DNA of 64,000 nucleotides. It comes from Phycisphaeraceae bacterium (GTDB taxonomy: Bacteria; Planctomycetota; Phycisphaerae; Phycisphaerales; Phycisphaeraceae). Location of the stretch: assembly GCA_029260655.1 (NCBI GenBank), contig JAJDCU010000034.1:1-64000 (forward strand). The letters run 5' to 3'. A program made the translations under genes and the position numbers. A model generated the notes under the pieces. It was not told the DNA's origin. It saw nothing but the letters and a program-made list of their open reading frames with translations, and ran no database searches. This document shows, piece by piece, positions 1-64,000 of the stretch (its first letter is position 1; the number at the start of each line of letters is the position of its first letter).

Positions 1-668
1 TGCTGCGGTGTTGCGCCTTTCTGGGGTGCGTAAATGTGGGCCGCTCCGTTCGGGCCGGTTAACGGATTGGTGACGTCGCAGGCGACGGTGATATGCACCT
101 CGCGCAGTCGCGTATCCATCTTCGACACGTCGATGCGTGCGATCGATTCGAGCACCCCGCCGGTGATCGGTTGTTTGATGAGCCGATCGGCTGCATCGTA
201 GAATTGAACACCGAGTGCCTGGGACATGCCGCAGCCGCCGTCATTCGTGGCGCTGCCGCCGATACCGACCACGATTTTCTTGACCTTACTATCTAGAGCG
301 TATCCGATAAGTTCCCCGGTCCCGAAGGTTGTGGTCTTGGTCGGGTCGCGTTCGCTGGGTTTAAGCAAGCACAATCCGGATGTGTCTGCCATCTCGATGA
401 CCGCTGTATCGTGCTTGTCATCGACTTCTAACATGCACCATAGAGCATCGATCGGCCTCCCTAAAGGGTCGATGCACTCTGAGAACGGTGTAACGGCGTC
501 ATTGGATGCCATGATGGCGCTCGTGAAGCCCTCCCCGCCGTCGGAGATCGGACAGATATCGACTTCTGCGTCAGATTGTACCCGGTGGATCGCCTTGGCC
601 ATCACTAGCGCGGCCTGCTCTGCCGAGAGTGATTCCTTGAAGCTGTCCGGAGCACAGATAACCTTCAT
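1..668 (-). CDS. glxK: glycerate kinase, C-terminus beyond window
   Basis: Glycerate kinase of the GlxK/GarK type, which phosphorylates D-glycerate using ATP in the cytosol. The protein starts MKVICAPDSFKESLSA, the usual N-terminus of the family. Further on are the glycine-rich GIGGSATNDGG stretch and CDVTNPL...GAAHIYAPQKGA, both family hallmarks. The reading frame is open through 222 codons to the left edge; full-length members have about 370-380 residues, so roughly the last third is missing. The start at 668 is supported by a TAGACT hexamer six bases upstream, implying a leaderless mRNA. It is divergent from tadA. Confidence 0.9.
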   Translation of the reverse strand, partial: MKVICAPDSFKESLSAEQAALVMAKAIHRVQSDAEVDICPISDGGEGFTSAIMASNDAVTPFSECIDPLGRPIDALWCMLEVDDKHDTAVIEMADTSGLCLLKPSERDPTKTTTFGTGELIGYALDSKVKKIVVGIGGSATNDGGCGMSQALGVQFYDAADRLIKQPITGGVLESIARIDVSKMDTRLREVHITVACDVTNPLTGPNGAAHIYAPQKGATPQ

Positions 669-674
669 CGCCAA

Positions 675-680
675 AGTCTA
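675..680 (-). promoter_or_regulatory. -10 element of glycerate kinase, leaderless type
   Basis: TAGACT lies on the minus strand exactly six bases before the start ATG (666-668). Transcription would therefore begin at or next to the A of the ATG. No clear -35 box is visible. This is one of a set of similarly placed hexamers in the window. Confidence 0.45.
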
Positions 681-709
681 CCGGCTTCGCGGGTGATGTG
701 GCCAGCGGG

Positions 710-715
710 TACACT
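710..715 (+). promoter_or_regulatory. -10 element of tadA, leaderless type
   Basis: TACACT lies eight bases upstream of the ATG at 724. It supports that ATG over an in-frame TTG at 715, because the TTG would lie within the promoter. Confidence 0.4.
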
Positions 716-723
716 TGCCGGCG

Positions 724-1221
724 ATGAGTGAAGCACTGGATGAAAGCATGATGCGGCTAGCACTGGCCCAGGCCAAACTGGCTGCTGAGGTCGGCGAGGT
801 CCCGGTCGGGGCGGTGGTGTATCGCAGCGACGAGGTCTTGGCCAAAGCCCACAACCTGCGGGAAATCCAAGCCGACCCGACGGCGCATGCGGAGATGCTG
901 GCACTGCGACTAGCGGCTAAGGCGGTGGGCACCTGGCGTCTGGATGGATGCACCATCGCGGTAACGCTCGAGCCCTGCCCGATGTGCGCCGGCGCACTGA
1001 TTAACAGCCGCATCGAAAGGCTGGTCTACGGCGCGCCCGACCCGAAGATGGGATGTGTCGACACGCTGTACGAACTCTGCACCGACACACGGTTCAACCA
1101 CCGGCTGGAAGTGTGCAGCGGCGTGTTAGCGGACGAGTGCGTTGCGGTGTTGCAGGATTTCTTCCAGGCCCGGCGAGGCAACGATAAGCCGAGCAAGCCC
1201 ACACCGAACGGCCCGGCCTAG
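724..1221 (+). CDS. tadA: tRNA adenosine(34) deaminase TadA
   Basis: Deaminates adenosine to inosine at the wobble position of tRNA-Arg(ACG). The zinc-dependent cytidine/deoxycytidylate deaminase fold is shown by HAEM (zinc-binding His and catalytic Glu) and PCPMCAGA (two zinc-binding Cys). About 165 residues, normal for the family. An in-frame TTG nine bases upstream is possible, but the ATG at 724 fits better behind the putative -10 element. The stop codon overlaps the stop of convergent recG by two bases. Confidence 0.93.
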   Translation: MSEALDESMMRLALAQAKLAAEVGEVPVGAVVYRSDEVLAKAHNLREIQADPTAHAEMLALRLAAKAVGTWRLDGCTIAVTLEPCPMCAGALINSRIERLVYGAPDPKMGCVDTLYELCTDTRFNHRLEVCSGVLADECVAVLQDFFQARRGNDKPSKPTPNGPA

Positions 1222-3389
1222 CCCACGTCGATCAGGCCCATCGCCTCACCATACTGCTGCAGCAGCACCTTCCGCAGCGGCTTGTGTGCGTCGCTTGTCA
1301 GGAACGGATCGGCATCGATCAACGCCTGGGCATCGCGCTGCGCCAATTGCAATAGCTCCATGTCGTCGGGGATTATCGCGACGCGCAGCGGGGGCAGGCC
1401 GGACTGGCGTGTGCCGAAGAAATCGCCCATGCCGCGGATCTCAAGGTCACGCTCGGCGATCTGGAAGCCGTCGGTGGTCGCGGCGATTGCCTTAAGGCGT
1501 TGCTCCGCCTCCTCCGTGGTGGGCTCTGATATGAAAACGCACAGGCTGCGCCGGCCGTGATCACCCCGCCCGACCCGGCCTCGGAGTTGGTGCAGCTGCG
1601 CCAAGCCAAATCGCTCGGCGTGTTCGATCACCATCACCGTGGCGTTGGGCACATCCACACCGACCTCGATCACCGTCGTGGCGACCAGCACATGGACCTC
1701 ACCCCTGCGGAACTTATCCATGATCCTCTCTCGCGATTCCCGCTTGAGCCGGCCATGAACCGTGGCGACCTTGTAGCCCTGGCAGAACTTGTCTTGCAGG
1801 TGCTTGGTGTGGTCGCGGACGTTGGTCAGTTGCTTGGCTGACTCTTTGCCGGCGGCATCGATCGCGGGGACGACGACGTAGGCCTGCTCGCCCCGTTCAA
1901 GGCGGGTGCGCAGATAGCGGTAGACATCGTCGGACTGCCCGTGCTCGACGACACGGCTGGTGATCGGCGTCCTCCCCGGGGGAAGGCCCTGGATCGTTGA
2001 GATATCAAGGTCACCGAAAAGCGTCAGGCTCAATGTCCTTGGGATCGGCGTCGCGGTCATGACCAGGTGGTGCGGGATGTGCCGTTTGCCGTCGGCCCCG
2101 GGTGTGGCGTGGCGGTTGGCATCGCGGAAAGCCGCACGCTGCTGCACGCCGAAGCGGTGCTGCTCATCGATGACGGCGACGGCGAGGCTGTTGAACTTCA
2201 CATGGTCGGCCAGCAGCGCGTGCGTGCCGATGACGATATCGACTTTGCCTGCGGCGATGTCATCGAGCAGCCGCTTTCGATGTCCGCCGGCCTTGGGCGG
2301 GTGGGCGCTGGTCAGCAGGGCGCAGCTCACGTTGGCGCTATCCAGCATCTGGCTGATTGAACCGTGGTGCTGCTCCGCGAGCAGCTCGGTGGGCGCCAGC
2401 AGGGCACCCTGCATCCTGTCCGCAACAGCTAAGAGCAGTGCATAGAGCGCGACGACGGTTTTGCCCGCGCCGACATCGCCCTGCAATAGCCGGTTCATAG
2501 GGATCGGCTGAGCCAGGTCCCGGGCGATCTCGCCGATAGTGTTGTCCTGGTCGTCGGTCAGGTTGAAAGGGAACCGGGCGCGGATGTGCCGATCGATCGC
2601 GTCGGTAAACTTCAGCGCCGGCGCCGCCAACCTCTGACGGACAAAGGCCCGCTTCATCGCGATCCCCAGCTGCAGCAGCAGCAGTTCGTTAAACGCCAGC
2701 CTACGACGCGCGGCGCCGGCGTCGTCAAGCGAATCCGGCAGGTGCGCCATCTCAAACGCCTCGGCCAGACCCGGCATCGCGTGGTGTGCGAGCAGGTCGG
2801 CGGGCAGCGGGTCGATTAATCCAGGCAGCACGTGCGGGATCGTATCCGCCACCGTCCTTTCGATGACGGTCGATGGCAGGTCTTCGGTCGCCGGGTAGAC
2901 CGGGCGCAGGCGCTCGTCCCTGGCAGGGGTGGCATCTGGGTCGTCAAGCGGCTCCCACTTAGGGTTAACCATCTGCGGGTAGCCATTGAAAAGCTTGACC
3001 TTGCCTTGCACGCGGATGACCAGCCCGGGGTGGATCTTCTCGCGGAGGTAGCCGGCGTTGAACCAGGCCAGGCTCAAGGTGCCCGAATCATCTTCGAGGG
3101 TGGCTTCGAAGCGTCCTTTTCGGCTAAACCCGGGGGCCGGCGGAGCAACCCATCGGGCAGACACCACGACACCGCGCGCCGAGCCGATCTCACCGGCCTG
3201 CAACTGGCTGATACCGGCTTCCTGGGATTGCCGCTCGTAGCGCATCGGCAGGTGGCGCAGCAAATCGCTGAGTGTGTGGACCCCGAGCCTGGCAAAGAGT
3301 CTGGCGCGTCGTTGAGCGATGCCCGGCAGATCCTGGACGTTCGAGCCCAGCCGCAGGGTCGTCGGGTTATCCTGATGCGTCGACGGCAT
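1218..3389 (-). CDS. recG: ATP-dependent DNA helicase RecG
   Basis: RecG remodels stalled replication forks and Holliday junctions. The 723-residue protein has an N-terminal OB/wedge region, then helicase motifs: LLQGDVGAGKTVVA (Walker A), VIDEQHRFGV (DEQH box), VMTATPIPRTL (motif III), and the C-terminal helicase part with QLRGRVGRG (motif VI). Length is typical. The start codon is preceded by TAGAAT six bases away, suggesting a leaderless mRNA. It converges with tadA with overlapping stop codons. Confidence 0.95.
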   Translation of the reverse strand: MPSTHQDNPTTLRLGSNVQDLPGIAQRRARLFARLGVHTLSDLLRHLPMRYERQSQEAGISQLQAGEIGSARGVVVSARWVAPPAPGFSRKGRFEATLEDDSGTLSLAWFNAGYLREKIHPGLVIRVQGKVKLFNGYPQMVNPKWEPLDDPDATPARDERLRPVYPATEDLPSTVIERTVADTIPHVLPGLIDPLPADLLAHHAMPGLAEAFEMAHLPDSLDDAGAARRRLAFNELLLLQLGIAMKRAFVRQRLAAPALKFTDAIDRHIRARFPFNLTDDQDNTIGEIARDLAQPIPMNRLLQGDVGAGKTVVALYALLLAVADRMQGALLAPTELLAEQHHGSISQMLDSANVSCALLTSAHPPKAGGHRKRLLDDIAAGKVDIVIGTHALLADHVKFNSLAVAVIDEQHRFGVQQRAAFRDANRHATPGADGKRHIPHHLVMTATPIPRTLSLTLFGDLDISTIQGLPPGRTPITSRVVEHGQSDDVYRYLRTRLERGEQAYVVVPAIDAAGKESAKQLTNVRDHTKHLQDKFCQGYKVATVHGRLKRESRERIMDKFRRGEVHVLVATTVIEVGVDVPNATVMVIEHAERFGLAQLHQLRGRVGRGDHGRRSLCVFISEPTTEEAEQRLKAIAATTDGFQIAERDLEIRGMGDFFGTRQSGLPPLRVAIIPDDMELLQLAQRDAQALIDADPFLTSDAHKPLRKVLLQQYGEAMGLIDVG

Positions 3390-3395
3390 GCCAGG

Positions 3396-3401
3396 ATTCT
3401 A
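3396..3401 (-). promoter_or_regulatory. -10 element of recG, leaderless type
   Basis: TAGAAT on the minus strand lies exactly six bases before the recG ATG (3387-3389), placing the transcription start at the start codon. Confidence 0.5.
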
Positions 3402-3455
3402 CCTCGACCCGGCGCGGGACTGTAGGTCGCGTCGGCGGCGACGGCCGGTGTGCGC

Positions 3456-3499
3456 AAAAAAAAGGGTCTCGACCGGGGAGGCGTTCCGGTGCGAGACCC
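3456..3499 (-). terminator. intrinsic terminator upstream of recG
   Basis: Read on the minus strand, GGGTCTCG (3499-3492) pairs perfectly with CGAGACCC (3471-3464), enclosing about 20 bases, and is followed directly by eight T (3463-3456). No protein gene lies upstream of it on this strand before divergent coaD. It must end either a small RNA or an attenuated recG leader. Confidence 0.7.
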
Positions 3500-3760
3500 G
3501 ATCCAGGGCTGGATTAGTTCGGCCGGGGGCGGGTACAAGACGCATCCTGGCCGGGCCGCCATCGTGGGTCGCGGCCGATCGCCGCTGCCCCCTTTGGCAA
3601 CAGTGCAAGTCTCCGATTCAAGTCCGCCGCGGTCCAGCGGTAGCTGGCAAAATTGTTCCCCTGCCCGCCTGGCGGTGGGTCTGTACGGGCTGGGCAACCA
3701 CACGGAGGGGATCCGGGGGCAGACGGGGGGTGGCCCGGGGTGGCAAGGGCCCGTGGGACG
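3500..3760 (-). ncRNA. possible small RNA or recG leader ending at the 3456 terminator
   Basis: A 388-base gap between recG and coaD has no convincing protein gene but ends, on the minus strand, in a strong intrinsic terminator. Self-complementary segments are visible upstream, for example CCGCTG about 3640 with CAGCGG about 3590. I do not recognise conserved segments of SRP RNA, RNase P RNA or tmRNA; a 6S-type RNA cannot be excluded. The 5' end is unknown and the limits are approximate. Confidence 0.25.
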
Positions 3761-3764
3761 CTGA

Positions 3765-3770
3765 TATACT
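3765..3770 (+). promoter_or_regulatory. extended -10 element of coaD, leaderless type
   Basis: TGATATACT is an extended -10 (TGn plus TATACT) ending seven bases before the coaD ATG at 3778. Transcription would start at or next to the start codon. Confidence 0.55.
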
Positions 3771-3777
3771 GCCGTCA

Positions 3778-4323
3778 ATGAACGATAAACCAAAAATCGG
3801 GCTCTTCCCGGGTACGTTCGATCCGATCACCAACGGGCACATGGACGTTATCTGTCGGGGCCAGCGGCTGTTTGACAAGATGATCGTGGCGATCGGTCAC
3901 AACCCCGCCAAGGCCGAGCTATTCAACATGGACGAACGGCGGGAGATGATCGAAGAACTGATCCGCCAGACGTGCGATGACCACGTCTCCGTTCAGTGCT
4001 ACCAGGGGCTGACCGTGGACTTCGCCCGCGAGGTCGGGGCCACCGCGATCCTGCGCGGATTGCGGAACGTGACCGACCTGAACTTCGAGTTCCAGCTCGC
4101 CTTGACCAACCGGGCGATCGCCGACATCGAGACGGTGTTCACGATGACCGGAGACGCCTACGCCTTCGCCAGCTCGACCCTGATCAAGCAGATCGCCGCG
4201 GGGGGTGACATCGACCGCCTGCACCGGATGCTGCCGAAGCTGGTGATCGAAAAGATGAAGCAGAAGAAACACGAGCACGGCGGGGTGCTGCCCTGGCTTC
4301 AAGTCGACCACTTTAAGGAATAG
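3778..4323 (+). CDS. coaD: phosphopantetheine adenylyltransferase
   Basis: Transfers AMP from ATP to 4'-phosphopantetheine in coenzyme A synthesis. GLFPGTFDPITNGHMD contains the nucleotidyltransferase T/HxGH motif (TNGH), and the second signature is SSTLIKQIAAGG. The 181 residues are slightly more than the usual 160. The frame is open upstream to 3388, but that stretch has no family similarity; the ATG at 3778 starts at the conserved N-terminus and sits behind an extended -10. Confidence 0.94.
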   Translation: MNDKPKIGLFPGTFDPITNGHMDVICRGQRLFDKMIVAIGHNPAKAELFNMDERREMIEELIRQTCDDHVSVQCYQGLTVDFAREVGATAILRGLRNVTDLNFEFQLALTNRAIADIETVFTMTGDAYAFASSTLIKQIAAGGDIDRLHRMLPKLVIEKMKQKKHEHGGVLPWLQVDHFKE

Positions 4324-4438
4324 GTCTTGGGGTTTCATGATTCGTGTTTGGGGGTTGGGGGCTGCGGATCGTCACACAAGTCCACACACGCGCCATTAGC
4401 TAACGGCTAAGGGCTAGCAGCTAAAGGCTTCTCATCTC
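4324..4438 (+). repeat. intergenic repeat-derived sequence
   Basis: Two dispersed repeat types lie side by side: GGGGGTTGGGGGCT (about 4350-4363), related to the element at 37713-37790, and a run of variants of GCTAACGGCTAAGGGCT (about 4395-4430), related to sequence at 21081-21105. Confidence 0.4.
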
Positions 4439-5110
4439 ATGGACTACCGGATCATCAGTATTGGCGCGTTAAGCGTCCACGAACTCTGGGACACCCAAGG
4501 CCAGGCCCGCACGCCCCACGCGACGACAACCCTGGTGCGCAGCGAGGGACGGGTGATCCTCGTCGACCCCGCGCTGCCGGGGCAGGTTGTGACGGCGAGG
4601 CTGGCCGAGCGCTGCGGCCTGGGGCCAGACGATATCACCGATGTTTTCCTGACCTGCTTCCGCCCCGCACACCGCTGGGGGGTGACCGCGTTTGATAAAG
4701 CCCGGTGGCTGATCGGAGAGACCGAGCGCGAGGCCGTGGGGCAGAACCTGGTCGAGCGCTTCCAGCAGGAAGAGGACGAGCAGACCCGCGAGGTCATTCA
4801 GCAGGAGATCGCGGTCCTCAAACGCTTCGAGCCGGCGCCTGACAAGATCGCTCCAAGGGTCGATCTATTCCCCGTCCCCGGATTTACACCCGGTTGCTGT
4901 GGCCTGCTTCTTAGCGACACAAACGCAACGACCCTGATCGCGGGCGACGCCGTCGCCACCGCCGAACACCTGGAGCAGGGCCGGGTGCTGCGCGGCGCAT
5001 ACGACATCGAGCAGGCGCAGCAGAGCTTTATGGAGGTCGTCGAGATCGCTGACGTGATCGTCCCCGGTCACGACAACATTGTGCTGAACCCAACCAGGCG
5101 GCGGTTCTAG
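4439..5110 (+). CDS. MBL-fold protein with degenerate metal site
   Basis: The 223-residue protein follows the metallo-beta-lactamase fold: RSEGRVILVDPALP near residue 35, a GLGPDDITDVFLTCF strand, PGFTPGCCGLLL, LIAGDAV and VPGHDNIV. The HxHxDH metal motif is replaced by C-F-R-P-A-H, leaving only the last His, and the His expected after PGFTPG is Cys. The Asp of AGDA and the His of PGHD remain. It probably no longer binds two metals normally and may be a non-catalytic or altered member. Three bases separate its stop from the M20 gene start, so the two are likely co-transcribed. Confidence 0.8.
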   Translation: MDYRIISIGALSVHELWDTQGQARTPHATTTLVRSEGRVILVDPALPGQVVTARLAERCGLGPDDITDVFLTCFRPAHRWGVTAFDKARWLIGETEREAVGQNLVERFQQEEDEQTREVIQQEIAVLKRFEPAPDKIAPRVDLFPVPGFTPGCCGLLLSDTNATTLIAGDAVATAEHLEQGRVLRGAYDIEQAQQSFMEVVEIADVIVPGHDNIVLNPTRRRF

Positions 5111-5113
5111 GCC

Positions 5114-6283
5114 ATGCCATGGATATCCCCACAGTCAGCCATTGAGACACTTTCGGCGATGGTCCGGATCGATAGCGTCAACAGCGCGCTGACAGGCCGG
5201 CCGTGCGCCGAGGCCGGATTGGGTGATTGGATCGACCGGGCCGCACAGGATTGGGGGCTCGCGGTCAGGCGTCTGCCGATCACCGGACGCGCCGACCAAT
5301 TGCTGATTACCCACACCGTCGATCCCGGCGCACCCTGGCTGCTGTTTGACAGCCACATGGACACCGTCGCCGTCGAGGGGATGACAATCGACCCGTTCGG
5401 GGGTGAGTTGCGCGACGGCCGGGTCTACGGCCGGGGGGCCTGCGACACCAAGGGGACCGGCGCGGCGATGCTCTGGGCCTTGCGTGCCTATGCCGAGCAA
5501 GGCGGCGGGCCGAACAACATCGTCCTGCTCTTCAGTGTCGATGAAGAGGTCGGGATGCTGGGCATCAGTTCGTTCCTGGCAAACGACTACGCAGCACTCG
5601 GCTTCGTCCCCTCGGGCGTGATCGTCGGTGAGCCGACCGAGCTGCACCCGGTCATCGCGCACAACGGGCTCATCCGGTGGCAGGTCACGACCCACGGCGT
5701 GGCGGCGCACTCGTCCGTCCCACACCAGGGCAGCTCGGCGATTAGCACGATGATGCGGGTCGTCCAGGCGATCGAGACCGATTACATCCCAAGCCTCACC
5801 GCCGAGCACGAACTGACCGGCCACGCCGTGTGCAGTATCAACATGATCCAAGGCGGCAGCGCCCCAAACATCATCCCGGACCGCTGCGTGATCGACGTCG
5901 ACCGACGGGTCGTGCCGGGCGAGGAATTCGAGTCGGTCATGCATGCATTGGTTCAAATACTTGATCGCGTCAAACATGACGAACCGTCGCTGGATTACAC
6001 GCTCGACGTCAGCACGACCCACCCACCGCTGCTGCCTGAAGGGAGTGAGTCCTTACTCGCGTCGACCATAGATGTGCTCGCCCAACAAGGCCTGCCCGGG
6101 CTGTCGCTTGGGGCCCCCTTCTCGACCCACGCCGGCTACTTCTGCCAGGCGGGCATACCTACGCTCGTGCTGGGCCCCGGCGAGGCGCACAAGGCACACA
6201 CCAAAGATGAATACATCAGCACCGAACAACTCGATCGCGGGGCCGAAGTCTACCTGGGACTGATGCACAGTCAGATCGGCTGA
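5114..6283 (+). CDS. M20-family metallohydrolase (ArgE/DapE-type)
   Basis: Zinc-dependent amidohydrolase of peptidase family M20, the group of acetylornithine and succinyl-diaminopimelate deacetylases. Visible motifs are [14 protein letters not shown] (metal His and catalytic Asp), [13 protein letters not shown] (bridging Asp), [11 protein letters not shown] (catalytic Glu pair) and a C-terminal His in [13 protein letters not shown]. The dimerisation domain includes [13 protein letters not shown]. The 389-residue length is typical. The exact substrate cannot be told from sequence. Confidence 0.88.
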
Positions 6284-6339
6284 CCGATGCTTTGCTACAA
6301 TGCCCGGCTCAATCAAGTACCCCTGATGGAACCGCCACA

Positions 6340-8031
6340 ATGACCGCGAAACTCAATAAATTCTCCAGCCGGGTCACCCAGCCCAAGAGCCAGGGCGCAA
6401 GCCAGGCCATGCTCTACGGCACCGGGATGACCGACGCCGACATGGACAAGGCCCAGATCGGGATCGGCAGCGTCTGGTACGAAGGCAACACCTGCAACAT
6501 GCACCTGATGGAGTTGGCCGAGCACGTTAAGCGCGGCGTGACCGAGGCCGACATGGTCGGGATGCGGTTTAACACGATCGGCGTCAGCGACGGGATCTCG
6601 ATGGGCACGGACGGGATGAGCTTCTCGCTGCAATCCCGCGACCTGATCGCCGACTCGATCGACACGATTATGGGCGCGCAGGGGTACGACGGGCTGGTCG
6701 CTTTGCCCGGCTGCGACAAGAACATGCCCGGGTGCCTGATCGCCATGGGCCGGCTCAACCGACCGGCGCTGATGGTTTACGGCGGGACGATCAAGCCAGG
6801 CTGCACCGTGTTCGACGGCAAGGAAGAACCCCGCGACGTCGTCTCGGCGTTCCAGTCCTACGGCGAACACCTGGCTGGCAAGATCACCGAAGACCAGCGC
6901 AAGGCGATCATCCGCGAGAGCTGCCCGGGGGCCGGGGCATGCGGCGGGATGTACACCGCCAACACCATGGCCAGCGCGATCGAGGCGCTGGGGATGAGTT
7001 TGCCGTTTAGCTCGTCGATCCCCGCTGTTGATCCGAAGAAGCATGAAGAGTGCGTCCAGGCTGGCCATGCCGTGCGCAGGCTGATGGAACTGGACCTCAA
7101 GCCCCGGGACATCATGACCCGCGCCGCGTTCGAGAACGCGATGGTCGTCACCATCGTCACCGGCGGGTCGACCAATGCCGTGCTGCATCTGGTCGCGATG
7201 GCAAGGGCGGTGGACGTGCCGTTGACCATCGACGACTTCCAGAAGGTCAGCGACCGCACCCCGATGCTCGCGGACTTCAAGCCGTCCGGCAAATACGTCA
7301 TGGAAGACCTGCACAAAGTCGGCGGCACCCCCGCGGTGATGAAGATGCTGCTTTCGGAGGGCATGATCGACGGCTCGTGCATGACCGTCACCGGCAAAAC
7401 CGTTGCCGAGAACCTCGCAGACGTCCCCGGCCTCACCGATGGGCAGAAGGTGATACTCCCGCTTAGCGATCCGATCAAGGCGTCCGGGCACATCCAGATC
7501 CTTCGTGGCAACCTCGCACCCGACGGCGCGGTCGCCAAGATCACCGGCAAGGAAGGCCTCGCCTTCACCGGCCCGGCACGCGTCTACGACTCCGAAGAAG
7601 ACATGCTCAAGGGCCTGGAGGACGGCAAGATCGGCAAGGGCGACGTCATCGTCATCCGTTACGAAGGTCCTACCGGCGGACCGGGCATGCCCGAGATGCT
7701 CACACCCACCAGCGCGATTATGGGCGCGGGCCTGGGCAAGGATGTCGCGCTGATGACCGATGGCCGATTCTCCGGCGGCTCACACGGCTTCATCATCGGC
7801 CACGTCTGCCCCGAAGCCCAGGAAGGCGGCCCCATCGGTCTTGTCCACGACGGCGACACGATCCACATCGATGCGGAAAGCAACGTGATCGAGATTAAGG
7901 TCAGTGACGATGAACTCGCCAAGCGAAAAGCGGCGTGGACCAAGCCTGCATACAAAGCCAACCGCGGCACGCTCTGGAAATATATTAAGAATGTGAAGCC
8001 GGCGAGCGAGGGATGCGTCACGGATGAATAG
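6340..8031 (+). CDS. ilvD: dihydroxy-acid dehydratase
   Basis: Iron-sulfur dehydratase acting on 2,3-dihydroxy-isovalerate and 2,3-dihydroxy-3-methylvalerate in valine/isoleucine synthesis. [14 protein letters not shown] and [18 protein letters not shown] carry cluster-binding cysteines. [19 protein letters not shown] is the C-terminal signature. From the ATG at 6340 it has 563 residues, the usual length. An upstream in-frame start at 6292 would add an unrelated 16-residue extension and was not chosen. A TACAAT -10-like box lies at 6296-6301. Confidence 0.95.
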
Positions 8032-8060
8032 ATACCGGGCATGTAAGCGAAAGGAAACCA

Positions 8061-8888
8061 GTGAGCTTCGACGCGAAGATCGATAAGCATTACGGCTTTG
8101 GCGGGATCATGGAGAAGATCGAAGCGGGGCTCAATCTGGCCGGCAAGGATGTCGGTTCGCTCACGGTCGACGACCTCGCCCCGATCGATGAGTTTCACAC
8201 ACGCGGGCGGGAATCCACGCTTGAGGTCGCCGAACTGGCGAACCTGCAGCCGTCAGATCTCATTCTGGATGTCGGCTGCGGCCTGGGCGGCACCGCGCGT
8301 CACTTGGCGGAGCAATACGACTGCAAGGTTACGGGCATCGACCTGACGCAAGAATATATTGACGTGGGTCAGAAGCTCACGGACATGGTCGGGCTCAGTA
8401 ACCGGGTGGACCTTCGTCAGGGCAGCGCGCTGGACATCCCGTATGAGGATGGAAGCTTTGATGTCGTATGGACCGAGCACGTTCAGATGAACATCGCCGA
8501 CAAGACCGGGTTCTATTCCGAAATCGCACGGGTCCTCAAGCCCGGCGGCCGTCTGCTGTTCCACGATATCTTCCGCGGGCTGGGCGAGCCCCCGCATTAC
8601 CCGTTGCCTTGGGCGGAGGACGAGTCCATCAGTTCTTTGGCGACGGAAGCGGACGCCCACTCGACCATGGAACAGGTCGGCCTGGAGATCCAACATTGGA
8701 TCGTCAAGGTCCAGGAGTCGATCGAATTCTTCAGACGTGTCGCCAAGAAGATTGAAGCGGATGGCTCGCCCCCCATCGGTATCCACCTGTTAATGGGAGA
8801 CAACGCCAGTGTAAAGCTTCAAAATTATGTCCGCAACATGAGTGAGGATCGTTTGAGCGTCGCCATGGGGCTGGCGTGCAAGAAGTAA
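8061..8888 (+). CDS. SAM-dependent methyltransferase
   Basis: Class I methyltransferase of 275 residues. The SAM-binding signature is LILDVGCGLGGTARHLA, with KVTGIDLT as motif II and FDVVWTEHVQMNIADK and LKPGGRLLFHDI as later motifs. The core resembles small-molecule methyltransferases of the type 11/sarcosine-dimethylglycine kind, but the substrate is unknown. The GTG start is supported by AAAGGAA a few bases upstream. It converges on pcm. Confidence 0.82.
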   Translation: MSFDAKIDKHYGFGGIMEKIEAGLNLAGKDVGSLTVDDLAPIDEFHTRGRESTLEVAELANLQPSDLILDVGCGLGGTARHLAEQYDCKVTGIDLTQEYIDVGQKLTDMVGLSNRVDLRQGSALDIPYEDGSFDVVWTEHVQMNIADKTGFYSEIARVLKPGGRLLFHDIFRGLGEPPHYPLPWAEDESISSLATEADAHSTMEQVGLEIQHWIVKVQESIEFFRRVAKKIEADGSPPIGIHLLMGDNASVKLQNYVRNMSEDRLSVAMGLACKK

Positions 8889-8972
8889 ATCGTTCCTCTG
8901 ACACTCAAGGCGTTACGATCTGTGGCTGACCCACTACCTGGTTGTGTCACAATTAATCATTGCTCGGTAGCA

Positions 8973-9623
8973 CTACTCTCCCCATCCGTCTTCCCCCACC
9001 AGCGGCACGAACCGGCATGCGATGTCGTCGGCGACGGCGAACTTTTCGCCCTGGCGGTCGATGACGGTCAGTGTCTGGCTGTGGCGGTCGCCCAGGGGGA
9101 TAACCAGGCGTCCGGGATCGGCGAGCTGGTGCTTGTGGGCTTTGGGGATGTGTGGGGCGGCGGCGGTGACGAGGATGCGGTCGTAGGGGGCCTTGTCGGG
9201 ATAGCCCAGCGTGCCGTCGGCGACGACCATCTGGATCGCCGCGCCGGGGCAGACCTCCGCCAGCACGGCCTCGGCCAAGCCAGCGAGCTCTGGCGACCGC
9301 TCGATAGTCACGATATGTGCTCCCAGGCGTGCGAGGATGGCGGTCTGGTACCCGCTGCCGGTGCCGACCTCCAGGACGCGCTGGCCCGGCCTGACCGCCA
9401 GCAGCTCGGTCATACGGGCGACGATATAGGGCTGGCTGATCGTCTGGCCCCCGGCGGTAGGCAGGGCGTGGTCGCTGTAGGCCTGCTCGATCGTGGCCTC
9501 GGGGATGAACAGATGCCGGGGGATCGCCTCCATCACGCCCAGCACGGCCGGGTCGCTGATATTGCGGGCCAGAAGCTGTGTCTGGACCATCCGTCTGGCG
9601 GCGCTCTTGGCCTGATCGTTCAT
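8973..9623 (-). CDS. pcm: protein-L-isoaspartate O-methyltransferase
   Basis: Methylates isoaspartyl residues so that damaged proteins can be repaired. Motifs seen are the region ISQPYIVARMTELL, the SAM-binding VLEVGTGSGYQTAILA, and APYDRILVTAAAPHIP with PGRLVIPLGD. About 216 residues, typical. The ATG at 9623 has AGGGG about ten bases upstream; a GTG 18 bases earlier is less likely. Confidence 0.93.
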   Translation of the reverse strand: MNDQAKSAARRMVQTQLLARNISDPAVLGVMEAIPRHLFIPEATIEQAYSDHALPTAGGQTISQPYIVARMTELLAVRPGQRVLEVGTGSGYQTAILARLGAHIVTIERSPELAGLAEAVLAEVCPGAAIQMVVADGTLGYPDKAPYDRILVTAAAPHIPKAHKHQLADPGRLVIPLGDRHSQTLTVIDRQGEKFAVADDIACRFVPLVGEDGWGE

Positions 9624-9694
9624 GGCTAACCCCTGGGTCACGTGCCTCTATCATCATACGTCCTAACGCGGCCTCATTTTGCCACGATGGGCCC

Positions 9695-9745
9695 TTGACA
9701 CCCACGCCCGCTGCTAAGACACTACAGGGGTTCACAAGGAGGTGA
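9695..9745 (+). promoter_or_regulatory. promoter -35 and strong Shine-Dalgarno of the TetR gene
   Basis: A perfect TTGACA lies at 9695-9700; a matching -10 is not clear. AAGGAGGTGA at 9736-9745 is a near-ideal ribosome binding site six bases from the TTG at 9749, and so favours TTG over the ATG at 9758. Confidence 0.5.
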
Positions 9746-9748
9746 ACC

Positions 9749-10339
9749 TTGACGACTATGGTTGATGGACCAACACTCGCCCCTTCAAAGAGCCAGCCTG
9801 AGCTGCGCGGCAAAGCCGAGCGCGGCATTTCACCTACCACCACGGAATCTTCGGCACCGGCCCCTACGCCGACCGTTAAGACGCCGGCCGTCCACCTTAG
9901 CCGGGCACAGATCCTTCACGCCACCGCGATCTGTCTGGCCGAGGTCGGCTACGACGGGACGACGATCCGGCGGATCGCCAAGCAGCTTAACTGCGCGGTC
10001 GGGTCGATCTACCGCTACTTCGAGGACAAGCGCTCGCTGCTGGACGCGGTGACCCAGGCGCGGTTCGAGCCGGTCGCCCAGGTGGCCGAGGTGTCGGCCG
10101 AGCGTTCGGCGGCGCTGTACGCCCACGCGGCGGCGGACGAGCCCCAGCAGTACCGACTGATGTTCTGGCTCGCCAGTGTCGGTCGGCCCGACGGCGTGCC
10201 CGGTGTGCCCGCGGTGATACAACAGATCATCGAAGTCTGGGCCAGGCAGATGGGCGACCGCCGAAAGGCCGAGCGGTTCTGGGCTCAACTGCACGGGCGG
10301 ATCATGCTCGGCGAGGCCGGCGCGACGCAGCCCGGCTAA
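9749..10339 (+). CDS. TetR-family transcriptional regulator
   Basis: The protein has a disordered Pro/Thr-rich N-terminus of about 45 residues. Then follows a TetR DNA-binding domain: SRAQILHATAICLAEVGYDG...TTIRRIAKQLNCAVGSIYRYFEDKRSLLDAV, with the helix-turn-helix typical of the family. The remaining 90 residues are the ligand domain, with no recognisable ligand. The TTG start is chosen because of the ideal Shine-Dalgarno spacing. Its stop codon overlaps the -10 of ispE. Confidence 0.85.
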   Translation: MTTMVDGPTLAPSKSQPELRGKAERGISPTTTESSAPAPTPTVKTPAVHLSRAQILHATAICLAEVGYDGTTIRRIAKQLNCAVGSIYRYFEDKRSLLDAVTQARFEPVAQVAEVSAERSAALYAHAAADEPQQYRLMFWLASVGRPDGVPGVPAVIQQIIEVWARQMGDRRKAERFWAQLHGRIMLGEAGATQPG

Positions 10340-10342
10340 ACT
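10337..10342 (+). promoter_or_regulatory. -10 element of ispE, leaderless type
   Basis: TAAACT, which includes the stop codon of the TetR gene, lies exactly six bases upstream of the ispE ATG. Confidence 0.45.
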
Positions 10343-10348
10343 GTATCC

Positions 10349-11251
10349 ATGCCGCGCGACGCTCTTACCATCCTATGCCCGGCGAAAGTCAACCTGGCGC
10401 TGTCTGTCGGACCGCCACGAGTTGAAGATGGCCTGCACGAAATCTGTAGCTGGATGATCACGGTCGGCGTCTGCGATACGCTGACACTCGCGCGATCCAC
10501 GGAGGGCGACAGCTCGTTCGATATCCGTTGGGCCGACGAAGCGCCGCTGCCGCAAACCGTTGATTGGCCTTTGTCATCGGACCTGGCGTATCGCGCACAC
10601 GCGCTGATGCAGGAGCATGTGCGTCAAGCGTTGCCCGTGAGTGTTCAGGTTCACAAAGCGATCCCCGCGGGTGCCGGGCTCGGCGGCGGATCAAGCGACG
10701 CGGCGGGGATGCTCACCGGGTTGAATCAATTGTTTTCGCTTGGCCTCAAAGACGAAACACTGGTCCGACTCGGCCTGCAATTGGGAAGCGATGTCGCGTT
10801 CATGGTCTGGGCGAAACTGAACAACGGGCCGGCTATTGTTTCCGGTATAGGTGAACGGATTAAGTCCGCGCAGGCTGTGAAGATGATCCACCTTGTGCTG
10901 ATCCTGCCGCCGGTTCAATGTGCAACGTCAGAGGTATATCGGGCGTTTGATCAGATGCCGGTCAAACCCGGTTTCGACGAAGAGCGTGTCCGATCCCTGG
11001 CTGAGGCATCGCCGCTAGAAATCAGCTCGCTGTTTAACGATCTGACCGAAGCCGCTTTCATGGTCCAGCCAACTCTTCGAGAGATGCGAGATCAGGTGCA
11101 GGAAGCAGCCGGGATGCCTGTCCATATCTCAGGATCGGGGTCCGCGATGTTTATCGTGATTACAACCCCGGATGAGGGAGAGGCGTTATCCAAGACCATC
11201 ACGGATCGGACCGGGCTCGCAGCCATCTGGGGCGGGGTTTCCCCGCGTTAG
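10349..11251 (+). CDS. ispE: 4-diphosphocytidyl-2-C-methyl-D-erythritol kinase
   Basis: GHMP-family kinase of the MEP isoprenoid pathway. CPAKVNLALSVGPPR matches the N-terminal motif. IPAGAGLGGGSSDAAGML is the ATP-binding glycine-rich loop. SGSGSAMFIV near residue 260 is the third GHMP motif. The 300-residue length is typical. It converges on the next gene with 16 bases between the stops. Confidence 0.93.
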   Translation: MPRDALTILCPAKVNLALSVGPPRVEDGLHEICSWMITVGVCDTLTLARSTEGDSSFDIRWADEAPLPQTVDWPLSSDLAYRAHALMQEHVRQALPVSVQVHKAIPAGAGLGGGSSDAAGMLTGLNQLFSLGLKDETLVRLGLQLGSDVAFMVWAKLNNGPAIVSGIGERIKSAQAVKMIHLVLILPPVQCATSEVYRAFDQMPVKPGFDEERVRSLAEASPLEISSLFNDLTEAAFMVQPTLREMRDQVQEAAGMPVHISGSGSAMFIVITTPDEGEALSKTITDRTGLAAIWGGVSPR

Positions 11252-11267
11252 GCAAGCGCACCGGGCG

Positions 11268-13553
11268 TCACCTCGGCGTGTCCTCGCCGCCGATCCGGGC
11301 TTCTATCCTGCGGCGCTCGGGCTTGGGCAACCGCATCTGAGGGTCCAGGTAGAAGCCGTCGCTGATCTTCAGGGCCTTGCGGTACAGGTCTTCAGCAGCG
11401 TCGAAGGCGCCGAGTTGCCAGAGCGTGTCCGCCAGGCGAATGTGGTCGTTCAGTCCGCTTGGGCTCAGCTCGACCGCCCGGCGAAGCGGCATTTCTGCGC
11501 GGCGAAGCCAGGCGCGGTCGGAGGTGATCTGATACCCACCTAAAAACGAAGCCCCGCGCCGACGCGCCGCGCCCAAACCGGTGAGGCCTGAACGCTCGGC
11601 TCGGTCCAACACGGCTTGCACCTGCTCCAACACGGCCTGGGCCTCGTCTGGTCTTGCATTGGCAAAAAGCGCCGACGCGGCATCCTGGCGCAGTTGCACC
11701 TGCCAGCGCAGGGTGGTCGGGTCGTTGCCGATGATGAGGGCCGCCTGATCCAACTCGGCGATGGCCGTCCGCAAGCCCGACTGACTCAGCGCGGCGCTGG
11801 CCGAAGCCAGACGGGCCTGATGGCGGGCGACAGGCTCGGCGTGAGCGAACGCAAGGACGAAAGTTAACGCGAGCAGGCCGACGGCGGGGAGGTATCTGAC
11901 GGGCCGACTTTTCGTCGCGGCAGCCGGGGCCCGATCGCTTGAGCACGCAGAAGCCAGCCCCACGATGACCCACACAAAGGCCACGGACGAATCCCAGAAG
12001 AAGGTCATCTCGATCTGCGCATGCAGGAGCACCAGCGCCGCCGCGAGCATCGCGCCGAGGTTCACCCACGCAGGCGAACCCGATACGAGCGGGTAGACCA
12101 CATAGGCGGACAAACCGATGAATCCCAGCGTCCCGACCAGCCAGAGGATGGCCGTGGGCGCATACAACCCTGGGTATTGCACAAAGAGTTGGATGCCGAA
12201 CACTATGGAGCCCAGCAGCGCGAATAATCTGACAGGCGGTGCACGTGATATGACCGGCGGTGCTCGGCTAGACGTGGCAAATTCATCGCCGCCGTCACAA
12301 CACACCCCCACCCCCGCACGCCACAACCACCACAACAGCAGCACGCCCCACGCACACCCGCCCAAGCCAAGCATCACGGCGAAGTCGACCAGGACATTGT
12401 GTGTGCTGGTGACAACCTCGGGGCTGATCGGGTTGCGGACCGCTTCATAGTTCTGCTTGAACGCCGCGGGGCCGACGCCCAGAACGATCCGTGACGGCTG
12501 GTCTTGCAGCAATCGGGCCGCGCCTTGCCAGTAATGAAAACGAAACAGCAGGCTGCGCTCGCCTTCGAAAGTGTCAGGCGGGCCCAGCGCGCCGCGGACC
12601 AGCACCGCCGTGATCCCGGCTATCACAAGCAGCATGCAACACGTCGGGATCAGCCTGCGCCACTTGCCGCCCAGCCATTTCGCCCCAAGAACGCATACAC
12701 CCAGCCCCAAAACTGCGCAGAACGCCAACACCGCGCCTTTGGATTGCGTCAGCACGAGCGTCCACCCGCCGATCAACAGGGCCCCACCACCTAGGAGCAC
12801 ACGGACAAGCGTGGCTTTGCTTCGCAGCCCCCCTACCCCGGCAACCAAGGCAAGTACCGTAAGCGTGGCGACGATCGATCCCAGGACATTGGACATGCCC
12901 ACGGCCCCGATGACGTCTCTGCCTTCCAGTCGCGTGACATACTTGGTGTGCTCGGCGGAGCCGGGCTCGAACCCGCGTGCGGCTAATGCCTGGCTTTCCG
13001 TGCTGTGGAAAGTTTCGACGGTTGCGGGGTGCTCGACGTAGGCGTACCAGGCGGCCTGAAGAAATAGCGGCAGTGTCAAGGCGATCAACCCCGCAAGGAT
13101 CAGCCGCTTGGCGCGTGCGAACCGCCCGAGGTGCGCTACCGCCAAGCCCAGTGACGCGGCCGCGATCCACGCCCCGCCGTGCAGCCGGCTTTCGAGGTGG
13201 CCGGGCATGTGGATCAGGCAGGAAACGGCCCCCACCGTGAAAAGGATGCAGGCCCCCCACCGCACCTTTGCGCCGGCCCAAAGGGACACGGCCAACACCC
13301 ACGCGGCGATCAGCACCGACGCGACCGCCAGCCACATCGACCCCGCGGGGCCGAAGCTGATCTCGGGGATGACCTCATAGGGCGCTAAGCTGCGCGGGTC
13401 TACATGGAAGTACAGCGCCCGCGTGAAGACCACCGCCAGCGGCAACATCACCGGGACCAGCATCAGCAGCGCCGACAGCTCGATCAGTTTGCCGCGCAGA
13501 CCGTTGACATGATCGTGAGCGAGAGCGTGCGGTGTGGTCGCCTTGTCTGGCAT
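11268..13553 (-). CDS. O-antigen ligase-like membrane protein with C-terminal TPR region
   Basis: The 761-residue inner-membrane protein has about a dozen hydrophobic segments over residues 20-560. A periplasmic-loop region contains RFHYWQGAARLLQDQP and GVGPAAFKQNY...TSTHNVLVDFAVMLG, the pattern of Wzy/WaaL O-antigen ligase and polymerase proteins. Residues 590-750 form helical repeats, including AFDAAEDLYRKALKIS, a TPR-like unit. The role is probably glycan polymerisation or ligation at the cell surface. TAAGAT sits six bases before the ATG. Confidence 0.8.
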   Translation of the reverse strand: MPDKATTPHALAHDHVNGLRGKLIELSALLMLVPVMLPLAVVFTRALYFHVDPRSLAPYEVIPEISFGPAGSMWLAVASVLIAAWVLAVSLWAGAKVRWGACILFTVGAVSCLIHMPGHLESRLHGGAWIAAASLGLAVAHLGRFARAKRLILAGLIALTLPLFLQAAWYAYVEHPATVETFHSTESQALAARGFEPGSAEHTKYVTRLEGRDVIGAVGMSNVLGSIVATLTVLALVAGVGGLRSKATLVRVLLGGGALLIGGWTLVLTQSKGAVLAFCAVLGLGVCVLGAKWLGGKWRRLIPTCCMLLVIAGITAVLVRGALGPPDTFEGERSLLFRFHYWQGAARLLQDQPSRIVLGVGPAAFKQNYEAVRNPISPEVVTSTHNVLVDFAVMLGLGGCAWGVLLLWWLWRAGVGVCCDGGDEFATSSRAPPVISRAPPVRLFALLGSIVFGIQLFVQYPGLYAPTAILWLVGTLGFIGLSAYVVYPLVSGSPAWVNLGAMLAAALVLLHAQIEMTFFWDSSVAFVWVIVGLASACSSDRAPAAATKSRPVRYLPAVGLLALTFVLAFAHAEPVARHQARLASASAALSQSGLRTAIAELDQAALIIGNDPTTLRWQVQLRQDAASALFANARPDEAQAVLEQVQAVLDRAERSGLTGLGAARRRGASFLGGYQITSDRAWLRRAEMPLRRAVELSPSGLNDHIRLADTLWQLGAFDAAEDLYRKALKISDGFYLDPQMRLPKPERRRIEARIGGEDTPR

Positions 13554-13559
13554 GAATGC

Positions 13560-13565
13560 ATCTTA
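13560..13565 (-). promoter_or_regulatory. -10 element of the O-antigen ligase-like gene, leaderless type
   Basis: TAAGAT on the minus strand ends exactly six bases before the ATG (13551-13553). Confidence 0.4.
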
Positions 13566-13700
13566 CCCAAGCCTGCGGTGGCGCGCCCCGTGGGCCGTGT
13601 CATTACGGCCTTGGCTGGGCATCCCACGGCTAAACCCACCTAAAAGTGAATCGTGACGGTCATGCTACTCAGTCACCTTCAGATTTAAGCAGGGGCGCAT

Positions 13701-13737
13701 AAAAACCCCCCTCGGGTGGTGGGGTTCCCGAGGGGGA
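13701..13737 (-). terminator. intrinsic terminator of nrdJ
   Basis: Read on the minus strand, CCCCCTCGGG (13736-13727) pairs perfectly with CCCGAGGGGG (13716-13707) around a ten-base loop. GTTTTT follows. It lies about 145 bases after the nrdJ stop. Confidence 0.8.
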
Positions 13738-13786
13738 GGAGGGAGAAGGAAGAGTCGTGGTCGGCCTCGCCGTAAGGCGAATCGCG

Positions 13787-13891
13787 TCATGCGTCGGCCG
13801 AGATCAGTCCGTTGTTGTCCCCTTCAAAGAGGTAGATTGAGACATCCCACTTCTTAATACTTCCTTCCTGGTACGGGCTAATTAGCTGCAC
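13787..13891 (-). CDS. possible 34-residue ORF overlapping the nrdJ end
   Basis: A GTG-started frame overlaps the last codons of nrdJ and ends at a TGA before the terminator. Its middle, KKWDVSIYLFEGDNNGLI, looks protein-like, but no good Shine-Dalgarno is visible and I do not recognise it. It could be a coupled small protein or chance. Confidence 0.15.
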   Translation of the reverse strand: MQLISPYQEGSIKKWDVSIYLFEGDNNGLISADA

Positions 13892-16800
13892 CCCATTGAG
13901 GCGCCACAGTTCAGGCACTTGTAACACGTGCCGTTACGTACGGTGATGGTTCCACAGGCATCACACGCCGGTGCGTCGGCCTGCATCTGGCTCATCGCGC
14001 TGATCAGGGCCGAGCGCTGGCTCTCGGTAAGCGGCTGGGTCGCCACGGCCGTGGACGAAGCCGCCGGCGCCATGGCCTGGCCCGTGCCCGCTAACTCATG
14101 GGCCTCGGCCTTGCCGTGACCATGCCCGTTACCGTTGCCATTTCCGTTGCCGTTGCCATGGCCCGCCTCGGCCACGCTTTCGACCGGGGCACGGTCGGCC
14201 GGCTTAGGCTCGGGCTTGGGGCGCGCCGGGGCGTTGGCGGCGCGGTACCCGGGGACAAACTCCATCCCAAGCCAGCGGAAGATGTAGTCCACCAGGCTCT
14301 TGGCGAAGGGGATCTCCGGGTTGTGCGTGATCCCCGCCGGCTCGAACCGCTGATGCGTAAACTTGTTGACCAGCGACTCGATCGGCACGCCGTACTGAAG
14401 CGCGACGCTGATCGCCGTGCCCAGTGAATCCATCAGCCCGCCGATGGTCGAGCCCTCCTTGGCCATGGTGATGAACAGCTCGCCGGGGTTGCCTTCCACG
14501 TAGAGCCCGACGGTGAGGTAGCCCTCGTGCCCGGCGACGTTGAACTTGTGCGTCTTGCCCATCCGTGTGTCCGGCAACCGGCGACGCAGGGGACGCTCGA
14601 CGATCCGCTCGATGATCTTTTCAACCGGCTGACGGTCAGCCACCTCCGCGGCGGCCTCCGCCACGGCCGAGACCTCGGCGGTGACTTCCTGTTTCGCAGC
14701 CTCGATGGCCTCTTCGTCTTCGACACCGTCATCGGCATCGACCTTGTTCGAAAGCACCTGGCTGAGCTTGCAGCCGTCGCGGTACAGGGCGTTGGCCTTG
14801 AGACCAAGCTCCCAGCTCAGGCGGTAGGCGTCCTTGATGTCCTGCACATCCGCGGTGCTCGGCAGGTTGATCGTCTTGCTGATCGCGCCTGAGATAAACG
14901 GCTGTGCCGCGGCCATCATCTGGATGTGACCCCGCGAGTGGATCAGCCGCTTGCCGGTCGGGCCGCAGGTGCTGGCGCAGTCGAACACCGCCAGGTGCTC
15001 ATCCTTAAGATGCGGCGCGCCCTCGACGGTCTGGGTGCCGCAGACGACCCGGTTCAGTGCCGTGATCTGCGGCTTGGTCAGCCCAAGGGCCGTGAGCAGG
15101 TCGAACCCGGGCTTGTCGGCCTGATCGGTCATGCCCAGCCGCTTAATCGCATTCTCGCCCAGCGTCCAGGGGTTGAAAGCATGCGACAACTCGAAAACCG
15201 TCGGCAGCGCGTCGATGACCTTCTGCAAGTCGGCGTCGAGTAGACCGTGATCCTTGAGGAAGCGGTCGAAGGTCTTGCCGCCGAGGGTTGGTGCCCCTTC
15301 CTCGCCCTCGCCCCCGGATCCGCCCCCGGATGTTCCCCCGGCCCCTGGCATCGGCACGTCCAGATGCAACGCACCCATGACGTAGACCATGATGTCCTTG
15401 GCCTGTTGCTTCTCGTAGCCCAGCGCCTCCAGCGCGGCCCGAAGCGACTGGTTGGCGATCTTGAAATACCCGCCGCCTGCGAGCTTCTTGAACTTCACCA
15501 GCGCGAAGTCCGGCTCGACCCCGGTCGTGTCGCAGTCCATCAGCAGCCCGATCGTCCCGGTCGGCGCGATCACCGTGGTCTGTGCGTTGCGGAACCCGTG
15601 CTCCTGGCCCAGCCTAAGCGCGCTATCCCAGGCGATCCGTGCCCGGTCGATCAACTCCCGGCCGTTGGCGAGCTTGCCGATGTGCTCTTCGCCCTGATCA
15701 AGTGCGTCGGCGTTGATCGGGACGGGCTTGATCTCCAGGCCCTCGTAGACCCCCAGGTCGGTGTCGTCGGTCAACTCCAGGTCGCGCGGTACGCCGTAGG
15801 CCGCCCGGCGGTGGTTGCGGATCACACGCAGCATGTGCTTGCGGTTCTTCTGATACCCGGGGAACGCGCCCATCTGCTCGGCCATCACCGCGCTGGTCGT
15901 GTAGCTCTGACCGGTCAGGATCGCGCTGAGCGACCCGCAAACGGCCCGGCCTCGGTCCGAGTCGTAGGGGATGCCCGCCTGCATCAGCATCGCGCCCATG
16001 TTCGCAAAACCAAGCCCAAGCGTTCGGTACTGGTAGCTCAGCTCCGCGATCTCCTGCGACGGGAACTGCGCCATCAGCACGCTGATCTCCAGCACGATCG
16101 TCCAGAGGTTCACCGCGTGCTCGTACCCGGCCCAGTCGAAGACGCGCCGCTTGGGGTCGTAGAACTTGAGCATGTTCAACGACGCCAGGTTGCAGGCCGT
16201 GTTATCCAGGAACATGTACTCGCTGCACGGGTTGCTCGCGTTGATCCGCCCGGACTCCGGGCAGGTGTGCCACTGGTTGATCGTCGTGTCGTACTGCACC
16301 CCGGGGTCGGCGCAGCGCCAGGCCGCGTACCCGATCTGATCCCACAGCGCCCGGGCGTTGATGCTCTTGCCAAGCTCACCGTCGGTCCGGCGCATCAGGT
16401 CCCACTGCCCGTCGGAATCCAGCGCGTTGAAGAAGCTGTTGGGCATCCGCACGGAGTTGTTCGAGTTCTGCCCGCTGACGGTCAGATAGGCCTCGCCGTT
16501 GAAATCGTAGTCGAGCTCCATCCCCAGCTTCTCGGCGGTTTCCTTCTGTTCGCCGGGCAGGTGCTTGAGCCCCTCGACCAGGGCGGCGACCTTGATCTCC
16601 TCGCGCACCTTCCAGTTGACGAACTTCTCGATGTCCGGGTGGTCCAGGTCCAGGCACACCATCTTGGCGGCCCGGCGGGTCGTGCCGCCGGATTTGATTG
16701 CTCCGGCGGCACGGTCCCCGATCTTCAGCCAACTCATCAGACCGGAACTCTTTCCACCGCCCGAAAGCGGTTCGCACTCTCCTCGGAGCTTGGAGAAGTT

Positions 16801-17451
16801 AGTTCCGGTCCCTGAGCCATACTTAAAAAGGCGCGCCTCACGTACCCATAGGTCCATGATACCGCCGGGGCTGACCAGGTCGTCCTGGACGGATTGAATA
16901 AAACAGGCGTGCGGCTGCGGGTGCGCGTACGCATCCTCCGAGAGCCGCGTAGCGCCTGTTGTGGGATCGGTGTAGTAGTGGCCCTGCGCCGGGCCGTTGA
17001 TGCCGTACGCCCAGTTCAAACCGGTGTTGAACCACTGCGGGCTGTTCGGCGCCGCCATCTGGTGCAGCAGCATGTGGCAGAGTTCATCGTAGAACGCCTG
17101 CCCGTCCTCTTCGGTATTGAAGTACCCGTGCTCCTGGCCCCAGTGACGCCAGCAGCCGGCCAGCCGGTGGATCACCTGCCTGGCCGAGCGCTCCGGCCCG
17201 GTAACGACGCGGCCGCCCTCGTCCTTGAGAACGGCCCCGTCATCGCCGGTTTGAGGCACCCCTGCCTTTCGAAAATACTTGCTCACCATGATGTCCGTCG
17301 CCAACTGCGACCAACCCTCCGGGACCTCGGCGTCGTTCATCTCGAACACCACCGACCCGTCCAGGTTCGCAATCCGGCTCGAACGCCTGGTCCACTGAAC
17401 CGTGGAAAAAACGTCCGTGTCCTTCTTCGTGTAGCGACGATCAATCTTCAT
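13882..17451 (-). CDS. nrdJ: vitamin B12-dependent ribonucleotide reductase, class II
   Basis: Makes deoxyribonucleotides using adenosylcobalamin. The 1189-residue protein has the class II core (SPQWFNTGLNWAYG, NPCSEYMFLDNTACNLASLN, TGTIGLLMDCDTTG) and a C-terminal domain with DTRMGKTHKFNVAGHEGYLTVG. It ends in a zinc-ribbon, CDACGTITVRNGTCYKCLNCG. Two low-complexity linkers stand out: a Gly/Ser insert near residue 700 encoded by a 12-bp tandem repeat (15311-15346), and a GNGNGNGHGHGK stretch before the zinc ribbon. GAGGAAG lies upstream of the ATG. No cobalamin riboswitch motif is visible in the 165 bases upstream. Confidence 0.96.
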   Translation of the reverse strand: MKIDRRYTKKDTDVFSTVQWTRRSSRIANLDGSVVFEMNDAEVPEGWSQLATDIMVSKYFRKAGVPQTGDDGAVLKDEGGRVVTGPERSARQVIHRLAGCWRHWGQEHGYFNTEEDGQAFYDELCHMLLHQMAAPNSPQWFNTGLNWAYGINGPAQGHYYTDPTTGATRLSEDAYAHPQPHACFIQSVQDDLVSPGGIMDLWVREARLFKYGSGTGTNFSKLRGECEPLSGGGKSSGLMSWLKIGDRAAGAIKSGGTTRRAAKMVCLDLDHPDIEKFVNWKVREEIKVAALVEGLKHLPGEQKETAEKLGMELDYDFNGEAYLTVSGQNSNNSVRMPNSFFNALDSDGQWDLMRRTDGELGKSINARALWDQIGYAAWRCADPGVQYDTTINQWHTCPESGRINASNPCSEYMFLDNTACNLASLNMLKFYDPKRRVFDWAGYEHAVNLWTIVLEISVLMAQFPSQEIAELSYQYRTLGLGFANMGAMLMQAGIPYDSDRGRAVCGSLSAILTGQSYTTSAVMAEQMGAFPGYQKNRKHMLRVIRNHRRAAYGVPRDLELTDDTDLGVYEGLEIKPVPINADALDQGEEHIGKLANGRELIDRARIAWDSALRLGQEHGFRNAQTTVIAPTGTIGLLMDCDTTGVEPDFALVKFKKLAGGGYFKIANQSLRAALEALGYEKQQAKDIMVYVMGALHLDVPMPGAGGTSGGGSGGEGEEGAPTLGGKTFDRFLKDHGLLDADLQKVIDALPTVFELSHAFNPWTLGENAIKRLGMTDQADKPGFDLLTALGLTKPQITALNRVVCGTQTVEGAPHLKDEHLAVFDCASTCGPTGKRLIHSRGHIQMMAAAQPFISGAISKTINLPSTADVQDIKDAYRLSWELGLKANALYRDGCKLSQVLSNKVDADDGVEDEEAIEAAKQEVTAEVSAVAEAAAEVADRQPVEKIIERIVERPLRRRLPDTRMGKTHKFNVAGHEGYLTVGLYVEGNPGELFITMAKEGSTIGGLMDSLGTAISVALQYGVPIESLVNKFTHQRFEPAGITHNPEIPFAKSLVDYIFRWLGMEFVPGYRAANAPARPKPEPKPADRAPVESVAEAGHGNGNGNGNGNGHGHGKAEAHELAGTGQAMAPAASSTAVATQPLTESQRSALISAMSQMQADAPACDACGTITVRNGTCYKCLNCGASMGCS
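15311..15346 (-). repeat. 12-bp tandem repeat inside nrdJ
   Basis: Three 12-base units on the plus strand, CCCCCGGATCCG, CCCCCGGATGTT and CCCCCGGCCCCT, encode a Gly/Ser-rich linker on the minus strand. The same unit occurs inside nrnA and ribF. Confidence 0.75.
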
Positions 17452-17616
17452 AATGCTGTGACTTCCTCGGCCGTCCGTGGCCTGAATACACGCCGTCTCC
17501 GACGCAAATAATGGTTACGTAAGTGTCCGGCGGTGTCCGTTGGCCGCCTGGAATAATTCAGCTTATTTTTCTACCAACTCAACCGGTTCGTAATACCTTT
17601 TCAGGCCTCTGACTAC

Positions 17617-17775
17617 CTAGCCCTTCTTTGGACGACCGGCACCTTCCTTTGTGTTTGGCCGAGAAATCGGTGTTGAGGGCGTAGCCACAGGCTTTGTAGG
17701 AGCATGCCCCTTAGTTAGTCCTTTGTTCCCCGAGGTCGACCGCGAAGATTGATTGGCCGATGGTGCTTTAGACAT
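17617..17775 (-). CDS. small basic Ser/Thr/Pro-rich protein
   Basis: A 52-residue protein beginning MSKAPSANQSSRS, low in complexity and basic, ending GAGRPKKG. AAGGAG lies seven bases before the ATG at 17775. The start overlaps the end of the DUF6338-like gene by eight bases, so translation is probably coupled. I do not recognise a family; short basic, proline-rich partners behind DUF6338 genes fit what I recall of that family. It lies in an AT-rich block unlike its surroundings. Confidence 0.6.
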   Translation of the reverse strand: MSKAPSANQSSRSTSGNKGLTKGHAPTKPVATPSTPISRPNTKEGAGRPKKG

Positions 17776-18397
17776 CTGCTTCTCCTTTAACGTTAAAGAA
17801 TTCAATGCGCTTTACATGACTCTGTGGGATCCACATCCCCTGAGATCGCTCATCTACAACCAAAGAGCCATTGTCTTGTTCATAAAACATTGCCTCTAAA
17901 TACAGATCACGTTCATCATTTACTGTGGATGCCAATGACTCTGGGTTATACAAACCAAAGACAGTCACGCCGTCATCACATAACACACTTACAAGGCACC
18001 CTTGCACTCGGGCAAATGCTTTATCCCACGCAGTTTCTGCTGTGTATAGTGATGGCAAATTGAGTTTATTGAGTTGGATACGAATCCACTGTGCCCTCTT
18101 AATTTTGCCTGAACCAAAACCAAGCACACAAGGGATGATTAATAGTGCCGATATTGCTTTGCATGAATTAGTAAATGTCCAATTATTTGCGATAATTAGG
18201 CCCGAGTCTGTCGTGAGTAGTGGAAAAGTTACTGCTAACGCAATACCGGAATACGCCACATAGCGGATTATTCTCTCTCGCTCAGCAATTCGGAATTGCG
18301 GGGCAACCCAATGCTCAACACGCGTCCAGACATACCCTGGAACTACAAATGCTAGTAGTGCTAGAACGAGTTCGGGTTGGATATCAAAGCCAGTCAT
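17768..18397 (-). CDS. DUF6338-like membrane protein
   Basis: A 209-residue protein with N-terminal membrane segments (LVLALLAFVVPGYVWTRVE at 10-28, then two more between about 45 and 100) and a cytoplasmic C-terminal half. The latter ends LYLEAMFYEQDNG...QGMWIPQSHVKRIEFF, the pattern I associate with DUF6338. Function is unknown. It is the third gene in a four-gene minus-strand cluster between dcd and nrdJ with lower GC than the flanks, which suggests transfer. Confidence 0.6.
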   Translation of the reverse strand: MTGFDIQPELVLALLAFVVPGYVWTRVEHWVAPQFRIAERERIIRYVAYSGIALAVTFPLLTTDSGLIIANNWTFTNSCKAISALLIIPCVLGFGSGKIKRAQWIRIQLNKLNLPSLYTAETAWDKAFARVQGCLVSVLCDDGVTVFGLYNPESLASTVNDERDLYLEAMFYEQDNGSLVVDERSQGMWIPQSHVKRIEFFNVKGEADV

Positions 18398-18428
18398 AAT
18401 AGTGGTGGTTCAGGATTAAAGCAGTCGT

Positions 18429-18554
18429 CTATTTGCCCTTTTTCTTACCGCTTTTCTTAGTAGCTTCACTAACGGTTGTGCGTGGATTACGCTTTGCCTT
18501 TGCCTTCGTGACATATTTTCCAGTAATCGCACTTCTGTGCTTTTTCTTTGCCAT
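18429..18554 (-). CDS. 41-residue lysine-rich small protein
   Basis: A short gene encoding a protein that starts MAKKKHRSAITGKYVTKAKA and continues RNPRTTVSEATKKSG. The pattern S-A-x-T-G-x-Y/F-V then P-x-T-T-V-x-E marks a widespread small bacterial protein family of unknown function. AGGAG lies about eight bases before the ATG. It sits between the zinc-ribbon gene and the DUF6338-like gene in the AT-rich cluster. Confidence 0.7.
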   Translation of the reverse strand: MAKKKHRSAITGKYVTKAKAKRNPRTTVSEATKKSGKKKGK

Positions 18555-18597
18555 CACAATGCTCCTATCTCGCTGAATCCACGATTTGAAGTCGTAT

Positions 18598-18810
18598 CTA
18601 CCGTCCGGCTTTTAATCGCTTAAACAGTTCATCAACGATATCACTTTTAATTGCTATCGGATCAATTTGGCATCCAAGTACTGTGTTGCAATGAGGACAT
18701 TTGTACAGCACACCATTCCACGTTTTTTTGTCATACCCCATGTTAATTTCTACGCCATCACCATTCACATGGCTGACTACGCCTTTACATACTGGACAAC
18801 TACTCAGCAT
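18598..18810 (-). CDS. 70-residue zinc-ribbon protein
   Basis: The protein begins MLSSCPVCKGVVSH and has a second pair YKCPHCNTVLGC, giving a CxxC...CxxC zinc ribbon, followed by a short helical tail. GAAGG lies about five bases before the ATG. It is first in the AT-rich four-gene cluster and starts 52 bases after the dcd stop; an inverted repeat TGATC-CAA-GATCA lies at 18845-18857 between them. Function unknown. Confidence 0.65.
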   Translation of the reverse strand: MLSSCPVCKGVVSHVNGDGVEINMGYDKKTWNGVLYKCPHCNTVLGCQIDPIAIKSDIVDELFKRLKAGR

Positions 18811-18862
18811 TACGACCTTCTAACCTAAAATCATAATCTGACATTGATCCAAGATCAGTGTT

Positions 18863-19459
18863 CTAATCCACTCTCGGCAGGACGAGTCCTGCCTGGTCCT
18901 GATACTTACCGTTCTTGTCTGCGTAGCTGACGGCGCAGGTGCGGTCGGCCTGTAAGAAGATCATTTGTGCGATGCCCTCGTTGGCGTAGATCTTGGCGGG
19001 CAGGGGCGTGGTGTTGCTGATCTCGATGGTGACCTTGCCGCGCCATTCGGGCTCGAGCGGGGTGACGTTGACGATGATGCCGCAGCGGGCGTAGGTGCTC
19101 TTGCCGACGCAGATCGCGAGGATGTCGCGGGGGATGGCGAAGGTCTCGACGGTTTCGCAGAGGGCAAAAGAGTTCGGCGGGATGACGACGTGATCCTTGC
19201 CGCCCCCGGAAGTCGCGGTGTCGACGGTGACGAAGCTGGCGTCGTCGAACTTCTTGGGATCGACGATGGCCTGCCCGCCGTTGGCCGAGACGTTGGTGAA
19301 GATTTTGAAGAGCGTGCCGACGCGGACGTCGTAGCCGTAGCTGGAGACGCCGTAGGACACCTTGCCCGGGCGTTTATCGTTTTCCTGGAACGGTTCGATA
19401 GAAACCAGTTCGCGGATTTGTGAATCGCAGAGTACAGACACAACAAGATTCCCACGCAT
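18863..19459 (-). CDS. dcd: dCTP deaminase
   Basis: Deaminates dCTP to dUTP for thymidylate synthesis. Motifs of the trimeric dUTPase-like fold are [51 protein letters not shown] (with the catalytic region) and [12 protein letters not shown]. Family members are about 190 residues. The ATG at 19459 gives 198 and a GTG at 19441 gives 192; the frame extends further upstream to 19534 without family similarity. Which of the two starts is used is uncertain. Confidence 0.92.
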
Positions 19460-19534
19460 ACCGACCAGATTTGACCGCTTCGGATCGACGGGGCCCGCAC
19501 CCCGCCAAGGCGGCATTTCAACCTTCCAAGCCAC

Positions 19535-19964
19535 TTTCCGAGGACCCGATCGCCGCTCACCGCGCGCTGGACGGGTGAGGTCGGCTGTCTCAAGCCTCTT
19601 TTATGGCACAAACCCCAACATGTTTGGCCCCTCCGTGACGCCGATCGTCGCATTGGGCCGTGAGGATGCTACACCACTATATCTTGGGTTTGCAAGCCCT
19701 TTCTTTACTAAATATCGTGGGCTTTTGGGCGAAATAGCTTTAAGCGGGGAATCTCACGAGCTTTAACCAACTTAACATTTTTTAGCGGTGCACCCGCGCA
19801 AGCCACTTGACGACATCACACGACAGCCCTGAGACAGGTTATCCACCAAAACGGACCTATCTGGATGCTATGTAAGTAGGTGGTGGCTCGGCTAACCGAT
19901 TGCCTGCCAAGCAGTAACGAACCGCCGCCGCTTTGATGACACCCCCCCACCGGGTCAGTCCGGA
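19535..19964. other. 430-base gap between dcd and nrnA
   Basis: No supported gene. On the minus strand there is a weak promoter-like arrangement for dcd near 19665-19700 (TTGCAA, then TAGCAT). The plus-strand frame across 19362-19766 has no recognisable protein. Confidence 0.4.
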
Positions 19965-21029
19965 TCAGCGCGCGGCAAACGCCCCGGCCAGCGCTTCGGT
20001 CACGCGCATGCGGGCCTGATCCACGGGGGCCTGTAGCTTGGCGCCGGCCGCACGGGCGTGTCCACCGCCTCCGAACTGCCCCGCCAGGTCGGCGACATTC
20101 ACCGCGCCGGGGCCGGGCTTACTTCGGAAACTGATGCGCGCCAGCGGCTGTGTGCCATCCGGTGTGTCGATCGTGCTTTCAGTGACCAGTGCGACAACCT
20201 GGATCGTGCCGACCTGTTGGGGGACGTCGATCAGGCGTTCGGTTTCTTCTTCCAAGGCGCCGGTCTCCTGAAAGTCCTGCGCGGTCAGGCACATCACCGC
20301 GGCCTTGCCGTCGGCCAGCAGCTTCAGGCTGTCCAGCGCACGGGTGAGCAGCGCGAGCTTGGCCGGGCGCTCGGTCTGGTGCAGTCGTGCGAAGAGGTCG
20401 GCGTGGTCGACGCCCATCTCCAGAAGCCGCGCCGCCAGGCGGTGGGTGCTCGGCCGGGTGTTGGAAAAGCGGAACCACCCGGTATCGGAACCAATCCCCA
20501 CGAACAAAGCCTGGGCGATGACCGTGTCCCACTGAAACCCCCCGCCCCCGGACTTTCCCCCGGATCCTCCCCCTGCAAGCAGGTCCAGCAACTCGGCCAT
20601 GACCTCGGCGCAGGCCCCGGCCTTGGCGTCCACATACTTATGCGCCGCGTCGATGTCGCCGCTTAGGTGGTGGTCGATGATGAGCGTCTTGGCGAGGTTC
20701 GGCTCGATGACCGGCCGCATCGGCTCGACCTGCGACCAGGCCCCGGTATCCAGCACGATATACAGCCCGCAATCGGGGATCGAGGTGCTATCACTTAGGA
20801 CATGCGTGAGGTGGTTGCCGTTGAGGTCGGCTAGGGCGGCGGGCACGGGCGGGGCAAAGCAGGCGAAGGTCTGCTTACCCATCTGTGTGAGCGCCGACGC
20901 CAGCGCGACGACCGAGCCGTAGGCGTCGCCGTCGGGCTTGGTGTGGGTCGTGATGAAGACCGTACCCTCGGCCTTCTTGATCAGGTCGGCGGCGGCGGCG
21001 AGGTCGAGGTTGCTTGTGTGCGGGGGCAT
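19965..21029 (-). CDS. nrnA: DHH-family nanoRNase / pAp phosphatase
   Basis: Bifunctional oligoribonuclease and 3'-phosphoadenosine-5'-phosphate phosphatase. The DHH domain shows THTKPDGDAYGS (metal Asp), LDTG and LIIDHHLSGD. The DHHA1 domain ends FGGGGHARAAGAKL. Between them near residue 160 is a GGGSGGKSGGGG linker encoded by the 12-bp repeat seen in nrdJ and ribF. The 354-residue length is slightly above normal. Its ATG lies five bases after the ribF stop, so the two form an operon. Confidence 0.9.
   Translation of the reverse strand: MPPHTSNLDLAAAADLIKKAEGTVFITTHTKPDGDAYGSVVALASALTQMGKQTFACFAPPVPAALADLNGNHLTHVLSDSTSIPDCGLYIVLDTGAWSQVEPMRPVIEPNLAKTLIIDHHLSGDIDAAHKYVDAKAGACAEVMAELLDLLAGGGSGGKSGGGGFQWDTVIAQALFVGIGSDTGWFRFSNTRPSTHRLAARLLEMGVDHADLFARLHQTERPAKLALLTRALDSLKLLADGKAAVMCLTAQDFQETGALEEETERLIDVPQQVGTIQVVALVTESTIDTPDGTQPLARISFRSKPGPGAVNVADLAGQFGGGGHARAAGAKLQAPVDQARMRVTEALAGAFAAR
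20545..20580 (-). repeat. 12-bp tandem repeat inside nrnA
   Basis: Three plus-strand units, CCCCCGGACTTT, CCCCCGGATCCT and the diverged CCCCCTGCAAGC. It is in frame and encodes the Gly-rich linker of the DHH protein. Confidence 0.7.
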
Positions 21030-21110
21030 GGTGGTTAGTGGTTGGTGGTTGGTGGTTGGTATTGAGTGTTTGTCAGTTGGCTAATGGCTAACGGCTCAAA
21101 GCTTCGGACC
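21028..21110. repeat. GGTTGGT-type and GGCTAA-type simple repeats at the ribF/nrnA joint
   Basis: Tandem copies of GGTGGTT/GGTTGGT (21028-21060), then GGCTAATGGCTAACGGCT (21081-21100). The latter resembles the intergenic block at 4395-4430. They overlap the ribF 3' end. Confidence 0.5.
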
Positions 21111-22024
21111 TTCTCGATGTCACGGGCCAATTGCGCCCGCAGGGCATCGGGACCCGGGAAGCGCATCTGGTCGCGTACCCAGTGGGTGAATCCGAGGGTG
21201 ACCTGTTGGCCGTACAGGTCGCCGGCGAAGTTAAGCAGGTGGGCCTCGATGGTCAGTTGAACCCGCCCGAAGGTGGGTTTATGCCCGATGCTGATGGCGG
21301 CGGCGTAGGTCTGATCGCCCCCCGGATCAGCCCCCGGATTAGCCCCGGGCCAGCGTGCTTGGCCGGCGTAGACCCCGTCGGCGGGGAGCATGTGGTCGTC
21401 GAGCGTGGACAGGTCGAGGTTGACGGTGGGGACATCGATGCTCTGGCCGCGATGTTCGCCGTGGACGACCTCGCTGGTCAAGGCAAACGGCTCACCCAGG
21501 CAGAGTTGGGCGTCTTGGACCCGCCCCTGACCGACCAGCCAACGGACGACCGAGCTGCGTACGGTTACCACGGACAGGTCGCTGAGTGTCACGTCCCGGC
21601 TGGGCTGAACACAGACCTCGAACCCGTGTTCACGTCCTAGCCGCTTAAGCATCTGAACATCCCCGGCCCGTCCCTTGCCGAATCGGAAATCGGCGCCCTC
21701 GACAAAGGCGGTCGGCCCGTGCCGCTGAACGACCTGCCGGATAAAGTCCTCGGGGGCCTGACCCAACAGATCGGGCGTCGGCTCGAGGATCAGGACCTCA
21801 TCGGCCCCGGCGTCCTTGAGCCGCGAAAGCTTCTGCTCACGGGTGCAGAGCCTCGGTGGCTGATCGTCGGGGGCCAGGGTGGCGTTTGGATGGGGGTCGA
21901 AGGTCAGGGCCAGGACCTTGGCCGAACCCTGCTGGGCCAGCCCGCGTGTGGTTGACAGGATCGCACGGTGTCCCAGGTGGACGCCGTCGAAGCTGCCGAT
22001 CGTGATGATGCTGGGGCCGGCCAT
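21035..22024 (-). CDS. ribF: bifunctional riboflavin kinase / FAD synthetase
   Basis: Converts riboflavin to FMN and FMN to FAD. The N-terminal nucleotidyltransferase domain shows GSFDGVHLGHRAIL and FVEGADFRFGKGRAG; the C-terminal kinase domain shows VPTVNL, YAAAISIGHKPTFG and EAHLLNF. An insert PGANPGADPGG near residue 230 comes from the shared 12-bp repeat in a different reading frame. The last residues, TNTQYQPPTTNH, are encoded by GGTTGGTG-type repeats, so the tail was rewritten by repeat sequence. Upstream of nrnA in one operon. Confidence 0.92.
   Translation of the reverse strand: MAGPSIITIGSFDGVHLGHRAILSTTRGLAQQGSAKVLALTFDPHPNATLAPDDQPPRLCTREQKLSRLKDAGADEVLILEPTPDLLGQAPEDFIRQVVQRHGPTAFVEGADFRFGKGRAGDVQMLKRLGREHGFEVCVQPSRDVTLSDLSVVTVRSSVVRWLVGQGRVQDAQLCLGEPFALTSEVVHGEHRGQSIDVPTVNLDLSTLDDHMLPADGVYAGQARWPGANPGADPGGDQTYAAAISIGHKPTFGRVQLTIEAHLLNFAGDLYGQQVTLGFTHWVRDQMRFPGPDALRAQLARDIEKVRSFEPLAISQLTNTQYQPPTTNH
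21319..21354 (-). repeat. 12-bp tandem repeat inside ribF
   Basis: Three plus-strand units, CCCCCGGATCAG, CCCCCGGATTAG and CCCCGGGCCAGC. Read in a frame different from that used in nrdJ and nrnA, they give Pro-Gly-Ala-Asp type residues instead of Ser-Gly-Gly. Confidence 0.75.
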
Positions 22025-22239
22025 GAAGAACAGCAGGATAGCCGACCTGAGCCGCCGGGTCAGATCGGATGCGGCGGTGCGGGGTTGTACTTTTTCATTT
22101 TCTCACGGGAACCGGGCTCGAAACGCTTATCAGGGCCTTGAGGATCGGGTACATTGCCCATTACAAGTACCGGTGCATCCATACCGGGCCGGTGTGGCCC
22201 GTCCCGCCTGAATCTCAACCGAGCAAAGGAGCTGCTCCC

Positions 22240-22524
22240 ATGACACGCAAAGCCAAAGCCGCGCGTCCGGCGTCGGATGCCAAGAGCCGAACCAAGGTCG
22301 GCCCCAAAGCCGCCAAAACCGCACCGAAGATGACCGCACCGTCAAAACCCGCCAAGTCCCGACCCCGAAAGATCGCGGTCGTGCAAGCCCCCACCAGCAC
22401 ACCGCCATCCAAAGAGCAGATCGACATCCGTGCGTACGAGATATGGCTGCGCAAGGGCAGACCGCTGGGTCAGGACACCCAGAACTGGTTCGAGGCCGAG
22501 GCTGAATTAAAGGCGAGCCTGTAA
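22240..22524 (+). CDS. DUF2934-domain protein
   Basis: A 94-residue protein with a basic Lys/Ala/Pro-rich N-terminal half (reminiscent of histone-like tails) and a C-terminal DUF2934 segment, DIRAYEIWLRKGRPLGQDTQNWFEAEAEL. Function unknown. AAAGGAG is eight bases before the ATG. The frame opens earlier, at 22069, but that part lacks similarity and a ribosome binding site. Confidence 0.75.
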   Translation: MTRKAKAARPASDAKSRTKVGPKAAKTAPKMTAPSKPAKSRPRKIAVVQAPTSTPPSKEQIDIRAYEIWLRKGRPLGQDTQNWFEAEAELKASL

Positions 22525-22632
22525 TACGGGTTTGTGATCCATCCCCAAGCCCCCGGCAACGGCTTCAAGGACAGCCGCAACCTGCGTAGCCATGCCGGGA
22601 TGAGCATGTGAGGCGGTGACAATCCGGAAAAA

Positions 22633-22705
22633 TGGCCAGGGGCGGACTTGAACCGCCGACACCCGCATTTTCAATGCGGTGCTCTACCAACTGAGCTACC
22701 TGGCC
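22633..22705 (-). tRNA. tRNA-Phe(GAA)
   Basis: A 73-base cloverleaf: acceptor GGCCAGG/CCTGGCC with discriminator A, D arm GCTC...GAGC, anticodon stem CCGCA/TGCGG around loop TTGAAAA (anticodon GAA), and T arm GGCGG-TTCAAGT-CCGCC. No CCA is encoded. Confidence 0.96.
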
Positions 22706-23098
22706 CCAAGGGCCATCCCGGAAGCAAACCCGTCAAGCGGCTAAGGTTATCGCCGGGCACGGTCGTGTCAACCCCTCGCCTCTGGGCCCCCACGGCCTCC
22801 AAGACCGGGCCGATGAGGGCTGTCCGAGGTTGGGCTTGCCCGGCCCGCCATACGCCGGCAGACCACTGCATCAAAAACTAAATTGCATAGACGCTGAATC
22901 ACTCCCTGCACAAGGAGGGAGATGGCCTCTCGTGAATCCACCTGTGACTTTCCCGAGATTCGTTTGGCTTATTCCCAGATGTTTGTTTACTATATTCTTG
23001 TGTTTCGTCCCCGGGTGGTGGGTTGACCGATCGGTTCCGAGGGTCACGTCCCGTGGGTTCATCTTTCGCGCCACTCGAGCAGATAGGATGGGTCAACC
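22706..23098 (+). other. 393-base gap before the 23099 gene
   Basis: No supported gene. A short hairpin CTCCCT/AGGGAG occurs near 22900-22920. A TATATT -10-like box is at 22991-22996, about 100 bases before the next start, without a clear -35. Confidence 0.35.
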
Positions 23099-23575
23099 AT
23101 GAAGGCATTTCTGTGGGTCGTGTTGCTGAGTTTCTTGGGCCTGTGTGGGTATTTCATGTTCCTGGCAATGGTGCCGGACGACAGCCGGATGATCGCGATC
23201 GCGTTCGGGAACTCGACCCAGAGCGAGGTCGAAATGCACATTGAGCTGTCGATGATGATGGCGGGCTCGGACACGGACGCGTACACGACCGATTCCGGCA
23301 GTGTCGACTGGACGGCGTGGGCTAAGGCGCACTACGTCGTCGTGGACGACGCGGGCAACCAGGTGGACTTAGGCCGGCGGATACAGAGCAACCTGATCTC
23401 CGACAGAGACACGCGCGGGTATAACGACAGCTTCCTCGTCGGCGAGGTCACGCAGGACACGGCATACACGTTCACATATATCCCAGTCGTCGGGGAGCCG
23501 GAGAAGTACATGTACAAGTTTGTCGCGCCGACAACGGACACGGGCCGTAGCCGTGTGACCTTCAAGCCGTTATGA
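23099..23575 (+). CDS. hypothetical membrane-anchored protein
   Basis: A 158-residue protein with one N-terminal hydrophobic segment (AFLWVVLLSFLGLCGYFMFLA) that is either an anchor or an uncleaved signal. The remaining 130 residues are acidic and probably extracytoplasmic, with no motif I recognise. It stands 42 bases before the next gene in the same direction, and the two are likely co-transcribed. Confidence 0.65.
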   Translation: MKAFLWVVLLSFLGLCGYFMFLAMVPDDSRMIAIAFGNSTQSEVEMHIELSMMMAGSDTDAYTTDSGSVDWTAWAKAHYVVVDDAGNQVDLGRRIQSNLISDRDTRGYNDSFLVGEVTQDTAYTFTYIPVVGEPEKYMYKFVAPTTDTGRSRVTFKPL

Positions 23576-23617
23576 GCGCGGCGGTAACACGAGTCAGGCG
23601 GTAAGCAGGGGGCGTCG

Positions 23618-25315
23618 ATGGCGATCACATTCTCTTGTCATTGCGGGAAACAGATCAAGGTCGCGGACAAGTTCGCGGGCCGGCGCGCCAAGTGCCCGGC
23701 GTGCGGCGGCGCGGTGACCATCCCCCAGCCCGACGCGTCGGATATCGACGCGGATCTGGTGTACGAGGCGTTGGGGGCGCAGGCCGACCGTGAGTCCGAG
23801 CCCGCCGCCGGCGCCACGTGCAGCGCGTGCGACAAGCCGATGCAAGAGGGTGCGGTGTTCTGTACGCACTGTGGCTACAACCGCCTCTCGCAGACCTACG
23901 TCAAGAGCGCCAAGGCCTACGAGGCCGACGAGAAGGAGCCCAAGGCGCCGCTGCTGGTTCTCGCGGGCATAGAACTGAACTGGTGGAAGCTCGCGGTGAT
24001 CGTCATCCCCGTCATCGCCATCCCGGTCTGGTATTTCACCGGCCCGGCGCGCGATGTGCATGTGCTTGACGTGCAGACGGTCAACATCGTCGAGTCGATC
24101 AACGCCGGCGAGACCCGCGAGCCGTTCAACCTGCTCACCCAGGAGGGGGACATGTCGCTTGGCATCAAGGCGGTCCAGTCCAAGAGCAACCCCCACCCGA
24201 TGATCGGCGGGCTCGAAGAGACCTATTCCCTCGGCTCCAACGATGCGTTGGTCGTCACCCGCCCGGATGAGTCGGGCGATCACATCGAGCTCGAGGTCGC
24301 GCTCAAGCAGGGCGCGATCCGCGACATGGGGCGCACCAGCATGTACGACAGCATCATCGACGGCGGCGACTTCAAGCTCGTGCCGATCGACGGCGGCACA
24401 CCGCTGGACGCCCGCCTGCTCTACCACCGTTTTGACAGCGGCGCCGAGTTGGACCTGGGCGGCGCGGATACGACGAATTACCGCACACTGTTTCCCTCCG
24501 AGCCGACCGGGCTCGACGTGGACAAGGAATCTGGCACGATCAGCGGCAAGGCCTACTGGGACCAACCGCACGCCAAGGGCCAGATCACCTTTGCCTCGTC
24601 GTACTCCGACGGCGACTACCCGGCGGCGAAGGGGCTGAACGCCAACGGCAAGGTCACGCTCACCAACAACGCGGGCACGACCGTCAACATGGACTACGCC
24701 GGCGGATCGCTCAACATCGATTGGGACCCCGGCGCCACCGGCCACTGGTCCAAGCGGCGGTACGACCACTACTCACAATTTTCGCCGTGGCATCGCTACC
24801 ACTTCGGGCTGCTGTTTAAGCGGCCGGAGGACGGGGGCAAGTACAAACTGACCTACTGCGACAAGCCGGTCGCAACGGTGTTGATAGACCCGGCCCCCCC
24901 GCCCAAGACGCCCAGCGTCTCACCGGTCAAGCGCGCCAAAGCCAAGAACAAAGCAGCCGCGCCGTCGAGCAGCTCCAACAACCCGCTTGAGTATTTCGAC
25001 GTCCTGGTCGCCGGGCGTCAGCAGGCCCGCGGCATCGTCTCGGCAAGTAATATGCGCCAGATCGGGCTGGGTCTTCAGATCTACCTAGACCAGAACGGCC
25101 AGGTTTGGCCCGACCGGCTCGATCAGTTGAGGAATGTCCTCAGCGGGTATGAGCTGGTCATGGTCAACCCGCGCACCGGCGACAATCCGGGTTTCATCTA
25201 TATCCGCCCCGAGCCCGGCGCCGAGCCGACCACCACAGCAGTGCTCTTCGAATCCTCGCAAGGCAAGCCTGACCCCAACGGCGCGGTGCTCTACGCCGAC
25301 GGACACATCGAGTAG
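23618..25315 (+). CDS. double zinc-ribbon membrane protein with H-X9-DG-like C-terminus
   Basis: The 565-residue protein starts with a zinc ribbon (FSCHCGKQIKVADK...AKCPACGG), then a second (CSACDKPMQEGAVFCTHCG near 68-88), then a single membrane segment (WWKLAVIVIPVIAIPVWYF near 125). A long beta-rich extracytoplasmic region follows. The last 100 residues, from RGIVSASNMRQIGLGLQIYLDQNGQVWPD to AVLYADGHIE, look like the C-terminal part of planctomycete H-X9-DG pseudopilin-like proteins. A role as a sensor or surface protein is inference. GGGGG lies six bases before the ATG. Confidence 0.65.
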   Translation: MAITFSCHCGKQIKVADKFAGRRAKCPACGGAVTIPQPDASDIDADLVYEALGAQADRESEPAAGATCSACDKPMQEGAVFCTHCGYNRLSQTYVKSAKAYEADEKEPKAPLLVLAGIELNWWKLAVIVIPVIAIPVWYFTGPARDVHVLDVQTVNIVESINAGETREPFNLLTQEGDMSLGIKAVQSKSNPHPMIGGLEETYSLGSNDALVVTRPDESGDHIELEVALKQGAIRDMGRTSMYDSIIDGGDFKLVPIDGGTPLDARLLYHRFDSGAELDLGGADTTNYRTLFPSEPTGLDVDKESGTISGKAYWDQPHAKGQITFASSYSDGDYPAAKGLNANGKVTLTNNAGTTVNMDYAGGSLNIDWDPGATGHWSKRRYDHYSQFSPWHRYHFGLLFKRPEDGGKYKLTYCDKPVATVLIDPAPPPKTPSVSPVKRAKAKNKAAAPSSSSNNPLEYFDVLVAGRQQARGIVSASNMRQIGLGLQIYLDQNGQVWPDRLDQLRNVLSGYELVMVNPRTGDNPGFIYIRPEPGAEPTTTAVLFESSQGKPDPNGAVLYADGHIE

Positions 25316-25659
25316 GCATGGCCGCCATACCTTGGGCCTGACCGAACAAGGCCTGATGGTCATGATGGTAAGTACTTGTATGGCATTGAACTACGTCGGC
25401 TTCCTCTGAGCACAGCGGGTGGAGAGGACATGGCCATCGGAGATCGGCGAGCCCGGTGTGGGGATTGGTCCTTCTGGACGCGCCCCCAACCCTGATCCTA
25501 AGCCCCCAATCCCCAACGCCCCGATTTGGCGGGATCCGATGGACTTTGCTATATTGCTCGGCTCGCCGGTCCCGGAAAGATACCGGGCGGCCCCGGGGCG
25601 GACGTTGTGTCCTGCCGACCGGGCATGCGTGAATAAGCGGATAACGCCAGGAGCCAGAC
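25316..25659 (+). other. gap before rplK with repeat and promoter
   Basis: No protein gene supported. It contains a dispersed repeat with CCCCCAACCCT and GCCCCCAATCCCC (about 25484-25520) and the probable rplK operon promoter. secE, nusG and a tRNA often found here are absent. Confidence 0.5.
25526..25555 (+). promoter_or_regulatory. promoter of the rplKAJL operon
   Basis: TTGGCG (25526-25531), an 18-base spacer, then TATATT (25550-25555). The leader to rplK would be about 100 bases. Confidence 0.5.
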
Positions 25660-26088
25660 ATGGCCAAGAAAGAGATCACCTGTCAGTTCAAGATCCAGGC
25701 CCCCGGTGGGTCGGCTACGCCCGCGCCGCCGATCGGCCCGGCGCTGGGAGCCAACGGCGTGAACCCCGGGCAGTTCATCCAGCAGTTCAACGAAGCGACC
25801 AAATCGCTGAACGGCAAGGTCGTCGGCTGCGTCATCACGGTCTACAAGGACCGCACCTTCACCTTCGAGATCAAGAGCCCCCCCGCTGCGGTCATGATCA
25901 AGGACGTCGCCGGCATCGAGAAGGGTTCGGGCGTGCCGAACAAGGACAAGGTCGGCAAGCTCAGCCAGGACCAGCTCAAGTCGATCGCCCAGGAGAAGGC
26001 CAAGGAACTGACCGGCCACAGCGTCGAGGCCATGATGAAGACCATCGCCGGGACGGCACGGTCGATGGGCGTGACCATCGAAGGCTAA
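25660..26088 (+). CDS. rplK: 50S ribosomal protein L11
   Basis: Binds 23S rRNA at the GTPase-associated centre. The 142-residue protein starts MAKKEITCQFKIQAPGGSAT and contains PPIGPALGANGVNP and the C-terminal signature GTARSMGVTIEG. AGGAG lies about six bases before the ATG. First gene of rplKAJL. Confidence 0.97.
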   Translation: MAKKEITCQFKIQAPGGSATPAPPIGPALGANGVNPGQFIQQFNEATKSLNGKVVGCVITVYKDRTFTFEIKSPPAAVMIKDVAGIEKGSGVPNKDKVGKLSQDQLKSIAQEKAKELTGHSVEAMMKTIAGTARSMGVTIEG

Positions 26089-26215
26089 GCCAGCAGATAA
26101 CCGCCGACCGCTTATGTGATCGGCGTCAAGTGAATACGAAGAGCTTACCACGTGCCATAAACCGTGGGAGACCAGACCGGGTTTCGCACCCGGGACGTCG
26201 AAAGGATGCTACGAG

Positions 26216-26896
26216 ATGCCTAAAAGTGGCAAGCGCTACACGGCCGACAAGGCCAACGCCGGCAAGGACCCGGTCACGTTGGCCGATGCGGTGAAGCAGG
26301 TCAAATCATTCAAAGCCGCCAAGTTCGACCAGACCGTCGAGCTGTGCATGCACCTGGGGATCGACGCGAAGCAGGCGGACCAGATGCTGCGAGGCTCGCT
26401 GTCACTGCCGCACGGGATCGGCAAGAGCAAGCGCGTGGTGGCGTTCTGCACGGACGACAAGGTCGCCGAAGCCAAGGACGCCGGCGCGATCGAGGCAGGG
26501 GGCGAGGAACTGGTCAAGAAGATCGCGGACGGCTGGATGGAGTTCGATGTCGCGATCGCCAGCCCGGACATGATGCGGGTGGTCTCCAAGCTCGGGCGGG
26601 CGCTGGGCCCCAAGGGGCTGATGCCCTCGCCCAAGAACGACACGGTGACCCCGCACGTCGCCCAGGCGGTCAAGGACTTCTCCGCCGGGAAGGTTGAGTT
26701 CCGAAACGACTCCGGCGGGAACGTCCACGCCGCGGTCGGCAAACACAGCTTCGACGCCCAGAAGCTTGAGGAAAACGCCCAGGCGTTCATCGACCACATC
26801 ACCAAGCTCAAGCCGGCGTCGGCCAAGGGGCATTACATCAAATCGATCTCGATGTCGGGCACCATGACGCCCGGCGTCGCGGTGGAGGTTGGATAA
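26216..26896 (+). CDS. rplA: 50S ribosomal protein L1
   Basis: L1 stalk protein and probable translational repressor of its own operon. Motifs: [44 protein letters not shown] and [14 protein letters not shown]. 226 residues, typical. The 127-base gap after rplK contains a CCGGGT-ttcgc-ACCCGG hairpin (26177-26193) just before the ribosome binding site. Confidence 0.97.
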
Positions 26897-26977
26897 TCAT
26901 CCCTGGCCCACAAGCCACGCGTCCATGAACTCGCATGACACCAAGCGGCCAAGCCGCACCGCCCAAGGGGCAGAACC

Positions 26978-27529
26978 ATGAGCAAACCGGTCAAAAACCT
27001 GATCGTCAATTCCTACAAGAACCGCTTCGCCGGCCTCACCGGCGGGGTGTTGGTGGATATCCGTGGGATCAAGTCCAACGACACCAACTCGCTGCGTGCC
27101 GATCTTGCACAGAAACAGATCAAGATCACGATCGTCAAGAACAGCCTGGCGAAGAAGGCGTTTGAAGATGCTGAACTGGCGCCGCTGAACGACCTGATCG
27201 ACGGGCCGTCGGCGATGGTCTACCCGGTCTCCGAAGACGCCAGCGTGGTCAGCATCGCACGCGAGCTGATCACCGCCGCCAAGAAACTGAAAGAGCTCGA
27301 GTTTAAGGGCGCCCTGATGGAGGGCATCGTCTTCGGGCCCGACGAGATCGACGCCCTGAGCAAGTACCCGACCAAGGAAGAGGCCCATGCCCAGGTCGTC
27401 CAAATCTTGCTGAGCCCGGCCCAGAACCTGGTCGGCGCGGTCACCGGCCCGGGCAAGATGATCGCCTCCATCCTCAAGACGGTTCAAGAGAAGCTGGAAA
27501 ACGGCGAGGAGATCAAGAAAGCGAGTTAG
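26978..27529 (+). CDS. rplJ: 50S ribosomal protein L10
   Basis: Stalk-base protein that carries L7/L12 dimers. The protein starts MSKPVKNLIVNSYKNRF, with GVLVDIRGIKSNDTNSLRADL and KITIVKNSLAKKAFE typical of the family. 183 residues, slightly longer than E. coli L10. AAGGGG precedes the ATG. Confidence 0.95.
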   Translation: MSKPVKNLIVNSYKNRFAGLTGGVLVDIRGIKSNDTNSLRADLAQKQIKITIVKNSLAKKAFEDAELAPLNDLIDGPSAMVYPVSEDASVVSIARELITAAKKLKELEFKGALMEGIVFGPDEIDALSKYPTKEEAHAQVVQILLSPAQNLVGAVTGPGKMIASILKTVQEKLENGEEIKKAS

Positions 27530-27531
27530 TG

Positions 27532-27625
27532 GATGTGCAATGTTCGATGTGCAATGTTCAATCCGACAAACGGATCGAGCGCAATACATTGAACTTTGGA
27601 CATCGAACATTGAACTTTGGACATC
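27532..27625 (+). repeat. large imperfect inverted repeat between rplJ and rplL
   Basis: The left arm (27532-27562) repeats GATGTGCAATGTTC and is roughly complementary to the right arm (27588-27625), which repeats ATTGAACTTTGGACATCG. The transcript could fold into a long hairpin. The arms resemble dispersed repeats of TGAACATTGAAC type seen in planctomycete and verrucomicrobial genomes (from memory). Confidence 0.6.
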
Positions 27626-27709
27626 GCGTCCGACTGGCCCCTCGGGGTTAAACCGTGGCAATGGGCCGCGGCCTCTCGGATGGATCATCACACGTAAGGG
27701 AATAGAATC

Positions 27710-28084
27710 ATGGCAGAAGCAGCAATCAAGGAACTGGGTGACAAGATCGTCGGGCTGACGCTCAAGGAAGCGGTCGACCTGGGCGACTACCTCAAGGAAG
27801 AGTACGGGATCGAGCCGGCCGCGGGCGCCGTCGCCGTTGCCGCCGCCGCCCCGGCTGAAGAGGCCGAAGAACAGACCGAGTTCGACGTTATCCTCAAGGG
27901 CTCGGGCGACCAGAAGATCAAGGTCATCAAGGCCGTCCGCGAGGCGACCGGGCTGGGCCTGAAGGAGGCCAAGGACCTGGTCGACAACTGCCCCAAGCCG
28001 ATCAAGGAAGCCGTTTCCAAGGACGAGGCCGACGCCCTGGTCGAGAAGATCAAGGAAGTTGGCGGCGACGTCGAGATCAAGTAG
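27710..28084 (+). CDS. rplL: 50S ribosomal protein L7/L12
   Basis: Flexible stalk protein that recruits translation GTPases. The N-terminal dimerisation part ([22 protein letters not shown]) is joined by an Ala-rich hinge to the C-terminal domain ([32 protein letters not shown]). 124 residues. Followed by a terminator rather than by rpoBC. Confidence 0.97.
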
Positions 28085-28127
28085 CTCGCCGGCGCGATTA
28101 TCGACATCTTGCATACGAAGTACCACA

Positions 28128-28156
28128 GACCGCTCCTTCGGGGGCGGTCTTTTTTT
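28128..28156 (+). terminator. intrinsic terminator of rplKAJL
   Basis: GACCGCTCC pairs with GGGGCGGTC around a TTCG tetraloop, followed by seven T. Confidence 0.9.
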
Positions 28157-28205
28157 GCTTTCTCATGCCCCCCAGCCGTGACGTTCTCGGGGTTTCAATA
28201 GAGCA

Positions 28206-28284
28206 CCCGCAGCCCGACTGTAGTGGGCATTGATAGCCGCCATCTTACAGATGGTGGACCGCGGGCTGTAAGCCCACAGCTACC
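28206..28284. repeat. nested palindromic intergenic repeat
   Basis: CAGCCCG (28210-28216) pairs with CGGGCTG (28262-28268), GTGGGC (28223-28228) with GCCCAC (28272-28277), and a central CCATC-ttaca-GATGG hairpin lies at 28240-28254. The outer pairings cross, so alternative folds are possible. The rest of the gap from 28157 to 28428 shows no gene. Confidence 0.5.
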
Positions 28285-28428
28285 ATCACGATCACAGATT
28301 GACTTGGATTAAGATTGCTCTAGACCGTAAGCCTTATTGCCTCGGCGGGCTCTCTGAGCACGAACGGTATCGATTTCCTCGCATAGGATCGGCCTGTGTG
28401 CCGGTGTGAAATAGTTGTGAGATAGCAT

Positions 28429-29901
28429 ATGATGCCGTCCCGCCCCACCGATCCGAACGAACGGGCACGGACGCCTGCTATGGAAATCGATCCCGCCCAT
28501 CGCAAACGTTTTCTGATCTGCACCGGCACCGCCGTCGCGGCTGTGGGCGTCTACTTTGCGCTGCCGGCTTCGATGGACGAGCTGGCGCGCCGCACGGTCA
28601 CGATCTTCCTGGTCGCCGCGATCTTCTGGGCGACCGAGGTGCTGCCGCTGTACGCCACGAGCCTGTGCATCATCGGCTTTGAGATCCTTTTCCTGGCCGA
28701 CCAGGGCGGGCTGGCGCGGGCGATCGACGGGCGCAGCGAGATCCCCGACACTCAGAGCCTTAACTACACCGTCTTCCTATCCTCGTTCTCCTCGGGGATC
28801 ATCATCCTGTTCATGGGCGGGTTCCTGCTGTCGGCGGCGGTGACCAAGCATGGGCTGGACCGCGCAATAGCCGCACGGGTCCTTCGGCCATTCACGTCCC
28901 ACCCGATCCTGCTGGTGTACGGCGTGATGCTGATCACCGCGTTTTTCTCCATGTGGATGAGCAACACGGCCACCACGGTGATGATGCTGGCGATCATCAG
29001 CCCGCTGGTCCGCGCGCTGCCCACGGAGGACAAGTACCACCGCGCGGTGATCCTGGCCGTGCCGTTTGGCGCGAACATCGGGGGGATCGGCACGCCGATC
29101 GGGACCCCGCCCAACGCGGTGGCGATGGCGGCGCTGAGGCAGGCGGGCTTCGACATCGGCTTCGTGGACTGGATGATGATGGCGGTCCCGCTGGCGGGGC
29201 TGCTCCTGGCCGTCGCCGGGATCCTGCTATACAAGTTTTTCCCGCCACAGAAGGGGCTGGTGCTCCCGGCCCTGGAAAAACCCGGCGAAAAAATCAGCCT
29301 TAAGGGCCGGCTGACGCTCTTGGTGTTGACCCTGGCGATTGTGCTGTGGATGACCGGCAAATGGCACGGGCTGGCGTCCCCGGCAGTCGCGCTGCTCGCC
29401 GCCGCTGCGTTGACCGCACTGGGCGTGCTCCGAAAGCACGACGTCGACTCGATCGACTGGAACGTGTTGATCCTGATGTGGGGCGGGCTCTCGCTGGGCA
29501 AGGCGATGCAGGAAACGCACCTGCTTGATTACATCGTTCAGATGCCGATCGCAGACATCCAGGGCCCGGCCCTGGCGGTCACGCTCGTGATCCTCTCGGT
29601 GATAATGTCCACGTTCATGAGCAACACCGCCACCGCGATCGTGCTGATCCCGATGGTGTTGGCCATGTCCACTGGCCAGCCGGTCGAGTTGGTGATCCTC
29701 ACCGCGCTGGCGTGCTCGTTCGCGATGGCCATGCCCGTGTCCACCCCCCCCAACGCCATCGCCTTCGCCACCGGGAAGATCCCCGTCTCGGCCCTGATCC
29801 GATCGGGGACGCTGGTCTCGTTCATCTGCATCGTCGTGTTGCTGCTGGGCTACCAGTTCATCATCCCCCTGTTCCTGGACCTCAGCCCGGCGGCGCCCTG
29901 A
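28429..29901 (+). CDS. DASS/SLC13-family anion transporter
   Basis: Inner-membrane sodium-coupled transporter of divalent anions such as di- and tricarboxylates, sulfate or phosphate. The 490-residue protein has about 11-12 membrane segments and the two inverted-repeat signatures of the family: MSNTATTVMM with GTPIGTPPNAVAM, and MSNTATAIVLI with PVSTPPNAIAF (SNT motifs at the substrate site). The exact substrate is not predictable. The true start could be the second ATG three bases on. Confidence 0.88.
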   Translation: MMPSRPTDPNERARTPAMEIDPAHRKRFLICTGTAVAAVGVYFALPASMDELARRTVTIFLVAAIFWATEVLPLYATSLCIIGFEILFLADQGGLARAIDGRSEIPDTQSLNYTVFLSSFSSGIIILFMGGFLLSAAVTKHGLDRAIAARVLRPFTSHPILLVYGVMLITAFFSMWMSNTATTVMMLAIISPLVRALPTEDKYHRAVILAVPFGANIGGIGTPIGTPPNAVAMAALRQAGFDIGFVDWMMMAVPLAGLLLAVAGILLYKFFPPQKGLVLPALEKPGEKISLKGRLTLLVLTLAIVLWMTGKWHGLASPAVALLAAAALTALGVLRKHDVDSIDWNVLILMWGGLSLGKAMQETHLLDYIVQMPIADIQGPALAVTLVILSVIMSTFMSNTATAIVLIPMVLAMSTGQPVELVILTALACSFAMAMPVSTPPNAIAFATGKIPVSALIRSGTLVSFICIVVLLLGYQFIIPLFLDLSPAAP

Positions 29902-29997
29902 CCGGATGACCGGCTAAGCGTCGGCCCGGTCCCCAAAAATATGTTTGGTTCACGTCGACGTACGCTGATCCACTTCGACAGCTATGATGTCTTTTCG

Positions 29998-32106
29998 ATG
30001 GAGCTACTCACCGAGGAAATCCTTTCGCCCAACGGTCCGATCGCACGCCGGATGGGCGAGGCTTACGAGCACCGGCCCCAGCAGCAGGAGATGGCTCAGG
30101 CCGTCCGCCAATCGCTGGTCTCCGGCAAGCCCCTGATCGTGGAGGCTGGCACGGGCGTCGGCAAATCGTTCGCGTACCTGCTCCCAGTCATTGAGCAGAT
30201 CACCGCCGACGACGACCGCGATAAGAAGAAACGCATCGTTATCTCCACGCACACGATCGCACTGCAGGAGCAGCTCGTTCACAAGGACATCCCGCTGCTG
30301 CAGGCGGTGATCCCCCAGGAGTTCTCGGCCGTGCTTGTCAAGGGCCGGGGGAACTACGTCTCCCTTCGCCGGGCCAGCCGTGCGTGGGACCGAAGCGCCG
30401 ATCTGTTCGACGATACCGCCAGCAAACGTTCGCTGGAGGCCGTCCTGGAATGGACAAAGAATACCGAAGACGGCTCGCTGGCGTCGCTGCCGGTGCTGGA
30501 GTCCCCCGCCATCTGGTCAGACGTCCGAAGCGATTCGGAGGACTGCCTGGGCAAGCGCTGCCCGACCTTCGACAAGTGCTTCTACCAGGCGGCCCGGCGG
30601 CGGATGCTCAACGCCGACCTGCTGGTGGTCAACCACGCCCTGTTCTTTGCCGACCTTGGCATGCGAGACAAGGGCTTCGGGGTGCTGCCGCCTTACGACG
30701 GGGTGATCCTCGACGAGGCCCACACGATTGAGGACGTCGCCGGGGAGCACTTCGGGATCACCGTCAGCCGGTTCCAAGTCGAGTACCTGCTGTCACGTCT
30801 GTACGCGGCACGCCGGCACAAGGGGCTGCTCCCGGCGCTACGCATGAAACTTGACGCCGAGTTGTACAACCGCGCGGTCCAGGCGGTAGACGATGCGCGT
30901 CTCGGATCGAACGGTTTTTTCGAAGACCTGCTTCACTGGCAGGAGCTGTCGGGCCGAAGCAACGGGCGGATCGATCAGCCGATCCCGATCGCCAACACCC
31001 TCAGCCCGGTGTTGCAGGACCTGTCTTTGGCGCTGAGGCGGATCCGTGACCGGCTCGACGACGAGTCCGACCGCCTGGAGACCGGCGGCTACGCAGATCG
31101 TGCAGGCATGTTAGGCCAGGAGCTATCTGCCCTGGTCGAGCAGAAGCTCCCCGACAGCGTCTACTGGATCGAATCGACCACGCCCGGCAAGGGAAGACGC
31201 GGCCGGGTCAAGCTCTGCGGGGCGCCGATCGAGGTGGCCGGCCTGCTCAAGCAGCGGCTGTTCGAGGCGACGACCAGCAAGCGTAAGCCCCTGCCGGTCA
31301 CGCTGACCTCGGCGACCCTCGCCACCGACGCGGTACACGAAGCTAAAGACACCGATACGCAGACGACCGAGCAGACCGAGAAAGCCAAGCCCAGGAAGAC
31401 CAAGCGTGACGCCTTTACCCATATCCGCTCGCGCCTGGGCTGTGAGGACGCCGAGACCCAACTGCTGGGTTCGCCGTTTGACTATGCGCGTCAGGCGGAG
31501 CTGATCGTCGACCGGACGATGCCCGAGCCGAAGGACCCGAAGTTCTTCGACCACCTTTGCCCGGCTGTACTCAGCCTGATCGACCACACCGACGGCGGGA
31601 CGTTTGTCTTGTTCACAAGCTACGACCTGTTGCGCCGCGTCGCCGATTGGATGCGCGACCCGATGAGCGAGCGAGGCATGCCGCTATTGATTCAAGGTGA
31701 CGGCGTACAGCGGTCGGCGCTTCTGGAGCGGTTCCGAGGCGACCGCCGCAGCGTGCTGCTGGGGACCGACAGCTTCTGGCAGGGTGTGGACGTGCAGGGA
31801 GAGGCGCTGCGCAACGTGATCATCACCCGCCTGCCGTTTGTCGTGCCCGATCGGCCGATGATCGAGGCCCGCACCCAGCGGATCAAGGCTCGCGGCGGCA
31901 GCCCGTTTGTCGAATACTCGTTGCCCGAGGCGATCCTCAAGCTCAAGCAGGGGTTCGGCCGGCTGATCCGTTCGACCCGGGACCGCGGCTGCGTCGCCGT
32001 GCTGGATAGCCGGGTCGTCACCAAGCACTACGGCCGAAAGTTCATACACGCCCTGCCGGACATGCCGGTCCGCGAGTTGAGCACCGACCTGACCCTCCAG
32101 GAATGA
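29998..32106 (+). CDS. DinG/YoaA-family iron-sulfur DNA helicase
   Basis: XPD-like superfamily 2 helicase. Walker A is VEAGTGVGKSFAYLLP and the DEAH box VILDEAHTIED. The cluster-binding cysteines fall around DCLGKRCPTFDKC. QGVDVQGEALRNVIITRLPF and FGRLIRSTRDRGCVAVLD are motifs V and VI. From the ATG at 29998 it has 702 residues; the frame also opens at 29941, giving 19 more residues without family similarity. arsC starts four bases after its stop. Confidence 0.88.
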   Translation: MELLTEEILSPNGPIARRMGEAYEHRPQQQEMAQAVRQSLVSGKPLIVEAGTGVGKSFAYLLPVIEQITADDDRDKKKRIVISTHTIALQEQLVHKDIPLLQAVIPQEFSAVLVKGRGNYVSLRRASRAWDRSADLFDDTASKRSLEAVLEWTKNTEDGSLASLPVLESPAIWSDVRSDSEDCLGKRCPTFDKCFYQAARRRMLNADLLVVNHALFFADLGMRDKGFGVLPPYDGVILDEAHTIEDVAGEHFGITVSRFQVEYLLSRLYAARRHKGLLPALRMKLDAELYNRAVQAVDDARLGSNGFFEDLLHWQELSGRSNGRIDQPIPIANTLSPVLQDLSLALRRIRDRLDDESDRLETGGYADRAGMLGQELSALVEQKLPDSVYWIESTTPGKGRRGRVKLCGAPIEVAGLLKQRLFEATTSKRKPLPVTLTSATLATDAVHEAKDTDTQTTEQTEKAKPRKTKRDAFTHIRSRLGCEDAETQLLGSPFDYARQAELIVDRTMPEPKDPKFFDHLCPAVLSLIDHTDGGTFVLFTSYDLLRRVADWMRDPMSERGMPLLIQGDGVQRSALLERFRGDRRSVLLGTDSFWQGVDVQGEALRNVIITRLPFVVPDRPMIEARTQRIKARGGSPFVEYSLPEAILKLKQGFGRLIRSTRDRGCVAVLDSRVVTKHYGRKFIHALPDMPVRELSTDLTLQE

Positions 32107-32110
32107 TCCG

Positions 32111-32530
32111 ATGACCGAACGAAAACGCATCCTTGTTCTTTGCACGGGTAACCGCTGCCGGTCGCAGATGGCCGAGGGCTGGCTCCGGCACTTCGCCGGT
32201 GACAAGGCCGAGATTTTCAGCGCCGGCACACAACCCAAGGGCCTGCACCCGATGGCGGTCAAGGTGATGAATGATGCGTGGATAGATATTTCCGGGCAGA
32301 CGTCCGACCACGTCGATCAATACATTGGCCAACGGTTTGATCTGGTCATCACCGTTTGCGACAACGCGAAAGAGGCCTGCCCGACATTCTCCAACGCCGG
32401 GAAGGTGATCCATCGCCGGTTCGACGATCCGGATGCCCACGGCTTGTCGCCCGACACGCTCGATGCGCTCTTCGTCCGCGTGCGAGATGAGATCCGCGAC
32501 TGGGCCCAGGACCTGGTCAGCTCGTTGTGA
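32111..32530 (+). CDS. arsC: thioredoxin-coupled arsenate reductase
   Basis: Low-molecular-weight phosphatase-fold reductase that converts arsenate to arsenite. The P-loop is VLCTGNRCRSQMAEGW, and the redox Cys pair is in ITVCDNAKEACPTF, the arrangement of the S. aureus pI258 ArsC type. 139 residues. AGGA lies about eight bases before the ATG. No arsR, arsB or acr3 is adjacent. Its 3' end overlaps the convergent nitroreductase gene by 14 bases. Confidence 0.9.
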   Translation: MTERKRILVLCTGNRCRSQMAEGWLRHFAGDKAEIFSAGTQPKGLHPMAVKVMNDAWIDISGQTSDHVDQYIGQRFDLVITVCDNAKEACPTFSNAGKVIHRRFDDPDAHGLSPDTLDALFVRVRDEIRDWAQDLVSSL

Positions 32531-33125
32531 CCAGCGGGGACGCTTCACCCCAGTTGTCACCGAAAACAAATTCACTTAACGGCATCCGTGAACGCGGGGC
32601 TTCTTCCTTGGCCCGCACATCCTCAGGCAGCTCGGCCGGGTCGGCCCCGTAACCGATCGCGATCGCGGTGGCCGGTTCGTAATCCTGTGGGATGCCGTAA
32701 TCCTCACGCACCTTGTCCAGCAGGACCCCCGCCATCTGGTGGGCGAACAGGTCCATGCCCGTCGCCTGCACGATCAGGTTCTGCGCCGCCAGGCCCAGGT
32801 CGTGCAGATGCACGCGGTTGGGTTTGTCGTTGCGTGTGAAAGTCGGCCGGGTCACGGTCAGGATCAGCACCGGTGCGTGCTGCGCCCAGGCCCGGTTCGG
32901 TTCGACCAGGCAGGCGAGCGCCTTGGCGAATCCGTCGGGGTCGTCCTTCGTCGCCACGATGAAGCGCCACGGCTGTTCGTTGAACGCAGACGCCGACCAT
33001 CGCGCCGCCTCCAACAGGCTGCGGATTTTCTTAGGCTCGATCGGACGATCGGCAAAGGCGTACGGGCTCCAACGCCGTGTAAGCACATCGAGGATCGGGT
33101 GGTCGGTGGTTGCGGGTTTTTCCAT
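32517..33125 (-). CDS. nitroreductase-family protein
   Basis: FMN-dependent oxidoreductase of about 202 residues. The FMN-binding regions are RRWSPYAFADRPI, ARWSASAFNEQPWRFIVA, DLGLAAQNLIVQATGMDLFAHQMAG, and IAIGYGADPAELPEDVRAKE. Substrate unknown. The ATG at 33125 has AGGAAG at good spacing, so the upstream extension to 33203 is not used. Confidence 0.87.
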   Translation of the reverse strand: MEKPATTDHPILDVLTRRWSPYAFADRPIEPKKIRSLLEAARWSASAFNEQPWRFIVATKDDPDGFAKALACLVEPNRAWAQHAPVLILTVTRPTFTRNDKPNRVHLHDLGLAAQNLIVQATGMDLFAHQMAGVLLDKVREDYGIPQDYEPATAIAIGYGADPAELPEDVRAKEEAPRSRMPLSEFVFGDNWGEASPLVTTS

Positions 33126-33163
33126 CGTGTTCTTCCTATCGAGTCGACAAGTCTCTTGCCGGT

Positions 33164-34435
33164 CTATTCGGTCATGAATCGGTGACGGTGCACAAGATAC
33201 CAATCCCGAAGCAGGTCCGTCTGGAGGCCTTGGCTGGGCGGGTCGGGCCCTGCTTTCCAGCGCGGTGCGTTAGGCGGGAGGTATCTGTTTAGTACCCGCC
33301 ACCAGCCGTAATCTTCGAGCAGTCCGGCCAGGTCTTGCCCCGGCTCGCCGCGCGGGTTCAGGAGCGCTTCGAGGCCTCGTGGGCCCTGTCTGTGAAGTTG
33401 CGCCAGGATCAGGGTCGACGGCGGCAGGTCAATCTGCGCCAATATCGCATCGGGCGGGCCGTCGCCATCGGGCTCATCTCCCTGCATCCACAGGCCCAAC
33501 GACATAACCCGGGCGGTGTCCCAGTCGGTTTCGGCATCGAGCCGGCGCTGAAGCAGGCCGCCGTGCAGCCCGGTCATCCCGCTTAGGATCGCGCCGGACA
33601 TCTTCGCCTGGTCGTTCATGTCCCGCAGCAGACCGGTGATCAAGTCGTCCAGCTCATCGGCCTGTAGGTCGCGCACCGCCAGCACGCACCCCACGTCCCG
33701 AAGCGGCGCCTCGGGCGACAGCAGTAGCGCACGGATCTGATTGAGCGCGTAGCGCTTGTCCGCCGGCGGAGGTCGTGTCTCTGGCCCGACCGCCTGGTTT
33801 AGCCACGCAGGGGCACCGTCCAGGGAAAGCCCCAGGTGATGGCTGAATATCCAGGCGTGCCGGGCGATCAACGACTCGGTGTCGGACGTCCTGCCGGCGA
33901 TCATACGTTCGTAGGGCGACCTGTTACCGGCCGACATCGCCAGCTCCGCCGCCGCGCACAGCGCGTTGTACCGCACGTCCGGTTCCGCGGAAACGATTAA
34001 CCCGTCTAACAGCCCAACCACGCGGGGGTCGTCCGCCAAGTCGTGCAGGTCCGCCAGCCGCTGCGCCGCCAGGCTCCCCGGCTCGACGCCGAGCTCGCCG
34101 GCTAACAACCCGATCCACCGAAGCCACGGCCCGTCGGTCACCTTGTCACGATCCCAACACCCCGCCGCCTGAAGCGCCTGGGCGATCTGACGGAAGTTCG
34201 TCTCGTCATCGACTCCCAACCGCCTAACCGCCGCGGCCAACACACGCCCGTCTTCCCCGGCATGCACCGCGACGTAGTTCAACCCATGCTGACGTTCATC
34301 CAGGTCCGCAGAAGTCAGCCAATGGATGCGCGTCCACCGCTTGATATGGGGCACGGCGAGATAAGCGGCGGGCGCAAGGACCGTCAGCAGGATCAGCAGG
34401 CTGATCAGTAAGCGCATCGGGTTCTTCAGACGCAT
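33164..34435 (-). CDS. membrane-anchored hypothetical protein with helical repeats
   Basis: About 423 residues. An N-terminal membrane segment (LLISLLILLTVLAPAAYLAV) is followed by an almost wholly alpha-helical domain with leucine/alanine-rich repeats, for example VLAAAVRRLGVDD and VVGLLDGLIVSAEPDVRYNALCAAAELA, resembling HEAT-like repeats. No catalytic motif found. The start could be 34435, 34417 or the upstream 34471. 38 bases separate it from the nitroreductase gene. Confidence 0.6.
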   Translation of the reverse strand: MRLKNPMRLLISLLILLTVLAPAAYLAVPHIKRWTRIHWLTSADLDERQHGLNYVAVHAGEDGRVLAAAVRRLGVDDETNFRQIAQALQAAGCWDRDKVTDGPWLRWIGLLAGELGVEPGSLAAQRLADLHDLADDPRVVGLLDGLIVSAEPDVRYNALCAAAELAMSAGNRSPYERMIAGRTSDTESLIARHAWIFSHHLGLSLDGAPAWLNQAVGPETRPPPADKRYALNQIRALLLSPEAPLRDVGCVLAVRDLQADELDDLITGLLRDMNDQAKMSGAILSGMTGLHGGLLQRRLDAETDWDTARVMSLGLWMQGDEPDGDGPPDAILAQIDLPPSTLILAQLHRQGPRGLEALLNPRGEPGQDLAGLLEDYGWWRVLNRYLPPNAPRWKAGPDPPSQGLQTDLLRDWYLVHRHRFMTE

Positions 34436-34602
34436 GGACCGCATCGACCACAGCGTAACGGGATATCGCACACAAAAGAAGCCCGCGTTATGGCGGATAT
34501 GGTTCAGCCGCCACGAATGGAATCTGAATGCTCAAGCACGCCCCGGCTTTGCGAAGCGGCAGGCGGCTTTCTCGTGGGCTGCCATTTTTAGCTTCCCGGA
34601 TA

Positions 34603-35037
34603 TCAGTCCACGGTAGCCCGGTCGGGCATGGTAAACAGCGGGGGCAAGCTCTTGAGTTGGCGGATCAGGTCTTCGCTGGCGCCGGGGATCGAGACGAAGT
34701 GGGTGATGTCCCGAGCGAACTGCTCGTTGACCTTGTTGATCTTGACACGGTACTTACTCATCGTGTTCGCCTGCTGCTTGTCGGAGATGCTTTTCATCTT
34801 GGGGACAAGGTCTCGCATGTCCTGCACGAGTAGCAGGACATGCGGGGCGACGGCCTTGGCCTGGGACTCGCTCTGGACGGCGGCGAGCAGCTGGCCGATC
34901 TTTTCGACGCTTAAAAGGTAGGACTCCATCACCCGGTCGGCCTCGGTCTTGGCCGTGGGGTTCTCCCGATCACCGCGGCAGGCGGGGAGCAGGCAAATCA
35001 CAAGCATCAGGCCGATCAGAGATAGACGGTTTTTCAT
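34603..35037 (-). CDS. hypothetical lipoprotein
   Basis: A 144-residue protein with a lipoprotein signal peptide: basic MKNR, a hydrophobic stretch and the lipobox LLPAC, so Cys near residue 20 would be lipidated. The mature part is helical and charged (AQSES-type coiled regions, VQDMRDLVPKMKSISDKQQANT). Function unknown. It follows the aldolase gene and its terminator. Confidence 0.7.
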   Translation of the reverse strand: MKNRLSLIGLMLVICLLPACRGDRENPTAKTEADRVMESYLLSVEKIGQLLAAVQSESQAKAVAPHVLLLVQDMRDLVPKMKSISDKQQANTMSKYRVKINKVNEQFARDITHFVSIPGASEDLIRQLKSLPPLFTMPDRATVD

Positions 35038-35083
35038 GGCGTGTTCCATTCATGAAGATCGGCTGAAAACCGGGCGCGCAATC

Positions 35084-35109
35084 AAAAACCCCGGACGGGG
35101 TGTCCGGGG
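35084..35109 (-). terminator. intrinsic terminator of the aldolase gene
   Basis: On the minus strand CCCCGGAC (35109-35102) pairs with GTCCGGGG (35096-35089) and is followed by TTTTT (35088-35084). Confidence 0.85.
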
Positions 35110-35201
35110 CTTTGGGTGATGCTGGGTTGGTCAATCCAATGTGTGCTGTGGGCCCTGGCCAAGGCTTTCGGCCATGACCGGCCTGGGTTGGCCTAAGTGG
35201 G

Positions 35202-36236
35202 TTACGCCAACAGGCTCTTGCCGACGCTGTGCAGGTCCTGGCATGCCTCCTTAATCCGGTCGCACATGGACTGCTCACCGGCCTTCATCCAGGCGCGGGG
35301 GTCGTACAGCTTCTTGTTGCCGACCTCGCCGTCGATCTTCAGGACGCTGTCGTAGTTCTTCATGAGGTGGTCGACGACGCCGCGGGTGAAGGCGTACTGG
35401 GTATCGGTATCGACGTTCATCTTGATCACGCCGTAGCCCAGGGTCTCTTCGATCTTGGCTTTTTCGGAGCCGGACCCGCCGTGGAAGACCAGCCAGAACT
35501 TGGCGTCGTCGCCGTAGGTCTTCTTCAGCGCGTCCTGGCCCTGCTTGAGGATTTCCGGCTTGAGCTTGACGGCGCCGGGCTTGTATGCGCCGTGGACGTT
35601 GCCGAAGGTTGCGGCGAACATGTACTTGGCGTCCTTAACTTCGCCCAGCCGGCGGTAGACCTCGACCATGTCCTCGGGGGTCGTGTAGAGCTTGTCTTCG
35701 GGGGTGTCCTCGCTGCCGGCCGCGCCGTCTTCCTCGCCGCCGACCACGCCGGCCTCGACCTCGAGGATCTGCCCGATCTTGCTCATCCGCTCAAGCAGCG
35801 GCACGGCGACGTCCATGTTCTCTTTCAAAGGCGAACCCGAGCCGTCCATCATGTGGCTGGAAAACAGCGGCAACTGCCCGGCGGCCACACGCTTCTCCGA
35901 CTCCTGGATCAGCGGGATCAGGAAGCTGTCGACCTTGTCCGGCTGGCAGTGGTCGGTGTGCAGGGCGACGTAGACGTTGTACTTTTCGGCGGCGCGGTGG
36001 ATGTGCTCGGCGATGCTGATCGCGCCCAGGACCATGTCCTTGATGCCCAGGCCCGAGGCGAACTGCCCGCCGCCGGTGGACACCTGGATCATTCCGTCGC
36101 TCTTGCATTCGGCGAAGGCCTTGAGCGCCGCGTTGGCGGTCACCTCGCCGGTCACGTTAATCGCAGGGAACGCGAACTTATTGGCGTAAGCGTTGTCCAG
36201 CATCTTGCAGTAGGTCGCGTAGTCGGGGACGGGCAT
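35202..36236 (-). CDS. fbaA: class II fructose-bisphosphate aldolase
   Basis: Zinc-dependent glycolytic enzyme splitting fructose-1,6-bisphosphate. NVTGEVTANAALKAF, VALHTDHCQPDK (metal His), LEVEAGVVGGEEDG (catalytic-loop region), TFGNVHGAYKPG and FHGGSGSEKAKI (phosphate and metal sites) place it with the FbaA group. 344 residues from the ATG at 36236, with AGAGGCG upstream. The frame is open much further upstream, without similarity. Confidence 0.94.
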   Translation of the reverse strand: MPVPDYATYCKMLDNAYANKFAFPAINVTGEVTANAALKAFAECKSDGMIQVSTGGGQFASGLGIKDMVLGAISIAEHIHRAAEKYNVYVALHTDHCQPDKVDSFLIPLIQESEKRVAAGQLPLFSSHMMDGSGSPLKENMDVAVPLLERMSKIGQILEVEAGVVGGEEDGAAGSEDTPEDKLYTTPEDMVEVYRRLGEVKDAKYMFAATFGNVHGAYKPGAVKLKPEILKQGQDALKKTYGDDAKFWLVFHGGSGSEKAKIEETLGYGVIKMNVDTDTQYAFTRGVVDHLMKNYDSVLKIDGEVGNKKLYDPRAWMKAGEQSMCDRIKEACQDLHSVGKSLLA

Positions 36237-36449
36237 GGGTCGCCTCTTTCCTAAAAAACGGATCGTGTTGTGTTGGGGAACGGATGGTTCGCCGACCCGT
36301 GCGGCCGGCATGCCCCGTGCGGCACGGTCACCGAAGCGGAGAACCGCAGTATAGCGGGTGAAAACACATCGGCCAAACCCGTCCGAACGTCGGCGCCCCC
36401 CGTTGGTTAACAAGTGAAACACCGGCTTTCGCCACGTCTCTCTTTGAGC

Positions 36450-36455
36450 TACAAA
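36450..36455 (+). promoter_or_regulatory. -10-like element of argJ, leaderless type
   Basis: TACAAA ends exactly six bases before the argJ ATG at 36462. The match to TATAAT is only partial. Confidence 0.3.
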
Positions 36456-36461
36456 CAGCCT

Positions 36462-37712
36462 ATGGCAAAGAATCTCCCCCGATCCGTCACCCTCCCCAAA
36501 GGCTTCAAAGCCGCCGGGGCGACCTGTGGGATCAAGCCCTCGGGCAAGCCGGACATGGCGTTGATCGTCGCGGACCGGCCCTGCGCCGCCGCGGCGGTCT
36601 TCACGAAAAACCGCATCCCCGGCGCACCGGTCATCGCAGGCAAACGCCACCTCCGTAACGGCCAAGCCCATGCCATCGTCATCAACTCCGGCATCGCCAA
36701 CGACGCGACCGGGCAGGAGGGGGTCGACAATGCCGTGGCCACCTGCAAACTCGTCTCACGGGCGTTAGCCAGCCTGGGCGTCGAGGTAGTGCCCCGTGAC
36801 GTGATACCCAGCTCGACCGGCGTGATCGGGCCGCAGTTGCCGATGGACAAGATCACCAAGGGGGTGCTTAAGCTTGTTAAACATCTGGGCCGGGGCCCGA
36901 AGTTCGACGCCGCCGCCGCCCGCGGCATCATGACCACCGACCTGACCCCCAAGGCCGCCAATGCTTCACTGAAACTGAGTAACAAAACCGTCCGGCTCGG
37001 CGGGATCGCCAAGGGCAGCGGGATGATCGCGCCCAACATGGCGACCATGCTCGTATTCCTCACCACCGACGCGGCCATCAGCCCGGCGATGCTCAAGCTC
37101 GCCCTGCGGCAGGCCACCGCCGCCAGCTTCAACCGCATCAGCGTCGACCAGCACACCAGCCCCAGCGACACCGTCGCCATCCTTGCGTCCGGCCTGGCGG
37201 GCAACCGCACGATCACGTGCCCGGGCAAAGCCCTAAGTGATTTCACCAAGAAGCTGACGGCGATGTGCGAAACCCTTGCATACCAGATCGTCAAGGACGG
37301 AGAAGGCGCGACGCGGGTGTTCCATGTCACGGTGACCGGGGCGCGCTCCGAGCGTGAGGCCGACCGGGTTGCCAAGGCGGTGGTCGACTCGCCGTTGGTG
37401 AAGACCGCGGTCCACGGCCAGGACCCCAACTGGGGCCGGATCGTCACGGCTGCGGGCTATTCGGGCGTGCCGATCAGCCCCCAGAAGCTGTCGCTGACCA
37501 TCGGCGGCTTGGGCCCCAAGGGCGTCTGTGTCTACCGCAAAGGCGTGCCCCTGGCGCTGACCCCCGCCCAGGATCGTCGATTAGAGGCCGCCATGAAGGG
37601 GAAGGACGTATATTTCACCCTGGACCTTGGCCGAGGCGGCGAGCGTGTGAGTTGGCTGGGATGCGATCTGAGCCGGGAGTACATCCGGATCAACGCCGAT
37701 TACACGACGTGA
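36462..37712 (+). CDS. argJ: bifunctional glutamate/amino-acid N-acetyltransferase
   Basis: Transfers the acetyl group from acetylornithine to glutamate in the cyclic arginine pathway. The autoprocessing site lies in APNMATMLVFLTTDA, where Thr becomes the N-terminal nucleophile of the beta chain. GATRVFHVTVTGARSEREA, AVHGQDPNWGRIV and the end ADYTT are family signatures. 416 residues from the ATG at 36462. Confidence 0.94.
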   Translation: MAKNLPRSVTLPKGFKAAGATCGIKPSGKPDMALIVADRPCAAAAVFTKNRIPGAPVIAGKRHLRNGQAHAIVINSGIANDATGQEGVDNAVATCKLVSRALASLGVEVVPRDVIPSSTGVIGPQLPMDKITKGVLKLVKHLGRGPKFDAAAARGIMTTDLTPKAANASLKLSNKTVRLGGIAKGSGMIAPNMATMLVFLTTDAAISPAMLKLALRQATAASFNRISVDQHTSPSDTVAILASGLAGNRTITCPGKALSDFTKKLTAMCETLAYQIVKDGEGATRVFHVTVTGARSEREADRVAKAVVDSPLVKTAVHGQDPNWGRIVTAAGYSGVPISPQKLSLTIGGLGPKGVCVYRKGVPLALTPAQDRRLEAAMKGKDVYFTLDLGRGGERVSWLGCDLSREYIRINADYTT

Positions 37713-37790
37713 GGGGATTGGGGGCTGGTGATTCGCCCAACAGCTTCCGTTTCCCTAGCCCCCAATCCCGAATCCCCAATCCCCCTCCCC
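37713..37790 (+). repeat. intergenic inverted repeat of GGGATTGGGGGCT type
   Basis: GGGATTGGGGGCT (about 37716-37728) is followed by the perfect complement AGCCCCCAATCCC (about 37757-37769), and then by two further CCCAATCCC-like units. It may also act as a terminator-like hairpin for argJ. Related sequence occurs near 4350 and 25490. Confidence 0.6.
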
Positions 37791-37791
37791 G

Positions 37792-37820
37792 TTGACAGCA
37801 AACCGCCCCCCTGCTACAAC
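37792..37820 (+). promoter_or_regulatory. promoter of the PEP-CTERM protease gene
   Basis: TTGACA (37792-37797), a 17-base spacer and TACAAC (37815-37820). The leader would be about 90 bases. Confidence 0.65.
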
Positions 37821-37914
37821 TTACACGCCTAAAAAGCAGACAATCAAACCTCAACTATGCGTGAACAAGACTTGTCCTGTGGGGATACCCAGCTTCAGTT
37901 CAGGGAGTAGTGCA

Positions 37915-39090
37915 ATGACAGTGACCTCGACCAAGACTTGGGCCGCCGCGGCAGCCGCCTCGGCCATCGCCCTCACAGGCTTCGCACCCGCGACCGTCCA
38001 CGCCGGGACCATGCGCAACCTCGGGCGCGACTTCAAGCACCGTCAGCTTGCCGAACAATCAGAGTTCGATTCGGTCGGCCGCCTCGACATTGTGACGGAT
38101 GCAACGACGAATCCCAATGCCACGTCATTATGCTCCGGAACACTGGTCGGCGGCAGTTACGTCGTGACGGCCGCGCACTGCGTCGACACCGCCCAGTTGA
38201 TGGAGTTCCGTATCGGTAACGGTAGCTATACCGCCAACCGATGGGTTGTCCCGGGCCGTTGGAACGGCAACGCCGGCGCCGGAGCGGATATCGCGGTCAT
38301 CGAACTGGACCGGCGGGTCAGAGGCGCCAGGAGGATCCGGGCAAAGCTGAATACCTCGCGAAAAGAAAAAGGAAGGACCGCCACGATCGTGGGCTTCGGC
38401 GCCACCGGCGAGGGCATCCTAGGAGAAAACGGCGCTCTGCCGATTGGCCAGAAACGCGCGGGCGAAAACAAAACGGATATCATCAACCCTTTCGCGCACA
38501 AACAATTGGCTGTGGATTTTGACCCCGACCCAACCAGCGCACTCTTTAATACAATCGCAAACCCAAAGTTTAACGGCCTTACCGGGCGGGTCGATGACAT
38601 TAAAAAAGAAGACTTCCCACTCACCAATGAGTACCAGACCGCAGGCGGTGACAGCGGCGGCGGCCTGTTTATCAACGGACGACTGGCCGGCGTCACCTCC
38701 TGGGGGTCACGCAACTCCGCGTTCTTTTCTCAAGGCTACTTCACACGTGTCGCCATTTGGCATAACTGGATCCGCCGTCAGATCCAGTCCTTTAAGGGGA
38801 TCAACCCCTTTGCCGGCACACGCACAGCCCTCTCGACGAACGCGTTCGGCGCCTCCAACGCCCCGATCCTTCTGACCCCGGACCCGTCGATCTTCCCACC
38901 GATTATTGACATCTTCCAGCCGGGCACCTTCCCGCCACTGAGCGACACCAGCCTCGCCGCCCAACTCGCGCGGGACCGTGTCACAGGCGTCTTCAGAACC
39001 GGCACGATCCCGACCGCCGCCCCCGAGCCCGCCAGCTTGGCGCTGCTTGGCCTGGGCGGCCTGGGACTGATCCGGCGCAACCGGCACTGA
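37915..39090 (+). CDS. trypsin-like serine protease with PEP-CTERM anchor
   Basis: A 391-residue exported chymotrypsin-family (S1) protease. A signal peptide (TWAAAAAASAIALTGFAPATVHA) is followed by the catalytic triad: His in VVTAAHCV, Asp in GADIAVIELD and Ser in GGDSGGGLF. The end is a PEP-CTERM sorting tail, APEPASLALLGLGGLGLIRRNRH, which the exosortase system would recognise. GGGAG lies about eight bases before the ATG at 37915. Confidence 0.9.
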   Translation: MTVTSTKTWAAAAAASAIALTGFAPATVHAGTMRNLGRDFKHRQLAEQSEFDSVGRLDIVTDATTNPNATSLCSGTLVGGSYVVTAAHCVDTAQLMEFRIGNGSYTANRWVVPGRWNGNAGAGADIAVIELDRRVRGARRIRAKLNTSRKEKGRTATIVGFGATGEGILGENGALPIGQKRAGENKTDIINPFAHKQLAVDFDPDPTSALFNTIANPKFNGLTGRVDDIKKEDFPLTNEYQTAGGDSGGGLFINGRLAGVTSWGSRNSAFFSQGYFTRVAIWHNWIRRQIQSFKGINPFAGTRTALSTNAFGASNAPILLTPDPSIFPPIIDIFQPGTFPPLSDTSLAAQLARDRVTGVFRTGTIPTAAPEPASLALLGLGGLGLIRRNRH

Positions 39091-39122
39091 CCCGCGTCCC
39101 GTAGCGACAACACAAATAAACA

Positions 39123-39157
39123 AACAACCGGCCAGTCCCCCCGACTGGCCGGTTGCT
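39123..39157 (+). terminator. intrinsic terminator after the PEP-CTERM protease
   Basis: CAACCGGCCAGTC pairs perfectly with GACTGGCCGGTTG, followed by CTTTTTT. Confidence 0.92.
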
Positions 39158-39187
39158 TTTTTGATTGTGGATGTCTTTGTGGCTTGG

Positions 39188-39919
39188 CTATGAACGACGC
39201 CCGGTGACCATCAACAGGCCCGCGGCGATTAGCGCGAGGCTGGCGGGCTCGGGGATGTAGGTCGTGTTTACGGTCAATTCGTCTTTGCTGATCGTGGCCG
39301 TGCCCCCGGCCGGGGCGCTGGCGGCGAGGTTGTTGTCCAAGGCAACGATCACATGCGTGGTCTGGATGCCAAGGCCGCCTAAGTCGATCAGGGCCGCGCC
39401 AAGCCAAGTACCGGTCCCGGGGCCGTCGACCGGGAACGGCCCGTCTGGAACGCCCCCCGGGCTGACAACGGTGTGGATCGGGTCTACAAGGGTGACCAGC
39501 TGCTGGGTCAGGTTGTCTAAGTAGCGGACGGTCAGCGCCCCGGTGGCCGAAACACTCCCCGCGCCGACGATGTCGTAGGCCCCCGACTCGAAGATCGAAA
39601 CGGTATTGATAAACAGGCCCGGGTCCGCATCGATGGTGAACGCCAAAGCGCCCCCGGTCAGGTCCGAGCTGCCGTCGCTCGCCGAGGCGCTAAAGCCCGG
39701 CGAGGGAAAGGTCATCACGTTGCCCGCCCCTAACACCGGGGCCCCGAACAGCGGCAGCGGGTCGGCGGTGATCGAGGTCTCGACGATATTGTCGTACGTA
39801 CCGTCGGCCGTCACGATCGGCCCCGGGTACGCCTGGCTGGCTGCTCGCGCCTGACCAAACGACCCTAAACAAGCGGCGGCGGCCACAGCCATCAGTCTCA
39901 AGCCATGAATAGATCTCAT
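39188..39919 (-). CDS. PEP-CTERM exported protein
   Basis: A 243-residue protein with signal peptide (MAVAAAACLGSFGQARA), a beta-rich middle with no recognised domain, and the PEP-CTERM tail PEPASLALIAAGLLMVTGRRS. The ATG at 39919 fits AAAGGG upstream better than the GTG six bases earlier. It converges on the protease gene, and the strong hairpin at 39123 lies between them. Confidence 0.8.
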   Translation of the reverse strand: MRSIHGLRLMAVAAAACLGSFGQARAASQAYPGPIVTADGTYDNIVETSITADPLPLFGAPVLGAGNVMTFPSPGFSASASDGSSDLTGGALAFTIDADPGLFINTVSIFESGAYDIVGAGSVSATGALTVRYLDNLTQQLVTLVDPIHTVVSPGGVPDGPFPVDGPGTGTWLGAALIDLGGLGIQTTHVIVALDNNLAASAPAGGTATISKDELTVNTTYIPEPASLALIAAGLLMVTGRRS

Positions 39920-40222
39920 CGTCACCGGCCCTTTGTGCTTTCTTCCCTACCGCCCCGTCTGCCCGCCGACAGGCTTGCCCGGCTCATCCCAAGCCGTGAG
40001 TGAAATCTAGCCCGGCTACGGCCCGGTCCAAGCCGCAATCGCTGATTCACCTTCAAGTTCTGTCTTGCCAAGCGTTACAGACGGATCTGCCGGGGCACAC
40101 GTGGTAAATGGGGGGCGATATGACGGTGGTCACGGCAGACGGGGATGCCATGTGCCAAGCGATCCCACCCTGCGAACATGCAGGCCCCCCCGGCTCAGGC
40201 GGCGATCTTTCTGGCAGGCGGC

Positions 40223-40228
40223 TACACT
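40223..40228 (+). promoter_or_regulatory. -10 element of the GH113-like gene, leaderless type
   Basis: TACACT ends exactly six bases before the ATG at 40235. Confidence 0.45.
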
Positions 40229-40234
40229 TAGGCC

Positions 40235-41359
40235 ATGCTTGAAACACATCGGACATGGGCGGTCTGTGCGGGATTCTGCCTGGTTGTGACGTCTGTCGTA
40301 TGGGGCCAGGCCGACGCCCCATCGCTGAACCCCCAGGCGGTCCGCGGGGTCAACTACGCCCATATCCACCGCCGGGGCCACGGCTACGGCTCGGACACCT
40401 CCAGGCGTGAGCTGGCCGACCTCCGCGAGATTGGCGTCGACTGGATCGCGGTCACGCCGTTTGGCTATCAGCCCTCCTCGTTGGACGATCACCTCGCGGG
40501 CTTCGATCCCGATCAGCCCGCCGAAGCCGGTGCGCCCGACCGACCCGGCCGGGACCGATCCCTGACCGATCGGGACCTGGCGGACCAAGTCGCCGCTGCG
40601 CATGAGCTGGGCGTGAAGGTGCTGATCAAGCCGCACATCTGGTCCCGCGACTTCTGGCAGGGTGATATGTGGCACGGCAGCATCGATCAGCAGGACCCCA
40701 AGGCCCATGAGCGATGGCGACGCTCCTACCGACTGTTCATGCTGCACTACGCACGTTTGGCGCGGGACACGGATGCCGACGCTTTGTGCATCGGCACCGA
40801 ACTGGTCCAACAAACCCTGCAATACCCCGGCGACTGGCGCTCCCTGATCGCCGAGGTCCGCACGGTCTATCCCGGCCCGATCACCTACGCCGCCCACTGG
40901 GACCAGGAGTACGGTCAGATCAGCTTCTGGGACGACCTGGATGCCATAGGCATCAGCGCCTACTTCCCGCTGGACGTGCCCGATGACGCACAGGTTCAGC
41001 AACTGGTCGACGCCTGGCAACCGCACAAAGTCAAGATTACCCAGATCCAGCAGCGCTACCGCAAACCGGTCGTCTTCCTGGAGCTTGGCTACCGCCCGGC
41101 CACGGGGGCGTACCGTGAGCCCTGGCTGGACCGTGGCGGCGAGACCGACCCGATGATCCAGGCCCGCGGTTACGAGGCGGTTTTCCGCGCCTTCGCCGAC
41201 GAGCCCTGGTGGCATGGCCTGTTCATCTGGAAAACCTTCACCGATCCCAACCGCCCCGACCGCCACGGCTCCGGCCCCGGGTACTCATTCCGCAACCGGC
41301 CTGCCGAGCAGGTCATCCAGCAGTGGTTTCGCTCCGTGAAAGACCTCGGCGGCAAGTGA
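40235..41359 (+). CDS. GH113-like glycoside hydrolase
   Basis: A 374-residue exported protein with signal peptide (AVCAGFCLVVTSVVWGQA). The (beta/alpha)8 fold of glycoside hydrolase family 113 is suggested by RGVNYAHIHRRGHGYGS, IGVDWIAVTPFGYQ, LIKPHIW, DALCIGTEL (proposed acid/base Glu) and PVVFLELGY (proposed nucleophile Glu). Family members act on mannan-type chains; the substrate here is inference. Confidence 0.78.
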   Translation: MLETHRTWAVCAGFCLVVTSVVWGQADAPSLNPQAVRGVNYAHIHRRGHGYGSDTSRRELADLREIGVDWIAVTPFGYQPSSLDDHLAGFDPDQPAEAGAPDRPGRDRSLTDRDLADQVAAAHELGVKVLIKPHIWSRDFWQGDMWHGSIDQQDPKAHERWRRSYRLFMLHYARLARDTDADALCIGTELVQQTLQYPGDWRSLIAEVRTVYPGPITYAAHWDQEYGQISFWDDLDAIGISAYFPLDVPDDAQVQQLVDAWQPHKVKITQIQQRYRKPVVFLELGYRPATGAYREPWLDRGGETDPMIQARGYEAVFRAFADEPWWHGLFIWKTFTDPNRPDRHGSGPGYSFRNRPAEQVIQQWFRSVKDLGGK

Positions 41360-41542
41360 CGCTTGAGGCTTGAGATCGAGGCTTATGAACTCTTGAGTAT
41401 CTCACCTTTAAGCCCGCAGATGCACCGTCTGCGGTGCTTCTGCCGGGTATCCGGCAGGTATTCCGAAGGGCTCATAGGGCTTTATGGCTTTTTCGCGCTT
41501 GGCCCCCCAAGGCCACCGGCGGTAGACTGCTCCCAACAACCC

Positions 41543-41616
41543 GGCCCCGTAGCCCAATTGGCAGAGGCACGCGACTTAAAATCGCGCCAGTGTGGGTTCG
41601 AGTCCCACCGGGGCCA
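41543..41616 (+). tRNA. tRNA with UAA anticodon (Leu by anticodon), short variable region
   Basis: Acceptor GGCCCCG/CGGGGCC with discriminator A, D arm GCC...GGC, anticodon stem CGCGA/TCGCG around loop CTTAAAA (anticodon TAA), a five-base variable region CCAGT, and T arm GTGGG-TTCGAGT-CCCAC. The anticodon reads leucine UUA codons, but bacterial tRNA-Leu normally has a long variable arm, absent here. The identity is therefore uncertain although the cloverleaf is sound. Confidence 0.85.
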
Positions 41617-42015
41617 CTTCATGGCAGAGATGTCGCCACCCTTGTTCGCTTGGCGATTAACCCTCGGGCTAATCTTACGCATACAGGTCACCCTTGTTCC
41701 CCGGCACGAAGGCTTGCCGTTTAGCGGCGGATCGCAGATCCGCGCGTTGACCCAACATCCTTACCACCCGCGTCCGATAACTTTGGCCCATCGCACTTTG
41801 CCTAGATTAACGCTTCTCCAGGCTGATATTCGTCGTTCAGTTTTTTTCTAGTACTTGGTATTGAACAGCTTACGACTGATTTAGGGCGCTGCCCGACAGC
41901 GCTGACGGATTTTTTGCGTGCAATTTTTGAAGTTAGATGTATAATTCGGGCATCGTAAAGGAGGGGACTTCTTATCTGATTCGCTCTATTAGCGTGGAGT
42001 GAAGGAGAAGTCCTT
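41617..42015 (+). other. 399-base gap with promoter and structured 5' UTR
   Basis: No protein gene supported. A GCGCTG-cccga-CAGCGC hairpin followed a few bases later by TTTTTT lies near 41887-41917. Then come a TATAAT box and the leader of the next gene. Confidence 0.4.
41940..42015 (+). promoter_or_regulatory. -10 box and structured leader of PEP-CTERM gene 42016
   Basis: TATAAT is at 41940-41945; no good -35 is visible. In the leader, GGACTTCT (from about 41968) can pair with AGAAGTCC (about 42006-42013), which lies between the AAGGAG ribosome binding site and the ATG. A CGCT/AGCG stem forms inside. Folding would hinder ribosome access. Confidence 0.4.
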
Positions 42016-42915
42016 ATGAAGGGCCTTATTCGTGCGATGGGATTGCGCTTTTGGTGCGCCCACATTCTTTGTCTCCCGGTGGCAGCTCTAATCGTCTCAA
42101 GTCTTCTCGCCCCAGGCGCGGTCGATGCGGCGATCTATGACTTCCAGTGGACACGGCCGCCTGGATTTGACGGCAGCGTGGGCCCGGTGTTTACCAACAC
42201 CGAGGCGGGGGTCGTCTCTGACGTCACCACGAGCTTCGACTCGGATACCCAAACACTGAACTTCCTGGCGGCGTTCGAGCCTGAGCCGGGGACCGGTCAG
42301 CTGCCGGTCGGGTTCTTCCTGGTCATCAACAGCGGGCCGAACCCGATCGGGGTGGATGGCGAGTACGCGATCCTGTACTTCGACGCGGCGACCGATCAGG
42401 CCAATCCGATCCTCACGGCGTATGCCTACAACGGCGAGAACGGCGCGGACTCGTTCTTCGACGGCGCCGCCGTGCCGCACGCGCAGACGCCGGACCCGAT
42501 CATCTCGTCGATCAATGACGCGAGCTGGGTGAACGCCGCCGCCAGTGCGGACACCCCCAGTGGCCGGGTGATTTCTTTCAGCATCGATACCTCGGTGATC
42601 AACAGCCACAGCCCGCTGCACGGGACCGACGCTGACTGGAAGGGCATCGGCTTTGATGAAACGATCGGGATCTGGTTCCACCCCTATTCTCTGTTGAACC
42701 CCGCCTATGGCGGCGACGGCTTCCTGCTGCCGGAGTCCAGCGGCATCAGTTGGCTGCACTGGGGGCAGTACCCCGACCTGGGCGAGCAGTTCCACGGCTG
42801 GTATGACGCGACCAACCAGCCGACCAACTCCAACATCCCCGAGCCGGCGAGCCTTGCACTGATCGGGCTGGGAGGGATCGTCCTGATGAGCCGGGACCGA
42901 AGGAACCCACGTTGA
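42016..42915 (+). CDS. PEP-CTERM exported protein
   Basis: A 299-residue protein with signal sequence (ILCLPVAALIVSSLLAPGAVDA) and PEP-CTERM tail PEPASLALIGLGGIVLMSRD...RNPR. The middle is acidic and beta-rich (SDVTTSFDSDTQTLNFLAAFEPEP), as in other surface PEP-CTERM proteins; no enzymatic motif seen. AAGGAG lies nine bases before the ATG. Confidence 0.82.
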   Translation: MKGLIRAMGLRFWCAHILCLPVAALIVSSLLAPGAVDAAIYDFQWTRPPGFDGSVGPVFTNTEAGVVSDVTTSFDSDTQTLNFLAAFEPEPGTGQLPVGFFLVINSGPNPIGVDGEYAILYFDAATDQANPILTAYAYNGENGADSFFDGAAVPHAQTPDPIISSINDASWVNAAASADTPSGRVISFSIDTSVINSHSPLHGTDADWKGIGFDETIGIWFHPYSLLNPAYGGDGFLLPESSGISWLHWGQYPDLGEQFHGWYDATNQPTNSNIPEPASLALIGLGGIVLMSRDRRNPR

Positions 42916-43061
42916 GACCGAGCCCGGCCCTTCCACGGATACGGCCGGCGCCCCGGGAGTCACTTTTCCGATCGGCCAATCGCTGATCGGTGTAGTTCAT
43001 AGGGCATTGCGGTGAGCCGGCTTCCCCAAACGGTCCGCCTCAACGCCCACAAGCTTTAGCG

Positions 43062-43101
43062 CCGCAGGCATCGGGAGGGGTGCCTGCGGTGCTCTTTTTT
43101 T
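43062..43101 (+). terminator. intrinsic terminator after PEP-CTERM gene 42016
   Basis: CCGCAGGCA pairs with TGCCTGCGG, followed by TGCTCTTTTTTT. It lies about 145 bases after the stop. Confidence 0.8.
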
Positions 43102-43198
43102 ACACATGGGTCGTCATCGCCGTGGCGAGGCCGAGCAAAAAAAAGCGACCCATGTGGGCCGCTATGTGTTCTGGTGGTCCGGGGGACCTTTTAGAAAG

Positions 43199-43250
43199 TG
43201 GAGCTGACAGGGATCGAACCTGCGACCTTCTGTATGCCATACAGACGCTC
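43199..43250 (-). other. tRNA-Ala(GGC) 3' fragment, probable prophage attachment site
   Basis: On the minus strand the sequence matches tRNA positions 22-73: GAGC of the D stem, anticodon arm TCTGT-ATGGCAT-ACAGA (anticodon GGC), variable AGGTC, T arm GCAGG-TTCGATC-CCTGT and acceptor 3' strand CAGCTCC plus A. The 5' part (acceptor strand and D loop) is missing and unrelated AT-rich sequence follows. This is what an integrase leaves at the distal end after using a tRNA 3' half as its core site. Confidence 0.8.
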
Positions 43251-43357
43251 AATTTAATTTTCGCATTTCCGGTGTGTTAGGTTGGTGATAGGGGATTCTC
43301 ATGCAGACGATCATATGCCCAACAACCTGGCCGGATAATTTACAGGTGCCCACAGCC

Positions 43358-43365
43358 GTCCCAAA
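43358..43365 (+). repeat. target site duplication, left copy
   Basis: GTCCCAAA directly precedes the left terminal inverted repeat. The same eight bases follow the right one at 45600-45607. Confidence 0.9.
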
Positions 43366-43387
43366 GGTAGTGGGTCATTTTGAAATA
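43366..43387 (+). repeat. left terminal inverted repeat of the transposon
   Basis: 22 bases, an exact reverse complement of 45578-45599. The transposase stop codon lies within it. Confidence 0.95.
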
Positions 43388-44277
43388 CGGGGTCGGTAAG
43401 TGCCCCGCTTGAGCGATCCGGCCTCAATCTCGGTCTGTTCTTTGGCTTCCAGCAGGCCCACTATATCCGAGACTTCCCAGAAGCTATCAACCAGCCCAGC
43501 GGCCATCGCGGGGGTTGCGCCGCTCAGGGACTTGTGGGCCTTGCAGAAGTTGTAATACATGAAGAACAGGGCCTGCGCGTGGCAGTGGTTCTCGACCTTC
43601 TTGGAAAAGGCGTTTGTGAGTCGGGTAAACCGCCGCATGTGCATTCGCATCGTCAGGTTGTGACGCTCGACGTAGCTGGTGCTGATATGGGCTAGGTCGG
43701 GGTGGCCGATCCGGCGGTAGGGCTTGCAACCGACGCACTGGCTGGGGCTGTATTTAACGTGCGCGGGCTTGTTCTTGTTGCGGGGATCGTCGCCATACAA
43801 CTTGACCAACTGCCCGTAATCAACCATCGAACCGAAGTTGTCTATGACTGCTTCCAGGTAGGCCCCGTAGCCGTCGGTGGTCAGTTGCATCCGGTTGATG
43901 ACACGACCCGATAGATCATTCATAAACTCCCATGCTGTACCGGCATCACGCCCGCCAACAGCCCATGTCACGATCAGCTTGGTATCCGCATCAATCGCGG
44001 TCCAGGTCCAAACGTCGCCCTCGCCATGCTTGCCGAGCTTCGCCTGCTTTTCTTTGCAGCCTACGAACTGCCAGATTTCATCACACTGGACACGCTCACA
44101 TGCCAGACCGCGCACATGCTCATCGTGGTACTCGGCACAGACATCGCCAAGCTCCGCCAACAGACGCAGGATAGCGCCCTTGCTGCGTCCGGTGACGCGG
44201 CAGATGGATCGGATCGACATACCCTCCACCATCATGTGGACGATCTGGGTGCGCTGTTCGGTGGTGAGTTTATTCAT
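43375..44277 (-). CDS. IS1-family transposase
   Basis: A 300-residue DDE-type transposase. An N-terminal helix-turn-helix (MMVEGMSIRSICRVTGRSKGAILRLL) is followed by the catalytic domain with VQCDEIWQFVG (first acidic residue), QLTTDGYGAYLEAV (second Asp) and ISTSYVERHNLTMRMHMRRFTRLT (Glu region), the pattern of IS1-family enzymes. GGAG lies seven bases before the ATG. The stop is inside the left inverted repeat. It is intact and expressed from a promoter at 44301-44329. Confidence 0.92.
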   Translation of the reverse strand: MNKLTTEQRTQIVHMMVEGMSIRSICRVTGRSKGAILRLLAELGDVCAEYHDEHVRGLACERVQCDEIWQFVGCKEKQAKLGKHGEGDVWTWTAIDADTKLIVTWAVGGRDAGTAWEFMNDLSGRVINRMQLTTDGYGAYLEAVIDNFGSMVDYGQLVKLYGDDPRNKNKPAHVKYSPSQCVGCKPYRRIGHPDLAHISTSYVERHNLTMRMHMRRFTRLTNAFSKKVENHCHAQALFFMYYNFCKAHKSLSGATPAMAAGLVDSFWEVSDIVGLLEAKEQTEIEAGSLKRGTYRPRISK

Positions 44278-44300
44278 TGTGGGCTCCGATCTATATACTT

Positions 44301-44329
44301 ATAATAGCTATTAAATATATCGGGGTCAA
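44301..44329 (-). promoter_or_regulatory. transposase promoter with palindromic operator
   Basis: TTGACC (44329-44324), a 17-base spacer and TATTAT (44306-44301). The -10 overlaps the perfect 12-base palindrome TAATAGCTATTA (44302-44313). Confidence 0.75.
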
Positions 44330-44342
44330 GACAAATCAGGAC

Positions 44343-44370
44343 TTGACAACAAAGTTTTTATAGCTATTAT
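44343..44370 (+). promoter_or_regulatory. promoter of the RHH-like gene with operator
   Basis: TTGACA (44343-44348), a 16-base spacer and TATTAT (44365-44370), six bases before the ATG, so leaderless. ATAGCTATTA (44360-44369), shared with the transposase promoter, overlaps the -10. Confidence 0.75.
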
Positions 44371-44376
44371 TAGTGC

Positions 44377-44580
44377 ATGTCGAAGATGGGACGACCACCT
44401 AAAGATGACGCGGAAATAAGGGGTAATGTGCTGCGCATCAGCCTCACCGAGGACGAGCGCGCAATGATCGACAAGGCCGCTCAGCGGGCCAACCCAGACC
44501 TTGACCCCTACCGCGTCTCGGCACGATGGGCGCGGGAAATCTTGGTCAGGGCCGCCAAGCGAGCCTTGAAGTCTCAGTGA
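44377..44580 (+). CDS. ribbon-helix-helix-like small regulator
   Basis: A 67-residue basic protein, MSKMGRPPKDDAEIRGNVLR then ISLTEDERAMIDKAAQRAN. A GRPPKD tail followed by a beta strand (NVLRISLT) and two helices fits small ribbon-helix-helix DNA-binding proteins. It is divergent from the transposase, and both promoters carry the same ATAGCTATTA operator-like site. I infer that it represses both transposition and its own synthesis. An alternative is an antitoxin, but no toxin gene is next to it. Confidence 0.65.
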   Translation: MSKMGRPPKDDAEIRGNVLRISLTEDERAMIDKAAQRANPDLDPYRVSARWAREILVRAAKRALKSQ

Positions 44581-44593
44581 ATACGGTTATAAT
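44566..44593 (+). promoter_or_regulatory. promoter of the transposon RNA
   Basis: TTGAAG (44566-44571), a 16-base spacer and TATAAT (44588-44593). It overlaps the last codons of the RHH-like gene and points to a start at about 44600, where the structured RNA begins. Confidence 0.7.
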
Positions 44594-44598
44594 TATTA

Positions 44599-44706
44599 TT
44601 GAAACGCCCGGGAGCGGCCGCTAGGCCACCCCCGGGGACTCTAGGACACCCGGATGCAGTCCGGTACTGAGCGTTTCAACTTGCCCTCGTTCCAGCGAGG
44701 GTTTTT
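44599..44706 (+). ncRNA. structured small RNA of the transposon
   Basis: TTGAAACGC (44599-44607) pairs perfectly with GCGTTTCAA (44671-44679), closing a multibranch fold. Inside are CCGGG/CCCGG (44608-44612 with 44631-44635, around a GGCC-gcta-GGCC hairpin) and GGACT/AGTCC (44636-44640 with 44658-44662). A terminator follows directly. With its own promoter this gives an RNA of about 107 bases. No open reading frame fits. I know of no described RNA in IS1-type elements. Confidence 0.6.
44684..44706 (+). terminator. intrinsic terminator of the transposon RNA
   Basis: CCCTCG (44684-44689) pairs with CGAGGG (44696-44701), followed by TTTTT and then CTTT. Confidence 0.85.
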
Positions 44707-44807
44707 CTTTGCGCGGGGCCAGCAGTCAACGCTTATGCTACTGGTCCCGGTGACTCTCCTAACCATTGTGAGCCTCCTTTCTCACTACATTTAGTTACCA
44801 AGGCGAG

Positions 44808-45230
44808 TTATTCGAGTATCTCCAGCATACTCAGTGCGGCGTTGGTGTCCGATCCGGGGAACCACCTACCCCTGCTTACGGTGTAGACCTTATCGCGATC
44901 CAGATGGAGGCTGTTTTCTACGAGCGCCCGCATCTTATTCATCTTGCCGCCCATTTTTGTCGCGTCTGGCAGGCCAAACAGCCGGGCAACTTCATGCGTG
45001 GCTACACCGTCCCGCTGGTGTTCTGCGAGACTGCGAAGTACCGCAATCGCCTGCTCAAGAATAGGGCCAACGGGTTCGCCAGCAGGCAAAGCAGCGGTAT
45101 TGTGGCTGTTACCCGTTAATTTGCTCTTTTTCACCGGGCTGAGGCCAAGCGACCTCAACAGGTCCGCAGCATCCTGGGCACTGTTGCACGCGATTTCCAC
45201 ACCCTGAATTGTGAGTTTGAAGCTGGGCAT
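44808..45230 (-). CDS. 140-residue transposon passenger protein, unknown
   Basis: The N-terminal 30 residues (FKLTIQGVEIACNSAQDAADLLRSLG) resemble a small alpha/beta unit. A Lys/Asn linker follows, and the C-terminal 75 residues (LAEHQRDGVATHEVARLFGL...KMNKMRALVENSLHLDRDKVY) read like a winged helix with a wing ending GRWFPG. DNA or RNA binding is plausible but not shown. The gene has a strong promoter and almost no leader. Not recognised as a known family. Confidence 0.6.
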   Translation of the reverse strand: MPSFKLTIQGVEIACNSAQDAADLLRSLGLSPVKKSKLTGNSHNTAALPAGEPVGPILEQAIAVLRSLAEHQRDGVATHEVARLFGLPDATKMGGKMNKMRALVENSLHLDRDKVYTVSRGRWFPGSDTNAALSMLEILE

Positions 45231-45239
45231 TATGGGACC

Positions 45240-45268
45240 ATAATAGCACCCGCCCGGGGGCCAGTCAA
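45240..45268 (-). promoter_or_regulatory. promoter of the 140-residue passenger gene
   Basis: TTGACT (45268-45263), a 17-base spacer and TATTAT (45245-45240). The ATG at 45230 is nine bases after the -10. Confidence 0.7.
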
Positions 45269-45345
45269 GAGCGGGTGGCCGCGTTTAAGGGTAGCGGCCC
45301 AGAGCGGACCGCTCGGACCCACCGGGCCCACCGGATCTATCGGAT

Positions 45346-45534
45346 CTATCGGATCGCCCGGTCGGCAGTCCATTTGGCCCGCTGTGAGGGGTCTACGGGC
45401 ATCTCCCAGGTGATCCCGCAGGCCTCGCACCGCATCGGCTGTTGTTTGTCCCCCTGATCGTCGGTCCTGACCGGCAGCACCTTGTGGGGGCCGACCCGGC
45501 CGCACTCGATGCACTTAGAAGTGGTGGTTTCCAT
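45346..45534 (-). CDS. 62-residue zinc-ribbon transposon passenger protein
   Basis: The protein reads METTTSKCIECGRVG...MRCEACGITWEMP, with two CxxC pairs about 25 residues apart, forming a zinc ribbon, and a short basic tail. TACAAT is exactly six bases before the ATG, indicating a leaderless mRNA. Function unknown; accessory DNA binding or host-factor contact is possible. Confidence 0.6.
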   Translation of the reverse strand: METTTSKCIECGRVGPHKVLPVRTDDQGDKQQPMRCEACGITWEMPVDPSQRAKWTADRAIR

Positions 45535-45540
45535 GCCACT

Positions 45541-45546
45541 ATTGTA
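45541..45546 (-). promoter_or_regulatory. -10 element of the zinc-ribbon passenger gene, leaderless type
   Basis: TACAAT on the minus strand ends six bases before the ATG at 45534. No clear -35. Confidence 0.5.
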
Positions 45547-45577
45547 TCAGGGCCGATCCCGGCTTCGCTCAGGGGTT

Positions 45578-45599
45578 TATTTCAAAATGACCCACTACC
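45578..45599 (-). repeat. right terminal inverted repeat of the transposon
   Basis: 22 bases, an exact reverse complement of 43366-43387. Confidence 0.95.
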
Positions 45600-45607
45600 G
45601 TCCCAAA
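45600..45607 (+). repeat. target site duplication, right copy
   Basis: GTCCCAAA, identical to 43358-43365. Confidence 0.9.
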
Positions 45608-45647
45608 TCTACCGCTGGGGTTGAGATCAAGCAATAGCTATTGATGT

Positions 45648-45681
45648 GCTATCTTCGGTAGTGGGTCAGTCTGCTATCTTC
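45648..45681 (+). repeat. possible footprint of a second insertion of the same transposon
   Basis: The direct repeat GCTATCTTC (45648-45656 and 45673-45681) flanks 16 bases that begin GGTAGTGGGTCA, the outer 12 bases of the transposon end. It may be what remains of an excised or deleted second copy, 49 bases from the intact one. Confidence 0.4.
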
Positions 45682-46333
45682 CAGGATTGTCTGCGGCCCG
45701 AATACGTTCATCTAGATATGAATATTTATCTAAATCTGCTCTAGCCTCGTTCAACGCCTCAAGCTGATATTCCATCACGAACTGGACCGCCATCTGCTGC
45801 GTCTTCCAGTATCTGTCCTCAAACTCACTTAGCTTCGCGGCATGAATGCCTTGAATATCCCTCAGGGTTTCCGCAACCTCGTGACTTCCCTCGTCGTTGG
45901 CACGGTCAATATATCGTGCAAATCCCTCTCGAAGCGACTTGGTGCCAGACGCGAACCCCTCGGTCTCTAACTCGAATCGGCTCTTAAGGAATCTCCATCT
46001 CAAGCGTTCGGGTCCAACAGACCGATCTATTGCAGCATCCAACATCGCTCCAACATCTTGATAGCCAGCAATATTAACGGATTCTACTTCTTTGCCAGAC
46101 TGAACTACCGCGGAAGCCCCATCCGTCTTAATTGCAACGTCGCGCATCTCCGCGAGACGAGTCTCCAACTCAGCGATCTTAGCGTGCTGATTCCGCGCTA
46201 GCATCGCCAAAGCAGGTTGATCCATGCTCTGAAAATCAACTGTATCCGGAGTCGCCTGCCCTAAGCACACGGTAACCATTGAATGGCTGAAAAGCACCGC
46301 AACAACGCATACAAACAAGTTCCACGGTTTCAT
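45674..46333 (-). CDS. exported helical protein of unknown function
   Basis: A 219-residue protein with signal peptide (MKPWNLFVCVVAVLFSHSMV...CLGQA). The mature part is helical and probably coiled-coil (MLARNQHAKIAELETRLAEMRD and a C-terminal FVMEYQLEALNEARADLDKY). AGGTGG lies six bases before the ATG. It is at the left end of the phage block, after the tail genes, and has lower GC. It may be a phage accessory gene or cargo. No lysis-protein motif is seen. Confidence 0.6.
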   Translation of the reverse strand: MKPWNLFVCVVAVLFSHSMVTVCLGQATPDTVDFQSMDQPALAMLARNQHAKIAELETRLAEMRDVAIKTDGASAVVQSGKEVESVNIAGYQDVGAMLDAAIDRSVGPERLRWRFLKSRFELETEGFASGTKSLREGFARYIDRANDEGSHEVAETLRDIQGIHAAKLSEFEDRYWKTQQMAVQFVMEYQLEALNEARADLDKYSYLDERIRAADNPGR

Positions 46334-46503
46334 CTGTACCACCTTTAGGGCTGCATTGAGAGTTTGGCTCGAACCTCAGACTACGACCTCAGTTGTACGA
46401 AGGGATAGGCAACACCCGTATGATACCACAGCATGCGCACCAGCAAGCTTGGCATATCTACTTCCCCTCAGGCAGGGCCGCGGATCCTCAATAAGCCGTC
46501 ACA

Positions 46504-47904
46504 TCACAACACCAGACTCATAGCCAGGGGGCGGAGCCCCGCACCTTGGGCCCCGAAGTCGAACCAGTTGATGATGTTGCCGTCACGGTCGAGACGCCAG
46601 ATGGAGGCGTACTCGCCGTTGGAGCCGGTCCAGTCGTTTCGCCTGGACTGCGCGACAAAGATTGTTTCGTCTGGCGCGACCACAAACTCCGGTTTATTGG
46701 AACCCGAATCCAGGAGATCAAACCCGAGGTCTATCGTCTTAATGAACTCGCCGGTTTCGGCGTTGATGATGACCAGCTGGCCCTCAACCTCAAGGGGTTC
46801 GCTCACAGTCCCCCAGAATCCTCCCATACTCGGATTGGGTGGCGGCGGCCCGGGGCCCAGGACGGTCCACAGAGTCGTCACCACGCGGTCAGAGAAGGCG
46901 GCCAGCGGCTCGCCGGTGATGGTGTGTAACAGCAGGCCGGGCAGCGCCGGAGGGGCATACAGCGTCGTAAACGGGATCTTGTCCGGCTGCCACTCCCAGA
47001 TCAGCGAGCCGTCCGACTTCGACAGTTTCCTGAGGAAGGCCTGGTGGTCGGAGGTCTGGTTGGGGTTTGTCGTGATCAGCGTGCTGGCCGTGTAGACATC
47101 GCCCACCGCGTCCGTGGCAAGGTACACATTGCTGTGCAGAGGCGATTGTGTCCAGGTGCTGTTCAGGTCCGCGTCGTAGACCGCCACCTTGCTGATAGCC
47201 GGGTTCACGTCGAAGAGGGCTGCCGCGATGAGATTGTTGGCCACGTTCTTTGTGTCGGCCCCGTACCCCCGGCGCATCACGGGCGGCGATTGCAGGTCGT
47301 CAAAGAGCGGCTGTGATATGAGCGACTTGATCGGGTCGGATGGCACCGGCAGCAGTTGGTCAATCGGGTCGCCGGTGGTCTGTAGTGGCGGCAGCGGGTC
47401 GGGGAACATCTCCCAGGTGTGGACCGTCGCGTCGTTGCCGCTTTTAGACACCGTGAAGGCCGTGGCGAGTTGCTCGTTGATAGCGACCTTGCTTGATCCA
47501 CCGAATGCGTCATTCCCTTGCCAAATGACATCACCATCGGCATCAATTTTCTTAGGGTTGTTCGATCCGCCGACGTAGTAAAAAGACCCGTCGCGCGTGC
47601 CCATGGCGCCGACGATGGTATCACGGTGTATCGGGAAGACCGCGTTGAGTTCTTCCAGACGTGGGTTGAACCGCCAAAGCTCTTTCCAGTTGTCCTTGCG
47701 CTCCTGGAGCGTCGGGATAGGGTCCCACTGGTCGGTTACCGGGTCTCGATCCTGCACCCAGGGCATCGGTGTAGCCCCGTCGGCCGAGGTTTCCCGGATC
47801 ATGGTCGTGACCACGATCTCGAAATAGCAGCCCGCGGACCCGCCGCTGGAGGCCGCGAACGCCCCGTGGCGTGATGAACACAGTGCGCCTCTCGGTGATG
47901 ACAT
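46504..47904 (-). CDS. phage tail-end protein with beta-propeller-like repeats
   Basis: A 466-residue protein. It contains repeated blade-like units such as GSFYYVGGSNNPKKIDADGDVIWQG, SDGSLIWEWQ and ASIWRLDRDGNIINWFDFG, resembling PQQ-type or WD-like propeller blades. It is last in the tail cluster, the position of receptor-binding or tail-fibre genes. Receptor binding is inferred from position only. The ATG at 47904 follows the previous gene by 19 bases. Confidence 0.6.
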   Translation of the reverse strand: MSSPRGALCSSRHGAFAASSGGSAGCYFEIVVTTMIRETSADGATPMPWVQDRDPVTDQWDPIPTLQERKDNWKELWRFNPRLEELNAVFPIHRDTIVGAMGTRDGSFYYVGGSNNPKKIDADGDVIWQGNDAFGGSSKVAINEQLATAFTVSKSGNDATVHTWEMFPDPLPPLQTTGDPIDQLLPVPSDPIKSLISQPLFDDLQSPPVMRRGYGADTKNVANNLIAAALFDVNPAISKVAVYDADLNSTWTQSPLHSNVYLATDAVGDVYTASTLITTNPNQTSDHQAFLRKLSKSDGSLIWEWQPDKIPFTTLYAPPALPGLLLHTITGEPLAAFSDRVVTTLWTVLGPGPPPPNPSMGGFWGTVSEPLEVEGQLVIINAETGEFIKTIDLGFDLLDSGSNKPEFVVAPDETIFVAQSRRNDWTGSNGEYASIWRLDRDGNIINWFDFGAQGAGLRPLAMSLVL

Positions 47905-47923
47905 TCGGCAAAGCTCCTTGGGA

Positions 47924-48583
47924 TTACGGAGCCGCCGGCTCGACGGGCAGCCAACTCTCCGCCCACATCCGCGTGCCGATGTCCATGAACGTGAGGCCGG
48001 AGGGGTTGTCGTTGACTGGCGGCGTCCCCTCAGGTGGCGGTTGAGGGCCTACGTACTCGGCGATCTCGTCCTCGTAGTTCATGGGCACGGGCCCGATCAG
48101 GACCAGGCCGCCCACGAAGTAGGTGGGGATGACGATCTGGCTTTCGGTGACGGGCACCTCGGGCGGGTCCGGCACGGTGGTCACCAGGCGGGACATGCCC
48201 AGTGTTTCGTCCGGCGTGTAGTCGTAGGCGTATTTAACCTCTAACCGGTCGAGGTCGTAGGTGCCGCCTGAGGCGCCCCGGGGTGATTGATTGAGTGCGG
48301 GCATCACACTCCACGCCTTGGCGACCGGGAAGGGATCGGAAACCTGCGCGCCGGCGCCCGTCGTGACCATCAGTGTATTGAAGCGGACTTCGGTCACCCG
48401 GGCGAGACTCGTGACGTACGGGCCAGGGATCCGGCCCGCGAATCGCAAGACGAGCTGATCCCCCGAGGCGTGAGCGTTGATCACACCGTCGCCGGTGATC
48501 GACTCGAATATAGCGTTCTTTACGTCGTTGAGCCACGACGCATCGATAGGATCTCTTGGATTGATGTCTGTCGGCAGCGTCAT
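47924..48583 (-). CDS. phage tail-associated hypothetical protein
   Basis: A 219-residue protein, MTLPTDINPRDPIDASWLND at the start, as in short baseplate or fibre-associated proteins. Its C-terminus is Pro-rich. Between tail genes, same strand, 14 bases from the upstream gene. No domain recognised. Confidence 0.55.
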   Translation of the reverse strand: MTLPTDINPRDPIDASWLNDVKNAIFESITGDGVINAHASGDQLVLRFAGRIPGPYVTSLARVTEVRFNTLMVTTGAGAQVSDPFPVAKAWSVMPALNQSPRGASGGTYDLDRLEVKYAYDYTPDETLGMSRLVTTVPDPPEVPVTESQIVIPTYFVGGLVLIGPVPMNYEDEIAEYVGPQPPPEGTPPVNDNPSGLTFMDIGTRMWAESWLPVEPAAP

Positions 48584-48597
48584 GGGAGCCTTAGAAC

Positions 48598-49275
48598 TTA
48601 GCCGCGCAGATCAGCCAGTATCTGGCACTTGCCGATCTCGATCACGGCACCTGCGCTGCCGCCGGTGTCGTCGGCGACGCCTGTCAATTCGATGTCCAGC
48701 TCGTCACCCGCGGACAGGGCCGAGGACGTGAGTATGAAGTCGTGGTTGGCCCAGCTTGTGGTGAGCGGGGCCGCCACGCCGGCGTATAAGTCGGCCCCGT
48801 CGGGCCCGCTCTCGCCATCGGACTTAAAGACCTGGGCGTCCAGGGTCTGGGACGTGTTGGCATTAACGGTGATCCGTGCATGGACCCGCAGGGTCACACT
48901 TTGGGCGGCCGCGTACTCAGGTATCAACTCACGAACAATCCGAGCCGTATTAGTCTTGCTGTTTCCCGAGGCGCTCTCGCCGACCATCTTGGGCGTATTC
49001 GTCCCGTGTGCCCCGTAGGTGATCCCAAACGCACCGGCGGGTGTACCGGCCGCCGTACCCAAAAGGGCGCCGGTCCCTGCCACTCGGAAAAGCTCAATCG
49101 GCAGGGTGATCGGCATGAGATTGTCGAGCTTGAGTTGGCTTCGCAGGACGTCGGCGCCGGCCTGTAGCGCGGTCCCTGGCAACGAGCCGCTGGGCCACGT
49201 GATCAGGTCCACGCTGCTGAAGTTAATTTCTCCGAAAAAGCGTGTGTCTCGCAGGGCGCTGAGTTCGTTGGCCAT
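48598..49275 (-). CDS. phage tail-associated hypothetical protein
   Basis: A 225-residue beta-rich protein (MANELSALRDTRFFGEINFS; later TLRVHARITVNANTSQTLDAQVF and DELDIELTGVADDTGG). The jelly-roll-like composition fits a fibre or surface component. Function not recognised. Confidence 0.55.
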   Translation of the reverse strand: MANELSALRDTRFFGEINFSSVDLITWPSGSLPGTALQAGADVLRSQLKLDNLMPITLPIELFRVAGTGALLGTAAGTPAGAFGITYGAHGTNTPKMVGESASGNSKTNTARIVRELIPEYAAAQSVTLRVHARITVNANTSQTLDAQVFKSDGESGPDGADLYAGVAAPLTTSWANHDFILTSSALSAGDELDIELTGVADDTGGSAGAVIEIGKCQILADLRG

Positions 49276-49291
49276 GACCTATTTCCTTTGC

Positions 49292-50050
49292 TTATTTGAA
49301 CTTGGTTTTGTAGTCGCGCTCGATGTAGTACGGGACGGCCTTGATCCCTTCGCCGTCGACCAAACCTGTTGGGGGCTGATTGGTCCTGGGGTCGACGTAT
49401 GCGACGACAGGTAGCCACCCCTGGCTTTCACTGGACTCCTGGAACGACCAGCGGAACAGCCACAGTTGGGGGTTCGCGCGGGGGTTCAATTCCCTGCCTC
49501 TAATCCGGGCCACAATCCACTTGCCCTTGGCTTTCCCTCGCCAAACCGCTGAGTTCGTAACCCCAATCCACTGGTCCGCCAATGCGTCCGGGTCGTTCGT
49601 CGACTCTACGGTCTCTATCCACGGCGCTGCCTGTGGCTGGAACACGGACAGTTCGGCCCGCTGCTCTACGCCCGCATGCTTGACCAGGATCTCGTTGCCC
49701 TCCCGATCCGCTAATGTTCGTACCTGGGCGATCGAGGCGTCGAACCCGCGTCGAAGTTCGCCGTCGCCCGACGCGCTACTGGTACCCCCCTCGTAGGTGA
49801 GCACGACGTCGGCGATCGTGTTGTCCTGATTCATCGTCGGGTCGCGGCCGGTCAGAAAGAGCACGCTGTCGTTGACCAGAACGGCCGAGCCGGCTTCTGG
49901 GAGTTGATCCGACGCGAGGACCTCGGCGATAGCGCCCTGCTGTCCCGGTGCCGTGATCCCGCTGAGTTTGAGCTTGCGTACGAGGCGCACGACGCGGCCC
50001 CGCTCTTCCCGGGATGAGACATCCATCATTTCATCGATGGTGATCGCCAT
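49292..50050 (-). CDS. phage structural hypothetical protein
   Basis: A 252-residue protein starting MAITIDEMMDVSSREERGRV. Directly after the tape measure gene (ten bases), the usual place for a distal-tail or tail-tip protein. No motif recognised. Confidence 0.55.
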   Translation of the reverse strand: MAITIDEMMDVSSREERGRVVRLVRKLKLSGITAPGQQGAIAEVLASDQLPEAGSAVLVNDSVLFLTGRDPTMNQDNTIADVVLTYEGGTSSASGDGELRRGFDASIAQVRTLADREGNEILVKHAGVEQRAELSVFQPQAAPWIETVESTNDPDALADQWIGVTNSAVWRGKAKGKWIVARIRGRELNPRANPQLWLFRWSFQESSESQGWLPVVAYVDPRTNQPPTGLVDGEGIKAVPYYIERDYKTKFK

Positions 50051-50059
50051 ATCGTTACC

Positions 50060-51820
50060 TCAGTTCGCCAGGGCGCTGACCCCGCCCTCGAGCGCTTCCC
50101 GGATGGCGACCAACTGCTCGTGCGATAGTTCCGTGAAACGCAATTGACGGCGTGGCGTGTCGTCCATGCCCTCTGACCGGCCAAGCCGGCCCGGCAGGTC
50201 GCGCACGACGTCTACCTGGCGCCCGAGTTGACCGCCGAACCGTTCGGCCCGCCGCTGGTCCGCCAACTCGATATTTTTGCGCCGAAGCTCCTCGGTCAGC
50301 GCCAACTCCGCTTTGAGAGCGGCGATCCGCTCATCAAATGCAGAGTTCTGTGCGAAATCCTCATCTGTGATCAAGCCCAGTCCGCCGTTATCAAACAGGC
50401 TGGCCCGGAACTCTTTTTTCTGCTGCTTCAGTTCGTCGATCTGACGGCGGATGCCCTCGGACCGCCGGCCGGCGTCGGCGTTGAATCCGAATAGCTGGAG
50501 GAGACGGTCGCGCTGGCGGCCCTGGGGCAGGCCCAGCTCGGTCTCCGCCTGGTTGATCCGGGTCTGGATCTCTCGGACCCGGTCGACCGTCCGCTGGCGG
50601 CCGCGGTCGGCCTCTTCCATCTGGGCCTCCCAGCGCTCGCGCTCGTTGGTGCGGACCAACTCGATACGGGTCCGCTGCAACTGCACGAGCAGTGCGGACC
50701 GCTGGGCATCCCCGTCGCGCTCGGCCTGGTTGATCTGCTGGCGGTAACCCAGCCGGATCGCCTCGGCCCGGGCGTCGGCGCTATCGAGTTCCAAGTCCAC
50801 ACGGGCACGCGCCAACTCGAGCTCCAGCGCCTCAATTTGAGTCGCCCGCTCCAGCGCTTCCTCCTGCTGGGCCTGACGAAGCCGAGCGGCGGACGCGGCC
50901 CGAGCGGCACCGAGGGCCTGCTCGAGGTCCTGATCGTTACGGCGTAGCAGTTGCAGACGACGACCGGCCAGGGCTTGCTGGGTCGTACCAAACGCCTCCT
51001 CGTCGATCAGGCCCTCGGCCAACTCTCCTCGCAGGGTCCGCATCTCATCTGTAAACGCCTTTTGCACCGAACCGGCCACGTCCTGAGCCTTGCGGATCAG
51101 GTCCTGCTGGCCGAACAGTTCCTCGGCGCGGATCAGGTCCGAGCCCTCCAGACCGGTCAGCGCCTGGCGACGTTGCTGGCCGCGTGTCGCGTCGACGAGC
51201 CCGGTGTCCCTGACCTGCTGAGCGGCGCGAGCCATCGCCTTAAGACGCACCTCCGCGCGCTGGGCCTCCTCGCCGAGTTTCTTGGCATCACTTAGAAAGT
51301 TGGGGAACCCCAGCGCCCCGCTGATCTCGGAGATCGTGATACCGATCCCGCGCCATAGATGGCCGACCAGCGGGATCCGGCTGATAAACCGGTTGATGCC
51401 GACCACGGCGTCGGTGAAGTTCAGATTGATCAATGCGTCGAAGGCCCGGCGGGCCAGGTCCGGGATGCCGCGGATCAAGCGGATAAAACGCCCCGCCTCG
51501 GTGATCACCAGGATCGGCCAGAAAAGCCTGGACAGGGCCCCGCCCGTCGCCCTTGTCGCTTTGGTGGCTTGTTGGGTCAGGCCGAGGAATCGCTTGATCC
51601 GATCGATGTTCCGGCCGATCAGGAAGCCTGTGCCGAAATTGAATACGCCCCCGCCGCCACCACCGCCGCCACCGCTTGCGGACCCCCGCTCGGCCGCCTG
51701 CACGCGGATAAACGCCTCGCTGGTGCGCTGCTCGGCCGCCGCGATCTCACGGTCGTAATCGTCGAGCTTCGCGTGGATCTCGACGAACGCCTCACCGAAC
51801 TTAACCGCGTCGCCTGGCAT
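50060..51820 (-). CDS. tail tape measure protein
   Basis: A 586-residue protein. An N-terminal coiled coil (FVEIHAKLDDYDREIAAAEQR) is followed by a run of nine glycines, a hydrophobic segment (LFWPILVITEAGRFIRLIRGIP) and a long charged coiled coil from residue 190 to 540. Position right after the tail chaperone genes and the composition match tape measure proteins, whose length sets tail length. The start overlaps the end of the frameshifted chaperone by 20 bases. Confidence 0.78.
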   Translation of the reverse strand: MPGDAVKFGEAFVEIHAKLDDYDREIAAAEQRTSEAFIRVQAAERGSASGGGGGGGGGVFNFGTGFLIGRNIDRIKRFLGLTQQATKATRATGGALSRLFWPILVITEAGRFIRLIRGIPDLARRAFDALINLNFTDAVVGINRFISRIPLVGHLWRGIGITISEISGALGFPNFLSDAKKLGEEAQRAEVRLKAMARAAQQVRDTGLVDATRGQQRRQALTGLEGSDLIRAEELFGQQDLIRKAQDVAGSVQKAFTDEMRTLRGELAEGLIDEEAFGTTQQALAGRRLQLLRRNDQDLEQALGAARAASAARLRQAQQEEALERATQIEALELELARARVDLELDSADARAEAIRLGYRQQINQAERDGDAQRSALLVQLQRTRIELVRTNERERWEAQMEEADRGRQRTVDRVREIQTRINQAETELGLPQGRQRDRLLQLFGFNADAGRRSEGIRRQIDELKQQKKEFRASLFDNGGLGLITDEDFAQNSAFDERIAALKAELALTEELRRKNIELADQRRAERFGGQLGRQVDVVRDLPGRLGRSEGMDDTPRRQLRFTELSHEQLVAIREALEGGVSALAN

Positions 51821-52453
51821 CTTTGACCATCTTCTCGCGTCTGCCGCGGAAGCCCATCAGTTTCATACTCCGGTCGATCAGATCGTCGCTGTCCGCCGCC
51901 GGGGCCTCTTGCATCAGGACCCAGTCGATCCGGGTCAGGGCCAGCATCCACTGGCCGTACGTCAGTCGCCACGGGTCACCCAAACCCGGGGCGTGACGGG
52001 CGATCAGGACTGATTCGTAGGCCCAGTCCCTTGGCCCGCCGCTTTTCCCCCGGAGCCGCCGCCCGCCTGCCTGGCCTCCTCGGTCAGGACCCCGTCCTCG
52101 CCGGTCGTCATGCAGTCACCCATGACGACCCGTGAGATCTCGACACGCTGGAGGATTGAGCCCAGTTGCTTGACATCCTCGATCGAGGTCGCAGGCTCGA
52201 GCCGCCGTAGCGAGAGCAGCAGGACCTGGTCGGCGCCGTGCAGCGTCCCGGCAAACCTACCGAGCTCGAAGATCGTGACGAACCGGGCGTCGCCGGGTAC
52301 GTGCGCCTGGAGCTCGGCGAGGTCGGCCATCGTCAGACGCCCAAACAGCACGTCCCGCGTGGCCCCGGCCTTGCCCGCCTTCCCTTTCTTGCCGGGTAGA
52401 GCGGGCAGGCCGCGCACCATGATCGGTCCGCCGGCGGCAATACCTATGTCCAT
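51801..52453 (-). CDS. tail assembly chaperone, -1 frameshift fusion (GT type)
   Basis: Read from 52453, a -1 slip at GGGAAAA (52049-52043) joins codon 137 of the upstream chaperone to an 80-residue frame. The second part reads SGGPRDWAYESVLIARH... then GDPWRLTYGQWMLALTRIDW, a sensible protein that begins before the upstream stop codon and lacks its own good start. Total 217 residues. Phage lambda makes gpGT the same way at GGGAAAG, between the tail tube and tape measure genes. Confidence 0.75.
52004..52453 (-). CDS. tail assembly chaperone (G type)
   Basis: The 149-residue unshifted product. Begins MDIGIAAGGPIMVRGLPALP, helical in the middle (MADLAELQAHVPGDARFVTI, SIEDVKQLGSILQRVEIS), with a Gly-rich C-terminus over the slippery site. 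Identified by its place between the tail tube and tape measure genes and by the frameshift signal rather than by sequence similarity. Confidence 0.7.
   Translation of the reverse strand: MDIGIAAGGPIMVRGLPALPGKKGKAGKAGATRDVLFGRLTMADLAELQAHVPGDARFVTIFELGRFAGTLHGADQVLLLSLRRLEPATSIEDVKQLGSILQRVEISRVVMGDCMTTGEDGVLTEEARQAGGGSGGKAAGQGTGPTNQS
52043..52049 (-). promoter_or_regulatory. -1 programmed ribosomal frameshift site
   Basis: On the minus strand the heptamer G-GGA-AAA fits X-XXY-YYZ in the chaperone reading frame and is followed by a GC-rich stretch. Slippage leads exactly into the downstream open frame. Confidence 0.75.
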
Positions 52454-52499
52454 CAGTCAACTCACTTTCCGACCCCGGGGTTTTCAGGAACCGGGTGGG

Positions 52500-52916
52500 T
52501 CAGGGTGTCTCGTCCCAGGTCTGGCTGGGCTGGCCGTCGTACTCGAACCGGAATGACCCGGTCATGCGGCCGTCCGCCGAGCGCTGGAGGTTGCTGCCCA
52601 CGACGTTCGCCGTCCCGCTGTACGTGCAGCCGGTGAAGGCTGTGAGCGTCAAGGTCACGCCCTCAAACGCCGCTTCGTTGATGGTGCCACCGGTGTTGGT
52701 CGGGACCGGCGCGGTGTTCGGGTCGTCGTACTGGACCGTGCCCTGGAACGAGCCTTGCATCTGGTACGCGACGTTCTTCGACTTCTTCCATAGATTCGAG
52801 AACGTCCGCCACCGGACGGTATCGGCCGTGATCTCTGCCGCCCATTGGTCCAGATCGATATTGAATCCCGTTGCGGCGACCGCTCCGGTTGTGCCACCGA
52901 CAATGTCTTTAGCCAT
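52500..52916 (-). CDS. probable tail tube protein
   Basis: A 138-residue protein starting MAKDIVGGTTGAVAATGFNI. Its beta-rich sequence with an N-terminal FNIDLDQWAAEITADTVRWRTF and a C-terminal GRMTGSFRFEYDG resembles small tail tube proteins that bind a repeated tube subunit. Position directly before the chaperone pair supports this. About 45 bases separate it from the chaperone gene. Confidence 0.6.
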   Translation of the reverse strand: MAKDIVGGTTGAVAATGFNIDLDQWAAEITADTVRWRTFSNLWKKSKNVAYQMQGSFQGTVQYDDPNTAPVPTNTGGTINEAAFEGVTLTLTAFTGCTYSGTANVVGSNLQRSADGRMTGSFRFEYDGQPSQTWDETP

Positions 52917-52973
52917 GATTCGCTCCTCTTCGTGCTGGGTGTGGCTTGTGTATTACAGCCGGTCAACCGGCCT

Positions 52974-53315
52974 CTACTTCGGGTTGCTTGTCTTCTCGGG
53001 CCAAAGCCCGCTGATCTGCCGGGCGACCGTGTCCTTGTCCGGCTTCGGTACAGCCTCGGAGTTCCACGGCACGGGGTCGCCCTTGGTTTCGTAGCGACGG
53101 CGGTGAGACCGGATGGCGTCCATCAGGCCGTTAACCGCCTGGTGCTCGGTCACCGCCTCGCCGCGGAGGTCCGGCACGTGAGGCGTCGTCGCGACGAACA
53201 TGGGCGGGTCACCCTCGATCCGGACGTGAACAGTGGCCTTGTTGGTCCGCTGTGGCGTGGTGACCGGAGCCTTGACCTTGGTCGGGGTTGTCGTCTGAGG
53301 CGTCTTGTCAGCCAT
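52974..53315 (-). CDS. phage hypothetical protein
   Basis: A 113-residue protein. A Thr/Pro/Lys-rich N-terminus (MADKTPQTTTPTKVKAPVTT) is followed by a small domain with HVRIEGDPPMFVATTPHV. The ATG at 53315 has AGGAG nine bases upstream; the ATG at 53324 is too close to it. Unknown function. Confidence 0.55.
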   Translation of the reverse strand: MADKTPQTTTPTKVKAPVTTPQRTNKATVHVRIEGDPPMFVATTPHVPDLRGEAVTEHQAVNGLMDAIRSHRRRYETKGDPVPWNSEAVPKPDKDTVARQISGLWPEKTSNPK

Positions 53316-53327
53316 GGTCTTCATCTC

Positions 53328-54389
53328 CTAAGCAGCGTTCCCGAACAGCCGGTACTGGCTGCGGATCCTGTAGAAACTCCCCTCCCGGAAGGGTGTCCCC
53401 CTGTTCGTGCACAGCGCATGGACACGGGCGAAGCCCAACACAGGCACATCCTTGCGGTTGAGTGCCGAGCGGGCGGCCTCATTGATCGTCCAGGCCCCGC
53501 TCTCTTCGCCGCGGCGGGCGTAGACATCGAGCTGCAACTCCGCCGTGAAGTGCTCGCCGCTTGACAGACGATCGTGGGGCGTGTCGGTCAACAGGGCGTA
53601 GCGGACGCCGGGCATCTGCGGGTCGTCGGGCATCTGGTCGGCGTAGATCCGGCCGGCCGTGTCAGCCAGGACCGTCGCGTCGTCGAGTAGCTTGGCATCG
53701 ACACCGCGGTACAGGACGTTATCGACCGCGAGGGCCTTGGCGTGGTGTGCGGCGATACGGGCGGGCGTCACGTCGTGGTTATAGAAAGCGGTGCGGCTCA
53801 GCGAGGCGTTGATAAAACTGTTGATCCCGAAGTTGGATCCTGCGTAGAGAGTAGAGTTGGGACTCGACCACGCCAGAGAGTCGGTATTGGTCGCCACGAG
53901 AACACTATCAACGTACAGCCGGTGTTCGGTTGCGCTCACAAGCCGGGCGAACAGGTGTTGCTTCCCGCCGGTCACGGCCCCACCGTCAACCGTTCGAGTG
54001 AAAACCCCGTTGGCGATCTTTAGTCGCCACGTCGCCCCCGATGGCCCGACGTTGATCCATGCAAGGTATTCCAGGCCGTTGTCGCCCAGCATGACCACCG
54101 TATCGCCGTCGGAGACGCTCACCGGGTCGACCCAGGCCTCCAAGCAGAATGGGTAGACGGGATTGTGCCCCGTCAAGACCGTGCTGACCGTGCCCGTCGC
54201 ACCGTCAAGCAGCAGGGCGTACGAAGGCTCGGACACGATCGGCCCGGCCTGGCGGTAGGTCACGCCTGTCGCCGCGATCGTGGCGGTCAGGCCGTTGCCG
54301 CTGACATCCGGCGCCGAGAGACCCGACTTGACGTCCAGTTCATGCAGAACCGATGGCGTGTCGATCAGGATTTCACTTCTGTAACTCAC
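53328..54389 (-). CDS. LamG-like domain fused to tail-completion-like protein
   Basis: A 353-residue protein. Residues 10-210 look like a concanavalin-A/LamG sandwich (SGLSAPDVSGNGLTATIAATG, FCLEAWVDPVSVSDGDTVVMLGD, HRLYVDSVLVATNTDSLAW, RTAFYNHDVTPARIAAHHAKAL). The last 130 residues (RYALLTDTPHDRLSSGEHFT and AELQLDVYARRGEESGAWTI) look like a DUF3168-type tail completion protein. The GTG start is four-base overlapped (GTGA) with the previous stop and has GGGAG upstream. Confidence 0.6.
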   Translation of the reverse strand: MSYRSEILIDTPSVLHELDVKSGLSAPDVSGNGLTATIAATGVTYRQAGPIVSEPSYALLLDGATGTVSTVLTGHNPVYPFCLEAWVDPVSVSDGDTVVMLGDNGLEYLAWINVGPSGATWRLKIANGVFTRTVDGGAVTGGKQHLFARLVSATEHRLYVDSVLVATNTDSLAWSSPNSTLYAGSNFGINSFINASLSRTAFYNHDVTPARIAAHHAKALAVDNVLYRGVDAKLLDDATVLADTAGRIYADQMPDDPQMPGVRYALLTDTPHDRLSSGEHFTAELQLDVYARRGEESGAWTINEAARSALNRKDVPVLGFARVHALCTNRGTPFREGSFYRIRSQYRLFGNAA

Positions 54390-54808
54390 GCTGCGCTCCC
54401 TTCCGGGTTCGATTCCGGGGGGGGGCCGACGAACGAGGCCAGGACCTGGGCCCACGATTCCAGCAGGGCGCGGAGCATGTACGGGCGGGGCGCGATGAAC
54501 ACCGTCCCGACCTGGAGCCAAAACGCCTTGATCTCGTCGCTGCCCGATGCGGCGACGACGTCCGTCGGCTTGATGACCGGCCCGCGCGTGGTCTGCGAGG
54601 CGGCGAGCTCGCCGGTCTGCGAGGTCGGCGGGTCTCCGGGGACCGAGGACGCCCTGGGGTTACCCCGGTAGTGCTCGCCGATACCAGGCTCATTTAAGAG
54701 CAGCTTGACACGGTCGGTCACCTTGTCTGCGGCGACGACGACCCGCTGGGCGCAGAGCTGCCTGATCGCTTCCAGGTGGTTCGGGTTTCTCACAAATCCC
54801 GACGTCAT
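54386..54808 (-). CDS. HK97 gp10-like tail-completion protein
   Basis: A 140-residue protein starting MTSGFVRNPNHLEAIRQLC. The segment GEHYRGNPRASSVPGDPPTSQTGEL (in parts RASSVPGDPP and TGELAAS) matches the conserved core of HK97 gp10-like proteins at the head-tail joint. The ATG overlaps the preceding stop (ATGA); the next gene follows by GTGA overlap. Confidence 0.68.
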   Translation of the reverse strand: MTSGFVRNPNHLEAIRQLCAQRVVVAADKVTDRVKLLLNEPGIGEHYRGNPRASSVPGDPPTSQTGELAASQTTRGPVIKPTDVVAASGSDEIKAFWLQVGTVFIAPRPYMLRALLESWAQVLASFVGPPPESNPEGSAA

Positions 54809-55179
54809 GTCTGGACCTCCAGGAGCACCACGCCGGCGGTGTGCTTGAGGATCCGCGTGATCTTGCGCCACCGCAGGCCCGCGGCCTCGGTTGATGCTCC
54901 CAGGGGGAACGGCACCTCGATCTCGCTCGTTTTCTCAACGATCTCTGACGGCAACACTCCGGCCGTCGCGTGGTTGCGTAGCTGCACGTGCATGACCGGC
55001 GCGCGGTGCCCGGGGAACGGTGAGCCCTTGTCCTCGCCCTCGGTTGTGCCGATCGGGTTGCGCCGGACCTTCGCTTGCAGGTTCTCACGCGGCGTCGCCG
55101 ACGGGCTGACGCGGAAGCGCAGGATCTCCGTCGCGTCCATGAACAAAGCCGCGCTGTCGGTGGCCTGGTCGATCGTCAC
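54805..55179 (-). CDS. phage head-tail connector candidate
   Basis: A 124-residue protein (MTIDQATDSAALFMDATEIL; HVQLRNHATAGVLPSEIVEK). Its order between the head and gp10-like genes suggests a head closure or joining protein. No domain recognised. Overlaps both neighbours by four bases. Confidence 0.55.
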   Translation of the reverse strand: MTIDQATDSAALFMDATEILRFRVSPSATPRENLQAKVRRNPIGTTEGEDKGSPFPGHRAPVMHVQLRNHATAGVLPSEIVEKTSEIEVPFPLGASTEAAGLRWRKITRILKHTAGVVLLEVQT

Positions 55180-55805
55180 GGGTGCCCCCCTTCCGGCCCC
55201 GGGAGACGGACAAACCAGGTGAAGAAGTCGTCGAGTTCCAGGTCCAGGCCCGATCGGGTTGCAAACTCGTCGGCGGCGCGATTCACGGCCCCGTCCAACT
55301 CCGGGAGCCCGTAGTCGTGACCCCCGATCCAGCCCCCGGGTCTGACCTTGGACAGCCAGGCTGTGATGTCGGCGACGACCGACTCGTATCGGTGGTCGGC
55401 GTCGATGAAAACAAAGTCGAGAGACCGATCAGCAAACGTCCGGGCAACCGGGACCGACCGGCCGCGGTGGACCTCAGACCGGTCTGCGTACTTGCCGAGC
55501 ACCCGCAGGGTCGCCTGATAGTTGTCCTCGACCTGCTTGGGCGTCTGGGTGTTGCAGAACTGATTGTGACCCTCACCCCACTTCCAGGCGGCGCTGCCCG
55601 GTTTGTTGGCGCACCATCCGTCCACCAGGTGAAGCACCAGATCGGCCCTGTTTCCCAGCAGGTGAGCGGACATCACGCCGCGGCAGACGCCGACCTCAGC
55701 GCCAACGACCTTGCGGCCCGGCACAGGCGCTGGCAACCGGCGCAGAACCGCATCTCCGTGGCGGGTTGAGGTCTTCAGCAAACGCGGGTCGGCTACTTCA
55801 GGCAC
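55176..55805 (-). CDS. SAM-dependent methyltransferase in the phage head-tail cassette
   Basis: A 209-residue class I methyltransferase of the Methyltransf_24 kind. GRKVVGAEVGVCRGVMSAHLL is the SAM-binding loop, and FVFIDADHRYESVVADITAW with VRPGGWIGGHDYG are the later motifs. Relatives often act on sugars or are linked to glycan loci. It is the first of three adjacent non-structural genes here, overlapping the next connector gene by four bases and its upstream neighbour by 13. Confidence 0.75.
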   Translation of the reverse strand: MPEVADPRLLKTSTRHGDAVLRRLPAPVPGRKVVGAEVGVCRGVMSAHLLGNRADLVLHLVDGWCANKPGSAAWKWGEGHNQFCNTQTPKQVEDNYQATLRVLGKYADRSEVHRGRSVPVARTFADRSLDFVFIDADHRYESVVADITAWLSKVRPGGWIGGHDYGLPELDGAVNRAADEFATRSGLDLELDDFFTWFVRLPGPEGGHP

Positions 55806-56473
55806 GGCTCCCCCTCACGCATGGCGCTGTAGAACCCACGCGCGACCGCCAGATCACTCTCGGTGTCGATGTCCCAGCCCTGCGGTTGCTCGAGCTCGAA
55901 CAGCAGCGGACGCTCGCCGTAGAAGTAGCCGTTTTTGAGCATCTGCTCGTGCGGCTGGATGAAGATCGCCCCGTCCTGAAAGTAGAACGGTTCCAAGGTA
56001 GAGGCAAACGGGTGCGGGGCCTTCCAGGGGTTGAAGTTGACCGGCCGACCGGCCCGCCAGGCGTGACGCTGGATCTTCGTCACGCTGCACAGCGAGTCGT
56101 GGACACCTTGGCCACCGAGATAACACTCGATCGCACGGTCATACGCTCCCGGGGGGCACAGCGGATTCGTGCAGTGTGCCCAGACGACCAGGTCGGTCTC
56201 GACCATCGCGATCAGGTTCCGCCACCGCTCACGCAACGGGCAGTCGTCGTTGCTGTGATAACCGTCCTGCTTGCGGGTCTCCGCGCCGTGCAACGCGGCG
56301 ATCGCCAGGACCTCGTCGCTGTCGGACCCGACGACGACCTCGTCGATCGATGCGCACTGACGCAACTGGTCGATCTTGTGACCCAGCAGAGAAAGGCCGC
56401 AGAAGTCGGCGAGGTTCTTGCCGGGAAGCCGGGCACTCGTCCCCTTGGCCGGGATGATCGCGGTCACGTGCAT
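55793..56473 (-). CDS. acylneuraminate cytidylyltransferase-like protein
   Basis: A 226-residue protein related to NeuA/PseF, which activate nonulosonic (sialic-type) acids as CMP-sugars. MHVTAIIPAKGTSARLPGKNL has the signature loop (PAKGxSxRLPGKN). SIDEVVVGSDSDEVLAIA, VWAHCTNPLCPPGAYDRAI and the end GWDIDTESDLAVA fit the family. The ATG at 56473 is chosen because the upstream extension lacks similarity. Presence inside a phage morphogenesis cluster is unusual. Confidence 0.82.
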   Translation of the reverse strand: MHVTAIIPAKGTSARLPGKNLADFCGLSLLGHKIDQLRQCASIDEVVVGSDSDEVLAIAALHGAETRKQDGYHSNDDCPLRERWRNLIAMVETDLVVWAHCTNPLCPPGAYDRAIECYLGGQGVHDSLCSVTKIQRHAWRAGRPVNFNPWKAPHPFASTLEPFYFQDGAIFIQPHEQMLKNGYFYGERPLLFELEQPQGWDIDTESDLAVARGFYSAMREGEPCLK

Positions 56474-57033
56474 GGCGCAGCCTCCGCGTGGTGCGCCGGT
56501 GCGTGCTCGTGGATGCGCCGGCCCAGCCCCTCGGCCCATCTTCGGACGACCCGCCAGTCCCGGATCACCCGCTCGCGGTTCTCCGCCCGCTTGGCCAATG
56601 TGTAGCCCGAGCAGTCGGTGACGTTGCTCTCGTCTTCGCCTTCGTAATAGTGTCCATAGACGTTGACCTCCGACGCGCCAAGGTCCACGGCCAGGGCCAG
56701 CGCCGCGGTGATCGACCAGTTGGTCGCCTCGGCCGGCGGGTGGACGCGCTGGACGACCTCGGACCAGAGGACCATGCGGTGACGCTCGAGCCGCTGGGCC
56801 GTCGACTTTCGGTTTCGGAAATGTGAATCCGACTCGGTCATGGTGAACAGGGCCGGCGCCGGCCAGTCAGCCGGCGGGACCACGCGGGCGAACGTCTGGG
56901 CGTCGCCGCAACACCACCACTGGCACGGGTAGACCGCCGCCGCTGCGTTGACCGCGATCCGAGCCCCGAAGGGCTCGCTTGGGTCAAACGTCTCGGCGAG
57001 ACGGGGACCGGCTGAGAGGATGGCGACGCGCAT
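56464..57033 (-). CDS. DUF115-like sugar-locus protein
   Basis: A 189-residue protein starting MRVAILSAGPRLAETF, with VNAAAAVYPCQWWCCGDAQ, TNWSITAALALAVDLGASEV and VYGHYYEGEDESNVTD. This Rossmann-like layout (first-strand glycine loop, then a G-A-x-x-V strand followed by G-x-D/Y) resembles DUF115/MAF_flag10 proteins linked to pseudaminic and legionaminic acid glycosylation. Overlaps the cytidylyltransferase gene by ten bases. Function inferred from this context. Confidence 0.6.
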   Translation of the reverse strand: MRVAILSAGPRLAETFDPSEPFGARIAVNAAAAVYPCQWWCCGDAQTFARVVPPADWPAPALFTMTESDSHFRNRKSTAQRLERHRMVLWSEVVQRVHPPAEATNWSITAALALAVDLGASEVNVYGHYYEGEDESNVTDCSGYTLAKRAENRERVIRDWRVVRRWAEGLGRRIHEHAPAHHAEAAPCT

Positions 57034-57132
57034 GGCGTGTTCCTGGTGACAAAACGTGGGGACCCCGCCGGCATCCTTGCATACGGGGCCCCCGTGACCG
57101 AGTCCTACGACAATCCGGCCCTTCGGATTGGG

Positions 57133-57492
57133 CTAGGCGGAGGCGCCGAGCTGGACCCAGGCGGTCGTGTCGGCCGTGGTCATGGCGGCAGTCAGAGCAC
57201 CGGCCAAGTCGTTGCCGGTGGCGGTCGTGGTCAGCTTGCCGGTCGAAGCGTCCCGGTAGACCAGGGCACCGATCAAACCGCTCTCGCCGGTCCCGGTGTT
57301 CTTGTTGACCTTGACCTGGTGGCCAAACTCGATGACGGCCGTCAGGGTCGCGGCCTTGGTCTCGACGACGACGCCGCAGAAGCCGCCGGTCCCGCTTCGG
57401 ATGGCGTACAGGTCCCCGCCGGTGAGCCCGCCGGTCGGGGCGGTCACCTGCATCGTGCGACCCGGTCGGCCCTTGGTTTCATTCGTGCTCAT
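57133..57492 (-). CDS. DUF2190 head decoration-like protein
   Basis: A 119-residue protein. TMQVTAPTGGLTGGDLYAI, GVVVETKAATLTAVIEFGH and GALVYRDASTGKLTTTATGN follow the DUF2190 family, encoded next to capsid genes and thought to decorate or stabilise the head. Confidence 0.8.
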   Translation of the reverse strand: MSTNETKGRPGRTMQVTAPTGGLTGGDLYAIRSGTGGFCGVVVETKAATLTAVIEFGHQVKVNKNTGTGESGLIGALVYRDASTGKLTTTATGNDLAGALTAAMTTADTTAWVQLGASA

Positions 57493-57569
57493 GGTCTTTC
57501 CCTTTCGGAGTCGGTTGGGTATGTGGTGCTAATCGCGTGGAACGTGGGGTTCGAGCGTGCGGCCGGGGA

Positions 57570-57884
57570 TTATTTCCCGGCCTTCTTCTTCCCGGCCTTC
57601 TTCTTCCCGGCCTTGTCTTCCGAAGCCTCTGACGCTGCTTCTGGTTCGGCCCCGGTCTTGGCGGGTGGGTCGGGTTTACGGGCCTGGGGGTCGTCCGGTT
57701 TCTTGTCGCTGATCGAGATCCCCAGGCGTGCCTGGACGTGGTCGATCTCGACGTGTTTCTCAAGGCCCTTGGCGGGCTTGAACTCGCCGGCCCCGACGTC
57801 GCCGGTCCCGACGACTTGGCCCTTATTGATCGGGCAGGACTGGATACTTATGTCCTGCTTGGCGTAGTAGGTTCTCGATGCCAT
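57570..57884 (-). CDS. phage hypothetical protein with Lys-rich repeat tail
   Basis: A 104-residue protein. The N-terminal part (MASRTYYAKQDISIQSCPIN, GQVVGTGDVGAGEF) is followed by a disordered tail ending in three AGKKK-like repeats encoded by a tandem DNA repeat at about 57571-57613. Start at 57884 (MASRTYYAK) preferred over 57920. Lies between the capsid and decoration genes. Confidence 0.55.
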   Translation of the reverse strand: MASRTYYAKQDISIQSCPINKGQVVGTGDVGAGEFKPAKGLEKHVEIDHVQARLGISISDKKPDDPQARKPDPPAKTGAEPEAASEASEDKAGKKKAGKKKAGK

Positions 57885-57981
57885 GGTCTGATCTCCGGGG
57901 TGTGTGGGTGTTCTGTTCATTCAATGGGAAGGGGCCGGGGCCCTCGGAGTCCCCGACCCCGTCCGCTGGACGGGTGGGGAA

Positions 57982-60267
57982 TCAGACCCCGCTGGATCGG
58001 ACCAGGCCTCGGTGGTCGATCGGCTTGGCAACGACGTCGAGCGTGATCTTCAGCCGACGGTTGCCGGTGTCGAACTCGTCTTTCTCCTCGATCATCGGGG
58101 CCTCCTGGCCCTCGAGGAACGCGACGTCGACCGTGTCGACCTGCGACGGATCGGCAAGCATGTACCACTTGACCGCCGAGTCGGTGTCCAGCCGCGGAGA
58201 ACTGATCACCTGCAACTGGTTAGCGAACGGGTTGGGCGTCGCGTTGGAGAGCGCCGGGTCGACGGCCGAACTGACCAACTGAGATGCGGTGGTGAACAGC
58301 GCCTCGGGCACGATCAGGTACCGGGGTGTTAGTTCCAGCGGATCGGACGAGCCCAGAGCTGTCTGGATTCGCATGAGTTTCCGGGCGGCGCCCAAGCTCG
58401 CAACGCTGAGTGTGCCGGTGGCCAGGTTGCCGTGGCCGGTGGCAAACAGCGCGATCGAGTCGCCAAGTGTCGCGTTCGCCGTCAGTGTCGCCACGGCCAA
58501 CCCTTCGACCAGGCGCTTTGCCGACTGCCCCATCATGCGCGGAGTGCGGTCGAACGCACTCTTGTCATCGTTGATGAGCATCTTGCGGGTGAAATCCAAC
58601 CCTTTGCCGTAGGTCAGCAGCGCGTACGACTCTTGGCTCTCGGTCAGTGTCCCAAACGTGTAGTCCTCGCCCTCGGGGATCTCGACCAGGTCGGAAGCCT
58701 CGGACAGTTGGATCTTCTTGATGTCCTTGAAGTCCGGCGCGGTCGTCCGGTTGCACCACAGTTCCCAGGTCGACGGCGCCAGCGCGTACTCGGCGCGGAG
58801 GACCTTACCCATCGTGTCAGCCAGGAGGAACGGGAAGTCGCCGGTCGCGTGGGCCATAAAAACGCCGGGCAGGGCAGCCGCGAGACCGGCCTTGTTCATC
58901 AGGAGCTTCGCCAGCGCGGGCCTCTGCATCCGGTCTGCGTCGTGGAAACCCAAGGCGATCAGATAGCGGCGACCCATATCGACAAACGTGTGGCCACGGA
59001 AGTCCATCGCCCGTTCGTGAGCCTGTCGCACCTTGGGGCGATGGTCGGCGCCGAGCATGACCCCGCCGTCCTGGTCGACCTCGACGAACTGACGACGACC
59101 GGCACGGAGCATGATCGCGTCCTGCACGCCCTGGGTCAGGGTATCAAGGTTGCGGTCGGACCCGACTTGGATACTCGTGGTGGCCATGTTGCTGGGCTCC
59201 CGGCTTAGACTGTGCAGGGCGATGCGTCGGACGTCCTCGATGGCCGTCTCGTCATCAACGTGCTTGGTGATCCACTTCTCGTCGTAGCCGCACTTGAGCG
59301 CGATTTTCCGGATCTCGGTGGCCCTGGCACGCTCGGCTTGGCGGCTGGTCTTGAGTTCGTCCTGCAGTTGGTCGCGGGTCAGCGCGACACCCGTGGACGC
59401 GGGGGCTTGGGCCACAGACGCGGCAACCGGCTTGGTCTCGTCTTTGTCGGCGACCGGCGTGGCAGGAGTCGCAACAGCAGCCTCGGCGGCGGCGGCGGCC
59501 TGCTCAACCTCCTCGGCCTCCTGGAGTGCGGCAAACTGCGCCTTCTGATCATCGCTTAATGCTTCGATAAACTCGGCCGTCTGTTCGTCGCTCGCGTCGA
59601 ACGGCAGGCCGACCTGTCGTAAAAAGTCCAATTGTTTCTCGTTCATCGTCTTTGACTCCTGAAGGTTAAGTCGGCCCCGGAGGGGGTCGGTGTGTTGGCG
59701 GCGGCGGCGTTGTGCCGAGAGCATCCCCGCGGGGTTTGCCGCGGGTTCGCCGACCCAGTCGACCGCATCTACAGCGGCGACCCGGAGCACGAGCCCCGTC
59801 GGCGTGGTTTCCAGTGGTTCGATCGTCGCGGTCTCGCTGGTGATCGACAGGCCGCAACTGGTCGGGTCTTTCTCCGCGATGTCCATCAGGCGGACGGCGT
59901 CGGGGCTGTCCGGTGCGTGAAAATGCATGTCGGCCCGGACGGTCCCGGCGACGATCCGGGCACTTCGGATGTAGCCCAGCCGACAGGTCAGGTCGTCCAC
60001 GCCGTCGAGTTCGGGGTGGGTCATGCGGGACTTGACCCCAACCTCTGAGCCGTTGATCGCGTCGGCCACCTGCTTGAGGCTGATCAGGTCGACGTCGAAC
60101 GGCGAAACGCCGTTGCCGCTGACCTTGGTCGTCCCAGCAGTGATGACCGCGATGTTTCCAATCATCCCGGCTTCGCGGTCGATCGTGACCGCCTCGCCGG
60201 CCGCCATCGCGGTACGGAGAATCACAGAGGACAGCCGCACTGATTTAGAGGTCTGTTTAGTTGGCAC
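57982..60267 (-). CDS. prohead protease - major capsid protein fusion
   Basis: A 761-residue protein. The first about 220 residues resemble prohead proteases (VKSRMTHPELDGVDDL, with a His, and DPTSCGLSITSE, with a Ser). A scaffold-like Ala/Glu-rich segment follows (EAEEVEQAAAAAEAAVAT). The last 370 residues resemble an HK97-fold or Mu-like capsid protein (RRYLIALGFHDADRMQRPALAK, LLTYGKGLDFTRKMLINDDK, FLEGQEAPMIEE). The GTG start at 60267 has GGAGG upstream and overlaps the portal gene end by 11 bases. Confidence 0.75.
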   Translation of the reverse strand: MPTKQTSKSVRLSSVILRTAMAAGEAVTIDREAGMIGNIAVITAGTTKVSGNGVSPFDVDLISLKQVADAINGSEVGVKSRMTHPELDGVDDLTCRLGYIRSARIVAGTVRADMHFHAPDSPDAVRLMDIAEKDPTSCGLSITSETATIEPLETTPTGLVLRVAAVDAVDWVGEPAANPAGMLSAQRRRRQHTDPLRGRLNLQESKTMNEKQLDFLRQVGLPFDASDEQTAEFIEALSDDQKAQFAALQEAEEVEQAAAAAEAAVATPATPVADKDETKPVAASVAQAPASTGVALTRDQLQDELKTSRQAERARATEIRKIALKCGYDEKWITKHVDDETAIEDVRRIALHSLSREPSNMATTSIQVGSDRNLDTLTQGVQDAIMLRAGRRQFVEVDQDGGVMLGADHRPKVRQAHERAMDFRGHTFVDMGRRYLIALGFHDADRMQRPALAKLLMNKAGLAAALPGVFMAHATGDFPFLLADTMGKVLRAEYALAPSTWELWCNRTTAPDFKDIKKIQLSEASDLVEIPEGEDYTFGTLTESQESYALLTYGKGLDFTRKMLINDDKSAFDRTPRMMGQSAKRLVEGLAVATLTANATLGDSIALFATGHGNLATGTLSVASLGAARKLMRIQTALGSSDPLELTPRYLIVPEALFTTASQLVSSAVDPALSNATPNPFANQLQVISSPRLDTDSAVKWYMLADPSQVDTVDVAFLEGQEAPMIEEKDEFDTGNRRLKITLDVVAKPIDHRGLVRSSGV

Positions 60268-61783
60268 CCGCCACCTCCAACTCGTGGATCTCGGTCGTTG
60301 TGGGACTGTCCGGCGCCGGGGCCTCCCGGCCGTCCGCCTTGCCCAGAGACCGAACGATCTCAAGCGTCCCGTCCTCGGACCGCTCGCGGTCGAGTTCGGT
60401 CACGCTCGTACCCAGACTGTTAGCCTCCCGGGTCCGGCTGGTGAGCCCGAGCCGCATTTTTCGCTCAACAGCTGCGCCCTGGCTTTCGGGGTCGACCCAT
60501 TCCCACCCCTGCCCCTGCCAACTGGTCGGCTCGAGGTCTTCCTGGTCACGTAGGAAGAAGTCCGCGGACTGCTCGGGGTTCTGTAGCGACCAGACGAAAA
60601 CAAAGTCGTCGAACACAGGATCGCAGAGGTCTGAGGCGATCAACTGCTGGAGCGGTTCGTACTCGCGGTGATCGTCGATCGAGCCCTGGCGACCGCCCGA
60701 GTAGGTGGTTTTGCCAAGGTCCCGCGCGATCTGCTCATAGCTGATGCCGACGCCGGCCGCGATCGCCCGCAATTGAGTCCGGATGAACGGCTCGTACTCC
60801 CGGCCGGGTCGGCTGGGGATAAAGGGCTTCATCTCCTCCTCGTCGGTGAGGTAGGCGACGCTCAGGCCGTCGAGTTCAATGGGATTCTCCGGGTCCCCGG
60901 CCTCGTCCATCGCCGTGCCCTTGATCATCATCCCGATCGAGGCCTCGGCACGGGCGACCCTCAGCTGGGTCGCGTCGTACTCGGAGAGGTCCCGGATCCT
61001 GCGCATGACGCACGCGAGACGGCTGAGGCCCCGGGACTGCCGGACACGCTCGGGGTCGTAGATGTGGCAGACCATGTCCGCGGGGATCCGCATCGATTCG
61101 AGCATCAGCGGTGAGGGCCTGGCCATCCCCCGGATCTCGTGTGGGTGTCGTCGGTAGAAGTGATAGGCGACAGGGGCTCCGTGCGTGTCGACCTCGATAC
61201 CGCCTCGGACTTCGTTGCCGGTTGTCCGCTCTTGGAGTTTGTACCGGTCGAGCTGCTCGGACTCGAAGCACTGAAGCACCAGCCGAGGTGATCCGCCACC
61301 CATGATCCAGCGGACGACGAAGCCCTCCCCGACCGTCACAAGTTCGTCCATAGCCCATCGCTGAACCTGGATAAACGTCCGCCGCTGCTCACGGTCGACG
61401 GCCCTCTTGCTTCGGGCCCATTTACGCCAGGCCTTCTCATAGGATTTCCCGTCGATCGACGGGGTGATCCCGGTGCCGATGACGTTGCGACGAAAACTTC
61501 GGACGATCGATTTTGCGTACGAATCATCTCGGACGAGCTGACGGGCGCGGGCGTTGATCCGGATCAGATCGGGCAGAATCGCGCTATCTGCTGACGTGCT
61601 CGGCGCGGTCCAGTCGTTGGTGAATCGGTTTCGCTCGGCCGCCCGGTGAACACTGAGCAGCTTGCGGCGGACTCCTGTGGCCTCACGGCGCAGCTTGAGC
61701 GACTCAAGCTCGAGTCTTGCCTTTTCACGTCGGACGCGCGCCTCGGCCACATCCGCCATCTGCTCGGGGGTCCGTCTCGCCAT
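60257..61783 (-). CDS. phage portal protein, lambda type
   Basis: A 508-residue protein of the lambda gpB/Phage_portal_2 family. Motifs: LIRINARARQLVRDDSYAKSIV, FRRNVIGTGITPSI, RIPADMVCHIYDPERVRQSRGL, RAIAAGVGISYEQIARDL and TYSGGRQGSIDDHREY. The portal is the head vertex ring through which DNA enters. Its start overlaps the gpW-like stop by one codon position. Confidence 0.9.
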   Translation of the reverse strand: MARRTPEQMADVAEARVRREKARLELESLKLRREATGVRRKLLSVHRAAERNRFTNDWTAPSTSADSAILPDLIRINARARQLVRDDSYAKSIVRSFRRNVIGTGITPSIDGKSYEKAWRKWARSKRAVDREQRRTFIQVQRWAMDELVTVGEGFVVRWIMGGGSPRLVLQCFESEQLDRYKLQERTTGNEVRGGIEVDTHGAPVAYHFYRRHPHEIRGMARPSPLMLESMRIPADMVCHIYDPERVRQSRGLSRLACVMRRIRDLSEYDATQLRVARAEASIGMMIKGTAMDEAGDPENPIELDGLSVAYLTDEEEMKPFIPSRPGREYEPFIRTQLRAIAAGVGISYEQIARDLGKTTYSGGRQGSIDDHREYEPLQQLIASDLCDPVFDDFVFVWSLQNPEQSADFFLRDQEDLEPTSWQGQGWEWVDPESQGAAVERKMRLGLTSRTREANSLGTSVTELDRERSEDGTLEIVRSLGKADGREAPAPDSPTTTEIHELEVAGAN

Positions 61784-62016
61784 CAGCCGGCCACCCCCTT
61801 GAAACCGATCGTGCCGAATCGACTGCCACGCTGGAGCCTGGAAATCTCGTTGACTGTGTCACGCTCAAGTTTGCGAAGTTCGGACAGCGGCATGGCTGCA
61901 AGCGTCTGGATCTCATCCGAATAGCTCGAAACGTTCCGCTGGATCGTCGCGGTGATCGCGGTCTGTACGTCCGTCAGGCGTGATTGGAGGATTGTCAGTC
62001 GTGCGGCGTTCGACAA
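61783..62016 (-). CDS. gpW-like head-tail joining protein
   Basis: A 77-residue helical protein (MSNAARLTILQSRLTDVQTA; PLSELRKLERDTVNEISRLQ). Size, charge and position between terminase and portal match lambda gpW. Overlap with portal start suggests coupling. Confidence 0.65.
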   Translation of the reverse strand: MSNAARLTILQSRLTDVQTAITATIQRNVSSYSDEIQTLAAMPLSELRKLERDTVNEISRLQRGSRFGTIGFKGVAG

Positions 62017-62219
62017 GTGAAGGGCTCCATCCCGTGTAGGGTTCCGTTCCCCACTTCACTCTACGCTCCGACACCCCTGATTCCGGTGTCTGAAAACGAC
62101 CAACATTCCAAAGGTTGGAAAGAAAGTCTGTCTTGCCTCCTACCTAACCCCACAATGGACGACGTACTCCCCCTGTGGAAGGACCCACTACTTTTGTGAA
62201 CGGAATTGATGGGGTGTAG

Positions 62220-62459
62220 TCAGGTCGGCCGGTTCGATCGGCCGGAGGGATTACGCTGGATGGGCGCACCGATCTTGATCGCGGGGAAGGAGGCTCCACA
62301 AGAGCGGCACTCTCGGTACTGCTTTTGGGCAGCGCACCGCGCCCCATCGTGGACGAGACCATCCGGGATACGTTGGCTCCGCCTAGTTATCGTGTTGCCG
62401 GATCCGCACTTGGTACAACGCGGGGCGATCGTGACTTGTGATTGCTTTGGAAGCTCCAT
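62220..62459 (-). CDS. phage zinc-ribbon protein
   Basis: A 79-residue protein starting MELPKQSQVTIAPRCTKCGS, with a second pair RECRSCGASFPA, so a CxxC...CxxC zinc ribbon. GGAG lies nine bases before the ATG at 62459; upstream extension to 62606 is unlikely. Between terminase and gpW-like genes. The 203 bases from 62017 to 62219 hold nothing recognisable. Confidence 0.65.
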   Translation of the reverse strand: MELPKQSQVTIAPRCTKCGSGNTITRRSQRIPDGLVHDGARCAAQKQYRECRSCGASFPAIKIGAPIQRNPSGRSNRPT

Positions 62460-62479
62460 CTTCGTATCTCCTCGCGGTG

Positions 62480-64000
62480 TTATGTTCTTGCCCAGGGCCC
62501 GGTGACACGTCGGCGCTTGGGCCTGGGACGCCTGGCCACTCCGTGACCGATAGCGGTGATGCCACGTACACTCCCAGCGACCGCATTGCCGATTAAGCAG
62601 TCCCAAAGGTCGTTGTCGCGGTTCGGCCTGCAGTACCAGAGGTCTAGTTTTCGGCCCCGTGCCTCGGTCGTGACCGGGTACTCGGCCGTCAGTTGGTCCA
62701 GCAGAACCCGGTGAGTCTTACGAGTTCCCCCGCAGACCGTGATCGTCCCTGGGGCACCTCTCTCGGCCGACATTCCCTCGGCCGCCCTTGACTTCCAGCG
62801 GTTCGTGTCGAAAAACACGTGTCGGATAGCCCGTTTCTGGGGCACATGGATCATCCAGTGATGTCCCAGCTTCTGGCCGTCCTTTGCTGTCCGCTCGGGT
62901 ATCGGTGTGTCAGAGGGTTTGAGCCCGTCTCCGCGGCTTGGCATTACCCTCGGGTTTCTCAACTCACGACAGAACTGGACCACGGTGTCCGTGTCGTAGC
63001 CAGCGTCAACAAGCATGAGATCGATCGAAAGTTCAGCAGCGTTCGTGCCCTCGGTCTCTACCCGCCAAGACCTGGACAGCAACTCCGCCGACAAGGATTG
63101 CAGTGATAGGTACAGTTGCTCTCCCCGTGTTTTTTTGGGGTAGGCTCGTGCGATCGTGCGCTTAGCCCCACGTCTCTCGAAGTAAGCCACCTGCTGGTCC
63201 GGCCATGTCCCGTAGTCAACGATGTGGCCCTGAAAACCATCGCCCCAAGCACAGACCATCCAGGGTAGGTATGCCAGTTGGACGTCGACGAAAGCCGTCA
63301 TCACCGTCGCCGTCGCCGGCACGACGCCTCGCGGAATCTTCAGAACCTTACCCATCGCATCGTCCGCATCGAACGCTGCCTCGGTGGTCTCCGGCGGTTT
63401 AGGATCATTCTGCCCCTCAGCCCAGAATGACTCGGGGTCATCTAGCAGCCAGTTCATGGCCGACTGAATTGCCGTCTTATCACCGGGCTCCACCTTATGC
63501 TTCCATGCGATCGCGACACCGGCCTCCAGTTCGGTCCGGTGTTGGCGATAGAACCTATTGGCCGACTTCCCGTCATCGTCGCGCCGCAGGCCGTTGGCCC
63601 TGACCTCGCCGTACCTCTGCCAGAGACCCCACCAACCGGGATCAAACTTTGCCTTGCTTGTCTTGGAGTTCGGGTCCCTCGGAAACTGCGAAACCGTCTC
63701 ATAGCGCCGCCCATGCCACTGGGGGCTTTGGTCACGGTCGATCAACCTGGCTGCAAGGTCGTCGGGAGCGATGACGGTCAAACTGCACATCGCAGCGATG
63801 CGCTGGTCCGGGCCGGCCATACGCAGGACCGGGCCGTTGATAAGACGTAGGCGCTTCTCTACTTGAGCGGGACTGTGTGCGCTGTCGTCTGTCTGTGGGT
63901 CGTCGAGCAGGACCAGATCCGGCCGGGCAGTCGTACCGTCGGCCCGTGCGTGCTTCATGCCGCGGACGCGGCCACCGAGGCCCGACACTCGGACGATGAA
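62480..64000 (-). CDS. phage terminase large subunit, GpA type, N-terminus beyond window
   Basis: The visible 506 codons continue through the right edge. PDLVLLDDPQTDDS is the Walker B region of the packaging ATPase. The nuclease half shows VMTAFVDVQLAYLPWMVCAWG and IDLMLVDAGYDTDTVVQFCR (acidic metal site), and ends DLWDCLIGNAVAG with a basic tail. This is the Terminase_GpA family of lambda-like phages. The Walker A motif lies outside the window. Confidence 0.88.
   Translation of the reverse strand, partial: FIVRVSGLGGRVRGMKHARADGTTARPDLVLLDDPQTDDSAHSPAQVEKRLRLINGPVLRMAGPDQRIAAMCSLTVIAPDDLAARLIDRDQSPQWHGRRYETVSQFPRDPNSKTSKAKFDPGWWGLWQRYGEVRANGLRRDDDGKSANRFYRQHRTELEAGVAIAWKHKVEPGDKTAIQSAMNWLLDDPESFWAEGQNDPKPPETTEAAFDADDAMGKVLKIPRGVVPATATVMTAFVDVQLAYLPWMVCAWGDGFQGHIVDYGTWPDQQVAYFERRGAKRTIARAYPKKTRGEQLYLSLQSLSAELLSRSWRVETEGTNAAELSIDLMLVDAGYDTDTVVQFCRELRNPRVMPSRGDGLKPSDTPIPERTAKDGQKLGHHWMIHVPQKRAIRHVFFDTNRWKSRAAEGMSAERGAPGTITVCGGTRKTHRVLLDQLTAEYPVTTEARGRKLDLWYCRPNRDNDLWDCLIGNAVAGSVRGITAIGHGVARRPRPKRRRVTGPWART

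Follow-up and report, generated by a model that had tools for sequence, protein, structure and literature searches.

IS1 is the textbook example of a minimal insertion sequence, and its usual form carries a transposase and nothing else; the classical element is ~0.8 kb long, has insA and insB' in two frames with a frameshift, and encodes a zinc finger in InsA. Members of the ISMhu11 group of IS1 reach up to several kb. Derivatives of insertion sequences in which the ends enclose passenger genes have been defined as transporter IS (tIS) (PMC9330008). Toxin-antitoxin (TA) pairs of several types, independently acquired, are known from within the transposition module of Tn3-family transposons (PMC7157771), and Tn7-like transposons carry diverse defence cargo including ImmA, PIN, ParE and restriction genes (PMC8649781). 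Among open papers, none was found on IS1-family transposons with TA or defence cargo.

The stretch of DNA analysed here (the window, 64,000 nucleotides from a Phycisphaeraceae bacterium) contains at 43366-45599 a 2234-bp element bounded by perfect 22-bp inverted repeats and an 8-bp target duplication, as the first-pass annotation had claimed. The terminal repeats, one adjoining the 3' end of the transposase gene (43366-43387, + strand) and one at the cargo end (45578-45599, - strand), were complementary at 22/22 positions, and the octamer GTCCCAAA lies on both sides of them (43358-43365 and 45600-45607). The element is present as a single copy in its own genome; no empty insertion site was identified, the right flank having no homologue in 51 family genomes. 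Between the ends are an intact IS1-type transposase, a divergent ribbon-helix-helix (RHH)-like gene, a structured RNA, a convergent gene for a 140-aa protein and, at the far end, a gene for a 62-aa zinc-ribbon protein, with 1334 bp of the element being non-transposase DNA. Five promoter-like sites were found in the element region against 1.6 expected. It had been claimed earlier that each of the four extra units has a readable promoter, and this held for the RHH gene (TTGACA-16-TATTAT, 44343-44370, + strand, score 11/12), the RNA (TTGAAG-16-TATAAT, 44566-44593, + strand, 10/12) and the 140-aa gene (TTGACT-17-TATTAT, 45240-45268, - strand, 10/12), but not for the zinc-ribbon gene, for which the same scan of the element region found none. 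The transposase has a site of its own (TTGACC-17-TATTAT, 44301-44329, - strand, 10/12). The -10 of the RHH and 140-aa genes sits only 6-9 nt 5' of the ATG, which suggests that their messages would be leaderless.

Two features of the surroundings can be mentioned here. About 50 bp past the element, at 45648-45681, there is a solo 16-bp end of the sibling type (GGTAGTGGGTCAGTCT) with a 9-bp direct repeat (GCTATCTTC) on its flanks, apparently a relic of a further element of this IS1-type family. On the other side, 32 nt of the 3' end of a tRNA-Ala(GGC) at 43200-43231 (- strand) are repeated exactly ~40.3 kb away, at an intact tRNA-Ala (contig positions 83461-83492), and it is likely that these repeats are the attachment sites of an integrative element, the IS1-type unit lying just inside one of its ends.

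The transposase is encoded by a single ORF of 300 aa (43375-44277, - strand) whose stop codon falls within the terminal inverted repeat. It matches PF03400 (DDE_Tnp_IS1) with 44.9 bits (cut-off 24.1, E 1.8e-11), which agrees with the earlier description of an intact IS1-family transposase; the best NCBIfam model was NF033558, the IS1 score of 80 bits being under its cut-off of 100. The transposase has relatives at 35-64% identity. For the comparison of elements, whole genomes from the order, reference genomes, plasmids and viral contigs were searched for transposase relatives, and the ends of their elements were located by the inverted repeat together with the target duplicate, lengths being accepted from 0.9 kb and transposase genes without locatable ends being left out of the element count. 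Including the window element (L001), 33 elements were delimited, distributed over Planctomycetota, Acidobacteriota, alphaproteobacterial plasmids and one viral contig. They measure 1835-4500 bp, their ends start with GGTAGTGG in 22 of the 33, the 8-bp duplicates are exact in 28, and all of them have at least 1168 bp outside the transposase match. Copies of the element without cargo, the case that the first-pass annotation had set against its own reading, were thus not encountered (0 of the 33 delimited elements), and such forms would have shown up since elements were taken from 0.9 kb. The window element is like classical IS1 in its PF03400 DDE transposase, its short GGT-tipped inverted repeats and its short direct duplication (8 bp, within the 8-9 bp of the family), whereas it differs in its 2.2 kb length, its regulator and cargo, and its single-ORF transposase, which begins with an HTH region and is without the InsA zinc finger and the frameshift. 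Its transposase and ends place the element in the IS1 family, while its organisation departs from the classical one with two frames and no cargo.

Conservation among the elements extends to their ends (GGTAGTGG type), to the transposase and to a small accessory protein of the sibling family at the left end, here called Lap for convenience, while the remaining cargo is swapped. Annotation with Pfam and PADLOC assigned TA or defence-type genes to about half of the delimited siblings. Fic cargo was found in L013 and L031 (both SoFic-like), in L022 as a near-identical copy of the L013 gene, and in L099. XRE-M78 proteins matching RmrA are carried by L028 and L072, and the full RmrT and RmrA pair lies in an element on a Hoeflea plasmid (L087:1598-3449). 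The other annotated cargo comprises PD-Lambda-2_B (L086, L088), MazF (L029), PIN (L067), ParE (L115), Phd (L117), NYN (L123), a DNA methylase fused to Mrr (L016), AAA-DUF4143 (L030), a STAND-like ATPase (L116), SDH/ClpP-like proteases (L014, L020, L021, L089) and P63C (L019, L071); L117 and L123 also have ParE-like genes, named from likeness to the L115 gene alone. Two large cargo proteins, one of them on a viral contig, appeared proteasome/Ntn-hydrolase-like by eye and had no Pfam match (L021:4283-5263 and L090:4901-5713). The genome of the window holds a second sibling (L099, G000:C22:5244-8841, 3598 bp, 8-bp duplicate TAGACCGC), and its cargo differs from that of the window, consisting of Fic and a Panacea-domain antitoxin with its partner. 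In the transposase tree the same cargo class is found on distant branches and several sister pairs have different cargo, and the cargo classes being scattered in this way indicates that cargo has been exchanged independently of the transposase.

Compared to the described systems, the elements resemble tIS (e.g. IS1595 and similar families) in having an IS-type transposase and ends around passenger genes, and here the cargo inside the ends varies freely among siblings; they differ in the IS1-family transposase, the conserved left-end accessory and recognisable cargo that is largely TA or defence and not resistance. With the Tn3 family they share TA genes of several types inside a transposon, but the transposase is unrelated: instead of a TnpA of ~1000 aa, a resolvase and 38-bp ends there is a 300-aa IS1-type transposase with 22-bp ends, no resolvase or res was seen, and each delimited element has cargo. 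The diverse cargo of ImmA, PIN, ParE and restriction type is reminiscent of Tn7-like transposons, although the IS1-type elements are far smaller and have one transposase with one or few cargo genes. The best reading is to class the lineage with the transporter IS, its cargo being swappable and often of TA or defence type.

In most elements, going inwards from the cargo end, one first meets a gene for a small protein; this protein has a D-x-N-Q-x-A motif and, in many cases, a tail rich in lysine and glycine. At this position the window has the zinc-ribbon protein (45346-45534, - strand), the C-terminus of which (DPSQRAKWTADRAIR) contains the Lap motif. A Lap HMM built from 24 siblings, with the window sequence left out, placed this ORF first among the 696 ORFs of the window in what is a modest match (E 0.0026, the next ORF having 0.61), and the same model found strong members in 26 other elements. 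Zinc-ribbon and motif are combined in L018 as in the window protein, and in L087 and L088 the zinc-ribbon and Lap are separate genes. When one Lap was searched with tblastn against 72,556 plasmids, only two records matched, and both bear elements of this IS1-type family. This distribution is also relevant to another account of the cargo, namely that an ordinary IS1-type insertion took up neighbouring host genes by chance. Such an origin would suit the 140-aa protein and the RNA, which are singletons, but every delimited sibling holds cargo in a similar architecture, Lap and the RHH gene are both common to several genera, and Lap crosses phyla as well, and we regard chance capture as the least probable of the explanations considered.

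The RHH-like protein (67 aa, 44377-44580, + strand) has homologues at the same position in L076 (E 1.8e-13) and L075 (E 3e-5), and an RHH-like gene occurs in four elements (L001, L075, L076 and L077), each time divergent from the transposase. It had no Pfam match above cut-off that would confirm the fold; RHH matches in other planctomycetes do not adjoin an IS1 transposase. In the window, two palindromic boxes lie between the two genes, AATAGCTATT at 44303-44312 over the -10 of the transposase promoter and ATAGCTATTA at 44360-44369 over the -10 of the RHH promoter. Repeated palindromes between the RHH gene and the transposase were present in all three elements tested, of AATAGCTATT type in the window, CACATTGTGGCTACAATGTG in L075 and TGTAATGACATTGTCATTACA in L077. 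Compared to dinucleotide shuffles, the repeat pairs of L001 and L077 were not equalled in any of 60 shuffles, and that of L075 was weaker (P 0.08); the best single palindrome of the window intergenic region alone was not significant (P 0.18), and L019, an element without the RHH gene, also has a repeat pair next to its transposase. The simplest reading of the divergent layout and of the repeated palindromes between the two genes suggests that the RHH protein may be a repressor of itself and of the transposase.

The first-pass annotation had gone further and seen in the cargo a control or targeting apparatus, and in its strictest form this would mean that the five parts are one co-evolved system of transposition control or target selection in which the RHH or the 140-aa protein directs insertion. 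The recurrence of the RHH layout and of operator-like boxes in siblings is in line with this, as is a copy of AATAGCTATT at 45633, 33 bp beyond the right end of the element and one of only two in the 64 kb. However, this outside copy may be a relic, because it is beside the solo sibling end, and no operator-like sites were found close to the insertions of the RHH siblings L075 and L077. In addition, the expectation that the five parts always occur together between such ends was not borne out, as neither the RNA nor the 140-aa protein was found in any sibling. A single co-evolved apparatus is thus very improbable in our view; of the earlier claim, the control part seems right for the RHH gene (divergent in four elements, with paired palindromes where examined), and for the targeting part no evidence was found.

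The remaining cargo of the window seems to be of its own kind. The RNA (44600-44706, + strand, its ends placed by the promoter and the terminator) begins 20 nt 3' of the RHH gene and is predicted to form a three-way junction followed by an intrinsic terminator-like hairpin (44683-44702, + strand); RNA and terminator together fold with -52.6 kcal/mol (z -3.4), a value to be read against the ~5% of 100-nt pieces sampled from the window that also score z below -3. Rfam gave no match, neither BLAST nor a single-sequence covariance model found homologues (weak model matches were taken as chance), and the RNA is not recognisable as a tRNA. Two RHH siblings hold tRNA-like genes, so that genes for small RNAs may be a type of cargo that recurs in these elements: L076 has two at 1812-2014, 3' of its RHH gene (serine anticodons GCT and ACT), and in L077 there is one, with an anticodon for glutamate, that overlaps the end of the transposase. 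The variable arms of the L076 genes are short, which is unusual for tRNA-Ser. Searches of 392 genomes of the phylum, of plasmids and of viral contigs returned no relative of the 140-aa protein (44808-45230, - strand). Its earlier description as winged-helix-like receives a weak signal from the IclR HTH (E 0.0044, below the Pfam cut-off) and no help from an AlphaFold model made without alignment (pLDDT 42, too poor for a structure search). The central cargo proteins of L017 and L075 also looked winged-helix-like by eye and have no sequence similarity to it, and they were rejected as its relatives. Judged from these searches, the 140-aa protein and the RNA appear as passengers peculiar to the window copy among the delimited elements.

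It could be asked whether the RHH gene, the RNA and the 140-aa protein form a new TA or abortive-infection module, with the RHH protein or the RNA as antitoxin and the 140-aa protein as toxin. RHH proteins are common antitoxins, and the same slot is the one that so many siblings fill with TA or defence-type genes. On the other hand, the RHH and 140-aa genes are convergent and not an operon, so the window cargo does not have the adjacent toxin and antitoxin genes of a type II TA operon, the 140-aa protein shows an HTH-like signal and no match to a toxin family, and L076 and L077 have the RHH gene but not the 140-aa protein. We consider such a module unlikely.

The explanation that we hold with good confidence is that this is a complete tIS, by all appearances inserted recently, and that the IS1-family lineage to which it belongs carries cargo constitutively. 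The ends, the duplication, the intact transposase, the conserved left-end accessory and the modular replacement of other cargo among siblings are direct observations. In such a tIS the transposase would act on the 22-bp ends and generate the 8-bp target duplications, and the divergently encoded RHH protein would bind the two palindromic boxes over both -10 elements, so that the transposase level is kept low. The zinc-ribbon/Lap protein would serve as a conserved accessory of the element, and the 140-aa protein and the RNA would be passengers in the slot that siblings often fill with TA or anti-phage genes, cargo which would retain the element in the cell through addiction or host benefit. A bolder possibility, which we put forward tentatively and think rather doubtful, is that a dedicated IS1-derived lineage in at least three phyla shuttles small TA and anti-phage modules, that the DNA-binding protein which partners the cargo and is encoded divergently (an antitoxin, RHH or XRE protein) also represses the transposase, transposition then being set free when the addiction module is lost or titrated, and that Lap/zinc-ribbon is a new transposition accessory.

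These results mean that within an IS class regarded as bare transposases there is a lineage that acts as a gene shuttle. The defined ends provide a simple rule to find and delimit small mobile TA and defence modules in Planctomycetota, Acidobacteriota and Alphaproteobacteria, and position inside such ends flags candidates for unknown modules, for example the 140-aa protein and the RNA of the window. The elements also offer a small system for asking whether a cargo-linked DNA-binding protein controls the transposition of its carrier.
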